DNA of 47,477 nucleotides from Sedimentisphaerales bacterium (lineage in GTDB: Bacteria; Planctomycetota; Phycisphaerae; Sedimentisphaerales; Anaerobacaceae): assembly GCA_016934255.1 (NCBI GenBank), contig JAFGTG010000118.1, positions 1 to 47,477 on the forward strand. Direction: 5' to 3'. The position numbers were made by a program, and so were the translations under genes. The notes beneath the pieces were generated by a model. The model saw only the letters and a program-made list of their open reading frames with translations. It did no database searches and was not told the origin of the DNA. Of the stretch, positions 1 through 47,477 are shown one piece after another. Within the stretch, counting starts at the first letter, position 1. Each line of letters starts with the position of its first letter.

Positions 1-124
1 ACTTCGCTCGACATGACACAGACGTGTTGAGCACTCTGCGGTTCATTTTCTTCCCGACACCAGCCGCGTAGCGGCTCAACGGCTCAGGATGACAAAACCG
101 TAGAACGGTGGTTTTATTAGAGTG
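1..124. repeat. Dispersed repeat, right part (same family as 5154-5280)
   Basis: The stretch ending with a gacaaaaccgtaga block and then ggttttattagagtgc (about 89-124) matches the right end of the element at 5154-5280 almost base for base. The rest (1-88) holds short inverted pieces such as agccgcgtagcggct and resembles the generic 'ctcaggatgac' intergenic repeats. No left terminal inverted repeat is convincing here and the window edge may cut the unit. The right end runs into the 3' end of the neighbouring minus-strand gene. Confidence 0.55.
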
Positions 125-1358
125 CCTTGGCTTTCATGTTGAAGCAATAGAGGTTGTCGGCATAACGAAGGTACAACCGTCCCCCGACGACCACGGGATG
201 CGCCCAGCTTGGGCCGGAGCCTTCGACCGTCACGTTACCTTTGATCGTTAATCCTTCCGGAGAACACGTTGCCAGGGCGGCCTTCCCGCCGCTTTCTCCA
301 AACAAATATAACATTCCATCGGCAAAGCACACGGAACCTTTCCCAACAGCCCTCTCGTTCCATTTGCGTTCGCCCGTCTTCAGATCGAGGCACGACCAGC
401 CGGCACTGTGGTTGCCGTAGATATAGCCTTCATGAATGATGTACCCTCCGTGATGACAATCCATATCGTTTGTCGTCCATACTTGTTCCGCTGAGACCTT
501 ATCCCCCGAAGCGGCGAGCTTCAGGCATATCCCTCCCTTGCGATAGCCGTTCGCCCAGAAGACGTATCCATCTGAAATAGCCGGATCGGGACAATTCGCC
601 GTATTCCCGGCGGACCAGTCATTACTCCAGAGAACTTGTCCCGTCTTCAGTGAAAAACATGCAATGCCCTCTTTCGTGCCGGTGGCTATCATGGGGATCC
701 CTCCAAAGGTGAACGGCACGCACGAGCCGTATTCAGGTCCCGCTGTGAATCCCTTGCTTTGCCATACGGTTTCTCCGTTTATCTTATCAAGAGCCACCAC
801 ACAACTCCGGCCTCCGGGTTTGGCAATCGCGAGGTTGTCATAAATCAGGACTGATTCGGCGTATCCCCATCCGCCGGGGCGACCGCCGTATCGCTTCAAA
901 TCCTTCGACCATTTCTGATCTCCGGTTTTCGCATCGAAACAGACCATGACACCATTGCCGGAGAGAACGTATAGCCTATCTCCGTCCACGGTGGGCGTGG
1001 ACCGCGAGCCGGGATGACTCTTGGTCCATGCCGCGTCAACCGGAACATTCCACTTGGGCGTACCATTCATATCAAATGCAAAGAGTATCAGTTTGCGATC
1101 CACATCGCCCGTTGTATAGATGAAACCGCCGCAAACGGCAACGGTTGAAAAACCATTGCCAATATCTGATACCTTCCACAATAGTTCTGGCCCTCCCTCC
1201 GGCCATTCTTTCAGCAGTCCTGTATCCGCGGATTTGCCATCCCGATTCGGACCCCGCCAGCAGGGCCATTCAACACTTTGGCCCGGCAAGGCGGGAGAAA
1301 AATAACAGAGAATCCCCAAAAGCACCACTAGAGACGGTAAAAATCTAATTCTACTCAT
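117..1358 (-). CDS. Secreted PQQ-like beta-propeller protein
   Basis: About 413 aa. I chose the ATG at 1358 over an upstream start at 1427 because AGGAG lies 6 nt before it and it opens a signal peptide (MSRIRFLPSLVVLLGILCYF). The mature protein begins with W-P-C-W-R-G-P-N-R-D-G, the hallmark of the outer-membrane/periplasmic PQQ-like propeller proteins abundant in planctomycetes. Repeated blades of the type 'GDRLYVLSGNGVMVCFDAKTGDQKW' style (D-x-x-T-G-x-x-x-W) follow through the whole length. A bound PQQ is not implied, since most such proteins are scaffold-like propellers. The last residues (A-K-A-L, stop) are encoded by the end of the dispersed repeat at 1-124, so the original C-terminus may have been replaced. 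It stands alone on the minus strand, divergent from the next gene. Confidence 0.85.
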   Translation of the reverse strand: MSRIRFLPSLVVLLGILCYFSPALPGQSVEWPCWRGPNRDGKSADTGLLKEWPEGGPELLWKVSDIGNGFSTVAVCGGFIYTTGDVDRKLILFAFDMNGTPKWNVPVDAAWTKSHPGSRSTPTVDGDRLYVLSGNGVMVCFDAKTGDQKWSKDLKRYGGRPGGWGYAESVLIYDNLAIAKPGGRSCVVALDKINGETVWQSKGFTAGPEYGSCVPFTFGGIPMIATGTKEGIACFSLKTGQVLWSNDWSAGNTANCPDPAISDGYVFWANGYRKGGICLKLAASGDKVSAEQVWTTNDMDCHHGGYIIHEGYIYGNHSAGWSCLDLKTGERKWNERAVGKGSVCFADGMLYLFGESGGKAALATCSPEGLTIKGNVTVEGSGPSWAHPVVVGGRLYLRYADNLYCFNMKAKAL

Positions 1359-1645
1359 TTCACACTCCTGTTCTTCAAATGGCTTCGTTTTAGGAAAAGC
1401 TACAGTATTTCCACCCCATTTGTTCATGAGTATCTCAGGTCAAACACCAAAAATCAAGCAAGAATCATGCATAGGTCTCGATTTCAAATAAACTCCTACA
1501 CACTAAATTTTATTCGGGAGCACAAGAAAAACTGTAAGTTCTTCAAACGTCGGGCGTATTTATTACTGAGAGCCGAATTAGGACATAGCCGGGTCGATAA
1601 GTGTCGTTGAAACGTAATTCATAAAGAGACTGGAAAGGAAAGACG
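1359..1645. other. Divergent intergenic region
   Basis: A 287-base gap between the minus-strand propeller gene and the plus-strand small membrane gene. It is A/T-rich and must carry promoters for both directions, but I see no -35/-10 pair strong enough to name, and no RNA gene. Confidence 0.4.
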
Positions 1646-1918
1646 ATGGAATGGCTCATTCTGGCTCAATCGCGTCCGGACGTCGGGCTAATTCTGTTGC
1701 CGTTGCTGATCGTGTTTGGTATTCTCATGGCCCTGGGGATACTCATCGTCAAGGCCTTAATCTGCTGCAAGATCTTTGCAAAAGCGGGTTATTGCTGGGC
1801 GTATGGTCTATTGATGTTCATCCCGATTGCAAACATTATCATGATCTTCATGCTGGCATTTGGTGAGTGGCCGATTCAAAGGCAATTGCGCCGGCTCGAA
1901 CAGTGGCAAAGGCAATAG
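1646..1918 (+). CDS. Small two-helix membrane protein
   Basis: 90 aa, with a purine-rich GGAAAGGA ahead of the ATG. Two hydrophobic segments are visible, roughly residues 14-38 and 50-71, separated by a short loop with a Cys-Cys pair (I-C-C-K). The C-terminus is polar and basic (R-R-L-E-Q-W-Q-R-Q) and probably cytoplasmic. I do not recognise a named family. The next gene starts 18 nt downstream, so the two are probably co-transcribed. Confidence 0.6.
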   Translation: MEWLILAQSRPDVGLILLPLLIVFGILMALGILIVKALICCKIFAKAGYCWAYGLLMFIPIANIIMIFMLAFGEWPIQRQLRRLEQWQRQ

Positions 1919-1936
1919 CAATGCAAGGAGAAAGAA

Positions 1937-2458
1937 ATGAAGACGAAAAGAAACACCCTCTTACTCAGTCTGCTGATGTTGTCTCTTGTGAGCTTGATAA
2001 GTTGTGAGAAGAAGGCGGATGTAGAAGAACCGCGTGAAGAGCTTGTTATTGAACCTTTGGTGGGTATCGGCTCTGTTCGGTTTGGCATGACGAAAGATCA
2101 GATCGTAGAACATTTCGGGCAACCCGATCAAATCTTCGAAGGACCAGTCACAAAGCTTAATTACGTGCCTTCACAAGGTCTGAACTTCGCTGTCGATCCA
2201 GAACTCGGCTTACAGGAGATTGGATGCTGGTCGGAAGGAATGCTCCCCTCACGTGTTACGACCTTTTCTGGCAAGACAAAAGAAGGTATCGGGATTGGCG
2301 CGTCTGAAGAGGAGATTGTCGCCGCTTACGGCCAGCCGGACAGAACAAGCACCGATTCGAGAGGGATCATTCAGAATCTCCATTATGACAAAATCGGCGC
2401 CAAATTCTCGCTCAAAGAAGGCAAGCTTATGTCGATGGTTTTCGAAGTACCAAAATAA
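1937..2458 (+). CDS. Lipoprotein with two BamE/SmpA-like repeats
   Basis: 173 aa. AAGGAG lies 7 nt before the ATG. The N-terminus is a lipoprotein signal ending in the lipobox L-I-S-C, so the mature protein should be lipidated and membrane-anchored. The rest shows two related modules, each with the pattern 'I-G-x-(S/A)-x-(E/D)-x-I-V-x-x-(F/Y)-G-Q-P-D' (around residues 47-68 and 116-135). This is the helix-turn pattern of the BamE/SmpA fold, in which a small helix-beta domain binds partner envelope proteins. Tandem BamE-like domains also occur in proteins unrelated to outer-membrane assembly, so a BAM role is not claimed. Confidence 0.7.
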   Translation: MKTKRNTLLLSLLMLSLVSLISCEKKADVEEPREELVIEPLVGIGSVRFGMTKDQIVEHFGQPDQIFEGPVTKLNYVPSQGLNFAVDPELGLQEIGCWSEGMLPSRVTTFSGKTKEGIGIGASEEEIVAAYGQPDRTSTDSRGIIQNLHYDKIGAKFSLKEGKLMSMVFEVPK

Positions 2459-2497
2459 ACGTCCAACCCAGGTCATCATGAGCCATTCCCATCTTTA

Positions 2498-2752
2498 AAC
2501 GTACGATATGAACGTAAAGAAACTCGGTTGGCGATCCTTCTGAACAGCGTTCTGTTCGGCCTCGGTCATCTGCCGATGACGGCCCGCTTTACGGAGATCA
2601 CCCCCCTCGTTGTGCTGCGCGCCATTATTTTAAACGGCATTGCCGGCATCACCTTCGGGTGGCTTTATTGGAAAAAAGGACTGGAATCGGCAATGATTTC
2701 ACACTTCACTACAGACATCGTCTTACATGTCCTCCCGCCTTCATTGATCTAA
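2498..2752 (+). pseudogene. CPBP-family intramembrane protease, C-terminal remnant
   Basis: The frame reads L-L-N-S-V-L-F-G-L-G-H followed by hydrophobic helices and I-S-H-F-T-T-D, matching the last two conserved motifs of CPBP (CaaX protease and bacteriocin-processing) membrane proteases. The family normally has 200-300 aa with an earlier E-E-x-x-x-R motif carrying the catalytic glutamates. That motif and the preceding helices are absent: the frame runs back only to the stop of the lipoprotein gene, and the one start-like codon (TTG at 2528) has no ribosome site. I read this as the 3' end of a deleted gene, though expression of a short peptide cannot be excluded. Confidence 0.65.
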
Positions 2753-2862
2753 TACACTCTACGGACGAAAAGTTCTACCAGCCCTTGAAAGATCGCCTCA
2801 TTGTCGCTATATTCTCGATACGTAAAGACATAAACATATTCAATAATAAGTAATATGAACCT

Positions 2863-5073
2863 TTGAAAGATCGACCATTGAATCAGGCACACATCATTAA
2901 GATCAGCTCCGAATTGTCACTGCCGCCTCGCCGGGTCGAGGCCACGGCCGAACTGCTCGACGGCGGCGCTACGATTCCCTTTATCGCCCGATATCGTAAA
3001 GAAATCACGGGCAGTCTGGACGAAGTCGCCATCACGGCCATCCGCGACCGGCTCAGTCAGTTAAAGGAACTGGACGACCGGCGAGAATCCATCATCAAGT
3101 CGCTCGAAGAACGCGATGTGTTGACCGACGAGCTCAAAGAACAGATCATGCAGGCCGAGACGATGGCCGTCCTGGAGGACATCTATTTACCCTACAGACC
3201 CAAGCGTCGGACACGCGCGACCATCGCGCGGGAGAAAGGACTGGAACCTCTGGCGGAACTCATTTTCGCTCAGGATTTTGCACTCGACCCGGCGGAGGAG
3301 GCCAAGGCTTTTGTCGATGAGAGCAAGGGCGTCGAATCGGTCGAGGAGGCCCTGGCCGGCGCCAGAGATATTATCGCCGAGCACGTCAACGAAGATAAAA
3401 CCGCACGAGGCAGGATTCGCCACCTGTTTTTTAGAGAGGGATGTTTCCAGACTAAAGTTGTGCAAGGCAAGGAAGATGAAGGAAAGAAGTACGAAGACTA
3501 TTTCGATTGGAACGAACCGGTGGCGAAGGCGCCGTCTCATCGAATCCTGGCGATGCGTCGAGGCGCACGCGAGGAATTCCTTCGATTGCAGATCGTCGCC
3601 CCGGAAGAGCAGGCCCTTCGTATCCTGGATGGGCTGTTTGTCAAAAACCAATCTCCTTCCTCGACCCAGGTCAAAGAGGCTGTCGCGGATAGCTACAAGA
3701 GACTTTTATCGTCCTCGATGGAGACGGAAATCCTCACGGCGACACGGGAGCGCGCCGACGTCGAAGCCATCCGAGTGTTCGCCGAAAACCTGCGAGAATT
3801 GCTTTTGACCTCTCCCTTGGGTCAGAAGAACGTGTTGGCTATCGATCCCGGATTCCGCACAGGCTGCAAGATCGTCTGTCTCGACCGACAGGGGCAACTC
3901 AAACATTCCGACGTGATCTACCCCCACCACGGCCAGAAAGCAGTCCCTTCGGAAGCGGCGAAAGTAGCCGCGTTGTGCGAACAATACGATATCGAGGCCA
4001 TCGCTATCGGCAACGGTACGGCCAGCCGGGAGACCGAAGCCTTTATCCGCACGATCAAGCTATCCCGGAACATCCCTGTGATTGTCGTCAACGAAAGCGG
4101 CGCATCGATTTACTCGGCCTCGAAGGTGGCCCGTGAAGAATTTCCCAACGAGGACGTCACCGTTCGCGGCGCGGTCTCGATCGGACGTCGCCTCATGGAC
4201 CCGCTCGCCGAACTGGTCAAGATCGATCCGAAGTCGATTGGTGTCGGCCAATACCAGCATGACGTGGATCAATCCCTGCTCAAGCAGGGCCTCGACGATG
4301 TGGTCGTCAGTTGCGTCAACAAAGTCGGCGTTGAAGTGAACACGGCCAGCAAGCAATTGCTCACGTACGTCTCCGGTCTTGGGCCGCAACTGGCTCAGAA
4401 CGTCATCGACTATCGAAACGAAAACGGGCCTTTCACTTCCCGTCAGCAATTAAAGAAAGTCCATCGCCTCGGCGCCAAGGCCTTCGAGCAGGCGGCGGGC
4501 TTCTTGCGGATTCGTGACGCCAAAAATCCGCTCGATGCCAGTGCCGTTCATCCGGAGAGTTATCACGTCGTGGATGCCATGGCCGCGGACGCCGGAGTTT
4601 CCGTCGCAAACCTGATGAAGGACGAATCGCTGCGAAAAAAAATCCGCTTACAGAATTATGTCACCGAAACAGTGGGACTACCGACACTTAACGACATTAT
4701 GCAAGAGTTAGCTAAGCCGGGCCGGGATCCTCGAAGGCAATTCGAAGTGTTCAGCTTCGCCGAAGGCGTCAATACGATGGAGGACCTTGAGGTCGGCATG
4801 AAACTGCCGGGGATCGTCACGAATGTGACAGCCTTTGGCGCTTTCGTCGATGTCGGCGTCCACCAGGACGGCCTCGTGCACATCAGCCAGTTGGCCAATC
4901 ATTTCATCAAGGATCCGAGCGACGTGGTGAAAGTACACCAAAAGGTTAGGGTAACGGTTCTCGATGTGGACCTTGCCAAAAAGCGAATCAGCCTGTCGAT
5001 GAAAGACGCCTCGTCTTCAAAAAATCACAAAACGACAAACCGTAACGGACTCAATATTCCAAAACCTCGTTAA
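2863..5073 (+). CDS. tex: RNA-binding transcription accessory protein Tex
   Basis: 736 aa, the usual Tex length. Domains appear in the standard order: N-terminal helical region with the signature A-T-I-P-F-I-A-R-Y-R-K-E (about residues 36-47), a YqgF/RNase H-like domain opening with V-L-A-I-D-P-G-F-R-T-G (about 326-336), a helix-hairpin-helix region (N-x-A-S-K-Q-L-L, then R-Q-Q-L-K-K-V), and a C-terminal S1 domain (about 645-715, G-A-F-V-D-V-G-V-H-Q-D-G-L-V-H-I-S). Tex binds structured RNA and works with the transcription machinery. The start is uncertain: TTG at 2863 aligns with the family N-terminus, another TTG lies at 2878, and the ATG at 2855 is out of frame and stops after three codons. 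A perfect 17-bp hairpin follows the gene. Confidence 0.95.
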   Translation: MKDRPLNQAHIIKISSELSLPPRRVEATAELLDGGATIPFIARYRKEITGSLDEVAITAIRDRLSQLKELDDRRESIIKSLEERDVLTDELKEQIMQAETMAVLEDIYLPYRPKRRTRATIAREKGLEPLAELIFAQDFALDPAEEAKAFVDESKGVESVEEALAGARDIIAEHVNEDKTARGRIRHLFFREGCFQTKVVQGKEDEGKKYEDYFDWNEPVAKAPSHRILAMRRGAREEFLRLQIVAPEEQALRILDGLFVKNQSPSSTQVKEAVADSYKRLLSSSMETEILTATRERADVEAIRVFAENLRELLLTSPLGQKNVLAIDPGFRTGCKIVCLDRQGQLKHSDVIYPHHGQKAVPSEAAKVAALCEQYDIEAIAIGNGTASRETEAFIRTIKLSRNIPVIVVNESGASIYSASKVAREEFPNEDVTVRGAVSIGRRLMDPLAELVKIDPKSIGVGQYQHDVDQSLLKQGLDDVVVSCVNKVGVEVNTASKQLLTYVSGLGPQLAQNVIDYRNENGPFTSRQQLKKVHRLGAKAFEQAAGFLRIRDAKNPLDASAVHPESYHVVDAMAADAGVSVANLMKDESLRKKIRLQNYVTETVGLPTLNDIMQELAKPGRDPRRQFEVFSFAEGVNTMEDLEVGMKLPGIVTNVTAFGAFVDVGVHQDGLVHISQLANHFIKDPSDVVKVHQKVRVTVLDVDLAKKRISLSMKDASSSKNHKTTNRNGLNIPKPR

Positions 5074-5108
5074 AGAGAGAGTAATAGAGGAACAACAGCA
5101 TACGTAGC

Positions 5109-5150
5109 AAGCTCATAGTCTTTTTAACTAATCAAAAAGACTATGAGCTT
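5109..5150 (+). terminator. Perfect 17-bp hairpin after tex
   Basis: Arms 5109-5125 and 5134-5150 are exact inverted complements with an 8-nt loop. It sits 36 nt after the tex stop and directly before the inverted-repeat element at 5154. There is no long T-run after the stem, so intrinsic termination is likely but not certain. Because the arms are perfect it would form on either strand. Confidence 0.6.
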
Positions 5151-5153
5151 AGA

Positions 5154-5280
5154 CACTCTAACAAAACCTCACCCTTGTCACCCTGAGCTTAGCGAAGGGT
5201 CTCAATTAGACCGCAAAGGCTAAGATTCTTCGCTGCGCTCAGAATGACAAAACCGTAGAAACGTGGTTTTGTTAGAGTGC
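5154..5280. repeat. 127-bp MITE-like element with terminal inverted repeats
   Basis: The ends are inverted: cactctaacaaaacc at the left and ggttttgttagagtg at the right (15 bp exact complement). The interior contains the 'caccctgagcttagcgaagggtctca' type palindromic segment and 'ttcgctgcgctcagaatgac'. The right end recurs at 89-124. It has no coding capacity. The structure fits a small non-autonomous mobile element, but no flanking target duplication is obvious. Confidence 0.6.
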
Positions 5281-5484
5281 TTTAATACAAGCAGAAGATA
5301 ATTATGTATTGCAACTTTCCTCTGAGTATGTAGAAGATCGGCAACAATTTGTATTTATCGTGCGGAACGTTCATATTTTCATGAAATCCATGGAAACTTT
5401 TTTGCTCTTGCATCGACATGATATGTAGCTGAAAATATCGAAGCGTGTGTATGTTTATTGACAAGAAGGCAGGAGTTCCAAGAG
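5281..5484. other. A/T-rich intergenic stretch
   Basis: About 200 bases between the inverted-repeat element and the next gene. A 60-codon minus-strand frame here has no ribosome site or recognisable content. It presumably holds the promoter of the downstream gene, but I cannot point to it. Confidence 0.35.
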
Positions 5485-7557
5485 ATGTATAGTGAAATCA
5501 ATGCCAATCAAATCGCGGATATCTTCTATAAGAGACGCTTTACGCTCACGAAAGGGTGTGCGGTCCTTGGGATCCCTTACGGGATGCACACTCTACCGAT
5601 ATCTCTATCGGCATTGTTTTTCGTTCTGTTATGGCCCGTCGTTACGGTAGCGGCAAAACGAGAAAGTACGTCTGATGGAAATCGCACGGACAAATATTTC
5701 AAGATTCAGGCCGTGGACCGGCAGACCGGGCGGGGCGTTCCGCTGGTTCAATTACGGACGACGAGCAAAATCCAGTACTATACGGACAGCAATGGGATTG
5801 TCGCTTTCTATGAGCCGGGTCTGATGGACACCGACGTCTTCTTTTTCGTCGAAAGCCACGGCTACGAGTTCCCCAAGGATGGATTTGGATTCCGTGGAAC
5901 GAGGCTGCGGACCACGCGTGGAGGCCGTGCGGTTATCCAAATCGACCGGCTCAATATCGCCGAACGGCTCTATCGCGTCACGGGCCAGGGGATTTATCGC
6001 GACAGCGTCCTGACCGGCCATCCGGTTCCGTTAAAACATCCGGTTCTGAACGCTCAGGTGGCCGGGCAGGATTCGGTCTATACCTGCATTTACCAGGACC
6101 GGCTGTTCTGGATGTGGGGCGATACGGGACGGCCCTCGTACCCGCTCGGCCATTTCGCCATGGCGGGCGCCTTCTCTGACCTGCCGAATCGAGGAGGGTT
6201 GAATCCGGCGATCGGCGTTGATCTTGAGTATTTCGAAGATAAAAATGGATTCAGCCGCCCCGTTGCTCCGTTGAAAGAGCCGGGTCTCGTTTGGCTCGAT
6301 GGATTGCTCACCGTCAAGGACAACCAGGGCAAAGATCGCATGATCGCCCATTTTGCCCGGCTGAAAGACCTCGGCAACGTACTCGAGCGGGGGCTAATGG
6401 TCTTCAACGATGCAACGCAAACCTTCGAGCCTGTCGTTCGCTCCGGCGTCGAATTTCTTCCTTATGCCGAAGTCGGACATCCTTTCCGCATCGACGTCGA
6501 GGGCCGGGAATATTATTACTTTCCCACGCAGTTTCCCCTTTCCGTTCGCATGCGCGTCAGGGCCAAATGGGACTACCTCATCGATCCGAATCGTTATGAA
6601 GTCTTAACGGCTCCAAAACCTGGAGAGCCTTGTCGCTGGATTCGCGCCGGAGAGCTAACCGGAGATAACGCCTTGCAAATGCCTTCGCTCATTGAAGCTC
6701 TCAAGGGAGAAAAAAAAGAGACGCATCTTTATGACGTTGTTTCAGGCAAAAAAATCACACCGCACGGCGGCAGCGTCTATTTCAATGCCTATCGAAAAAG
6801 ATGGGTCATGATCACAGTGCAGCAGTTCGGCGACAGCTCTTTTCTGGGCGAGGTCTGGTACGCCGAGGCCGATACGCCCGTCGGGCCGTGGGCCTACGCC
6901 CGGAAGATCGTCACGCACGACAAATATTCCTTCTACAATCCGGCGCACCATCCGTACTTCGACCAGGATGGCGGGCGCGTGCTCTTCTTCGAGGGTACCT
7001 ATTCGCACACGTTTTCCGGCCCGGAAGAAACCGCGACGCCGCGCTACGATTACAACCAGATTATGTATCGACTCACTCTTGACGATCCTCGTCTCGTATT
7101 GCCGGTACCGGTCTATCAGGTAAAGGATGATCAGGCCGAAAGAGACTACACGCTACTCGACAGCTTAGAAAAGTCAGACGCGTGGGATGCAGTCGAATCC
7201 ATACTGTTTTTCGCCATCGAGCCTGAAAGGACGACGGATGATCTCATTCCGATCTACGCCCAGAAAACCCCCGCCGGCAATAGACAAACCGTTCGTCTCA
7301 CGACGGAACGTCCTGATACAACCACAACTGCACTTTTCTATGGACTACCGCCGAAAAATCAAAAAAAGGCTCCTGACCCCTTTTTACCGCTGTACGAATA
7401 TCGGCATATCGAAACGAATCAATACCGTTATTCCACCGATCCGGCCTCACGCCAAAACGGCTGGATTCGCAAAGGGACTCCTCTATGTCGAGTCTGGAAA
7501 GCCCCGCCGGACTCGTTCCTTCTCGACCCTGAAGCAAAACCTGTTATTGCACATTGA
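5485..7557 (+). CDS. Secreted DUF4185-like beta-propeller protein with N-terminal Ig-like domain
   Basis: 690 aa from the ATG at 5485, chosen because AGGAG lies 9 nt upstream. An in-frame ATG at 5584 would give a cleaner signal peptide (MHTLPISLSALFFVLLW) and is a real alternative. The next ~90 residues look like a carboxypeptidase-regulatory/Ig-like domain (F-K-I-Q-A-V-D-R-Q-T-G-R-G-V-P). A long beta-rich region then contains L-F-W-M-W-G-D-T, as in DUF4185 five-bladed propellers related to glycosidases, and a later F-Y-N-P-A-H-H-P strand. The last ~60 residues (Y-E-Y-R-H-I-E-T-N-Q-Y-R-Y-S-T-D) resemble DUF5648-type surface repeats. No catalytic residues can be assigned. Next to a GH127-like gene, a role in carbohydrate binding or cleavage is plausible. 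Confidence 0.7.
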   Translation: MYSEINANQIADIFYKRRFTLTKGCAVLGIPYGMHTLPISLSALFFVLLWPVVTVAAKRESTSDGNRTDKYFKIQAVDRQTGRGVPLVQLRTTSKIQYYTDSNGIVAFYEPGLMDTDVFFFVESHGYEFPKDGFGFRGTRLRTTRGGRAVIQIDRLNIAERLYRVTGQGIYRDSVLTGHPVPLKHPVLNAQVAGQDSVYTCIYQDRLFWMWGDTGRPSYPLGHFAMAGAFSDLPNRGGLNPAIGVDLEYFEDKNGFSRPVAPLKEPGLVWLDGLLTVKDNQGKDRMIAHFARLKDLGNVLERGLMVFNDATQTFEPVVRSGVEFLPYAEVGHPFRIDVEGREYYYFPTQFPLSVRMRVRAKWDYLIDPNRYEVLTAPKPGEPCRWIRAGELTGDNALQMPSLIEALKGEKKETHLYDVVSGKKITPHGGSVYFNAYRKRWVMITVQQFGDSSFLGEVWYAEADTPVGPWAYARKIVTHDKYSFYNPAHHPYFDQDGGRVLFFEGTYSHTFSGPEETATPRYDYNQIMYRLTLDDPRLVLPVPVYQVKDDQAERDYTLLDSLEKSDAWDAVESILFFAIEPERTTDDLIPIYAQKTPAGNRQTVRLTTERPDTTTTALFYGLPPKNQKKAPDPFLPLYEYRHIETNQYRYSTDPASRQNGWIRKGTPLCRVWKAPPDSFLLDPEAKPVIAH

Positions 7558-7626
7558 GCGTTGCCAACATACAATCCTGGCCGGTTAACAATCCAATTGA
7601 ATAATACCCGATCAGGAGAAATGATT

Positions 7627-9447
7627 ATGAGCAATTCAAGGAAAGTTCTCGTCGCCCTGTTAATACTATGCACATATCAGGAGGCCAATCCAGTATTCGC
7701 CTCAGAAAAACTCATTCCACTGGATATCGGTCGGGTGAAAGTTGGCGGTGAGATCGGCCGGCGGATCGATATCACAATTAACAACAATGCACTCGTGCTG
7801 GATGCCGATAAAGACTTCCTTCTTCCGTTTCAACAAAAAAGTCGTGAAGGCGGCTATATCGGCCTGGGTAAATTCATCGATTGTCTCGTCCGATTCTCCG
7901 CCTACTCCCACGACAAGAAGGTGCTCGATTTGAAAAAACACGTCGTCGCTGAAACCATCAAGACCCAGGAACAAGACGGCTACATCGGCATTTTCGTGCC
8001 GGAAAGGCGCATGTGGCACCTTTGGGACATTCACGAAATGGGCTATCTCGTGCTGGGCTTAACAACAGACTATCGATACTTTAAAGAAAGACCGTCACTG
8101 GAAGCAGCGAAGAAATTGGCTGATTATATTATTATGCGCTGGTCTGATGATCCGGAACGCCCAACGGAAGACTGGATTTCAACTTATGTCGCTACGACGG
8201 GACTGGAAGAGTCGATGTTGGCCTTGTACGAGCAAACCCAGGATAAACGCTATCTGGATTTCTGCATCGATTATAGAAAACTACCCGATTGGGATACGCC
8301 GATCATCGAAGGTCGCTGGGGAAACCTCGAAGGACACGCGTATTATCATCTGTGCCACTGCCTGGCTCAACTCCGATTGCATGGAATACAGCCGGAGTCG
8401 TGCTTGTTAAGCCAATCACAAATGACGTTCGACTTTATGGTTCGACAGGATGGATTGTTGGCGCCGGGCCTGGTCGGGTATCAGGAATGTTGGCATACGA
8501 ACCAACAGGGCTTTTTCAAACTGGGCGAGACCTGCGCGACGGCCTATCTGATTCGCTGGCTGGACGCCATGCTTCGCATTCAGGGGGAATCCATCTATGG
8601 GGACATCATGGAACGGTCGATATACAACGGCCTGTTCGCCGCCCAGTCTCCCGACGGCCGACGACTGAGATATTATTCGCCGTTCGAAGGACCAAGGATA
8701 TATTTCGACGGCGACACATATTGTTGTCCGTGCAATTTCAGGCGAATCATCGCCGAGTTGCCCGGTATGATCTATTATCGCCAGAATGGAGGTTTGACGA
8801 TTAACCTTTACACGACCTCTTCGACGGAGATGAACCTTCAGGAAAGACTTTCTCTTGAGGTACGCCAAGTCACGGATTATCCCAATTCAGGAAATGTCGT
8901 TATTGACTTGAAGCCATCCAGGCCGGCCCGTTTTCCATTACACCTGCGAATTCCACGCTGGTGCGACGAGGCCAAGATCACCATCAACGATGAGGCTATT
9001 GAGATGACGACGCCCGGCGGCGATTTCTTCACGATTACCCGCGAATGGAAAGACGGAGATCAGGTCACGTTGCACATGCCGATGACGTTTCGATTGGTCA
9101 AAGGCAGGCAGAGCCAGGTGGGTCGCGTCGCCGTCATGCGCGGACCAATGCTGTTTTGTCTTAATCCTAAAAGGCAGGAAAATTTCGATCCTGAGATCAT
9201 GCGGCTCATGTGGCTCGATCCGGCGTCTCTGAAGCTATCCGGCCCGGACGATTCAATCCGTCCCGGCGGCATGACCTGTCAGGCTATGTTCTGGCCTCCC
9301 ACCAATTACAACGCCGCGGGGAAAGCCACCCTTAAATTGACACTCACAGAATATCCCGATCCGGATTGCCAGGCGACGTATTTTCTCGTCCCGAATCCAA
9401 AGGACGATGCCCTGATAGATGATGAGCTTGTTGAATTTGGTATGTAG
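7627..9447 (+). CDS. GH127-like beta-L-arabinofuranosidase-family protein, secreted
   Basis: 606 aa from the ATG at 7627 (AGGAG 8 nt upstream; the ATG at 7621 is too close). A signal peptide precedes residues 'VFASEK'. The body is an (alpha/alpha)6 barrel followed by beta-sandwich domains, as in GH127/GH146. Key residues are present: E301-T-C303 in G-E-T-C, and C366-C367-P-C369-N-F. In the characterised Bifidobacterium enzyme HypBA1 an equivalent glutamate and three cysteines bind zinc, with one cysteine acting as nucleophile. The family removes beta-L-arabinofuranose and probably other pentoses from plant or algal glycans. Its stop is 12 bp from the convergent URO-D gene. The exact substrate is unknown. 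Confidence 0.85.
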   Translation: MSNSRKVLVALLILCTYQEANPVFASEKLIPLDIGRVKVGGEIGRRIDITINNNALVLDADKDFLLPFQQKSREGGYIGLGKFIDCLVRFSAYSHDKKVLDLKKHVVAETIKTQEQDGYIGIFVPERRMWHLWDIHEMGYLVLGLTTDYRYFKERPSLEAAKKLADYIIMRWSDDPERPTEDWISTYVATTGLEESMLALYEQTQDKRYLDFCIDYRKLPDWDTPIIEGRWGNLEGHAYYHLCHCLAQLRLHGIQPESCLLSQSQMTFDFMVRQDGLLAPGLVGYQECWHTNQQGFFKLGETCATAYLIRWLDAMLRIQGESIYGDIMERSIYNGLFAAQSPDGRRLRYYSPFEGPRIYFDGDTYCCPCNFRRIIAELPGMIYYRQNGGLTINLYTTSSTEMNLQERLSLEVRQVTDYPNSGNVVIDLKPSRPARFPLHLRIPRWCDEAKITINDEAIEMTTPGGDFFTITREWKDGDQVTLHMPMTFRLVKGRQSQVGRVAVMRGPMLFCLNPKRQENFDPEIMRLMWLDPASLKLSGPDDSIRPGGMTCQAMFWPPTNYNAAGKATLKLTLTEYPDPDCQATYFLVPNPKDDALIDDELVEFGM

Positions 9448-9459
9448 TTTTTTGTCCGA

Positions 9460-10626
9460 TCAATAGAAACCGAACTCACGGGCAGCGTCGAATAAGGCCA
9501 CGATATTCTCAGGAGGGACGCCGACCTGGATGTTGTGAACGTTGTTGAAGACGTAGCCACCGCCGGGCTTGAAGATCTCCAGGTTCCGCCGGACATGCTC
9601 TCTTATTTCGCCCGGCTTGGCAAAGGGAAGGATGTGTTGGGTATCGATCCCGCCGCCCCAAAAGACTAAGCGGTCGCCGTATCGGGCTTTGAGTTCCCGG
9701 GGATTCATATTTTCGGCGCTGATCTGAACGGGATTGAGGATGTCGATTCCGTTATCCAACAGGTCGGGGATGTAGTCTATGACCGAACCGCACGTATGAT
9801 ACCAAATCTTGGCGGGACTTCGAGACTTGATGTGCTGGACGAGTTTTTTCTGCCGGGGCTTGACAATCTTCCTGTAGAACACGGGATTGAATAAAGGCCC
9901 GGATTGGCCACCGATATCGTCCCCGATCATAATGACATCGACGAGGTCGCCGATCTCGGCGAGAAAGCCGTTATAGTAATCCATCCAGAACGCGAGCATT
10001 TTTCCCAGCAGAGCCTCGCAGAAGGCCGGATTTTCGATCATATCCGTAAACCATCTCTCCAGTCCCCGCATGTACCAGCAGGTCTCATAAACAACCCCGC
10101 CGATCCCTGTTGAGATCGCATACGGCGTTTGGTCTCGCAGCCGGAGTGCTTCTTCACGAACGCCCGTGAATCGCGTCGGATCGTTGCCTTTCGGGAAAGG
10201 GTAATCCCCCACATCCTCAATCGTGGCTTCGGCGAGCGGGTGGTGCGATATATCCATGTAAAGCTGCTGATCGTCCGGCATCGACCAGACGACACCGAAC
10301 TCATCCTTCAGATCGTGCCAAAGTTTTCCATCCCGGGTATTTTGCTCGATTCCACCTTTGAAGCTATCAGGTCCATGAGCGAATACATAGCGAATGTCCA
10401 CCCCGAAACGCTCCAAGACCTGTTCGCACGGCCTGGCAAGCTGCTGAACCGGGTCCATTATCGTAACATCATCTTCAATTCCCAGGTAATCAAGCAACTC
10501 TTCATACGCTTTACGGTGTATGCCCGTTTGAAATCCTCCGAGGTCGATGGGGACTCTGTCGGGAATCTCGTGATTCAACGCTTTCAAGACACGTTGTCGC
10601 GAACTCATCGCTTCTTTCTTTGCCAT
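9460..10626 (-). CDS. URO-D superfamily protein (methyltransferase-like), third gene of the rhaT operon
   Basis: 388 aa from the ATG at 10626, 7 nt after the rhaT stop; an upstream TTG would overlap rhaT. The fold is that of uroporphyrinogen decarboxylase (start S-S-R-Q-R-V-L-K-A-L-N-H; G-D-D-I-G-G-Q). Unlike HemE it carries H277-T-C279-G, the zinc-binding H-x-C of corrinoid-linked methyltransferases such as MtaA/CmuA. The usual third cysteine near A-P-G-C is replaced by P-G-G-G, while a histidine (H364 in V-H-N-I) follows. There is no export signal. With a rhamnosidase and a rhamnose permease as neighbours it probably acts on something derived from the imported sugar; O-demethylation is my inference only. 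Confidence 0.85.
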   Translation of the reverse strand: MAKKEAMSSRQRVLKALNHEIPDRVPIDLGGFQTGIHRKAYEELLDYLGIEDDVTIMDPVQQLARPCEQVLERFGVDIRYVFAHGPDSFKGGIEQNTRDGKLWHDLKDEFGVVWSMPDDQQLYMDISHHPLAEATIEDVGDYPFPKGNDPTRFTGVREEALRLRDQTPYAISTGIGGVVYETCWYMRGLERWFTDMIENPAFCEALLGKMLAFWMDYYNGFLAEIGDLVDVIMIGDDIGGQSGPLFNPVFYRKIVKPRQKKLVQHIKSRSPAKIWYHTCGSVIDYIPDLLDNGIDILNPVQISAENMNPRELKARYGDRLVFWGGGIDTQHILPFAKPGEIREHVRRNLEIFKPGGGYVFNNVHNIQVGVPPENIVALFDAAREFGFY

Positions 10627-10633
10627 TTTCGTC

Positions 10634-11737
10634 TCACTGAGAATGCACGGTCCCAATTACTCTTGCCGATTGTTGAGTAGAATTGGGATTTTGGTTTTCA
10701 GTCTTCTTTAAATAGTTACCCACCCCAACGACGCATATCGAGGCTACGAGCGTGAATAAACCGAGTACGATAAGCTTGTGTGTGCGTTTACTCGAACCCT
10801 TCCATTCGCGAAAAATAAGTCCCCAGATATTGCTGAAGATGATGATGAAGGCCATGTGAATAGTCCAGCTCGAGAAGTCATAGTCGCCCATCCTTGTCTT
10901 TCCCATTCCGAAAAACATGAATTGAAGATACCATGTGATGCCCGCCAGCGTGCTGAAAACATAGTTCTTCACCAGCGGCGCCTTGTTGGCGTCGATGTAA
11001 TCTTTAGTTGAACGATTTTTGATATTAAGATAGATGCACCATAGTAAATTCGTCGTAAAGCCCCCTGCGAAAACGAAGATATAAATGGGGCTGACTTTCC
11101 ATAGTGACGTGCTGTCCTTACCGAAAGCAAGATCGCTAATAGCCTCGCCGGCTTCAATCCCGAATATCATGCACGCACTCATGACGCCTGCGAATATAGC
11201 AACCCACAATCCCTTTACGAAGTTAAATTCCTTGATGGCTTCTTTCTTCTTTTCATCAGGCATTTCTCTTTCTTTTGAGACTCCCGCCCAGCCGCATATT
11301 GCGATTCCTACAAGACAGATGAAAATACCAGCCAACGTAACTTGCCCAGACGTCTGGGTGGCGAGCCCGCCAAATTCGCCTCTGAAGATAGGCGGGATGA
11401 TTGTCCCAAACGCGGCGCAGAACCCTAATGCGATGGCGTAACCAAGCGACATTCCGAGGTAGCGCATGGACAACCCGAACGTCAGACCGCCGATCCCCCA
11501 AAGCACGCCGAACAGATAGGTCCAGAAAATGGCGGATGGAGGTGCTTTTATCAGGATCGAGAAGAGATTAGGCACAACCAGCAGAGCAATCAGCCAGGGC
11601 ATGACGATCCAGGAGAATACACCTCCTACAAGCCAGTAACTCTCCCACGCCCAGTTGCGGACCTTTTTGAACGGGATATAGAAGCTCCCGGCAGCAAAGC
11701 CTCCCACTGCATGTAAGAAAACGCCGAGTCCAATCAT
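10634..11737 (-). CDS. rhaT: L-rhamnose-proton symporter RhaT
   Basis: 367 aa with about ten hydrophobic segments and the characteristic RhaT N-terminus (H-A-V-G-G-F-A-A-G-S-F-Y-I-P-F-K-K-V-R-N-W-A-W-E). Later segments, including G-I-G-G-L-T-F-G-L-S-M-R-Y-L-G-M-S-L-G and the W-Y-L-Q-F-M-F-F-G-M-G region, also fit the family. RhaT imports L-rhamnose with a cation across the inner membrane. It lies 19 nt after the GH106 gene and 7 nt before the URO-D gene, so the three form one transcription unit in which rhamnose is released and then taken up. Confidence 0.93.
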   Translation of the reverse strand: MIGLGVFLHAVGGFAAGSFYIPFKKVRNWAWESYWLVGGVFSWIVMPWLIALLVVPNLFSILIKAPPSAIFWTYLFGVLWGIGGLTFGLSMRYLGMSLGYAIALGFCAAFGTIIPPIFRGEFGGLATQTSGQVTLAGIFICLVGIAICGWAGVSKEREMPDEKKKEAIKEFNFVKGLWVAIFAGVMSACMIFGIEAGEAISDLAFGKDSTSLWKVSPIYIFVFAGGFTTNLLWCIYLNIKNRSTKDYIDANKAPLVKNYVFSTLAGITWYLQFMFFGMGKTRMGDYDFSSWTIHMAFIIIFSNIWGLIFREWKGSSKRTHKLIVLGLFTLVASICVVGVGNYLKKTENQNPNSTQQSARVIGTVHSQ

Positions 11738-11756
11738 TATACGACTCCGATCGTCG

Positions 11757-14700
11757 CTATTTCTCTATCATTTGCTTTAATACAAAAGGTTCAAAAAGCC
11801 CATAGTCGAGGGTGTGATAGTGCTCGCCCGGAGGCGGACCCGTATCGGGGCCTTTCTGAAACATCGCGGGCCAGGCGCTGCCTACCCCCGGTCCGTTATG
11901 GTGCGGTCCCAACGTGTTCTTAAGCGTACCGACAACGATAACTTCAATCGTATTCGCGCCCGGTTGAATTAAATCCGCCACATCGCATTGCCAGGGCTGG
12001 TACGCAATATATCCCGCCGACTTTCCATTGACGTTGACCTTAGCAACGCTTCCGTACCACTTTGGAAGCTCAACAAGATAGCGCCCCGAAGGCTGTAAAA
12101 TGCCAAAAGTCTGCTTATATGAAACGCCCGTTGCGTAGAACGGATAGCCTTGCTTTTTCCAGCTACCCAGTTTAATCGGTTTCGAACCGCCTGTGACAAC
12201 GAAGCCCGAATCGACCGAATGAAGAGTAAACGTCCCGAGTAGATAAGCCGGTTCCAACTCGTGATAAATGGTAAAAGGCGACGCCTTGAGGGTCACGCGG
12301 TTCTCACCGACTTTCGCAACCTGGGCGATATCGATCCTCCCAAACGCCTTATCCAGCCACCATTCAGTGTCGCGGCCATCCCGGCCGCGCCATGTCGAAG
12401 GCGTCCCACCTTCGGATCGCGGGCGGGACACCCGCGACACAACGGTTTGACCATTGCAGCTAATCGTGTACAAATCCGGCCTCTCGATAACAATCGCCAA
12501 CCGTTTAGGTATCTGCTGACGGATCGTAAACCGATACGTCGCCTCGAAACCGCTGTCAGAACTGAATGTCTTTGTAATCAACTCATCTCGAAACTGAACA
12601 GCGCTGTCCCACGGATTTCGAGCCATGCCGCTCTTCTGAAACGCAAATTGGTTAGCCTTATAGAAATAGATATCCTTCTTCGTCTCACCACCCGCCGTAA
12701 TATCGACGAAGTCCAATGTTAGCACGTTCTCCTCAACCGGGTGAATCTCAAGCTTGCCTTGTAACGGCATAATCTTTATCGTTTCTTCCGTCCTATATAT
12801 AGGCTTACCTTTCTTCTCGGAAAGAAAGAGCACGAGACTTCCACAAGGCGCCAGCTCGAAGCGCGTCTTTATACCTGTGCCGGCTTGTTCAAAAGGATAC
12901 GTGGAAATCTCCGCCGTAGCAGGGTCCCATTTTTCCACACTCCGCATTGCCGATTTAATCCATCCCGTCGAAGGTGAATCGATGCTTGTATTGACCAACA
13001 GCAAAAACTCGCCGTCCTCAACCGTTCTCCTGTGATGAAACAATATGCCTTCGTCGCCCGGGTCGCGTTCGACGGCAAATCCATCCTTTGAATCCGCCAG
13101 CAACATACGCGGCGTATCATCTGCTTTGGCTTGTTTCCAGCCCGGATGCTTCGACGCTTCGGCGCATCGATTCGACGGCTGGCCATTAACACAGGAAGGA
13201 ATCGGTCCACAGCAAATCGCCACACCGCCGGCCTTCAGATAATCTTCGAGTAAATCCATCGTCGGCAGGTTCAAGTTCTCCGTTAGCGGCGGTAAAACAA
13301 CCGTGTCATAGGCGCGTTGTCCAACTCTAAATAACGGACCAACAATTGAGCCATGCCGAGCGATGATATCTTCGCTTCCGACATCATACTCGACCTGTGC
13401 TCGTTCCAGGGCCACGAGCATCTGCTGGAAGCTGTTTCCCACCTCGTTGAGATGGTTTTCACCCTGATACATCCACGCGGTCGTCGTCGGCTCGACGATA
13501 AGAATACGATTGATTTGCTCGCCTTGCGACATAACCAGTGACAGCCTGGCAAAGTATTGGGCCATCACGTGATACGAATCCCACCACGGTTCGTGATAGG
13601 AGAACGATTGCGGATGGTCTCGTTTCCGCGCTCCTCGGATCGTGATATATGAGAGATGCTCATTGAGCGTATTGACGCCTAACACATAAAGCCAGTCGCC
13701 GATGCGCTTCATATCCTCGAAACGCAGGTCCCATCCGCCCGCGCCGTAGGCTTCGCACAGCGTTCGCTTGCGCCCGAGTTGATTGGCCACACTCGACAGC
13801 TCCTTAACCGACCGAACATTGCCGAACTGGGCGTTCGTATCTTCACGGTACTGGTTCATCAGCGTATCGATTGCCGGCCGTTGGTGCCAGGCATACATGG
13901 CCATGTTGTCGGGACCGTGGGCGGTGCTGGGCCAGCCGTGCTCCCAGTAGTGGCCGGTGAATTCCAGGTTGTTTTTCTCGCAGAAGTCGTGGCAAGGCTT
14001 GCCCCAGCGCTTAATAAACTGCTCCAAAATAACCTTGTAGTAGTTGTGGCGTACTTTTTTCCAGTCACCGACCGGTCGGGCCATTGCAGGCAAATGGTCT
14101 TCGAGACGGTAACCCCATCGTTTCTGGAACTGTTCGGACAGATGTTCGTTCCACGGCAGCGCGCCCACGAAGGGGTGCGGCTCATCGGTGAAAATGCCCG
14201 GCACTCGTCGGCCAAAGTGCTCGCCGATCTGACGCCGATACGCCTCGAAGGTAATCTCGATGAACTTCTCGGTCACACCCGGTTTGAGCAGGTCCACGTA
14301 GTACTTGCCGCCGTACCAGCCGCCTTCCGGGGCCAGCCGCCAGGTCGCTACGAGGTAACGACCCTCCGGCAGCTTCTCGCCGGCCCTGGCCGAAGGCGTC
14401 ACGTTTTCATATCCGTCCGCAGTAAGGCGATAGACCGCGAAGACGTCGTCGCCGGGCTTTCCGGTCTGCTTGACCTCGGCCAGGTGCAATCCCCGGCCGC
14501 GCGACTCAGGCATGGCTTCAGGCACGAAGCCACCCGCAAAACCTGAAGGATAGGAATTCTCATCGTAGATCCAGATATTCATGTCGAGCCGCTCGGCCTC
14601 TTTCAAAGCGACTTTCCACAGATCGAACCACTCCTTCGAAAGATACGGCGTCATCAAGCCCGGCCGGGGGTGAACGAACGCCTGCTTAACCTGCTGTCCC

Positions 14701-14915
14701 GCTAAATCCCGAAGCGTATCGATAATTTGCTCCTCGGTGAGCCTGTCGTTCCATACCCAAAGCGGACCCGAATGATACTCCCGAGGCGGATCGGCAAAGA
14801 TCGCCTTAATCGCAGTCGAATCGACGGCGTCAAGTCGCCCGGGCGGAATTAAAATCGTAACGAAGGAAACGGTCAGAATAAAAATACGGAATTTTGTGTA
14901 GATGAAAGAATCCAT
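11757..14915 (-). CDS. GH106-like alpha-L-rhamnosidase, secreted
   Basis: 1052 aa; an AAGGTG-type ribosome site lies before the ATG. A signal peptide covers about residues 1-30. The N-terminal barrel has the block typical of the GH106 superfamily (P-P-R-E-Y-H-S-G-P-L-W-V-W-N-D-R, then W-I-Y-D-E-N-S-Y-P-S-G-F-A-G-G), and G-I-F-T-D-E-P supplies a likely active-site glutamate. The C-terminal beta-sandwich ends with W-L-D-K-A-F-G-R-I-D-I and N-V-N-G-K-S-A-G modules like those of GH2/GH106 enzymes. It heads the operon with rhaT, which strongly supports rhamnose release. Residues about 826-850 are encoded by a 74-bp triple-hairpin repeat (12367-12440) read in frame, a low-complexity R/G/P insert absent from the usual fold. 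Confidence 0.87.
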   Translation of the reverse strand: MDSFIYTKFRIFILTVSFVTILIPPGRLDAVDSTAIKAIFADPPREYHSGPLWVWNDRLTEEQIIDTLRDLAGQQVKQAFVHPRPGLMTPYLSKEWFDLWKVALKEAERLDMNIWIYDENSYPSGFAGGFVPEAMPESRGRGLHLAEVKQTGKPGDDVFAVYRLTADGYENVTPSARAGEKLPEGRYLVATWRLAPEGGWYGGKYYVDLLKPGVTEKFIEITFEAYRRQIGEHFGRRVPGIFTDEPHPFVGALPWNEHLSEQFQKRWGYRLEDHLPAMARPVGDWKKVRHNYYKVILEQFIKRWGKPCHDFCEKNNLEFTGHYWEHGWPSTAHGPDNMAMYAWHQRPAIDTLMNQYREDTNAQFGNVRSVKELSSVANQLGRKRTLCEAYGAGGWDLRFEDMKRIGDWLYVLGVNTLNEHLSYITIRGARKRDHPQSFSYHEPWWDSYHVMAQYFARLSLVMSQGEQINRILIVEPTTTAWMYQGENHLNEVGNSFQQMLVALERAQVEYDVGSEDIIARHGSIVGPLFRVGQRAYDTVVLPPLTENLNLPTMDLLEDYLKAGGVAICCGPIPSCVNGQPSNRCAEASKHPGWKQAKADDTPRMLLADSKDGFAVERDPGDEGILFHHRRTVEDGEFLLLVNTSIDSPSTGWIKSAMRSVEKWDPATAEISTYPFEQAGTGIKTRFELAPCGSLVLFLSEKKGKPIYRTEETIKIMPLQGKLEIHPVEENVLTLDFVDITAGGETKKDIYFYKANQFAFQKSGMARNPWDSAVQFRDELITKTFSSDSGFEATYRFTIRQQIPKRLAIVIERPDLYTISCNGQTVVSRVSRPRSEGGTPSTWRGRDGRDTEWWLDKAFGRIDIAQVAKVGENRVTLKASPFTIYHELEPAYLLGTFTLHSVDSGFVVTGGSKPIKLGSWKKQGYPFYATGVSYKQTFGILQPSGRYLVELPKWYGSVAKVNVNGKSAGYIAYQPWQCDVADLIQPGANTIEVIVVGTLKNTLGPHHNGPGVGSAWPAMFQKGPDTGPPPGEHYHTLDYGLFEPFVLKQMIEK
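12367..12440. repeat. Triple-hairpin repeat, copy A, inside the GH106 coding frame
   Basis: The ends gtgtcgcgg (12367-12375) and ccgcgacac (12432-12440) are exact inverted complements. Inside are three consecutive hairpins: stems 12371-12377/12383-12389 (7 bp, 5-nt loop), 12396-12401/12409-12414 (6 bp) and 12418-12423/12431-12436 (6 bp). The same architecture and similar sequence recur in the intergenic copy at 42901-42976. On the coding strand it reads without a stop and adds about 25 residues rich in Arg, Gly, Ser and Pro. Confidence 0.75.
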
Positions 14916-15075
14916 GTGAACACCTTACAAGATCATATTTAGTAAGTTGAATACCCTACAGTTATTAACATCGTAAGAATAGCGGATATCCGTCGATAAA
15001 ACAAGGTGGAACTCCTGAGACAGGTCGGATAAAATAACAAGCAGATATAAAGGAAAGTCAAATGGAGTGCATACT
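14916..15075. promoter_or_regulatory. Divergent control region between the two glycan operons
   Basis: A 160-bp gap separates the GH106-rhaT-URO-D operon (minus) from the GH38-URO-D-SSS-GH95 operon (plus), so both promoters must lie here. A 10-bp perfect palindrome, cggatatccg, sits at 14983-14992 near the middle and could be an operator half. I cannot assign a convincing -35/-10 pair, and no regulator gene is in the window. Confidence 0.4.
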
Positions 15076-18000
15076 ATGAAACATATCCGACCGACAAAAG
15101 TTACATCGTTTGTGCTGTTGCTCTGTGTTTGTTTATCCGGACCAGCTCTTGGCCAGAATCATTTGCTCTGGGAAATCGGCAAAGCCGATAATAATACGGC
15201 CGAATTCGCATTAGGGCCGGACAGAAGCAATCAATACTCGACCCGTTTTCCGTATGATGCCATGTTTGTCGCCGGGCAATCCGATCCGAAAAACGACTGG
15301 CCTTATATCCAGCCGGGACCGGCGGACGTCTGGGCCGGCAGTCAGAGCCACACCTTCACAATTCTTTTCGGTTTTAAGACGGCACCAACCCAGGGGCAGA
15401 ACGAGTTAGTTCTGGACCTCGTGGACACCCATAGCGCCCTGCCGCCCAGGATGGAAATCAAAATCAACGAGGCTTCTTACATCCGAGAGCTACCCCGCGG
15501 CGCCGGCGATGCCTCCGCACACGGCGAAATTGACAAAGGGCGTGAGTGTCGGGTTGTTATCGGCTTCCCTGCGAAGGTGCTCAAGGCAGGCAATAATCAT
15601 ATCACCATCACTTCGCTGGCCGGCAGTTGGATTCTTTACGATTACGTCGGCCTTACCGTTCCGTCCGGTGCAGAGCCCGGGCCGGTCGATCCCACGACCA
15701 GGTTACTCAATGTTCTCACGCAGCCTTACTTAGTCCAAGGTAAAGAGGGTAAGCTGTACCAACCGGTATTAGCTTCCGTCCTCCATATCGGCGATCCGGT
15801 CGAAGCAGGGATCCGCATCAACGGCGAGGAGCCGATTACGCAATCGCTCGAACCGGGTTATAAAGTAATTGAAGGACTTACCCCGGCGGTGGAGACTTCG
15901 ACTTCCGTCGAGGTTGAGGTGGAAGTCGCAGGCCAGTCGATGGGCAAACAAGCACTGACGATTGAGCCAGTCCGCAAGTGGCACGTGTGGCTATTGCACC
16001 ATTCTCACGTGGATATCGGCTATACACACGTTCAAACGGAGGTCGAGCAAAAACACTGGCAGTATTTCAAGCAGGTGATCGACTTGGCGCGCACAACGAC
16101 AGAATATCCGAAAGGCTCGGCCTTCAAATGGAATACCGAAGTCCTCTGGGCGGTGGATAGCTATCTCAAGCAGGCGTCGCCGGAAGATCGAGAGACCTTT
16201 ATTAAAGCCGTCAAGAATGGCTGGATAGGCCTGGATGCTTTGTACGGGAACGAACTCACCGCTTTATGTCGGCCCGAGGAGCTTATTCATCTGGTCGAAT
16301 ATGCCCAAATGCTGAGAAAGCATTACGAAGTCACCATCGATTCGGCGATGATCACCGACGTGCCCGGCTACACCTGGGGCATCGTCCCGATTCTGGCTCA
16401 GAGCGGCGTGAAATATTTCTCCGTCGGCCCGAATCGCGGGCACCGTATCGGCTACACGCTATCGACCTGGGGGGACAAACCGTTCTATTGGGAATCCCCC
16501 TGCGGAAAGCATAAGATTCTCTGCTGGGTGGCGGGCGAGGGATATTCCTTTTTCCACAGCGGGCGCCTCGACGGGGGACGACTTTTCGACTATCTCTCGC
16601 GCCTGGCCGACGCGAAATATCCATACGATATGGTCCAGCTTCGTTATTCGATCGGCGGCGATAACGGCCCGCCCGATCCCGATTTGAGCCAGTTCGTCAA
16701 GGATTGGAACGCAAAATACGCTTATCCGAAATTGATCGTAGCGACGACCAGCGAGATGTTCCGAGCGTTCGAGCAGAAATATGGCGATAAACTCTCCAGG
16801 ATTCGGGGTGATTTTACGCCGTATTGGGAGGACGGGGCCGGCTCGTCCGCGGCTGAGACGGCGATCAATCGCAACGCCGCCGAACGTCTCGTGCAGGCCG
16901 AGACGCTGTGGGCGATGCTCGATCCGGAACATTATCCCGCCGAACAGTTTTACGAGGCATGGCGTAGCGTCATCCTTTATGATGAACACACCTGGGGCGC
17001 GCATTGCAGCATTAGCCAGCCGGACAGTGATTTCACAAAAGCCCAGTGGAAGATCAAACAAGCCTTTGCTCTTAATGCAGAAGTTCAGTCATACAATCTG
17101 CTCAACAACGCGCTGGCCAAACATCGTACAACAGAAAAAAACGTCACGGCCATCGATGTTTTCAATACATCCTCCTGGAACCGAACGGATCTCGTTATTC
17201 TCCCCAAAAGTATATCGGTGCCGGGCGGTATTATCACAGAGATCGACGGAAAAAACGTGAAATCGCAGCGACTCTCGACGGACGAATTGGCTTTCCTTGC
17301 CGAGAACGTCGCGCCGTTTTCCGCAAAGAGATTCATCTTCCAATCCGGCAAGGCCTCCGCGCCCGACAACGTGACGGCTCATGGCGCCGAGTTGAACAAT
17401 GGCGTTATTTCCCTGACGGTCAACGATCAGACGGGCGCGATCCAAAGCCTCAAGTGGAAAGGATTGGACGCTGAGCTTGTGAACCAAGATACCGATCTTG
17501 GATTGAACGACTATTTCTATGTCGCTGGCAGAGAGCCGACGAATCCAAAGCGAAACGGAGCAGTCCAAATCAGTGTCAAAGAGCGAGGGCCGCTGATTGC
17601 ATCGTTGCTGATTGAATCCGACGCGCCGGGCTGCAACAAGCTGACACGCGAGCTGCGTCTTATTGACGGCATAGACCGTGTCGATATTATTGACGTCATT
17701 GACAAGCAAAAGATCTACGAACAGGAAGCGGTGCATTTAGCTTTCGCTTTTAACGTACCCGACGGCGTGATACGAATGAACACACCCTGGGCCGTCGTGC
17801 GACCGGAAGCGGATCAATTAGCGGGCGCCTGCAAAAACTACTTTACCGTCCAGAGATGGATCGATATCTCCAATGCCGACTACGGTGTCACTCTGGCGAC
17901 ACCTGATGCGCCGCTGATCGAAGTCGGCGCCCTCACCAACGATCCCAGGGGCAAGTCCGTGGGATGGATCAAAGAGATCAAACCGTCCTCGACAATCTAC

Positions 18001-18438
18001 TCATACGTGATGAACAATTACTGGGAAACCAACTACAAGGCCGGCCAGGAAGGCCCGACCACGTTCCGTTATTCCATTACGCCCCATCAGGCATTCGATT
18101 CCGGTGCGTCGGCAAGATTCGGCGTCGAGTGCAGTCAACCCTTCATCGTCGTACCGGTTGATGAGAAAACGCCCGCTCGAGCCTCCGAATTAATCGTCGA
18201 GCCAACGAATATCACCGTCTCGACCTTCAAGCCCAGCGAGGACGGCAACGCTCGAATCGTACGGTTGTTCAACGCAAGCGGACGAACGGAGAAAGTGACC
18301 CTTACCTGGGCCAGGCCGGAATCGCAAACCGTCTGGCGAAGTAATCTGGCGGAAGAAAAAGGCCCCAGGCTTGTCGGACCAATCGAGATGGTGGCGTATG
18401 AAATTGTCACCTTACGCGTTTCTGAACCGGGAGAATGA
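15076..18438 (+). CDS. GH38-like alpha-mannosidase-family enzyme with N-terminal PL4/CBM-like domain, secreted
   Basis: 1120 aa from the ATG at 15076, favoured over GTG at 15067 because GGAG lies 8 nt upstream. A signal peptide is followed by about 180 residues (L-L-W-E-I-G-K-A-D...E-F) resembling the third, carbohydrate-binding-like domain of PL4 rhamnogalacturonan lyases. The GH38 catalytic domain begins with H309-S-H311-V-D313-I-G-Y, the zinc-binding motif, and D428 in I-T-D-V-P-G-Y is the probable nucleophile. The beta-rich C-terminus matches glycosyl hydrolase 38 C-terminal domains. Family members hydrolyse alpha-mannosides, but distant members act on other sugars and the PL4-like module suggests a pectin-like or rhamnose-containing target. 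It leads an operon; the next gene starts 4 nt after its stop. Confidence 0.83.
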   Translation: MKHIRPTKVTSFVLLLCVCLSGPALGQNHLLWEIGKADNNTAEFALGPDRSNQYSTRFPYDAMFVAGQSDPKNDWPYIQPGPADVWAGSQSHTFTILFGFKTAPTQGQNELVLDLVDTHSALPPRMEIKINEASYIRELPRGAGDASAHGEIDKGRECRVVIGFPAKVLKAGNNHITITSLAGSWILYDYVGLTVPSGAEPGPVDPTTRLLNVLTQPYLVQGKEGKLYQPVLASVLHIGDPVEAGIRINGEEPITQSLEPGYKVIEGLTPAVETSTSVEVEVEVAGQSMGKQALTIEPVRKWHVWLLHHSHVDIGYTHVQTEVEQKHWQYFKQVIDLARTTTEYPKGSAFKWNTEVLWAVDSYLKQASPEDRETFIKAVKNGWIGLDALYGNELTALCRPEELIHLVEYAQMLRKHYEVTIDSAMITDVPGYTWGIVPILAQSGVKYFSVGPNRGHRIGYTLSTWGDKPFYWESPCGKHKILCWVAGEGYSFFHSGRLDGGRLFDYLSRLADAKYPYDMVQLRYSIGGDNGPPDPDLSQFVKDWNAKYAYPKLIVATTSEMFRAFEQKYGDKLSRIRGDFTPYWEDGAGSSAAETAINRNAAERLVQAETLWAMLDPEHYPAEQFYEAWRSVILYDEHTWGAHCSISQPDSDFTKAQWKIKQAFALNAEVQSYNLLNNALAKHRTTEKNVTAIDVFNTSSWNRTDLVILPKSISVPGGIITEIDGKNVKSQRLSTDELAFLAENVAPFSAKRFIFQSGKASAPDNVTAHGAELNNGVISLTVNDQTGAIQSLKWKGLDAELVNQDTDLGLNDYFYVAGREPTNPKRNGAVQISVKERGPLIASLLIESDAPGCNKLTRELRLIDGIDRVDIIDVIDKQKIYEQEAVHLAFAFNVPDGVIRMNTPWAVVRPEADQLAGACKNYFTVQRWIDISNADYGVTLATPDAPLIEVGALTNDPRGKSVGWIKEIKPSSTIYSYVMNNYWETNYKAGQEGPTTFRYSITPHQAFDSGASARFGVECSQPFIVVPVDEKTPARASELIVEPTNITVSTFKPSEDGNARIVRLFNASGRTEKVTLTWARPESQTVWRSNLAEEKGPRLVGPIEMVAYEIVTLRVSEPGE

Positions 18439-18442
18439 AAAT

Positions 18443-19663
18443 ATGACGATGACATCACGAGAGCGAGTCCTGGCGGCGTTGAATCATAACGAAACGGACC
18501 GAGTGCCCGTGGATTTTTCAGGGCATCGCTCGTCGGGCATCGCGGCCATTGCTTATCCGAAGCTGCGAGAATACCTCGGTTTGCCGCCCAGGCCGATTCG
18601 CGTGTATGACGTCATACAACAATTAGCGATTGTAGATGAAGACGTGCTGGATCGATTCGGTGTGGATACCATCGAGCTGGGGCGAGGCTTTGCACAGGAA
18701 GACGAATCCTGGACGCCGTGGACGTTGCCGGATGGCACGGCGTGTTTCGTACCCGCCTGGACGCGACTTCAACGAGAAGAACGTCGCTGGGTCATACAAT
18801 CGGAGAACGGCAGGATTCTGGCCCACATGCCGGATGGAGCGATCTACTTCGAGCAAACGTATTTTCCTTTTCTCGAAGGCGACGATCTCGACGCCGTTTC
18901 CGAGGCCCTTCAGGAATCTATGTGGACGGCAGTCGCCAGCCCGCCCGGACCGATGGATAGCCAGGCATTCGCCGAGGGCGCAAAACAATTCAGAACCCAA
19001 ACGGATCGAGCGATCATCGGATTGTTCGGGGGCAATCTCTTCGAGATCGGACAGTTCTTTTATCGCAATGATTTGTTTATGATGTTGCTGGCCGCTGAGC
19101 CGCAACGCGCTCATCGCTTCCTCGATAAGCTCGTCGAAATCCATATGGCCAATCTCGAACAATTCTTAAGATCGGTCGGAGAGTCTATCGATATCATTCT
19201 CTTCGGGGACGACCTCGGGATGCAAACCGGCCCGATGATGTCGCCGAAGATGTATTGCGAATTCTTCAAACCGCGACATACCTTACTCTGGAACCGCGCG
19301 AAAGAATTAGCCGACGTGAAGGTTATGCTCCACTGTTGCGGCGGCGTTCGGGAGCTCCTACCTCATTTGATCGAAGCCGGTCTCGACGCCATCAATCCGG
19401 TTCAGATCAGTTGTGCCGGCATGGACGCGGCGGAATTGAAGGCGAAGTTCGGCCGGGACCTCACCTTTTGGGGCGGCGGCTGCGATACAAGGGACATCCT
19501 GCCAAACGGCACGCCTGAGCAGATTCAGGAGCATGTTAAGCAACAGGTCGAGATACTCCAACCCGGCGGTGGGTTCGTGTTCCAGCAAGTACACAATATT
19601 CTGGCAAACGTATCGTCAAAAAATATCGTGACAATGTTCGACGCTGTCAACGACGGATTGTAA
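18443..19663 (+). CDS. URO-D superfamily protein (methyltransferase-like), second copy
   Basis: 406 aa from the ATG at 18443, with GGGAG 9 nt upstream lying inside the end of the GH38 gene, so translation is probably coupled. It is clearly paralogous to the protein encoded at 9460-10626 (S-R-E-R-V-L-A-A-L-N-H; G-D-D-L-G-M-Q-T-G-P; I-N-P-V-Q-I-S; F-W-G-G-G-x-D-T). It has H297-C-C299-G at the zinc-motif position and V-H-N-I near the end, again without the A-P-G-C cysteine. It is cytoplasmic. It lies between an exported glycosidase and an SSS symporter, repeating the glycosidase/transporter/URO-D grouping of the opposite operon. HemE activity is unlikely because the two copies sit in sugar operons and carry the H-x-C motif. 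Confidence 0.85.
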   Translation: MTMTSRERVLAALNHNETDRVPVDFSGHRSSGIAAIAYPKLREYLGLPPRPIRVYDVIQQLAIVDEDVLDRFGVDTIELGRGFAQEDESWTPWTLPDGTACFVPAWTRLQREERRWVIQSENGRILAHMPDGAIYFEQTYFPFLEGDDLDAVSEALQESMWTAVASPPGPMDSQAFAEGAKQFRTQTDRAIIGLFGGNLFEIGQFFYRNDLFMMLLAAEPQRAHRFLDKLVEIHMANLEQFLRSVGESIDIILFGDDLGMQTGPMMSPKMYCEFFKPRHTLLWNRAKELADVKVMLHCCGGVRELLPHLIEAGLDAINPVQISCAGMDAAELKAKFGRDLTFWGGGCDTRDILPNGTPEQIQEHVKQQVEILQPGGGFVFQQVHNILANVSSKNIVTMFDAVNDGL

Positions 19664-19681
19664 TCCACAGGAATACCTTGC

Positions 19682-21487
19682 ATGAGCCCAATTGATTACG
19701 GCATCATTCTCGTCTATTTTGCGGTCGTGATTGGATTGGGCTTCTGGTATCAAAAGCGAGCGTCGAAAAGCCTGGGGGCCTATTTCCTGGGCGGTAAGAA
19801 TATCCACTGGCTGGCGCTGGCGATGTCCGGCTCGGTCTCCAATTTCGATATCACCGGCACGATGTGGATCATCTCCATTCTGTACGTTCTCGGCATGAAG
19901 TCGATGTGGCATCATTGGATGTGGGGCTTTCTGATGGGCGCCTTTTTCATGAGCTATATGGGCAAATGGGTACGCCGTTCGAACGTCATGACGGCCGCTG
20001 AGTGGATGCAAACCCGTTTCGGCTCGGGAACCGCCGGTAAACTCGCTCGTACAACGTCGGCGCTGATCGCGGTGCTGTTCACCGCCTGTTTCATCGGTTA
20101 CGCCTACCAGGGTATCGGCAAGTTTGCTGCGGTGTATATTCCGCTGGAAACGCTGGCCGAGCACACGACGTCGGCGTTCCTTCAAAAGCTCGTCACCCAA
20201 CACGAACCCGCATTCCTCGCTCTGGTCATCATCTCGCTGACCACGCTCTATGTGATTCTCGGCGGTCTCTACAGCGTAGTATTCACCGATGTCATTCAAA
20301 CAATCGTCCTAACCGTCGGTAGCCTCTTCGTCGCTTCACTCGCATGGGCCCGTCTGACCCCATCGGCGCTGGCCTCGCTACCGGCCGATTGGAGTTCCCT
20401 GGCGGTCCCATGGCGCATCGACCGTCTGGCCGGGACGGACAATGCCCACTTCCAGTTCTTCGGCGCGCTCGTCATTTTCTGGGTGATCAAAGGCTTGCTC
20501 TTAAATCTCGGCGGGCCGGCTCAAATGTACGACGCGCAGCGTTTCCTGGCCGCACGGAACTCGCGCGATGCGGCCAAGATCGGCGCCGCCTGGAGTCTCT
20601 TTCTTATTGTCCGCTGGGCGATGTGTGCCGGGATCGCCCTGCTGGCCGTCACCGGCGTGGCCGGCGTCACCGACTCGGAAAAGGTCATGCCCCTCGTCCT
20701 GCTCGAATTTTTGCCGGCGGGTATCCGGGGCATCGTTATCGCCGGCCTGCTCGCCGCCTTTATGTCCACCTTCAGTTCCACCGTCAACAGCGGCGCATCC
20801 TTTATTGTGCGCGATTTTTGGCAAACCTATCTCCGGCCCCACGCGTCCGATCAACAGGCGGTGCGCTTCAGCTACTTCGCCACCCTTTTTATCGTCGCGC
20901 TCGGCATCGTCATCGGTCTCAACGCCGGATCGATCGCCCAGATATGGAACTGGATGATGATGGCGCTCAGTGCAGGGGTGGTCGTGCCGAACGTGCTACG
21001 GTGGTACTGGTGGCGGATAAACGGCTGGGGCTACACGCTCGGGACGCTGGCCGGCATCCTCCTGTCACTCGTGGCGCTGTTCGTTAAGGATGCGCCAACC
21101 TATTATGTATTTCCCTCGATATGCCTGGCCTCGCTCGTTGCGAGTATCGTCGTCTCTCTGGCGACGCCCCCGGTTGAACGTGACATTCTCACTCGCTTCT
21201 ATCAATCGATTCGACCTTTTGGTTCCTGGAAACCGATTGCGGCTCTATCTCCGGAGGAATCTTCATCCAGATCGAAATCCGAAAGCCTTTCGTTGACTCT
21301 CGTAAATGTCGTGCTTGGAATGATTGCGATCACAGGTTTGTATTTGTTCCCTATGTATCTTGTCGGTCATTGGTACGTTCGCTCGGCAGTATGGTTTATC
21401 ACGGCGCTGGCTGCTATTATAATCTTAAAGTTTACCTGGTATCGATATCTTCCCGCTCCGGCAGAAGAAGGGGATGTTGAAGAGTAA
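19682..21487 (+). CDS. Sodium:solute symporter (SSS family)
   Basis: 601 aa with about 13-14 hydrophobic segments. The N-terminal helix pattern D-Y-G-I-I-L-V-Y-F-A-V-V-I-G-L-G-F is followed by Y-F-L-G-G-K-N-I-H-W, the usual SSS first-loop motif. G-G-L-Y-S-V-V-F-T-D-V-I-Q (about residues 195-207) is the conserved segment near the sodium site, and A-A-F-M-S-T-F-S-S-T-V-N-S-G-A-S matches the helix-8 signature. Members couple sodium entry to uptake of sugars and other solutes. It starts 18 nt after the URO-D gene and ends 14 nt before the GH95 gene, so it likely imports the sugar released by the GH38-like and GH95-like enzymes. Confidence 0.92.
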   Translation: MSPIDYGIILVYFAVVIGLGFWYQKRASKSLGAYFLGGKNIHWLALAMSGSVSNFDITGTMWIISILYVLGMKSMWHHWMWGFLMGAFFMSYMGKWVRRSNVMTAAEWMQTRFGSGTAGKLARTTSALIAVLFTACFIGYAYQGIGKFAAVYIPLETLAEHTTSAFLQKLVTQHEPAFLALVIISLTTLYVILGGLYSVVFTDVIQTIVLTVGSLFVASLAWARLTPSALASLPADWSSLAVPWRIDRLAGTDNAHFQFFGALVIFWVIKGLLLNLGGPAQMYDAQRFLAARNSRDAAKIGAAWSLFLIVRWAMCAGIALLAVTGVAGVTDSEKVMPLVLLEFLPAGIRGIVIAGLLAAFMSTFSSTVNSGASFIVRDFWQTYLRPHASDQQAVRFSYFATLFIVALGIVIGLNAGSIAQIWNWMMMALSAGVVVPNVLRWYWWRINGWGYTLGTLAGILLSLVALFVKDAPTYYVFPSICLASLVASIVVSLATPPVERDILTRFYQSIRPFGSWKPIAALSPEESSSRSKSESLSLTLVNVVLGMIAITGLYLFPMYLVGHWYVRSAVWFITALAAIIILKFTWYRYLPAPAEEGDVEE

Positions 21488-21501
21488 AAGGAGTAGTCAT
21501 T

Positions 21502-23808
21502 ATGACACGTTCCAAGTTTTCGTGCATTTTTCTTGCCTTATTTACAATGTCCATTGCAAGCGTCGTTTCGGCTCTGCCTCTTTCAGAGCACGGTTTGCAT
21601 TACAAAGAGCCGGCAACGGTCTGGGACGAAGCCATGCCGCTCGGCAATGGTTTGCTTGGGGCACTGGTTTGGGGGGATGGCAAGCCGTTGCACATTTCGC
21701 TCGATCGTACGGACCTCTGGGACCTCCGGCCTGTTCCGGAATTTCATACGGAAGAATACTCCTATCAAATGATGCGACAATGGGTACGTGAACGCCGGCT
21801 CGATGATCTCCATCGCCTCTATGATAAACCTTATGGGAACGCCGGTCCGACGAAAATCCCCGCCGGGCGCATCGAGCTAACGCTTGGGAACGATCCGGCT
21901 TTCGAGAAGGCATCGCTGGACCTCGCCCAAGCGATGACAACGGTCTCTTTCAAGAACGGCGACCGGGTGCGCGTTTTTGTTCACGCCACGGAACTCTTCG
22001 GGATGATTCAGGCCGAAACGAAAGAATCCATTCATCTGCAACTTCGGGTTCCCCCATTTGCCGGCAAGGTGACGGAAGAAGCCGGGGCGGGCAAGATCAG
22101 CGCCGGCGATCTGGCGAGCTTAAGGTATAAACCACCGATTGAAGCAAGCGGCGAGAATTGGAAGAGCTACCTCCAGGAAGGATGGGGCGGATTTGAATTC
22201 GCCGTAGCGATTGCCTGGCGAAAGTCGGAAGGTGCCTGGCTCGGAGCCTGGTCGATGGCGACGTCGAATGAATCGCTGGAGCCGGAAAAGACTGCCCTTT
22301 CGAATTGCCTCAAGTTGCTGGATACGGGATTCGCTTCAGCAATATCCACGCATCGTCAATGGTGGGATGCCTATTGGGACCGGTCTTCTGTTCGGGTGCC
22401 CAATCCGATCATCGAAAGACAATGGTATCTGGAGATGTACAAATTCGGCTCGGCGGCCCGGCCCGATACGCCGCCCATTACTCTCCAGGGCCCCTGGACG
22501 GCGGATAATATGAAGATTCCACCCTGGAAGGGGGACTACCATCACGATTTGAATACGGAACTGTGCTATTGGCCCGCCTATAGCGGCAACCAGCTTGACG
22601 GCGCTTACGGATTTGTGAACTGGCTCTGGCAAACACGGGATACTGCAAGGGCTTGGACGAAACGATTCTTCGATCTGCCGGGTTTGAACGTGCCAATGAC
22701 AGCGGACCTGAACCAGGAGCAGATTGGCGGCTGGCATCAATACACGCATTCCGCAACGACCGCCGCCTGGCTGGCCCATCATTTCTATTTGCATTGGCGA
22801 TACAGCATGGACCGGGACTTTCTCAAGAACCGGGCCTATCCGTGGCTTCGCGAGACGTGTGTCTTTTTGGAGGCGGTCACTGAGAAGGGACCGGATGGTA
22901 AACGCACGCTGCCTCTTAGCTCGTCGCCGGAGATCAACGACAATAAGCTCAATGCGTGGTTTCCGACGATTACGAATTATGATCTGGCCCTGATTCGCTG
23001 GGCCTTCGAGAAAGCCGCGGAACTCGCCGACGAAGTCGGCGAAGCGAAACAGGCACAGCATTGGAGACAAGTGCTTGACGAAATGCCTGATTTAGCCCTG
23101 GATGCGAACGATAAGAAGCTCCTCGTTGCGAAAGACTACCCGTTACCGTTTTCACACCGGCATTTTTCGCACCTCATGGCGTTTCACCCGCTGGGTCTGA
23201 TCTGCTGGGAAAACGGCTCGGAAGACCAGGCAACCATCAAGGCGTCGATGACCGATCTCGACGAAAAAGGAACATCGCAATGGTGCGGCTACAGCTTCAG
23301 TTGGCTGGCCTCTCTGGCGGCGCGGGCGCGAGACGGAGAAAAAGCCGCTAAGGCTCTGGAGATATTCGCCTCAGCCTTTTGCCTGCGCAACAGCTTTCAT
23401 TGCAACGGCGACCAGTCCGGCAAAGGCTATTCCAACTATCGCTATCGACCGTTCACTCTGGAGGGTAACTTTGCCTCGGCGGCGGGTCTGAACGAAATGT
23501 TATTGCAAAGCTACTCCGGTACGATCCGAGTCTTCCCGGCCATTCCGGCAAGTTGGAAAGACGTCTCCTTTCAGACACTCCGCGCTGAGGGAGCATTCCT
23601 CGTCTCTGCGGTCCGGCGGAACGGCTTAATACAAACCGTGGAAATCCATTCCGAGAAAGGCGGTCTTTGCCGGATTGAAAATCCGTTCGAACGAACGAAT
23701 TACGAACTCAGCGGCATCCCACGGGATACCATAGGTCGAGAAGGAAACGATTTGCTATTCAAAACAACCGCTGGGCAGAAAATAATTCTATCGAGAAAGA
23801 CAGATTAA
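21502..23808 (+). CDS. GH95-like alpha-L-fucosidase/galactosidase-family enzyme, secreted
   Basis: 768 aa; AAAGGAG precedes the ATG and a signal peptide spans about 1-24. The mature protein begins with the GH95 N-terminal pattern L-H-Y-K-E-P-A-T-V-W-D-E-A-M-P-L-G-N-G. The (alpha/alpha)6 domain has S-S-S-P-E477, matching the family's acid glutamate, and E-G-N-F-A-S-A-A-G-L-N-E-M-L-L-Q-S near the end. Canonical GH95 (AfcA) uses N-x-N plus an Asp in D-G-N-F; here these positions read N351-T-E353 and E654-G-N-F. Activity may therefore differ from 1,2-alpha-L-fucosidase. It is the last gene of the operon; about 170 bp with a palindromic repeat separate it from the next gene. Confidence 0.82.
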   Translation: MTRSKFSCIFLALFTMSIASVVSALPLSEHGLHYKEPATVWDEAMPLGNGLLGALVWGDGKPLHISLDRTDLWDLRPVPEFHTEEYSYQMMRQWVRERRLDDLHRLYDKPYGNAGPTKIPAGRIELTLGNDPAFEKASLDLAQAMTTVSFKNGDRVRVFVHATELFGMIQAETKESIHLQLRVPPFAGKVTEEAGAGKISAGDLASLRYKPPIEASGENWKSYLQEGWGGFEFAVAIAWRKSEGAWLGAWSMATSNESLEPEKTALSNCLKLLDTGFASAISTHRQWWDAYWDRSSVRVPNPIIERQWYLEMYKFGSAARPDTPPITLQGPWTADNMKIPPWKGDYHHDLNTELCYWPAYSGNQLDGAYGFVNWLWQTRDTARAWTKRFFDLPGLNVPMTADLNQEQIGGWHQYTHSATTAAWLAHHFYLHWRYSMDRDFLKNRAYPWLRETCVFLEAVTEKGPDGKRTLPLSSSPEINDNKLNAWFPTITNYDLALIRWAFEKAAELADEVGEAKQAQHWRQVLDEMPDLALDANDKKLLVAKDYPLPFSHRHFSHLMAFHPLGLICWENGSEDQATIKASMTDLDEKGTSQWCGYSFSWLASLAARARDGEKAAKALEIFASAFCLRNSFHCNGDQSGKGYSNYRYRPFTLEGNFASAAGLNEMLLQSYSGTIRVFPAIPASWKDVSFQTLRAEGAFLVSAVRRNGLIQTVEIHSEKGGLCRIENPFERTNYELSGIPRDTIGREGNDLLFKTTAGQKIILSRKTD

Positions 23809-23885
23809 ATTTCAAACACGAACAAGTTTTATATAGAGCGAATGCGGTAGTTAACTGTTATTATTTCAAACAGATTGTATCACTC

Positions 23886-23957
23886 TGTCATCCCTGCGAA
23901 AGCAGGGATCCAGGAACGTAGCGTCATTAATGGATTCCCGCTTTCGCGGGAATGACA
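23886..23957. repeat. Double-hairpin palindromic repeat, copy 1
   Basis: Two 27-bp near-complementary arms (tgtcatccc... and ...gggaatgaca) enclose an 18-bp spacer. Each arm forms its own 8-bp stem: the left around a GAAA loop, the right around TTTC. The same element occurs at 39425-39495 and 41102-41172 in the same orientation. It is non-coding. Confidence 0.85.
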
Positions 23958-23982
23958 AATTGTTGTAGTAGGAAAGGAGTAT

Positions 23983-24606
23983 ATGTCACGGACGTGTGGC
24001 GTTGCGATAACGGTGTTTGGGTGCGGATGGGTCCTGATGGGCCTGGAGATTGTCGGCGGTCGAATGCTGTCGCCGGACTTCGGCAGCGGCGTTTGGACGT
24101 GGGGGAGTATCATCAGCGTCTTCCTGGCGGCGCTCAGCATTGGTTATTTCGTAGGCGGGCTGCTGTCTCAGCGATGTCCGAACGGCTTGGGATTGGCCGT
24201 GGTTATCTTCGCCGCGGCGATCTCCATCGTGCCCGTCGCGATCTGGCATCGCACGGCAAGCGGCTGGTTCGCCGATCTCGGCCTGCATGAGCGCTGGGGG
24301 GCGCTTCTCGCGGCAACAGCCTTGTTCTTCGTCCCCAGCATGCTGTTGGGGATGGTCTCGCCTTACGCCGTTCGTTTGGTCACTCAGGACGTCACAACCG
24401 TTGGAACAAAGGCGGGTACCCTGTACGCTATATCGACGGTGGGCAGTTGTCTCGGATGTCTGTTTACGTCGTTCTATCTCATTCTCTGGATGGGCATCCA
24501 GCGAATCTTGTATTTGTCCAGCGGCGTTTTGGTGCTGATCGCTCTGCTGCAATTAGTCACATGGCACATCGAAAAAAGTCAAACCACAGGAGATGAAACA
24601 AGATGA
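23983..24606 (+). CDS. Membrane half of a split spermidine-synthase-like protein
   Basis: 207 aa with about six hydrophobic helices. GGAAAGGAG lies just before the ATG. The sequence (L-M-G-L-E-I-V-G-G-R-M-L-S-P-D-F-G, then L-L-G-M-V-S-P-Y-A-V-R-L) is that of the membrane domain of 'fused MFS/spermidine synthase' proteins, where it precedes a methyltransferase-like domain in one polypeptide. Here the two parts are separate genes: its stop overlaps the next start as ATGA, so they are translationally coupled and probably interact. Function in this group is not established. A palindromic repeat ends 25 bp before the gene. Confidence 0.8.
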   Translation: MSRTCGVAITVFGCGWVLMGLEIVGGRMLSPDFGSGVWTWGSIISVFLAALSIGYFVGGLLSQRCPNGLGLAVVIFAAAISIVPVAIWHRTASGWFADLGLHERWGALLAATALFFVPSMLLGMVSPYAVRLVTQDVTTVGTKAGTLYAISTVGSCLGCLFTSFYLILWMGIQRILYLSSGVLVLIALLQLVTWHIEKSQTTGDETR

Positions 24607-25559
24607 AACTTAAATTTTCCATAATAGCGATAATCGCAATGATAACGGGAATCGCCGGTATTGCCTCAGCGGTTGAAGCAGACCAGGGATGGGCGATTCT
24701 TGAGCAAAACGATTCTTCGTCTGAGGGGTATAAGGTCTTACTGGAAAAAGAGAGCCTGTATCATTATATCCGTGTCGTCGAATCCGGCGGTGTTCGTCAC
24801 TTACAGTTCCGTCGGTCCGGCGGCGAATACGAGGAATCGGCGGTGAATATCCACAATCCGCTGGAATTCGAGATGTATTACTATTCTCTCATGTTCGCCG
24901 GTTTTGCCCATAAGCCGGATCCCAAGAGGATACTTTTCATTGGACTGGGTGGAGGAACCGTACCGATGGCGATTCATCATTACTTTCCCGATGTGCCGAT
25001 TGATAATATCGAGCTTGATCCCGACGTCGTCGAGGCGGCTAAAAAGTACTTCGGCTTCAAAGAAGATAACTGCATGAAGGTCTATGTCCGCGACGGGCGC
25101 GTGCAGGCCCGGCGGCTTCTGCGGGATAAGGCCAAATACGACGTTATCTTCGTGGATGCATTCCGCGGCGGATATATCCCTTACCACCTGACGACCAAAG
25201 AGTTCATTGAAATAATGAAATCGCTTTTAACGCCGGAGGGGATCGTCGTCAGTAATCTGCGTCCCGGATTCGAGTCTTACCATTACCACCGGCGCACCTT
25301 CGACGCCGTTTTCACGAACCAGTACGCCTACGGATCGGGCAGCAACGTCGCCGTGATCGTGGATACACGGGACAAGCCTTTGACGACGGAAGAATTGCTC
25401 GCCACGGCACGCAAACTGCAAAAGGACAAGCAATTTACTGTCAATCTTCCGGCCATAATTGAAAGCGAAGAATCGCCGGACGATTACGAGCGCCAAGGCC
25501 CCATTCTCACGGACGATTATGCCCCAACGGACGTGCTTCGGGGCATACCACGCGACTGA
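24603..25559 (+). CDS. Spermidine-synthase-like (SAM-fold) protein with N-terminal export signal
   Basis: 318 aa. Residues 1-23 form a signal peptide or membrane anchor ending in A-S-A. The rest is a Rossmann-type methyltransferase fold: F-I-G-L-G-G-G-T (about 112-119) for SAM/dcSAM, I-E-L-D-P-D-V-V (136-143), and D-V-I-F-V-D-A-F (180-187). True spermidine synthases have D-x-x-D at the last site and Q-x-x-E in the binding pocket; here the second Asp is absent (D185-A-F-R), so aminopropyl transfer is doubtful. Its start overlaps the upstream membrane-domain stop (ATGA) and the next gene begins 23 nt downstream. The probable extracytoplasmic location is odd for a SAM-dependent enzyme. Confidence 0.82.
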   Translation: MKLKFSIIAIIAMITGIAGIASAVEADQGWAILEQNDSSSEGYKVLLEKESLYHYIRVVESGGVRHLQFRRSGGEYEESAVNIHNPLEFEMYYYSLMFAGFAHKPDPKRILFIGLGGGTVPMAIHHYFPDVPIDNIELDPDVVEAAKKYFGFKEDNCMKVYVRDGRVQARRLLRDKAKYDVIFVDAFRGGYIPYHLTTKEFIEIMKSLLTPEGIVVSNLRPGFESYHYHRRTFDAVFTNQYAYGSGSNVAVIVDTRDKPLTTEELLATARKLQKDKQFTVNLPAIIESEESPDDYERQGPILTDDYAPTDVLRGIPRD

Positions 25560-25582
25560 AATGACATAAAGGAGCCGATAAA

Positions 25583-27289
25583 ATGAACAAAGCTACTATA
25601 ATTCTTCGTGCGGTCATTCTTATCGTCAGTATTGCCGCTGTCGGATTGGCGAAGACGTACGACGTAATCATTACTTCCGGAGATATCTATGACGGCTCCG
25701 GCCAAGCCGCATACGTCGCGGATATTGGAATCAAGGACGGTTATATCGAGGCCATCGGGCAACTCGACGCCGATGCAGACGTCGTGATCAACGCCAAAGG
25801 ACTCGCCGTCGCTCCGGGTTTTATTAATATGCTGAGCTGGTCCAACGAATCGCTTATCGAAGATGGGCGATCCCTGGGAGAGATTCGCCAGGGTGTGACG
25901 CTTGAAGTGCTGGGCGAAGGCTCGTCCATGGGACCTTTGAACGAGGCGATGAAACGGGACATGCAAGCGTCTCAGGGGGATATTAAATATCCCGTCGAAT
26001 GGACAACGCTCGGGGAATATCTCGAATATCTTGTCGAAAGAGGCGTTTCCCCCAACGTTGCGTCTTTTATCGGTGCAGCAACGGTTCGCGTCCATACCAT
26101 CGGATACGGAGACCAACGCCCGACGGCCGGGCAACTTAAACAGATGCGGGAGCTGGTTGCACAAGCAATGCGAGAAGGCGCCGTCGGTGTCAGTTCGGCG
26201 CTGATTTATGCGCCGGGCGTTTATGCTCAAACGGACGAGCTCATTGCTTTGGCGGAAGTAGCAAGTCAATATAACGGAATGTATATTTCACACATTCGCA
26301 GCGAGGGTAATAGCCTGCTGGAAGCGTTGGATGAAATGATAGAGATCGCGCGAAAGGCTAATGTATCAGCGGAGCTGTATCATATGAAAGCCGCCGGGCA
26401 GTCGAACTGGCATAAGCTGGATGCGATGATCGAAAGGATCGAAAAGGCCCGGGCCGAGGGGCTGAGAATTACGGCCGATATGTACACCTACACCGCTGCG
26501 GCTACCGGTCTCGATGCCGCGATGCCGCCCTGGGTGCAGGCCGGGGGACATCGGGCATGGGTGATGCGGCTGAAAAATCCACAAATCCGACGGCGGGTCG
26601 TTAAAGAAATGTCCACGCCGACGGACGAATGGGAGAATCTGTATCTTCTGGCCGGGTCGCCGGACAAGGTTCTCCTGGTCGAATTCAAGAACGAAAAACT
26701 CAGGCACCTCATCGGCAAAACACTCGCCGAAGTCGCGAATATGAGAGGCACATCGCCAGCGGAAACGGCGATCGACCTGGTCATCGAAGACGACAGCCGG
26801 GTGGGCACGGTTTACTTTCTCATGTCGGAAGAGAATGTGAAAAAGCAGATCACCCAACCCTGGGTGAGCTTTTGCTCGGACGCCGCATCCCGCGCCACTG
26901 AGGGCGTGTTCCTCAAGTCGAATCCGCACCCGCGCGCCTACGGCAACTTCGCCCGGCTGCTCGGTAAATACGTACGTGAGGAAAAGGTTATCCCGCTGGC
27001 CGAGGCGATCCGGCGACTCACGTCGCTACCGGCGGACAATCTCAAGCTCGACCGACGGGGTCGACTTCAGAAGGGCTACTATGCAGACATCGTCGTTTTC
27101 GATCCGGAGACTATTACGGACCACGCCACGTTTGAGAAACCCCATCAGTATTCCACGGGCGTCATCCACGTCTTCGTCAACGGGACACAGGTGCTCAAAA
27201 ACGGCGAGCACACGGGCGACAAGCCCGGCCAGGTCGTTCGAGGACCGGGATGGAGGTTAAGAGCTAAAGCACTAAATCCTAATTTCTAA
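25583..27289 (+). CDS. D-aminoacylase-like amidohydrolase lacking the HxH motif, secreted
   Basis: 568 aa; AAAGGAG upstream, and a signal peptide spans about 1-23. The overall sequence is that of N-acyl-D-amino-acid deacylases: Y-D-V-I-I-T-S-G-D-I-Y-D-G-S-G at the start, S-H-I-R-S-E-G, Y-H-M-K-A-A-G, F-C-S-D-A-A-S-R and the C-terminal G-Y-Y-A-D-I-V-V-F-D-P. At the first metal site, where the family has P-G-F-I-D-x-H-x-H, this protein reads P-G-F-I-N-M-L-S-W (78-86), and the usual G-N-C-G-F-S cysteine block reads G-E-G-S-S-M. Either it uses one metal with other ligands or it is not a deacylase. The last residues (A-K-A-L-N-P-N-F) come from a dispersed repeat. Confidence 0.8.
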   Translation: MNKATIILRAVILIVSIAAVGLAKTYDVIITSGDIYDGSGQAAYVADIGIKDGYIEAIGQLDADADVVINAKGLAVAPGFINMLSWSNESLIEDGRSLGEIRQGVTLEVLGEGSSMGPLNEAMKRDMQASQGDIKYPVEWTTLGEYLEYLVERGVSPNVASFIGAATVRVHTIGYGDQRPTAGQLKQMRELVAQAMREGAVGVSSALIYAPGVYAQTDELIALAEVASQYNGMYISHIRSEGNSLLEALDEMIEIARKANVSAELYHMKAAGQSNWHKLDAMIERIEKARAEGLRITADMYTYTAAATGLDAAMPPWVQAGGHRAWVMRLKNPQIRRRVVKEMSTPTDEWENLYLLAGSPDKVLLVEFKNEKLRHLIGKTLAEVANMRGTSPAETAIDLVIEDDSRVGTVYFLMSEENVKKQITQPWVSFCSDAASRATEGVFLKSNPHPRAYGNFARLLGKYVREEKVIPLAEAIRRLTSLPADNLKLDRRGRLQKGYYADIVVFDPETITDHATFEKPHQYSTGVIHVFVNGTQVLKNGEHTGDKPGQVVRGPGWRLRAKALNPNF

Positions 27290-27340
27290 ATCCTGAACAA
27301 ATACTAATGATCAAAATTCATAATACAAAACGATCAGATA
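27271..27340. repeat. A/T-rich 'ctaaatcctaatttctaaatcctgaac' type dispersed repeat
   Basis: The stretch contains a short internal direct repeat (taaatcct twice, at 27273 and 27287) and reads like the simple A/T-rich repeats scattered between genes in many planctomycete and candidate-phylum genomes. It begins inside the 3' end of the aminoacylase-like gene and supplies its stop codon. Only one copy is in the window, so assignment rests on resemblance. Confidence 0.45.
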
Positions 27341-27396
27341 GCAAGCCAGGTTGCACTTCGTGTTTCGAACCAAAGAGTCCTGATAGGAGAGAAGAA

Positions 27397-28689
27397 ATGA
27401 AAGGAATGAATCTGATTATTGTCGGACTATCGCTCATTTTCACCATTGCGGCTTTTGGGGGTGAATCCGGAAAAATTCCCGTTTCAGACCATTTCAATGT
27501 TCGTGATTATGGCGCAGCAGGGGATGGACGAACGGATGACACCGATGCATTTCAAAAAGCGCTAGATGTAGCGGGCCAGGCCGGCGGTGGAATAGTACTC
27601 GCCCCTCGCGGAAATTATCTTTTCAAAGGTCACTTGAATATACCCAACGCTGTGACATTGGCGGGTATCTGGCAATCCGTCCCGGCCCATAACGGGATAC
27701 GCAACCCAGGTCTTCCCAAACCGACAGACGACGGCACAACGTTTCTGATTACGGGCAGCGCCAATAAAGAGGACGGACCCGCCTTTATCACGCTCAACAC
27801 GAACAGTACGCTGAAGGGCGTCGTGCTTTATTACCCTGAGCAAAACGTGAACGACGTGCCCAAGCCCTATCCCTGGGCCATCGCCATGCGAGGCAAAAAC
27901 CCGGCCGTCCTTGCGGTCGAGATGCTCAATCCGTACAACGGCATCGACGCCACGCGGAACGAACGTCACCTGATCCGCGACGTTCACGGCCAGCCCCTTC
28001 GACGAGGGATTCTGGTCGATTCCATCTATGACATCGGGCGCATCGAAAACGTGCATTTCAATCCCTGGTGGAGCATGAAACCAAAGCTGTTTCAATGGCA
28101 GATGAAGAACGGCGAGGCGTTTATTTTCGGCAAGTCCGATTGGCAATACGTTTTCAACACATTTTGTTTCGGCTACAACATCGGGTACAAATTCATCCGT
28201 AGCAAAGGGGGCGTCTGCAACGGCAATTTTCTCGGCATCGGCGCCGATGATTGCTACACGGCCCTGGTCGTCGAGCAATGCGCCCCTTACGGGCTGTTGA
28301 TTACGAACGGCGAATTCGTTTCCTTCCACGGGCCGGACCCGACAATGATTGAAATCATGGAGACCAATACGGGGAGTATCCGCTTCTCGAATTGCGCGTT
28401 TTGGGGGCCGTGCAACCAGATCGCCAAGATCGCCGGGACGGGAACGACCGGCTTTGCGGATTGCACGTTCGTTCAATGGGGCGGCAAAGAGAAAAACCGA
28501 CCGGCGATCCAGGCTCAAAACGGCACCGTGCTCATCCGGGGATGCGAGTTTCGGCAGGGCCGACCGCATATCCAACTCGGCAAAGATGTCCGCCGGGCCG
28601 TCGTAACCGGCAATGTATTCACAGGACCAAAACAGATCACCAATGAATCTGAGGGCAATATACAAATCGCATTGAATGTCAGCGATTAA
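27397..28689 (+). CDS. Pectate-lyase-superfamily (right-handed beta-helix) secreted protein
   Basis: 430 aa from the ATG at 27397 (AGGAG 7 nt upstream; an earlier in-frame start at 27307 lies in repeat DNA). A signal peptide spans about 1-24. The mature N-terminus shows F-N-V-R-D-Y-G-A-A-G-D-G-R-T-D-D-T-D-A-F, the signature of the pectate lyase superfamily / GH28-like beta-helix proteins, followed by A-P-R-G-N-Y-L-F. Later turns (N-T-G-S-I-R-F-S-N-C-A-F, then V-L-I-R-G-C-E-F) are typical helix coils. No clear GH28 catalytic Asp triad is visible, so it may be a lyase, an epimerase-like enzyme or a binding protein. Polysaccharide is the likely ligand. Confidence 0.8.
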   Translation: MKGMNLIIVGLSLIFTIAAFGGESGKIPVSDHFNVRDYGAAGDGRTDDTDAFQKALDVAGQAGGGIVLAPRGNYLFKGHLNIPNAVTLAGIWQSVPAHNGIRNPGLPKPTDDGTTFLITGSANKEDGPAFITLNTNSTLKGVVLYYPEQNVNDVPKPYPWAIAMRGKNPAVLAVEMLNPYNGIDATRNERHLIRDVHGQPLRRGILVDSIYDIGRIENVHFNPWWSMKPKLFQWQMKNGEAFIFGKSDWQYVFNTFCFGYNIGYKFIRSKGGVCNGNFLGIGADDCYTALVVEQCAPYGLLITNGEFVSFHGPDPTMIEIMETNTGSIRFSNCAFWGPCNQIAKIAGTGTTGFADCTFVQWGGKEKNRPAIQAQNGTVLIRGCEFRQGRPHIQLGKDVRRAVVTGNVFTGPKQITNESEGNIQIALNVSD

Positions 28690-28765
28690 ACGTTTCTGAA
28701 GATGTGCCGCGCACACCCTACCGAAAAGATATGCCCATTGAACACAATACGGATATGTATTTCCC

Positions 28766-28794
28766 TTGTTTGTCTCCTTCACGTATGGTAAGAT
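28766..28794 (+). promoter_or_regulatory. Putative sigma-70 promoter of the first pseudopilin
   Basis: TTGTTT (28766-28771), 17-bp spacer, TAAGAT (28789-28794), located 42 bp before the ATG. Spacing is ideal and both hexamers match the consensus at four positions each. Confidence 0.45.
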
Positions 28795-28836
28795 ATTGAT
28801 GGACTTTGGTTCTACCCGTTTAGGTGGAGACGTGTT

Positions 28837-29655
28837 ATGAATAAGCGAAAAGGTTTTACCCTCATCGAGTTATTGGTCGTCATCGCTATCATCGCCCTGC
28901 TGCTGGCCATCCTGATGCCGGCGTTACAACGCGTCAGACAACAAGCCCGAGGCGTCGCCTGTCTCAGCCGGCTCAAACAATGGGGCTTATTCTTTGCGCT
29001 TTACGCCGAAGATCACGACGGACGATTCATGCAAGGCCATACGGCCCAACCCCAAGCCAATCGATGGGTCAGCGCCCTCGGGAGCTACTACAAATGGGAT
29101 GACGAAATAACCTGCTGTCCGAATGCGACAAAACCGTGGGTGGATATCAACGGCATTACGGAGGGGGCCGAGGGAACAGACGTCGGCGTGACGATGGCCT
29201 GGGGCTATATGAACCAGGACCATTGGCTCAAGCCAATAAAGGGAAGTTACGGGATCAACGGCTATTGCGTGGATATCCAGGCGGGCGCAGAACCCCGAGG
29301 CGAGGCATCCTGGTACTGGCGTGGGCCGAATGTAGCCGGCGCCGCCTACGTTCCCTTATTCCTCGGCGCCCAGCGCTATAACGGCGTCGTGGACTCGGTC
29401 GATGAACCTCCGGCCTTCGACGGCCAGGGATGGTCCGAAGGCGGCGGCGGACGAATGCTACGCTACTGCCTGAACCGGCACAACGGATTCGTGAACGGAC
29501 TGTTCCTGGACTTTTCGACCAAGAAGATCGGGCTGAAAGAATTGTGGGTATTCAAATGGCATCGTCTGTACGACATCAGCGGTCCCTGGACCACGGCGGG
29601 CGGATGTCAATCCACCGACTGGCCCGAATGGATGAGAGGATTCAAAGATTATTGA
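28837..29655 (+). CDS. Pseudopilin-like protein with prepilin cleavage site (DUF1559-like)
   Basis: 272 aa with GGTGGAG upstream. The N-terminus [15 protein letters not shown] is a type IV/type II prepilin signal: cleavage after G6, then N-methylation of F7. The C-terminal part contains [17 protein letters not shown], a variant of the H-x9-D-G motif of PVC pseudopilins, with DF in place of DG. It ends in L-K-E-L-W-x-F-K-W-H-R-L-Y and W-P-E-W-M. A second copy with the same ending is encoded at 30816-31583. These proteins are exported, membrane-tethered by their helix, and may bind or present substrate. A GH43-like gene follows 30 nt downstream. Confidence 0.88.
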
Positions 29656-29685
29656 CAACGTCGCTCCGGCGTCTTTTTCACTTGT

Positions 29686-30723
29686 ATGTCCATGAACCTA
29701 TTCCACATGACGACACTTTTCGCAATCCTGGCGGTTAGCTCGCCGGCGGTCCCTCCTTTAAAAACTCCGGACTTCCCTGAATTGAAGTTGCTCCAGGAAC
29801 CGGTGATGTATTACACCGATACGTCATACGGACGAGCGTTTGCCAAAGATCCGGACGTCGTGCATTTCAAAGATCGTTACCTGATGTACTATACGATCCA
29901 TCGCGGGAAACAAGGGATTGCGGTCGGCATCGCGCAAAGCAGCAACCTAAAACACTGGACCAAAGTCGGCGAGATTCTACCGGCCGCCGAGTACGAGACA
30001 AAAGGACTTGGCGCCCCGGGAGCGATTGTTTTGCAGGGTAAGGTCCATCTCTTCTACCAATCGTACGGAAACGGGCGAAGGGATGCGATCTGTCACGCTG
30101 TATCCGATGACGGTATCCACTTTGTTCGCAACGAAACGAATCCGATCTTCCGACCGACGGGCGAGTGGAATTGCGGCCGGGCGATTGACGCCGATGTGAT
30201 CGAGCATGAAAACCGCCTGTTGCTCTATTGTGCGACGCGCGATCCGCAAATGAAAGTGCAGATGTTGGTCGTCGCGGTGGCGCCGCTCCATTCCAGCTAT
30301 AACCGCGACTGCTGGACACAATTGTGCGATACATCCATCCTTAAGCCGGAGCTTCCCTGGGAAAAGAGATGTATCGAGGCGCCTTCGGTGTGCAAGCATG
30401 AAAACCGGTTATATCTGTTCTATGCGGGTGCGTATAATAATGAGCCGCAACAGATCGGTTGCGCCGTGAGTGACGATGGCGTTCGCTGGGAGCGCCTTTC
30501 GAAACTCCCGCTTCTGCCGAACGGACTGGACGGAGAATGGAATTCGAGCGAATCGGGGCATCCAGGCGTTTTCGAAGATGATGACGGCCAACAGTATTTG
30601 TTCTTCCAGGGCAATAACGACAACGGTGCAACGTGGTACCTGTCCAAAATGAAAGTCGGCTGGGAAGGTGACGAGCCATGCCTGATTCGCCCCAAAGACG
30701 GCACCGTGTTTCGGCTTAGGTAG
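29686..30723 (+). CDS. GH43-like five-bladed propeller glycosidase, exported
   Basis: 345 aa; a weak signal peptide (about residues 1-22) and no strong ribosome site, so the start could also be the next in-frame ATG at 29692. The blades contain the three acidic positions expected of clan GH-F/J-type propellers: K-D-P-D near residue 55 (base), A-I-D-A-D (transition-state Asp) and C-I-E-A-P-S (acid Glu). The W-x-x-x-x-x-I/L and Y-L-M/F-Y-Y strands repeat as in GH43, GH32 and GH130. Activity is probably on arabinosides, xylosides or related glycans, with the substrate unknown. The gene sits between two paralogous pseudopilins. Confidence 0.75.
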   Translation: MSMNLFHMTTLFAILAVSSPAVPPLKTPDFPELKLLQEPVMYYTDTSYGRAFAKDPDVVHFKDRYLMYYTIHRGKQGIAVGIAQSSNLKHWTKVGEILPAAEYETKGLGAPGAIVLQGKVHLFYQSYGNGRRDAICHAVSDDGIHFVRNETNPIFRPTGEWNCGRAIDADVIEHENRLLLYCATRDPQMKVQMLVVAVAPLHSSYNRDCWTQLCDTSILKPELPWEKRCIEAPSVCKHENRLYLFYAGAYNNEPQQIGCAVSDDGVRWERLSKLPLLPNGLDGEWNSSESGHPGVFEDDDGQQYLFFQGNNDNGATWYLSKMKVGWEGDEPCLIRPKDGTVFRLR

Positions 30724-30741
30724 AGCAATGTGAGATTTGCC

Positions 30742-30770
30742 TTGATTCAGCGCTCGGAAAATGTTATTTT
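30742..30770 (+). promoter_or_regulatory. Putative sigma-70 promoter of the second pseudopilin
   Basis: TTGATT (30742-30747), 17-bp spacer, TATTTT (30765-30770), 45 bp before the ATG. This is almost the same geometry as the promoter proposed for the first pseudopilin. Confidence 0.42.
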
Positions 30771-30815
30771 GAATCTGTAAACAGCTTTTGACACCTGGAT
30801 TTCAGGAGCAGTGAT

Positions 30816-31583
30816 ATGGACAAGCGAAAAGCATTCACCCTGATAGAACTCTTAGTCGTCATCGCCATTATCGCCCTGCTGCTGGCCATCCTGCTGCCGT
30901 CGCTTCGCAGTGCGAAGAACCAGGCGAGAGCCGTCATGTGCAAATCGAATCTCAATCAGTGGGGCAAATTATTCTACCTTTACGCCCACGATAACGACAG
31001 CAAGTTCATGGTATGGAATGAGTCCAGCGCCGCGGGCGGCGGCACCTGGATCGTCCCGATGCTGCCCTATTACGAAGCAGGCGGCGAAAAGGCGCGGCTC
31101 TGTCCGATGGCGACGAAAACGGAAGAAGAAGGCGAAACGGTTCCCGCTCGAATGGCCTGGGACTGCGAAATCGGCGAGAAGATCCATAAAAACAGCTACG
31201 GGATTAACAACTGGTGCTACGACCTGCGTCCCGGCGTGACCACGGTTTGGGGATTGACGCAGGCGGATCGCCGATCCTGGCGACGCATCGATGCGAAACA
31301 AACGGCCCGGATACCGATGTTCCTGGAGTGCTGGCGATGGGGAGGCGGTCCGACCACGCGAAGCGACGAGGCCCCACCGGATGAAGAAGTTCGACATAAC
31401 ACGGGTTTCGGACGCTATTGCATGAACCGCCATGCTTATACGATTCACGTCTGCATGATGGACGGCTCCGTGGACCGGGTGAAGCTGAAAGCACTCTGGG
31501 ACTTGAAGTGGCACCGAACCTATACGATGGTGGACCCGCTGCCGCAATGGCCCGAATGGATGGTCAATCTGCCGGGATCGTAG
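30816..31583 (+). CDS. Pseudopilin-like protein (H-X9-DG type), second copy
   Basis: 255 aa; AGGAG before the ATG. The N-terminus [15 protein letters not shown] is a prepilin signal with Ala rather than Gly at -1, which prepilin peptidases usually accept. The C-terminal region has [16 protein letters not shown], the H-x9-D-G motif. It then has [13 protein letters not shown] and W-P-E-W-M, the same ending as the copy encoded at 28837-29655, which indicates duplication. The middle parts differ, so they probably bind different partners. The next gene begins 4 nt after its stop. Confidence 0.88.
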
Positions 31584-31587
31584 CGAA

Positions 31588-33519
31588 ATGGATGCCCGAC
31601 TAATCCATCGCTCATATTTATCTCTAATCGCTGGCATTATCTTCTGTTTGATCGCAACGCCGACATTGTTCGCCCGCGTGACATGCATCCGGTTGACCTG
31701 CGACCACATCGCAGATACGACCGATCTCAAACGCTTTCGGCAATTTCACCAATGGAAGGATAAAACCGGAAATGAACTGGCGCTCGCCATCTGGAAGTAC
31801 CTTAGCGATTATGAGACGGGCCTGTATCATTTTAACGAAATCCTCGAAGGGCCGGACCCGTTCGACGAATACGCGACGGTGCGCGATCCGTTGAAGATAC
31901 TCAATACGTACAACATGGCCTATTGCGGCATTTTTGGCCCGGTCACGGACGGCATCTTCCAGGGCGTCGGTTTTACCCGGGGACGCTCCTTCGGGCTCGT
32001 GGCCTGGAACCATTGCGCCACCGAGGTTTGGTACGACAATGCGTGGCATTATTTCGACGTCGATGTGCGAGGCGCGCTTGTCCGGCCGGACGGCATCGTC
32101 GCCGGCCTCGCCGAGGCACAAAGCAATCGCGATCTTTGGACCAATCCGCCTTCGAACATCACGCCCTTCTTCCCGAAAGATCCGGACAAAGCGAAGATTT
32201 TCGATATCTACAAAGACAGCGACGTGTATTTCTATTATCGATGGTTCGAGGCCGGCCACACAATGGATTTCTATCTGCGAAGAGGCGAATCGTTCACGCG
32301 CTTCTGGACGCCCCAGGGCGGATGCTGGAACCACCAGCCGCGCTATGCCAAAACGAAATGGATCCGGAATCTCATCGAACAGAAACCGCGGGGTCCCAAG
32401 CCGAACCATCGTGAATTTACGCCGTGGAATCACGGTAATGGGCTTTTCGACTACCAACCTATACTGACGAAGAACTCGACAGATTTTGCAGATGGTTATT
32501 ACGACGTCAAGAACCTCCGACCGGGAAAGAACGGCCTCGAAATCATCCGGTCCGGCCAAGCCGAAGTGACATTCGAGGTCTTTACGCCCTATATCATCGT
32601 CCCGAAGATCAACGACCTCGACGATCCGAACGATGATTGCGAAGCCTCCGTAGTGACTGTGAACGGTCCCAAACCCGTTGAAGTATGGATATCTCTGGAC
32701 CATGGCCTGTCATGGCTGGCCGCCGGAAAGACTCAATCTTCTCTCGACCTGACGCCCTTCGTCAAAAAGACATATGGGTATCTTCTAAAGCTCAAAACTT
32801 CGGGGGCCGCAGGTTTAACCGCCATTAACTTTTTAAACATTAAAACCTGGGTTCAGGTCGCGCCGACGAGTCTGCCGGCTCTTAAAAAAGGTAAGACAAG
32901 GTTTCACTATGATATCGGTGATCGCTATAACCAACAGACGATCCCCATGCTCGTGAAACCAAACACCGCCGATCCGGAAGACCTAAAAAAGTACGCACTC
33001 AAAATGCCAAACGATTACGATCCGAATCGTCACACGTGCCGGATACGCGGTGAGTTCATCGTGCGGTTAACCGCCCCGCCGGGCATGAAGATAGCATGGT
33101 TTACTATCGGTGGAACCTTTCGCACGGAACAGGGCGAGTATGCGAAGAACACCGACAACCGCATCGCCTATGCCATCAATAACCCTAAAGGTTTTCAGGA
33201 AATCTACCGATCCGACGTGCCCACATGGGTCAACCACTGGCGGTACAACTGGGACGGTGACGTTGTTTTATCCGAGCCGGCGAATGAGGTTTTTGTTAAA
33301 TACACAGCCCATACCGGCCTCAACACCATTCGCGCCTGCCTGCACCTGCTGCCGGAGCGTCTGCCGGACAGAAACATTAATATCACACACACTTATCGCA
33401 TCGACGGCCAATTGAAACAAACTGAGAATATGTTCACCGGTCCAGCAACCTATACGATTGAATGCGCCGGCGAACCTGAGAACGTCTCCGTAACACTTGA
33501 GGCGCCTCATGGAGAATAA
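31588..33519 (+). CDS. Secreted transglutaminase-like protein with C-terminal beta domains
   Basis: 643 aa; starts 4 nt after the second pseudopilin, so they are surely co-transcribed. A signal peptide covers about residues 1-29. Residues 105-162 look like a transglutaminase/cysteine-protease core: C113 in N-M-A-Y-C-G-I-F-G, H142 in W-N-H-C-A-T-E-V-W and D157 in W-H-Y-F-D-V-D. After a linker, several beta-strand-rich stretches follow (around 330-640), probably sandwich domains for binding. I cannot tell whether it cleaves, cross-links or only binds. It is transcribed convergently with the gene 8 bp downstream. Confidence 0.65.
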   Translation: MDARLIHRSYLSLIAGIIFCLIATPTLFARVTCIRLTCDHIADTTDLKRFRQFHQWKDKTGNELALAIWKYLSDYETGLYHFNEILEGPDPFDEYATVRDPLKILNTYNMAYCGIFGPVTDGIFQGVGFTRGRSFGLVAWNHCATEVWYDNAWHYFDVDVRGALVRPDGIVAGLAEAQSNRDLWTNPPSNITPFFPKDPDKAKIFDIYKDSDVYFYYRWFEAGHTMDFYLRRGESFTRFWTPQGGCWNHQPRYAKTKWIRNLIEQKPRGPKPNHREFTPWNHGNGLFDYQPILTKNSTDFADGYYDVKNLRPGKNGLEIIRSGQAEVTFEVFTPYIIVPKINDLDDPNDDCEASVVTVNGPKPVEVWISLDHGLSWLAAGKTQSSLDLTPFVKKTYGYLLKLKTSGAAGLTAINFLNIKTWVQVAPTSLPALKKGKTRFHYDIGDRYNQQTIPMLVKPNTADPEDLKKYALKMPNDYDPNRHTCRIRGEFIVRLTAPPGMKIAWFTIGGTFRTEQGEYAKNTDNRIAYAINNPKGFQEIYRSDVPTWVNHWRYNWDGDVVLSEPANEVFVKYTAHTGLNTIRACLHLLPERLPDRNINITHTYRIDGQLKQTENMFTGPATYTIECAGEPENVSVTLEAPHGE

Positions 33520-33527
33520 CAACGTCC

Positions 33528-35102
33528 TTATCTAAAATCCACGATGATATTTTTTATAGCGTGAGCATCTTCAGCAGGAACAAATTCCGGCACGTTGGCA
33601 GCCCAATCCGGAGCCGTCATATGCGACAAACGAACCGGCGGACTGCTTCGCCCCTGCTCGTCAATGTAAGTTAAAAACAACTGCGTAAACGGCGAATGAC
33701 GCTTCGAGGAAAAAACCAACCATCGGCAGTTGGGAGACCAACTGTGCCATGAATTCATTCCCCGATTATTGCATCGCATCAGGCGTGATTGCCCGCCTTC
33801 GGCCGGAATGATATATAGCTTGCTGTCCGGCTGCACCATAATGTATGATTTCGCCTGACAATACACGATCCATTTACCGTCCGGCGAGTACCGGGGAAAG
33901 AAGTTGCTCATGCCGTTATTTGACGCTCCAGGCAAAGCCTCCGCGATTCCGCCCGTCCCGTCATTAAAAGGAATTCGATATAAATCGTAACGGAAACCAT
34001 CGATGGTTTTCAACAATTCCAGGCTCTCCTCCGGGGGCAAAAAGTAATTATCCGTTTCATAAGAACAATCGAGTGCTTTGGCCCGGATGAATACAATCGT
34101 CTTCCCATCCGGACTCCAACAGGGATTGCAGTGGACATAGTCGGGATCGTCGGCGCCGGGCAATGACGAATACGTTTTATTCTCTCTATCGTACACCGCC
34201 AATATGCCCTGAATCGGAAAGAAAAAGTCCATAAAATTTTCCCGATTGATAATGAACAAATCGTTGACCGTGCTCACCACGTATCGCCCATCCGGCGATA
34301 TCCGCGACAGAAAACCGTTTGTGTTCCTACCGTCTTTCTGGAAATCATTCCACGTATGCATGTCACCGGCCGTAATGACGGTTTGCTCCGCCGCCCGGAC
34401 CGCCGCAAAGGACCCCTTATTTCCGCGATGATCCAGATCGATAACGAAGCTTGTACCGTCGCTGGAAAAGGAGTGGCAACTTCCGCATACGGGCGGATTC
34501 GAGAAGACAATACAAGGAGACGTCGAAGCAATACTGTCGAAACGCCAGCGGATGCGTGACATATCCCGTGTGGCCAGTTCAAAAGGCGGCTTTACCTCTC
34601 GATAAAACAACGGAGCGCCGACGACGTCCTTTGAAGTCTCAAACGTCACTTTCGCGTACCCACGGATCACAGTTGGGGTCGAATGGTTGTAGCCGAAGAT
34701 ATGAACCGCAGCCGGCGTGCCCGAGGATCGTTGCTTAACGAATTCCCAGTCTTTCACCGTAAGTGTTAATTCGGTTTTTTTCGTCTTGAAATTTATCCGT
34801 TCCAATGTATCTTTGAATTCAAAACTCACGAACCATCGGTCACTACAGGTATCCAAGTTGATCCATCGAAAAGTGGGAACCGGAAGCTCCGGCGGAAAAA
34901 CGGTGCCGTTTAATGGATAATCGACCATAATCTCAGGATAGGATAATTCTTCATGGTATTGTGATAAAATGGATGGAACGGGCTTTCTTAGGCGCGCATA
35001 TTCTCGATAAAATAAGAGGCCCGCAACCGGAACCAATAATACAACGAGAACAACTTTGTATCCGTTTTGACGTGTGAGACGACCTAAATTCCGACGTTTC
35101 AT
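33528..35102 (-). CDS. Membrane-anchored TolB-like propeller protein with CXXCH motif
   Basis: 524 aa. A hydrophobic segment at about 15-32 is an uncleaved anchor or signal. Two beta-rich stretches (about 50-200) precede C206-G-S-C209-H210-S-F-S-x-D-G, a c-type heme-binding motif. The remainder has WD40-like/TolB strands (I-S-P-D-G-R-Y-V-V-S, C-W-S-P-D-G-K-T-I-V-F, Y-S-P-D-G-K-W-I-V-Y, W-S-P-N-C-R-W-L-V-F). Related 'C-x-x-C-H-S-F-S-x-D-G' propeller proteins occur in Bacteroidota and PVC bacteria, where their function is uncertain. A single heme could serve electron transfer or simply fold stability. A role in sugar oxidation is speculation. Confidence 0.75.
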   Translation of the reverse strand: MKRRNLGRLTRQNGYKVVLVVLLVPVAGLLFYREYARLRKPVPSILSQYHEELSYPEIMVDYPLNGTVFPPELPVPTFRWINLDTCSDRWFVSFEFKDTLERINFKTKKTELTLTVKDWEFVKQRSSGTPAAVHIFGYNHSTPTVIRGYAKVTFETSKDVVGAPLFYREVKPPFELATRDMSRIRWRFDSIASTSPCIVFSNPPVCGSCHSFSSDGTSFVIDLDHRGNKGSFAAVRAAEQTVITAGDMHTWNDFQKDGRNTNGFLSRISPDGRYVVSTVNDLFIINRENFMDFFFPIQGILAVYDRENKTYSSLPGADDPDYVHCNPCWSPDGKTIVFIRAKALDCSYETDNYFLPPEESLELLKTIDGFRYDLYRIPFNDGTGGIAEALPGASNNGMSNFFPRYSPDGKWIVYCQAKSYIMVQPDSKLYIIPAEGGQSRLMRCNNRGMNSWHSWSPNCRWLVFSSKRHSPFTQLFLTYIDEQGRSSPPVRLSHMTAPDWAANVPEFVPAEDAHAIKNIIVDFR

Positions 35103-35323
35103 AACAGACCTTTACGTGTTCGTGATGGTGAAAGTTACGTGCACCAATCACTTAAAATTAAAATATGTCTTGCAGAATAGCCTTTTTCTGAAGACCAACT
35201 TATTGAGTAATCTCCATCATTTTCTGGAAACCTTCATAGGCAATCTTACCGATATAATTAGGGTGAGGCAATCTTGAAAACAGGGAAAGCTCCAAATAAT
35301 CGTACGCCGGGAGGTAAAGACCT

Positions 35324-36193
35324 ATGCTTGATGTAAGCACGGAACAAAAATCAGGACGTCACTCGCGAACAATATGGCTCTCGACAGCTATCGGCGCTTC
35401 TATCGTGGGCGGCGTATCGGTCATCGCGTTCGCCGGCTGGTGGTTGACGCGCATCAGTGGTGATTGCGGTGTCATACGGATCTACGAGCAGGTCTTTGCC
35501 GTGATGCTCATCGGGGTTTGGCTGGCCGGAACAGCGGTGGGCGTGGGACTGGCCGTTTATGGCTTCGTCAAAAAATCGCGGAGCATCGTGCCGGGGTCTG
35601 CGATTGCGGTCCTTGTGAATTCGGGTCTATTACTTGTCTGCGCCAAGGTGGTGCATTCTGTGAGGGAAGCTGATTTCTCACTCAAGAGCACCGAAACACT
35701 CATGCAGTTTCTCCAAGGGGACAATAAGGACAACCAAATACTCGCCGCGTACGAACTCGGCGAACACCGGGCGGCCGAGGCCGTACCGATGCTCTGTGCC
35801 CTATTGGAAGACGATGAGGAGAACGTTAATCTACGACTGAACGCATGCAGGGCGTTGGGACAAATATGTGCGCCTCCACCGCCATCCCAAGCCGCCGTCG
35901 ATCAAGCCGTTGCCTCGCTTACCAAGGCCCTCAGGGACAAGGAAAGATTCATCCCCCAGACAGCGGCCGAATCCCTCGGAAAAATCGGTAACGTCCGAGC
36001 GATTGATCCGCTAACAGAGCTACTGGTCGACGAGACCAAGGATGACTATACACGCGTTTCAGCCCTGAAGGCTATAGGGGACATAGGAGGTGAAAAGGCG
36101 ACGGAGGCATTAAAACAAGCGCGCACGACATGCAAAAACAAAAAACTCATCAAAGTCATCAGTGATGTACTCGACACCATGAATATCCGTTAA
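35324..36193 (+). CDS. Membrane protein with cytoplasmic or periplasmic HEAT repeats
   Basis: 289 aa; GGGAGG before the ATG. Three hydrophobic helices (about 17-42, 58-84, 89-110) are followed by a soluble half of HEAT/PBS-lyase-like repeats (A-A-Y-E-L-G-E-H-R-A-A-E-A-V-P-M-L, A-C-R-A-L-G-Q-I, A-A-E-S-L-G-K-I-G-N-V-R-A-I-D-P-L, A-L-K-A-I-G-D-I-G-G). Such repeats bind other proteins. A TATAAT hexamer at 35253-35258 may be its -10 box, with no good -35. No link to the sugar genes is visible. Confidence 0.75.
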   Translation: MLDVSTEQKSGRHSRTIWLSTAIGASIVGGVSVIAFAGWWLTRISGDCGVIRIYEQVFAVMLIGVWLAGTAVGVGLAVYGFVKKSRSIVPGSAIAVLVNSGLLLVCAKVVHSVREADFSLKSTETLMQFLQGDNKDNQILAAYELGEHRAAEAVPMLCALLEDDEENVNLRLNACRALGQICAPPPPSQAAVDQAVASLTKALRDKERFIPQTAAESLGKIGNVRAIDPLTELLVDETKDDYTRVSALKAIGDIGGEKATEALKQARTTCKNKKLIKVISDVLDTMNIR

Positions 36194-36338
36194 CAACAAG
36201 TAACATAAGGATTCGCGCCACTATAAACACAAAATCACCCTCTTAAATTCTACGTTTTTTATTGTTAGTGAGTTTTCTTAATTGCTATAATAAGTAATAA
36301 AAGGAAAAGAATATAATTACTTATTCAGCGAAGAAAGT

Positions 36339-37337
36339 ATGGAAAAGCTATTGTACTATCCTGGATTTGAGATTGCGAATCAGAATTGGCTAAAATTTGC
36401 TCTTCTATACGTAGACCAACTACGTCCAATTCACCCTCCAGATGTTCGCAAATATCTTAAGAAATCGTTCCGAGAATTGATGGATTCAACAGATTTAATA
36501 ATCCCGTATCACCCAGATTATGATGTTGCTTACAGAGCAACCCTTGACACTATCCAACAATGTGAATATATCGTTAATCATTCACATCTCTTCGAAAATA
36601 TTTTTAAAACAACGAATATACGTGAACTTTGGCAACATCCCTATAGTCACATGTATACAATATTCCGTGATAAATATACGTCAGAACTTGAAAACTTTGT
36701 TGTAACTGAGCGTTTTGGCACACGTGTTAAAGAAGGCATTGCCGTTTCAATGCATTTCAAGAATATTTTTATGTCATTACTTGCCCAGGCAATTTCATTA
36801 GAAGAAGAGATACCGCCAATAACTGATAAACCAAAGCTTGACGAATTCAGTATTAAATGCCTTCGATCTCCAAGACCAACTGATAAGGGTTTCCAGGTAG
36901 CGAAAGGGATCATAAACTTGACTTTGCCTGCCAATATAGATTCAATCCCTATTAAAAACATTATTAATATCAGAAATAAAGATGGCTTTAAAGATCGACT
37001 TCATGCTTTCCATAGTGAAATAATGAGTTATATTCAGTCTGTTGAAGAAGGCATAGCCACCTGTGATTTCTTTGAAAGCAGAGGTAGTATATTCAAGGAT
37101 TTTTCAGATGAGATTGCTTCACTTGGCGTTGGCCTCATGCAAATGTCTTTGAGTGTGTGGCTGCTTGCAAATTCAAGTGGTGCAGCGTTTTCAGAATGTG
37201 TTAAAGAATTAATTGCAGGTACAGGTTTCTCAATTTCATCTATTATTTCGATTAGGAACGGATGGGAAAGAACAAAAGCAAAAAGGTATACAAGAAAATA
37301 TATGGCTGACATTAAAAAACTGGAATCGGATATCTAA
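36339..37337 (+). CDS. Orphan A/T-rich hypothetical protein (possibly DUF6236-like)
   Basis: 332 aa. The N-terminus L-Y-Y-P-G-F-E-I-x-N-Q-N-W-L-K-F-A-L-L-Y-V-D-Q-L-R-P-I resembles the opening of DUF6236 proteins, whose function is unknown; I am not certain of this match. No signal peptide is visible; one moderately hydrophobic stretch lies at about 262-280. Base composition is clearly more A/T-rich than the surrounding genes and codons favour A/T endings. It stands alone, flanked by A/T-rich spacers and with no strong ribosome site. These traits suggest recent horizontal acquisition. Confidence 0.65.
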   Translation: MEKLLYYPGFEIANQNWLKFALLYVDQLRPIHPPDVRKYLKKSFRELMDSTDLIIPYHPDYDVAYRATLDTIQQCEYIVNHSHLFENIFKTTNIRELWQHPYSHMYTIFRDKYTSELENFVVTERFGTRVKEGIAVSMHFKNIFMSLLAQAISLEEEIPPITDKPKLDEFSIKCLRSPRPTDKGFQVAKGIINLTLPANIDSIPIKNIINIRNKDGFKDRLHAFHSEIMSYIQSVEEGIATCDFFESRGSIFKDFSDEIASLGVGLMQMSLSVWLLANSSGAAFSECVKELIAGTGFSISSIISIRNGWERTKAKRYTRKYMADIKKLESDI

Positions 37338-37524
37338 ACAGATTGTCAAATATGCAGTCTGGTAGTGTGGTGCTTTTACCACCGTTTGTTATTAACCATA
37401 ACTTTCAATACATTCTTTTGCGATTTTCACAAAATAAACAAATCATGTCACCACAGTATTTAGGTATGAGATCAATCACATTGATAACCTTATTGTGGGG
37501 CTGACATCACCCAACGAAATCCTT

Positions 37525-37553
37525 TTGCGCTTTCAATGATATTGTGGTATCAT
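37525..37553 (+). promoter_or_regulatory. Putative sigma-70 promoter of the second SSS symporter
   Basis: TTGCGC (37525-37530), 17-bp spacer, TATCAT (37548-37553), 45 bp before the start codon. Confidence 0.42.
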
Positions 37554-37597
37554 CTCGGTAAACTTCATGAGAGCCTACAATTGGATGGGACTCACGG

Positions 37598-39394
37598 ATG
37601 GGACATTTGGTTTTTCTTGACTATGCGATCATTGCCGTCTATATGCTCTTCGCAGTAGGCACGGGAGTGTACTTTTCCAAACGGGCTTCGCAAAGCTCGG
37701 AGAATTATTTCCTCGGGGGACGGTCCCTTCCGTGGTGGATGATCGCGGTTTCGATGGTCGCGACAAGCTTTGCTTCGGATACGCCGCTGGTCGTGACGGA
37801 AATCACGCGCACGGACGGTCTCCAGCGCATCTGGTGGGTGTTCGTGGCCGTGCTGGCGCTCATCGTCGGCATCTTCCTCTTTTCGCGACTCTGGCGGCGT
37901 GCGGCCATTATCACCGACGCCGAATTCTATGAGCTGCGCTACGAGGGCAAGTCCGCGGCCTTCCTGCGCGGATTCAGGGCGTTTTTCGCCGGCATCGTCC
38001 AGAACCTGCTCACCATCGGCTGGGTCACCTTCGCCATGAGCAGTATTATTACAACGGTGACGGATGTCCCTAAGTGGCTGGCCATCGGATTGTGTACGCT
38101 CGTCGCGCTAATCTATGCCACGTTCTCCGGCTTCTATGGCGTGGTTGTCACCGATTTCGTCCAGTTCTTTATCGCCACGTTCAGTATGATCGCCCTGGCC
38201 GCAATCGCCGTGATAAAGGTCGGGGGGCTTAGTTATGTCCTGGAGACCATCGCGGCTACCGAAGGATACGGGCCGCGAACGCTCTCCATCTTTCCCGATT
38301 TCACAAGCCTCAATCTCGATCTGGTTAAGCTGCTCATCTACATCTTCGTCCTGTGGTGGATCGATGCCAGCGGCTACAATATGCAGCGTATGAGCGCCTG
38401 CCGGAACGAGCGAGACTCCGTTCTGGCCACGATCTTCTACGCGATCTTCCAGTGCTGCCGGCCGTGGATTTGGGTCGTGGTGGCATTGGTCTCGATTGTG
38501 CTTTTCCCCGTGCTAACCGATCCGTATAACGATACCCACGCGTATCCCCTGGTCATGAACGAGTACTTAGGGCCCGGCCTGAAAGGGCTACTGGTGACGG
38601 CTTTCCTGGCCGCGTTTATGTCCACGATTGATACGCATCTGAACTGGGGCGCTTCCTATATGATGACGGACGTCTATAAGCGTTTTATTAAGAAAGAAGC
38701 ATCTCAGCGACATTATATGATCGCGACCAAGATCATCGTGGTCCTCATGATGACCGCGGGGGTTAGTATCGCGTTATACCTTGCCTGGCGGAACCTAACG
38801 GTCTCTGCGGTGTGGGAGTTCTTCGCTTTCATCATGGTCGGAAGCGGCGTGATTAGCGTCCTCCGCTGGTTCTGGTGGCGGATTAACGCCTATACGGAGA
38901 TCACGGCTCTTTCGCTCGGCCTGATTCTCGGGCTGACCAATCCGTTCGTCCCCGAGAGCGTTATCATCTTCGGATATCCCTGGCCCGAAATGCCCTTTGA
39001 AATCAAGATTGCCGTCCTGACGGGTATCGTCGTGCCCATCAGCCTCATCGTGACATTCCTGACGCCTGCCGTCTCGAAGGAGAAACTCGACGCGTTCTAT
39101 CGCAAGGTCCGACCGGGCGGCTTCTGGGGCGTCTTGAGCCACGAGACCCTGGAACTACCCGGCAAAACACTGACGCTTTCGACCCTCCTTGACGTCATCG
39201 GCGGCATCCTGCTCTGCTACGGCATCTCCCTCGCTATCGGATATTCTATCCTTCTCAAATTCGATAAGGCGGCTATCTGCGTCTTATTAGCCGTGATTGG
39301 TGGATTTATTGTCATCCGATGGTTTAAAAGGGAGGTTCAAGTCCTCGCACGCAGAGACCACCTTCAAAATCACACCGAACAGAATACCCAATAA
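37598..39394 (+). CDS. Sodium:solute symporter (SSS family), second copy
   Basis: 598 aa with about 13 hydrophobic segments. The SSS pattern is clear: D-Y-A-I-I-A-V-Y-M-L-F-A-V-G-T-G-V-Y-F-S, Y-F-L-G-G-R-S-L-P-W-W (about 38-48), S-G-F-Y-G-V-V-V-T-D-F-V-Q-F (about 178-191) and A-A-F-M-S-T-I-D-T-H-L-N-W-G-A-S. It differs well from the symporter encoded at 19682-21487, so a separate substrate is likely. The C-terminus is polar. The gene appears to have its own promoter. The next gene is about 200 bp away across a palindromic repeat, so an operon is uncertain. Confidence 0.92.
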   Translation: MGHLVFLDYAIIAVYMLFAVGTGVYFSKRASQSSENYFLGGRSLPWWMIAVSMVATSFASDTPLVVTEITRTDGLQRIWWVFVAVLALIVGIFLFSRLWRRAAIITDAEFYELRYEGKSAAFLRGFRAFFAGIVQNLLTIGWVTFAMSSIITTVTDVPKWLAIGLCTLVALIYATFSGFYGVVVTDFVQFFIATFSMIALAAIAVIKVGGLSYVLETIAATEGYGPRTLSIFPDFTSLNLDLVKLLIYIFVLWWIDASGYNMQRMSACRNERDSVLATIFYAIFQCCRPWIWVVVALVSIVLFPVLTDPYNDTHAYPLVMNEYLGPGLKGLLVTAFLAAFMSTIDTHLNWGASYMMTDVYKRFIKKEASQRHYMIATKIIVVLMMTAGVSIALYLAWRNLTVSAVWEFFAFIMVGSGVISVLRWFWWRINAYTEITALSLGLILGLTNPFVPESVIIFGYPWPEMPFEIKIAVLTGIVVPISLIVTFLTPAVSKEKLDAFYRKVRPGGFWGVLSHETLELPGKTLTLSTLLDVIGGILLCYGISLAIGYSILLKFDKAAICVLLAVIGGFIVIRWFKREVQVLARRDHLQNHTEQNTQ

Positions 39395-39424
39395 GATAAT
39401 TAGTTCCAACCGATCGATTCATCC

Positions 39425-39495
39425 TGTCATCCCTACGAAGATAGGGATTCAACAATGTATCGATAAAGTGGATTCCCGCCTTCGCGGGAATGACA
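39425..39495. repeat. Double-hairpin palindromic repeat, copy 2
   Basis: Same element as 23886-23957. The left arm (atccctacgaagatagggat) keeps pairing through changed base pairs; the right arm (attcccgccttcgcgggaat) is an 8-bp perfect stem. Non-coding, between the symporter and the ceramidase-like gene. Confidence 0.83.
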
Positions 39496-39598
39496 TCGTT
39501 TTTTGATTGTCATTGAGATGAAATTATGGTATGAAACGGCGTGACGTATGAAATGCTTCCGTTATAACTTGTTTTGTCGATGAAGTCTGGAGGATCAT

Positions 39599-41071
39599 AT
39601 GTATTACCACTTCACTTGCTCCACTTATCTCAAGCATCCAATGATTCGTTGGGTTATCCTTGCTGTTATTGCGATAACGTGCATCTCGACGCCGATCGCG
39701 CCGGGGAACGAGCCGGACAAGGTCTTTCGGGCCGGGGCGTATGCGATCGATATCACGCCGCTGGAATTGCCCGTGCTCGTTAACGGCGGCGTACGAGAAC
39801 GGACGGCTAACGAGGTCCACGATCCGTTGCATGCACGCTGCCTCGTGCTCGACGACGGCACGGTGCAATTGGCTATTGCCGTGGTCGATAGTTGCCTGAT
39901 CCCGCGAAGCTTGCTCGACGAGGCCAAAGCTTTGGCGCAAAAAAACACGGGAATCCCCACTGAGCGAATCCTGATCTCCGCCACGCACACGCATTCGGCG
40001 CCGTCGGTGTTCGCGTGCCTGGGCACGGATTGCGACGAGAAGTACGCCAGGTGGCTGCCCGGCAAGATTGCCGAAGGGATTCGCCTGGCCCAAAAGAATC
40101 TCGAAGCCGCCCGCGTCGGTTGGGCGGTCGGCCGGAACGAGACGAACGTCCACTGCCGACGCTTCCTCATGAAACCCGGTACAGCATTGACCAATCCGTA
40201 CAGCGACAAGCGCCAGGACCGTGCGCAGATGAATCCGGGACACGGCAATACCAATGCCATTCGGCAGACAGGTCCGTCCGATCCGGCGGTGACCATTCTT
40301 TCGGTCCAAACACATGACGGTCGCCCGCTGGCGCTGCTGGGTAACTATTCGACCCATTACGCCGGCGCCCCGGCGTTGTCGGCGGATTACTTCGCCGTCT
40401 TCGCCCGGATCATCGGAGAACTGATCGGCGCCGAAGGCGAGAAGCCGACATTCGTCGGCATCATGTCGAACGGTACGAGCGGCGACGCGAATTGCTACGA
40501 CTTCACGCGAGCCAAACGCCGCACGTACGACCACGTTAGCGTCGGGCGTGACATCGCCGAGTCGGCCTTTGAGGCTTACAAAGCAATCGAGTATCACAAT
40601 TGGGCGCCTCTCGAAATGCGCGAGCAAAAGCTTGTGCTCAACATCCGGATGCCCACCGCCGAGGAAGTCACGAAGGCGCGTGAGTTTATGAAAACCTACG
40701 CCGGCCGCAAGCCGCAGAATTGGCAGGAAGTGTACGCCCGCGAAACGGTCCTGATGTCCGAAATGCCGCCAACCCGCGAGATCAAGCTCCAGGCCATCCG
40801 CATCGGCGATCTGGGCATTGCGGCGATTCCGTGCGAGGTCTATGGAAGCACCGGACTGGCGATTAAAGCGGCCAGCCCATTAGACGTCACGATGAACATC
40901 AGCCTGGCCAACGGTTGCGAAGGCTACCTCGCGCCGCCCGAGCAGCATAAGCTGGGCGGCTATACCACTTGGCGCGCCCGGTCGAGTTGCCTGGAGGAAA
41001 TGGCGGAACCGAAAATCAAGGCGGCCATGGTTGGATTGCTTGTGGACGTGGCCTCCGCCGATAGGTCATAG
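39599..41071 (+). CDS. Neutral/alkaline ceramidase-like secreted hydrolase
   Basis: 490 aa; GGAGG 5 nt before the ATG. A signal peptide or anchor covers about 16-36. The core matches the N-terminal domain of neutral/alkaline non-lysosomal ceramidases: F-R-A-G-A-Y-A-I-D-I-T-P (43-54), S-A-T-H130-T-H132-S-A-P with the zinc-binding histidines, G-N-Y-S-T-H-Y-A and G-T-S-G-D-A-N. PVC genomes carry many such paralogues and most are unlikely to cleave ceramide; esters or amides on glycans are possible substrates. It is flanked on both sides by copies of the same palindromic repeat (39425-39495 and 41102-41172). Confidence 0.85.
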   Translation: MYYHFTCSTYLKHPMIRWVILAVIAITCISTPIAPGNEPDKVFRAGAYAIDITPLELPVLVNGGVRERTANEVHDPLHARCLVLDDGTVQLAIAVVDSCLIPRSLLDEAKALAQKNTGIPTERILISATHTHSAPSVFACLGTDCDEKYARWLPGKIAEGIRLAQKNLEAARVGWAVGRNETNVHCRRFLMKPGTALTNPYSDKRQDRAQMNPGHGNTNAIRQTGPSDPAVTILSVQTHDGRPLALLGNYSTHYAGAPALSADYFAVFARIIGELIGAEGEKPTFVGIMSNGTSGDANCYDFTRAKRRTYDHVSVGRDIAESAFEAYKAIEYHNWAPLEMREQKLVLNIRMPTAEEVTKAREFMKTYAGRKPQNWQEVYARETVLMSEMPPTREIKLQAIRIGDLGIAAIPCEVYGSTGLAIKAASPLDVTMNISLANGCEGYLAPPEQHKLGGYTTWRARSSCLEEMAEPKIKAAMVGLLVDVASADRS

Positions 41072-41101
41072 AATGTACGATAAAAACAAATCCATTTTCA
41101 C

Positions 41102-41172
41102 TGTCATCCCAGCGAAAGCGGGGATCCATGAAAGTGGTAAGAAAATGGATTCCCGCCTTCGCGGGAATGACA
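41102..41172. repeat. Double-hairpin palindromic repeat, copy 3
   Basis: Same element and orientation as the copies at 23886 and 39425. The left stem (atcccagcgaaagcggggat) carries a single A-G mismatch and closes with GAAA; the right stem is perfect. It lies 30 bp after the ceramidase-like stop. Confidence 0.84.
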
Positions 41173-41220
41173 AACGATTTGTTATTACGGTTATAAAGTG
41201 ATTTATTTTGGAGAAGCATT

Positions 41221-42777
41221 ATGAAATCACGTCAACTCATTTCAGGATGTTCCTGTCACTCGATTAGCCGGCGGCGATTTCTGGGGGCCGGCTGCGCCGC
41301 CTGTGCCGGGGCCTTGACCCAGCCGGGCGCGCTGCTCGCCGGTCAAAGCGACAAGCCGACGCGGATTCGTATTGTGTATTCGCTTCATGGGCCGAAACAG
41401 GAAGGCCCGGACTGGCCCAATGTAGGATTCGATTTCAGGCCCATTATGAAACAGATCAATACCGAACTGACCGAGCGATGCCCCGGTTTCGAGTTCGTAT
41501 GGTCTTTGGCGAATGGAGAAGAGCAGGCGAAGAAAATTCTCGAAGAAGATAAGTCGGCCAACATTGACGGCTACCTCGTATATCAAATGAACTGTTGGAA
41601 CCGCGTCGTCCAGACGATGGCCACCTCCGGCAAACCGGTACTCTACGCCGACTTCCAATATGCCGGAAGCGGCGGATTCCTCGTTTATACGGCGGGATTC
41701 CTCCGCAATCAGACGCCCAATGTGGGCTTTGTCGCTTCGTCGCGCATCGAGGATCTGATCGAGGCGGTCAAGTGCTTCGGGCTGGTGAAAAAAGGCGGCT
41801 CGGTGTCCGATTTCGTCGCGGCGACGACTCGCATGCGAATGGCTCGAACGCCGAAGGCCGGCGACCTCACCTGCAAAACCGATACGGTTAAGACCCTCTC
41901 GACGAAGGAATGTCTTGCCCGCATGAAGGAATGCAAAATCCTCGCCGTCCGCGACCAGAATTCCGGCCCGGCCGATCCCGTCCATGGCATTCCGATGGAA
42001 CGGGTATCGTTCGCCGAGGTGAACGAAGCATGGAAAGCCGCGGATAAAGACGAATCCCGCGCTATAGCTCGTCGCTGGCAACAAAACGCGGCGGCGATTG
42101 TCGATGTCTCGCGCGATACGCTCGAAACGTCGGCCGCGATGTACCTCGGAATGAAAGCCGTGCTGAAAAAACACAAAGCCAATGCGATCACGATCAACTG
42201 CCTGGGCGGTTTCTACGGCGGTCACATCCACGCCTACCCCTGCCTGGGCTTCCACGAGCTGAATAACGAAGGCCTGATCGGCGCATGCGAGTGCGACGTC
42301 CGCTCGACGGCGACCATGGTATCCATCACGGCGCTGACCCAGGGCCGGCCCGGCTATATCTCGGACCCGGTTATTGACACCGCGAAACGTCAGATTATCT
42401 ATGCTCATTGCGTCGCCTCCAAAAAAGTGTTCGGCCCCGACGGCCCGACGAACCCGTTCGAAATTCTCACCCATTCGGAAGACCGACAAGGCGCGTCAGT
42501 ACGTTCGATTTTTCCACTGGATTACATGACGACGACGCTCGAATTGGACCAAGGCAAAAAGCAGGTCCTCCTCCACCAGGGCAAGGCCGTGGACAATGAC
42601 CGCAACGATCGGGCGTGCCGGACCAAACTCGCGGTCGAGCCGGTCGGCGACATCGAGAAGCTCTTTACCATGTGGGACCAGTGGGGCTGGCATCGAGTCA
42701 CATACTACGGCGACCTCAAAGAGCCAATCTACGGCCTGGCCGACGCTCTGGGCTATAAAGTGATCGAAGAAGCGTAA
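41221..42777 (+). CDS. Tat-exported L-fucose/L-arabinose-isomerase-like protein
   Basis: 518 aa; GGAG precedes the ATG. The N-terminus has S-R-R-R-F-L-G (16-22), a twin-arginine signal, in an unusually Cys-rich stretch (G-C-S-C-H, G-C-A-A-C-A-G). The mature part follows the L-fucose isomerase fold: an N-terminal alpha/beta half ending in the N-C-L-G-G-F-Y-G-G-H region, then E-C-D-V-R-S-T-A-T-M, matching the metal-binding and active-site strand, and a C-terminal beta domain. Proteins of this group in PVC bacteria are exported by Tat, so they act outside the cytoplasm, where free sugar isomerisation for catabolism would be unusual. Sugar binding or modification is likely. Confidence 0.8.
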   Translation: MKSRQLISGCSCHSISRRRFLGAGCAACAGALTQPGALLAGQSDKPTRIRIVYSLHGPKQEGPDWPNVGFDFRPIMKQINTELTERCPGFEFVWSLANGEEQAKKILEEDKSANIDGYLVYQMNCWNRVVQTMATSGKPVLYADFQYAGSGGFLVYTAGFLRNQTPNVGFVASSRIEDLIEAVKCFGLVKKGGSVSDFVAATTRMRMARTPKAGDLTCKTDTVKTLSTKECLARMKECKILAVRDQNSGPADPVHGIPMERVSFAEVNEAWKAADKDESRAIARRWQQNAAAIVDVSRDTLETSAAMYLGMKAVLKKHKANAITINCLGGFYGGHIHAYPCLGFHELNNEGLIGACECDVRSTATMVSITALTQGRPGYISDPVIDTAKRQIIYAHCVASKKVFGPDGPTNPFEILTHSEDRQGASVRSIFPLDYMTTTLELDQGKKQVLLHQGKAVDNDRNDRACRTKLAVEPVGDIEKLFTMWDQWGWHRVTYYGDLKEPIYGLADALGYKVIEEA

Positions 42778-43243
42778 GCCTTAGAATCGACCGGTCGCCG
42801 CCGATTGGCTTTCTATTTCGTCATTGGGTAAACCCGGGTATCTTTTGGACTCGACGAACTCGGTGTTCTCGGCGGTAAATTGGCTTTGTTCTTTCTCCTC
42901 CCGTGGCGAGGGCGTCCCATCCTTGCGTGTCGCGGGCGTCTCGCCCGCGCGTCACGCGGGCATCTTGCCCGCGACAAGAAACCGCCTCCATCTCGACCAT
43001 CTCGGCCTTCTCTTGTTTTCGTGCGTCCTGGAGTCACTTAAGCTCAGTCATCGTCCTGAACAGGCTCGCCTCGAACCGCCGCTCCACCGTAAGGCGTCCT
43101 GTGGAGCACATCGACAGCCGCTCCAATACTTGATCACCCTCGAAGTCCACTTTATCAATAAGAAGTAGCGAGAATTCTGCTCCTATGATATTATAACATA
43201 TCTAAGAAAACATGTCAGATTCTGATTTGCTCAAGGAGCCAAA
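42778..43243. other. Intergenic region of 466 bases dominated by repeat DNA
   Basis: No gene is convincing. The frames at 42813-43037 (minus) and 42824-43168 (plus) only translate the triple-hairpin repeat and its surroundings into Arg/Gly/Pro-rich peptides. The tail (43170-43243) is A/T-rich and ends in AAGGAG 5 nt before the ATG of the pseudogene. Confidence 0.6.
42901..42976. repeat. Triple-hairpin repeat, copy B
   Basis: Three consecutive hairpins: stems 42907-42911/42921-42925, 42931-42937/42943-42949 (cgcgggc, 7 bp, loop gtctc) and 42955-42961/42967-42973 (7 bp, loop atctt). The gtgtcgcggg opening and gcccgcgaca ending match copy A at 12367-12440. Non-coding. Confidence 0.75.
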
Positions 43244-43570
43244 ATGATCCGATTCGTGTCTCAAGGCAAACGTCGAATAATGTGGATCGTATTCTCTCTT
43301 TGCCTGACGGGCATAGCATAGGGCCAAACCGCTCCCGCCGTCCGGTGGGGATACCAGATTGTGACGCCCACCAAAGACGCGATCTTCGGCGCGATGGGGG
43401 CGGACAGTAACGATGGCATTTACCTTTCGGTTTCAAGCGAATCGCAGAACACGTCTGGCTCCAACTCCAAAGCGTACTATCTTTTAAAGTATACTCAACA
43501 AGGTGGTACGTTTGTAACATCCGGGCTCCCCGGAAAACAAGATTGTTTCAGGACAGGGCAAGGAGTATAA
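43244..43570 (+). pseudogene. Secreted protein fragment interrupted by an amber stop
   Basis: From ATG 43244 (AAGGAG 5 nt upstream) the frame encodes a signal peptide, M-I-R-F-V-S-Q-G-K-R-R-I-M-W-I-V-F-S-L-C-L, then G-I-A and a TAG at 43319-43321 exactly where a signal-peptidase site would be. The same frame continues with G-Q-T-A-P-A-V-R-W-G-Y and about 70 more residues (G-A-D-S-N-D-G-I-Y-L-S-V) before the next stop at 43568-43570. The continuation resembles the first blade of a secreted propeller protein. The rest is gone. A sequencing or assembly error at the stop is the alternative. Confidence 0.7.
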
Positions 43571-43582
43571 TACAAAGCAACA

Positions 43583-44506
43583 ATGGTCAATGGCGGTAAA
43601 CATAACCGTAAATGCTTGTTTTTGCTCTTAACTTACGTGCTGTTTTTCTCTTCATGTAAGAAGGAACAAAGATACACATCCCCTCAACCGGCGACGCTCC
43701 AGTGGTATCAACAACAGAGCGACATGACCGATCCCGGGAAATACGCCCACTTGTATGAAGGTTTGCCGGAGGATGTGTCGGAATTATGCCGGGTCGTGCA
43801 AGGACTTTTACTCCATGTCTTTCACACCCATCGTTACGGCGTCACCCTCACCGAACAGAGAAAGAAAGAGGTCCGGCTGCGAGAGGTGGAACTTATCCTT
43901 CAACGTGCTCTGGAGTTGGATGAAAAGCCCCTGATCGAGCCGCGCGAGCCGGAAAAACGCGTGATCAGTCATTGCCGCGACTATGCTGTTCTCTTATGTT
44001 CGTTCCTAAGATATAAAGCCATCCCGGCGAGAGTGCGTGCGGGATTCGCGACGTATTTCGAAGTGCTGCATCAATCTCATTGGATATGTGAGTATTGGTG
44101 TGAGGGAAGGAAAAAATGGGTGATCGTCGATGCCCAGTTGGATGCGATACAAGCAAAACATTATGGAATCGATTTCGATCCGCTCGACGTGCCGGCCGGA
44201 AAATTCCTTTACGCGGGACAGGAATATGAGCTGATTCAAAAGAAAGGCGATTCAAAAGCAGAAGATTATCAAAATTGGCTCTATGAGGCAAAAAGAAGTC
44301 TGATCCAGGACTTCGCGGCACTAAATAAAGTCGAGGTCGAAGTATGGGATATCACTGATTTTATGAACATCGAAATACAGCGTAATTCCGAAATCGCTCT
44401 TCTATTCCGCCACACCGCAGAACTCACCGCGTCTCCGTATGATCGCCTCTTTGAACTTCGAGCACTCTACGAAAACCATATCGAACTTCAAATTCCCATC
44501 CATTAA
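43583..44506 (+). CDS. Transglutaminase-like lipoprotein
   Basis: 307 aa. The signal peptide ends in the lipobox F-F-S-S-C25, so the protein should be membrane-anchored outside the cytoplasm. A transglutaminase core is clear: H-C131-R-D-Y-A-V-L-L-C-S-F-L-R, then Q-S-H166-W-I-C-E-Y-W and W-V-I-V-D183-A-Q, giving a Cys-His-Asp triad in the usual spacing. The C-terminal ~100 residues are helical and lack a known domain. Family members range from cross-linking enzymes to proteases and non-enzymatic proteins. No good ribosome site precedes the ATG, and the first codons overlap the end of pseudogene DNA. Confidence 0.8.
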   Translation: MVNGGKHNRKCLFLLLTYVLFFSSCKKEQRYTSPQPATLQWYQQQSDMTDPGKYAHLYEGLPEDVSELCRVVQGLLLHVFHTHRYGVTLTEQRKKEVRLREVELILQRALELDEKPLIEPREPEKRVISHCRDYAVLLCSFLRYKAIPARVRAGFATYFEVLHQSHWICEYWCEGRKKWVIVDAQLDAIQAKHYGIDFDPLDVPAGKFLYAGQEYELIQKKGDSKAEDYQNWLYEAKRSLIQDFAALNKVEVEVWDITDFMNIEIQRNSEIALLFRHTAELTASPYDRLFELRALYENHIELQIPIH

Positions 44507-44579
44507 GAGAGCCGGAAATTCTCGTTCCGATAGAAAAAGGATCGATATTGGGTGTTTTTAAAATGCCGACAATAGAAAC

Positions 44580-44608
44580 TTGATTCTGAAATTGAGATGG
44601 TCTATACT
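44580..44608 (+). promoter_or_regulatory. Putative sigma-70 promoter of the GH78 gene
   Basis: TTGATT (44580-44585), 17-bp spacer, TATACT (44603-44608), 57 bp before the ATG. It is the best promoter match in the window. Confidence 0.55.
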
Positions 44609-44664
44609 TTGTGGCATTGTGATGGAAACGAACATAAAAACAACTCGAAATCGGAGAAACCACA

Positions 44665-47430
44665 ATGAAAAGGACAATCACAATCTGTTCGACGGCATTC
44701 ATAATGGCTTTCATTCTTAGTATGGGGATGTGCGAGGGAGCTTCCGGGTTGTCCGTGAGCGATCTGAAATGTGAATACAAAACGAATCCCCTGGGAATCG
44801 ACGTCGCCAGGCCCCGGCTCAGTTGGAAGCTTTCGGGAACACAAAGAGGAACCGTTCAGACGGCGTATCGTATCCGCGCCGCAGAGAACGTCGAGGACCT
44901 GCGGAGAATCAAAAAGCATCTGTGGAACAGCGGCAGAGTGAAATCCGACCAGTCCGTGCACATCGTCTATGACGGACCGGCTTTGGCGCCCCGCCAACGG
45001 GTTTGGTGGCAGGTCCGCGTGTGGGACAACCACGGCGGCGATTCTGAATGGAGCGAACCGGCATGTTGGGAAATGGGTCTGCTCAAAGCCGGCGACTGGA
45101 AGGCGAATTGGATCGAACCGAATCTTAAAGAAGATCCCAAGACATCCAATCCATGTCCCATGCTCCGCAAGGAATTCCCGGTGGACGGGACGATTAAATC
45201 GGCCCGCGCCTATATCACCTGCCGAGGTCTCTATCAAATGGAGTTGAACGGCCAGGTCGTCGGTGATGAGTTGTTCACGCCGGGCTGGACGGCTTATCTC
45301 AAACGCATTCAATTCCAAACCTATGACATCACCCAATTGCTCAAGAACGGCCAAAACTGTGTCGGCGTAACGCTCGGCGACGGGTGGTATCGCGGCCGGC
45401 TCGTCTGGCAAGACCGGCGCAACCTTTACGGCGAGAAAGTCGCCCTGCTGGCGCAGATTGAAGTGGAATACCAAAACGGTCAGCGAGAGATTATCTCGAC
45501 GGATGAAACATGGAAGGCATCGACCGGTCCCATCCTCAAATCGGATATCTACGACGGCGAGCTTTACGACGCCCGGCTGGAAAAAGACGGCTGGAGCACG
45601 GCCGGATTCGACGATAGCGGGTGGGCCGGGGTGACAGTGGCCAACCATGATAAAAAGCTCCTCGTAGCGCCCGCGGGCGTGCCGGTTAGAGCGATGGAAG
45701 AGATCAAACCGATCAAGATCATCAAGACGCCGGAAGGCGACACCGTTGTGGACATGGGTCAGAATATGGTCGGCTGGGTTCGAATCAAGGTCAAAGGCCC
45801 CGCCGGAACGCATATCAAGCTCCGTCATACCGAGATGCTCGATAAAGAGGGCAACTTCTATACGGAAAATCTCAGGACCGCTAAGCAGCTCGTCGAATAT
45901 ATTACCAGGGGCAACGGGGTGGAAGTCTATGAACCGCGCTTCACGTTTCAGGGATTCCGTTACGTGGCGGTGGACGGCTGGCCGGGCGAGCTTTCATTGG
46001 ACGACCTGACGGGAGTGGTGATCTATTCGGACATCCAACCGGCCGGGACGTTCGAGTGCTCGAATCCACTGATTAATCAACTTCAACACAACATCCAATG
46101 GGGCCAGAAGGGCAATTTCCTCGACGTGCCCACCGACTGCCCCCAGCGCGATGAGCGTTTGGGCTGGACGGGCGACGCCCAGGTATTCGCACGCACGGCG
46201 TGCTTCAACGCGGACGTGGCAGCTTTTTATACGAAGTGGTTGGGCGACGTCGCCGCCGATCAGCAGCCCAGCGGCGCCGTTCCGCATGTCATTCCGAACG
46301 TCCTGTCGTTAGGGGCAAAAGAAGGCGGTTCCGCTTCCGCCGGCTGGGCCGATGCATCCGTTATCGTCCCCTGGACGGTCTATTTGTGCTACGGCGATAC
46401 GCGCATCCTTGAACAACAGTACGAGAGTATGAAAGCCTGGGTGGATTACATGGCCGGGAAGGCGGGAGAGACGTATTTCTGGAATACGGACTTTACTTTC
46501 GGAGACTGGCTGGCGTTCAACACCACGCGTTCAGATTATCCCGGCGCGACGACCGACAAAGACCTGGCCTGCCAGGCCTACTTCGCACACAGCACGGACC
46601 TTCTACAACGAACGGCGAAGATTCTCGGCAAAAAAGAGGACGCCCAAAAATACGGCCGGTTACTTGCGAAAATCAAAAAGGTATTCCTGGACGAATTCGT
46701 CACGCCGAACGCGCGTTTATCCTCGAATACACAGACGGCTTACTCGCTGGCTTTAGCGTTCGGATTACTTCCCGAGGACATGCAAGAACGGGCGGCGCAG
46801 CGTCTGGCGAACGACGTCAATCAATTTAAACACATCACGACGGGATTCATGGGGGCCTCCATCATTTGTCCGGTCCTCGGTAACTATGGCCACTTCAAGG
46901 AAGCGTTCATGTTGCTCAACCGGAAACAGTACCCCTCCTGGCTCTACCCCGTCACGAAAGGCGCCACGACGATCTGGGAACGCTGGGACGGCCTCAAGCC
47001 GGACGGAACTTTCCAGGATAAGGGTATGAATTCATTCAACCATTACGCTTACGGCGCGATCGGCGAATGGCTCTACCGCGCCGTCGCCGGGCTGGATTTA
47101 GACGAACAGAATCCCGGCTACAAGCATATTCTCATTCAGCCCCATCCCGGCGGTGATTTAACCCATGTTAAGGCGCGTCATGAATCGCTCTACGGTCCCA
47201 TCGAGTCCGGCTGGCGTATTGCGGATCAGAAACTCTGTGTGAATATAGAAATCCCAACCAACACGACCGCAACCGTCAGGCTACCGAATGCCGAACTGGC
47301 AAATGTCAAAGAAAGCGGCAAAAAGCTCGACAGATCGGAAGCCGTCTCGAAGGCCATCCAGGATGGTGACACCGTCGTTCTGAAAGTCGGCTCGGGACAC
47401 TATTCGTTTGAGTATCCCTGGAAGAATTAA
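44665..47430 (+). CDS. GH78 alpha-L-rhamnosidase, secreted, complete
   Basis: 921 aa; GGAGA upstream and a signal peptide of about 26 residues. The N-terminal domains are typical (L-K-C-E-Y-K-T-N-P-L-G-I-D-x-x-x-P-R-L-S-W, then the G-D-G-W-Y-R-G carbohydrate-binding module around 255). The (alpha/alpha)6 catalytic domain carries D-V-P-T-D-C-P-Q-R-D-E-R-L-G-W-T-G-D (about 489-506), whose acidic residues include the catalytic acid, and the C-terminal S-F-N-H-Y-A-Y-G-A-I-G-E-W. GH78 removes terminal alpha-L-rhamnose from pectic or other glycans. With the GH106-like enzyme and RhaT, it makes rhamnose the best-supported sugar of the locus. It has its own promoter. Confidence 0.95.
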   Translation: MKRTITICSTAFIMAFILSMGMCEGASGLSVSDLKCEYKTNPLGIDVARPRLSWKLSGTQRGTVQTAYRIRAAENVEDLRRIKKHLWNSGRVKSDQSVHIVYDGPALAPRQRVWWQVRVWDNHGGDSEWSEPACWEMGLLKAGDWKANWIEPNLKEDPKTSNPCPMLRKEFPVDGTIKSARAYITCRGLYQMELNGQVVGDELFTPGWTAYLKRIQFQTYDITQLLKNGQNCVGVTLGDGWYRGRLVWQDRRNLYGEKVALLAQIEVEYQNGQREIISTDETWKASTGPILKSDIYDGELYDARLEKDGWSTAGFDDSGWAGVTVANHDKKLLVAPAGVPVRAMEEIKPIKIIKTPEGDTVVDMGQNMVGWVRIKVKGPAGTHIKLRHTEMLDKEGNFYTENLRTAKQLVEYITRGNGVEVYEPRFTFQGFRYVAVDGWPGELSLDDLTGVVIYSDIQPAGTFECSNPLINQLQHNIQWGQKGNFLDVPTDCPQRDERLGWTGDAQVFARTACFNADVAAFYTKWLGDVAADQQPSGAVPHVIPNVLSLGAKEGGSASAGWADASVIVPWTVYLCYGDTRILEQQYESMKAWVDYMAGKAGETYFWNTDFTFGDWLAFNTTRSDYPGATTDKDLACQAYFAHSTDLLQRTAKILGKKEDAQKYGRLLAKIKKVFLDEFVTPNARLSSNTQTAYSLALAFGLLPEDMQERAAQRLANDVNQFKHITTGFMGASIICPVLGNYGHFKEAFMLLNRKQYPSWLYPVTKGATTIWERWDGLKPDGTFQDKGMNSFNHYAYGAIGEWLYRAVAGLDLDEQNPGYKHILIQPHPGGDLTHVKARHESLYGPIESGWRIADQKLCVNIEIPTNTTATVRLPNAELANVKESGKKLDRSEAVSKAIQDGDTVVLKVGSGHYSFEYPWKN

Positions 47431-47456
47431 CGGTTCTTACCCATACAAAGAACCGT
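47430..47456 (+). terminator. Hairpin directly after the GH78 stop
   Basis: Arms acggttctt (47430-47438) and aagaaccgt (47448-47456) are exact complements with a 9-nt loop, starting in the last base of the stop codon. No T-run follows, so it may be a weak terminator or an mRNA-end stabiliser. Confidence 0.4.
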
Positions 47457-47477
47457 CCCGTTCTCCAGAGAGAGGTA

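Follow-up and report, generated by a model that had tools for sequence, protein, structure and literature searches.

Two URO-D-fold paralogs in divergent sugar operons of a Sedimentisphaerales bacterium as candidate corrinoid-dependent sugar O-demethylases

In many polysaccharides of algae, plants and microbes the sugars are capped by methyl ethers, which block normal sugar catabolism. In the described route for their removal, a P450 enzyme demethylates 6-O-methyl-D-galactose oxidatively, which needs oxygen and yields formaldehyde (PMC10033563). Corrinoid-dependent demethylation is known for plant aromatics, and we found no description of a corrinoid sugar demethylase in the open-licence literature.

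Several described systems are close to the two proteins considered here, designated U1 and U2. The O-demethylases MtvB, OdmB, VdmB and MtoB, all of the methyltransferase I (MTI) type, belong to the same superfamily, and their set of partners (a corrinoid protein, an MTII and an activase) is present in the genome encoding U1 and U2 and forms one cluster in relatives. Compared by description, however, these enzymes act on methoxylated aromatics and their corrinoid protein is usually co-encoded, whereas U1 and U2 have glycosidase and sugar-transporter neighbours and the corrinoid protein is unlinked. The chloromethane methyltransferase CdmB (PDB 9rui) has the UroD fold, works as an MTI with the corrinoid protein CdmC and the MTII CdmA, and contains no zinc (PMC13222342). 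It resembles the U1/U2 clade as a UroD-fold MTI, but the alignment reads Phe in CdmB at the position of H364 of the clade, and the profile E-value is only 0.008. Finally, MtaA, MtbA and CmuA (TIGR01463) and bacterial Mlp (PMC10418091) share with U1 and U2 the H-x-C motif and a third metal-ligand column; their third residue is Cys while that of U1 and U2 is His, and U1 and U2 score far under the family cut-off.

The window analyzed (the whole stretch of 47,477 bp of contig JAFGTG010000118.1), from an anaerobic planctomycete, contains two divergent operons, GH106-RhaT-U1 on the minus strand and GH38-U2-SSS-GH95 on the plus strand:

9460..10626, minus strand: U1, 388 aa, ATG at 10626, a URO-D-fold protein belonging to the H-x-C / H-N-I clade
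10634..11737, minus strand: RhaT, L-rhamnose/proton symporter family, adjoining U1 on its upstream side (PF06379, 258 bits)
11757..14915, minus strand: GH106 alpha-L-rhamnosidase-family protein, gene 1 of the U1 operon (PF17132, 79.6 bits)
14916..15066, no strand: divergent intergenic region of 151 bases between the operons, read from the sequence
15067..18438, plus strand: GH38 alpha-mannosidase-family protein, gene 1 of the U2 operon (PF01074, PF17677, PF14683)
18443..19663, plus strand: U2, a URO-D-fold paralog of U1, 406 aa, ATG at 18443
19682..21487, plus strand: SSS-family sodium:solute symporter, 3' of U2 (PF00474, 93.9 bits)
21502..23808, plus strand: GH95-family glycosidase, final gene of the U2 operon (PF22124, 178 bits)

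The reading frames of U1 and U2 are open and represent genuine genes. They are closely packed with their neighbours, with 7 bases between RhaT and U1 and 4 bases between the GH38 stop and the ATG of U2. RhaT passes the NCBIfam equivalog cut-off (NF010024, 499.1 bits versus 468), and the GH38 protein also has a CBM-like domain resembling domain III of polysaccharide lyase family 4. The sequence-only reading, which had placed paralogous URO-D proteins beside rhaT and beside an SSS symporter, is thus borne out by the Pfam and NCBIfam scores. It had also placed an exported glycosidase in each operon, and indeed the GH106 protein in one operon and the GH38 and GH95 proteins in the other have signal-peptide-like N-terminal stretches, as judged by eye. 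Since the operons are divergent and separated by 151 bases, they may together constitute one sugar locus.

U1 and U2 are about 38% identical, and both are recognized by the Pfam URO-D model (PF01208; 90.1 bits for U1 and 75.6 bits for U2 at a gathering cut-off of 23.9). The H-x-C-G and V-H-N-I motifs noticed in the initial reading are present in both, as YHTCGS and NVHNIQ in U1 and as LHCCGG and QVHNIL in U2. The predicted structure of U1 (pLDDT 95.7) has the UROD/MtaA barrel fold; its top Foldseek match is MtaA 4ay7 (E 6.9e-16), and over 314-317 residues it gives Z 27.1 with HemE and Z 25.7 with MtaA.

Alignment of 88 relatives revealed that H277, H364 and D237 are invariant (88/88 each), while position 279 is Cys in 82 sequences and Asp in 6. 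H277 and C279 of U1 and U2 align with their counterparts in MtaA, CmuA and the MtaA-type paralogs, and the profile alignment puts the H-x-C of the clade opposite that of MtaA 4ay7. The putative metal site was assigned from these alignment columns and from its location where barrel strands end. The three metal columns hold H, C and C in the MtaA-type paralogs and CmuA, so that the third ligand column has Cys in these proteins versus His in 88/88 members of the clade; HemE has F/A, K/V and H, in agreement with the earlier remark that it lacks H-x-C. The loss of the A-P-G-C cysteine and the retention of the V-H-N-I histidine, which had been treated as two separate features, are correct as residues, but they concern one alignment column and the histidine is also found in HemE. 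Consequently, only H-x-C combined with H364 and D237 is diagnostic. The clade carrying H-x-C plus H-N-I was seen in more than ten phyla.

The common fold (Z about 27) and the His at column 364 are what U1 and U2 share with HemE, and the chance that they are divergent HemE proteins is practically negligible. The HemE model TIGR01464 gives U1 28 bits against a cut-off of 302.95 and does not list U2 among its matches, the H-x-C stands where HemE carries F/A-x-K/V, and the surroundings are those of sugar operons. Grouping with HemE, which would have spoken against the initial proposal, was checked in a tree with reference sequences of CmuA, CmuC and HemE taken from annotated records, and the HemE rows are separate from the U1/U2 clade (SH-aLRT 99). 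The HemE identity was rejected on model score, tree and motif columns. It is also very improbable that U1 and U2 are acceptor-side methyltransferases of the MtaA/MtbA or Mlp type, which methylate a thiol with the methyl group of a corrinoid protein, even though the nearest curated models are those of MtaA/CmuA and MtaA is the best structural match. Their scores with TIGR01463 (47.1 and 56.0 bits) are far under the cut-off of 235.4, the replacement of Cys by His at the third ligand column of the clade disfavours the MtaA role, and other paralogs, e.g., C150, suit it better.

The initial proposal also depended on corrinoid and methyl-acceptor genes elsewhere in the genome, and these are present: a stand-alone corrinoid protein (L024:4729-5361; PF02607 and PF02310), the corrinoid activase RACo (L026:388-1986; PF14574 and PF17651) and, on the MTII side, a MetF-MetV-methyltransferase fusion on L100 combining PF02219 (MTHFR), PF12225 (DUF5981) and PF00809 (Pterin_bind). 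The window contains no corrinoid gene, and the corrinoid protein is encoded on another contig. Its counterparts in relatives are mostly solitary, with one URO-D-like neighbour, in L243. No P450 was found in this genome (86% complete), and oxidative demethylation by such an enzyme was set aside.

The same gene order was found again in other genomes, so the arrangement around U1 and U2 is not due to chance. RhaT adjoins U1 orthologs in six loci; the RhaT-U1 order is conserved in L057, L058, L109, L118 and L120, with GH106 also in L118. The neighbour of U2 orthologs is an SSS gene in L070 and L092 and an MFS sugar-porter-like gene in L090 and L093. Transporter genes, labelled by similarity to a few reference proteins, were counted near and far from the clade gene in 80 loci as an internal control: 21 loci had one at up to 2.5 kb versus 9 at distances of at least 3.5 kb, with similar numbers of bases searched. 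A corrinoid protein within 7 kb of a clade member was seen in only about 8 of 80 loci. It is adjacent in L127, L151 and L168 and nearby in L150, L182 and L069. The L127 operon, from Desulfosporosinus, comprises xylA (xylose isomerase, 720 bits versus a cut-off of 533), a ROK regulator, sugar ABC genes, the URO-D gene, a corrinoid protein gene and xylB (xylulokinase, 605 versus 380). L151 and L182 combine a sugar isomerase-like gene, an FGGY kinase, the URO-D gene and a corrinoid protein gene, and in L069 a clade member is clustered with RACo, a corrinoid protein, MetVF and MTII. A URO-D protein of Moorella encoded 5' of a corrinoid protein and MTII (L229) gave no match to the clade profile.

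Of the 65 genomes of the class that encode a U1-like protein, 62 have RACo, versus 17 of the 85 that do not (odds ratio 83, not corrected for phylogeny); RACo was also found in 14 of 16 further clade-bearing genomes, mostly from other phyla. This co-occurrence is partly a signal of anaerobes, since RACo also serves Wood-Ljungdahl corrinoid proteins; in L073, RACo lies near an AcsC-like gene, as judged by eye. RACo was not found in five clade-bearing genomes. One of them, G053 (98% complete), encodes a U2 ortholog with 61% identity, but neither RACo nor a stand-alone corrinoid protein; RACo was likewise not found in G101 and G058 (74% complete), in G153 (Hydrogenedentota, with RhaT-U1-GH106) or in the isolate Maribellus maritimus. 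G030, with both clades, gave no corrinoid-protein match.

We consider it fairly probable that U1 and U2 act in the cytosol as corrinoid-dependent MTI enzymes and remove O-methyl groups from methylated monosaccharides. The earlier idea that imported O-methyl sugars are demethylated gains from the corrinoid protein, RACo and MTII of this genome, from the RACo co-occurrence and from the corrinoid genes in xylose-type operons, and is weakened by the clade genomes without this machinery. U1 is a putative methyltransferase I for an O-methyl deoxy-sugar, with an O-methyl-L-rhamnose or a related 6-deoxy sugar as its likely substrate. U2 would play the same part for another O-methyl sugar, for which we infer an O-methyl hexose or deoxyhexose. 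In the proposed pathway, the exported GH106, GH38 and GH95 glycosidases would free sugars from a methyl-decorated glycan, and RhaT or the SSS symporter would bring the methyl sugars into the cell. U1 or U2 would hold the sugar in its URO-D barrel, where a metal (probably Zn) on H277, C279 and H364 would activate the ether oxygen. The methyl group would pass to Co(I) of the single MtgC/MtaC-like corrinoid protein of the genome and then, through the methyltransferase domain of the MetF-MetV-MTII fusion, to tetrahydrofolate. RACo would re-reduce the corrinoid oxidized to Co(II), and the demethylated sugar would enter normal catabolism.

Two other explanations were considered. It is unlikely, though worth weighing, that U1 and U2 are corrinoid MTIs for a methylated compound that is not a monosaccharide set free by the adjacent glycosidases, such as an aromatic aglycone with methoxy groups or an O-methyl inositol of the pinitol or rhizopine kind. 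The characterized UroD-superfamily O-demethylases named in PMC13222342 and PMC8630106 act on methoxylated aromatics, and the Gfo/Idh oxidoreductases and TIM-barrel isomerases found in some clade loci would suit inositols too; yet RhaT and GH106 next to U1, and xylose isomerase and xylulokinase next to the Desulfosporosinus relative, point to plain sugar products. We regard as quite unlikely that the clade represents URO-D-fold metalloenzymes sharing only the metal motif with methyltransferases and catalyzing a corrinoid-independent step on imported sugars (e.g., epimerization, dehydration or retro-aldol cleavage). Such enzymes would fit the clade members of G053, G153 and G155, which lack RACo (G053 also the corrinoid protein), the Planctomycetota U1 loci without linked corrinoid genes and His instead of Cys as the third ligand, but would leave unexplained why relatives have corrinoid protein genes inserted among their sugar genes (L127, L150, L151, L168, L182), the L069 cluster and the presence of RACo in nearly all class genomes with a U1-like protein.

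Sugar O-demethylation by U1 and U2 would share its purpose with the P450 route, in which an oxygen-dependent enzyme frees an algal sugar of its methyl ether. On a broader scale, the chances appear even that this large URO-D clade does for anaerobes what P450 enzymes do in oxidative sugar demethylation. Its members would then be a family of corrinoid-dependent sugar O-demethylases, each encoded in the operon that takes up and degrades its particular sugar (of the rhamnose type, the xylose type or another), and in this genome they would share one corrinoid protein. The xylose-type operon of Desulfosporosinus renders the sugar-demethylase idea directly testable. If it is true, anaerobes would gain a route to methyl sugars, for which the described one uses P450 and oxygen (PMC10033563), folate and acetogenic metabolism would have a new source of C1 units, and a function would be assigned to a URO-D clade annotated merely as 'uroporphyrinogen decarboxylase family'.

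U1 and U2, which both belong to the URO-D superfamily and share about 38% identity, lie in two divergent operons with a common intergenic region of 151 bases:

10626 to 9460, minus strand: U1, URO-D superfamily, in the minus-strand operon GH106-RhaT-U1
18443 to 19663, plus strand: U2, URO-D superfamily, in the plus-strand operon GH38-U2-SSS-GH95

As proposed in the sequence-only reading, each sugar operon pairs a transporter with a URO-D protein (RhaT with U1, SSS with U2) and both contain glycosidases. The tight gene gaps, 7 bases from RhaT to U1 and 4 bases from GH38 to U2, support co-transcription. The genome (G000; 6.3 Mb, 86% complete; the window is its contig C267) encodes 14 URO-D proteins, and several besides U1 and U2 adjoin SSS or MFS-like transporters. 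Five such paralogs (L014, L017, L021, L022, L023) are located beside or one gene from these transporters; most have no H-x-C plus H-N-I. The nearest named matches of U1 come from Planctomycetota metagenome genomes, Phycisphaerae among them. The window also contains a GH127-family protein (7561–9447; closest NCBIfam model aceric acid hydrolase, with a score of 158 bits where 950 is the cut-off) and further polysaccharide genes at 27307–47430 (rhamnogalacturonase/epimerase-like, GH43, a second SSS symporter and a GH78-type rhamnosidase).

RhaT adjoins U1 or its orthologs (about 65–79% identity) in the window and at loci L057, L058, L109, L118 and L120; GH106 is also present at L118 (Hydrogenedentota) and lies just upstream of the U1 ortholog at L105. 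U2 orthologs were found beside SSS at L070 (with GH38 too) and L092, and beside an MFS sugar-porter-like gene at L090 and L093. The transporter type is swapped and the URO-D protein retained, which supports action on the transported compound. Two articles indicate O-methyl-rhamnose in charophyte and liverwort cell-wall material (PMC7612518, PMC6918356).

Neither protein is HemE: U1 scores 28 bits against a curated-model cut-off of 303, U2 is absent from the HemE model matches, and the motif columns exclude both, as does the tree, which answers the sequence-only concern about HemE by placing them apart from it. Both also miss the curated MtaA/CmuA model cut-off by a wide margin. Among 134 aligned URO-D proteins, the 88 members of the U1/U2 clade all carry H277, H364 and D237, and 82 carry C279 (D in the other six). 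The three metal columns read H, C, C in CmuA and MtaA-type paralogs and F/A, K/V, H in HemE. What the sequence-only reading described as a lost cysteine and a kept histidine is therefore a single Cys-to-His substitution at the third-ligand column of the predicted metal site. The predicted U1 model is confident (pLDDT 95.7) and puts H277 at the end of a barrel strand, with C279, D237 and H364 in loops that directly follow strands. MtaA was the best Foldseek match, while VIA-align Z scores were similar for HemE (27) and MtaA (26). In the published structure of MtaA, the zinc ligands are H237, C239 and C316.

Corrinoid genes, suggested as something to seek elsewhere in the genome, are indeed present in G000: one stand-alone corrinoid protein (210 aa), one corrinoid activase (RACo), and a protein in which MTHFR and its C-terminal zinc domain (DUF5981/MetV) are fused to a pterin-binding methyltransferase. 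These are the partners required by an O-demethylase methyltransferase I (MTI). The fusion is a single open frame (L100, contig C18, 1–2328). At L243:7124–8913 (G035) a URO-D-like protein adjoins the shared corrinoid protein, which stands alone in most other relatives. In L073:12547–18687 (G099), from a relative of the window's organism, RACo, a pterin methyltransferase and an AcsC-like gene, assigned by eye, are adjacent, suggesting Wood-Ljungdahl enzymes in that genome.

A U1-like protein (E <= 1e-30) was detected in 65 of 150 genomes of the class, and RACo in 62 of these 65 versus 17 of the 85 others (Fisher p 3e-22, uncorrected for phylogeny), an association qualified by the fact that RACo also serves other corrinoid proteins. 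RACo was likewise present in 14 of 16 further clade-bearing genomes, mostly from other phyla. That the clade acts without corrinoid is an unlikely reading, kept alive by some clade-bearing genomes: searches found neither RACo nor a stand-alone corrinoid protein in G053 (U2 ortholog, 61%), no corrinoid-protein match in G030 (both clades), and no RACo in G101, G058, Maribellus maritimus or G153, a Hydrogenedentota genome with RhaT-U1-GH106. Several of the genomes concerned are metagenome assemblies.

In some relatives the genes are directly linked. At L069 (G034) two URO-Ds, one of them a clade member, cluster with RACo, MetVF, a corrinoid protein and a pterin-binding methyltransferase. L127, from an uncultured Desulfosporosinus, runs from xylose isomerase and a ROK regulator through the permease, ATPase and binding protein of a sugar ABC system to a URO-D that shares 44% identity with U1, then an MtgC-like corrinoid protein and finally xylulokinase; the isomerase and kinase both exceed their equivalog cut-offs. 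Since the MTI and corrinoid genes sit between xylose uptake and xylulose phosphorylation, this set is most simply explained by methyl ether removal from methyl-xylose. L151 (Anaerolineae) contains three URO-Ds and a corrinoid protein together with a sugar ABC system, an FGGY kinase and a xylose-isomerase-like protein. L182 (Caldilineae) has a U2-like URO-D, an FGGY kinase, an isomerase-like protein, a URO-D and a corrinoid protein, and in both L150 and L168 sugar ABC genes are accompanied by clade members and a corrinoid protein. A 757-aa fatty-acid-desaturase-like/Rieske/NAD-binding fusion lies between the corrinoid protein and the sugar genes of the demethylase-like L151 operon, at L151:8974–11247. 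At L074 (G100) an FGGY-type sugar kinase lies between two URO-D paralogs, next to a TIM-barrel epimerase-like gene (assigned by eye). The 3.3-Mb genome of the acetogen Moorella stamsii has 26 URO-D family matches, several adjoining corrinoid proteins and methyl-tetrahydrofolate-type methyltransferases.

The known reactions of UroD-superfamily MTIs are demethylation of methoxylated aromatics and dehalogenation of haloalkanes (PMC13222342, PMC8630106), and bacterial MtaA-like clusters are tied to methyl-sulfur or methyl-selenium metabolism (PMC10418091). For methyl sugars, the open-licence literature yielded only the oxygen-dependent P450 route (PMC10033563) and no description of a corrinoid sugar demethylase. 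On this comparison U1 and U2, as putative demethylases, would share a known type of chemistry and differ in a new substrate class, in having His in place of Cys at the predicted metal site, and in being carried by sugar operons.
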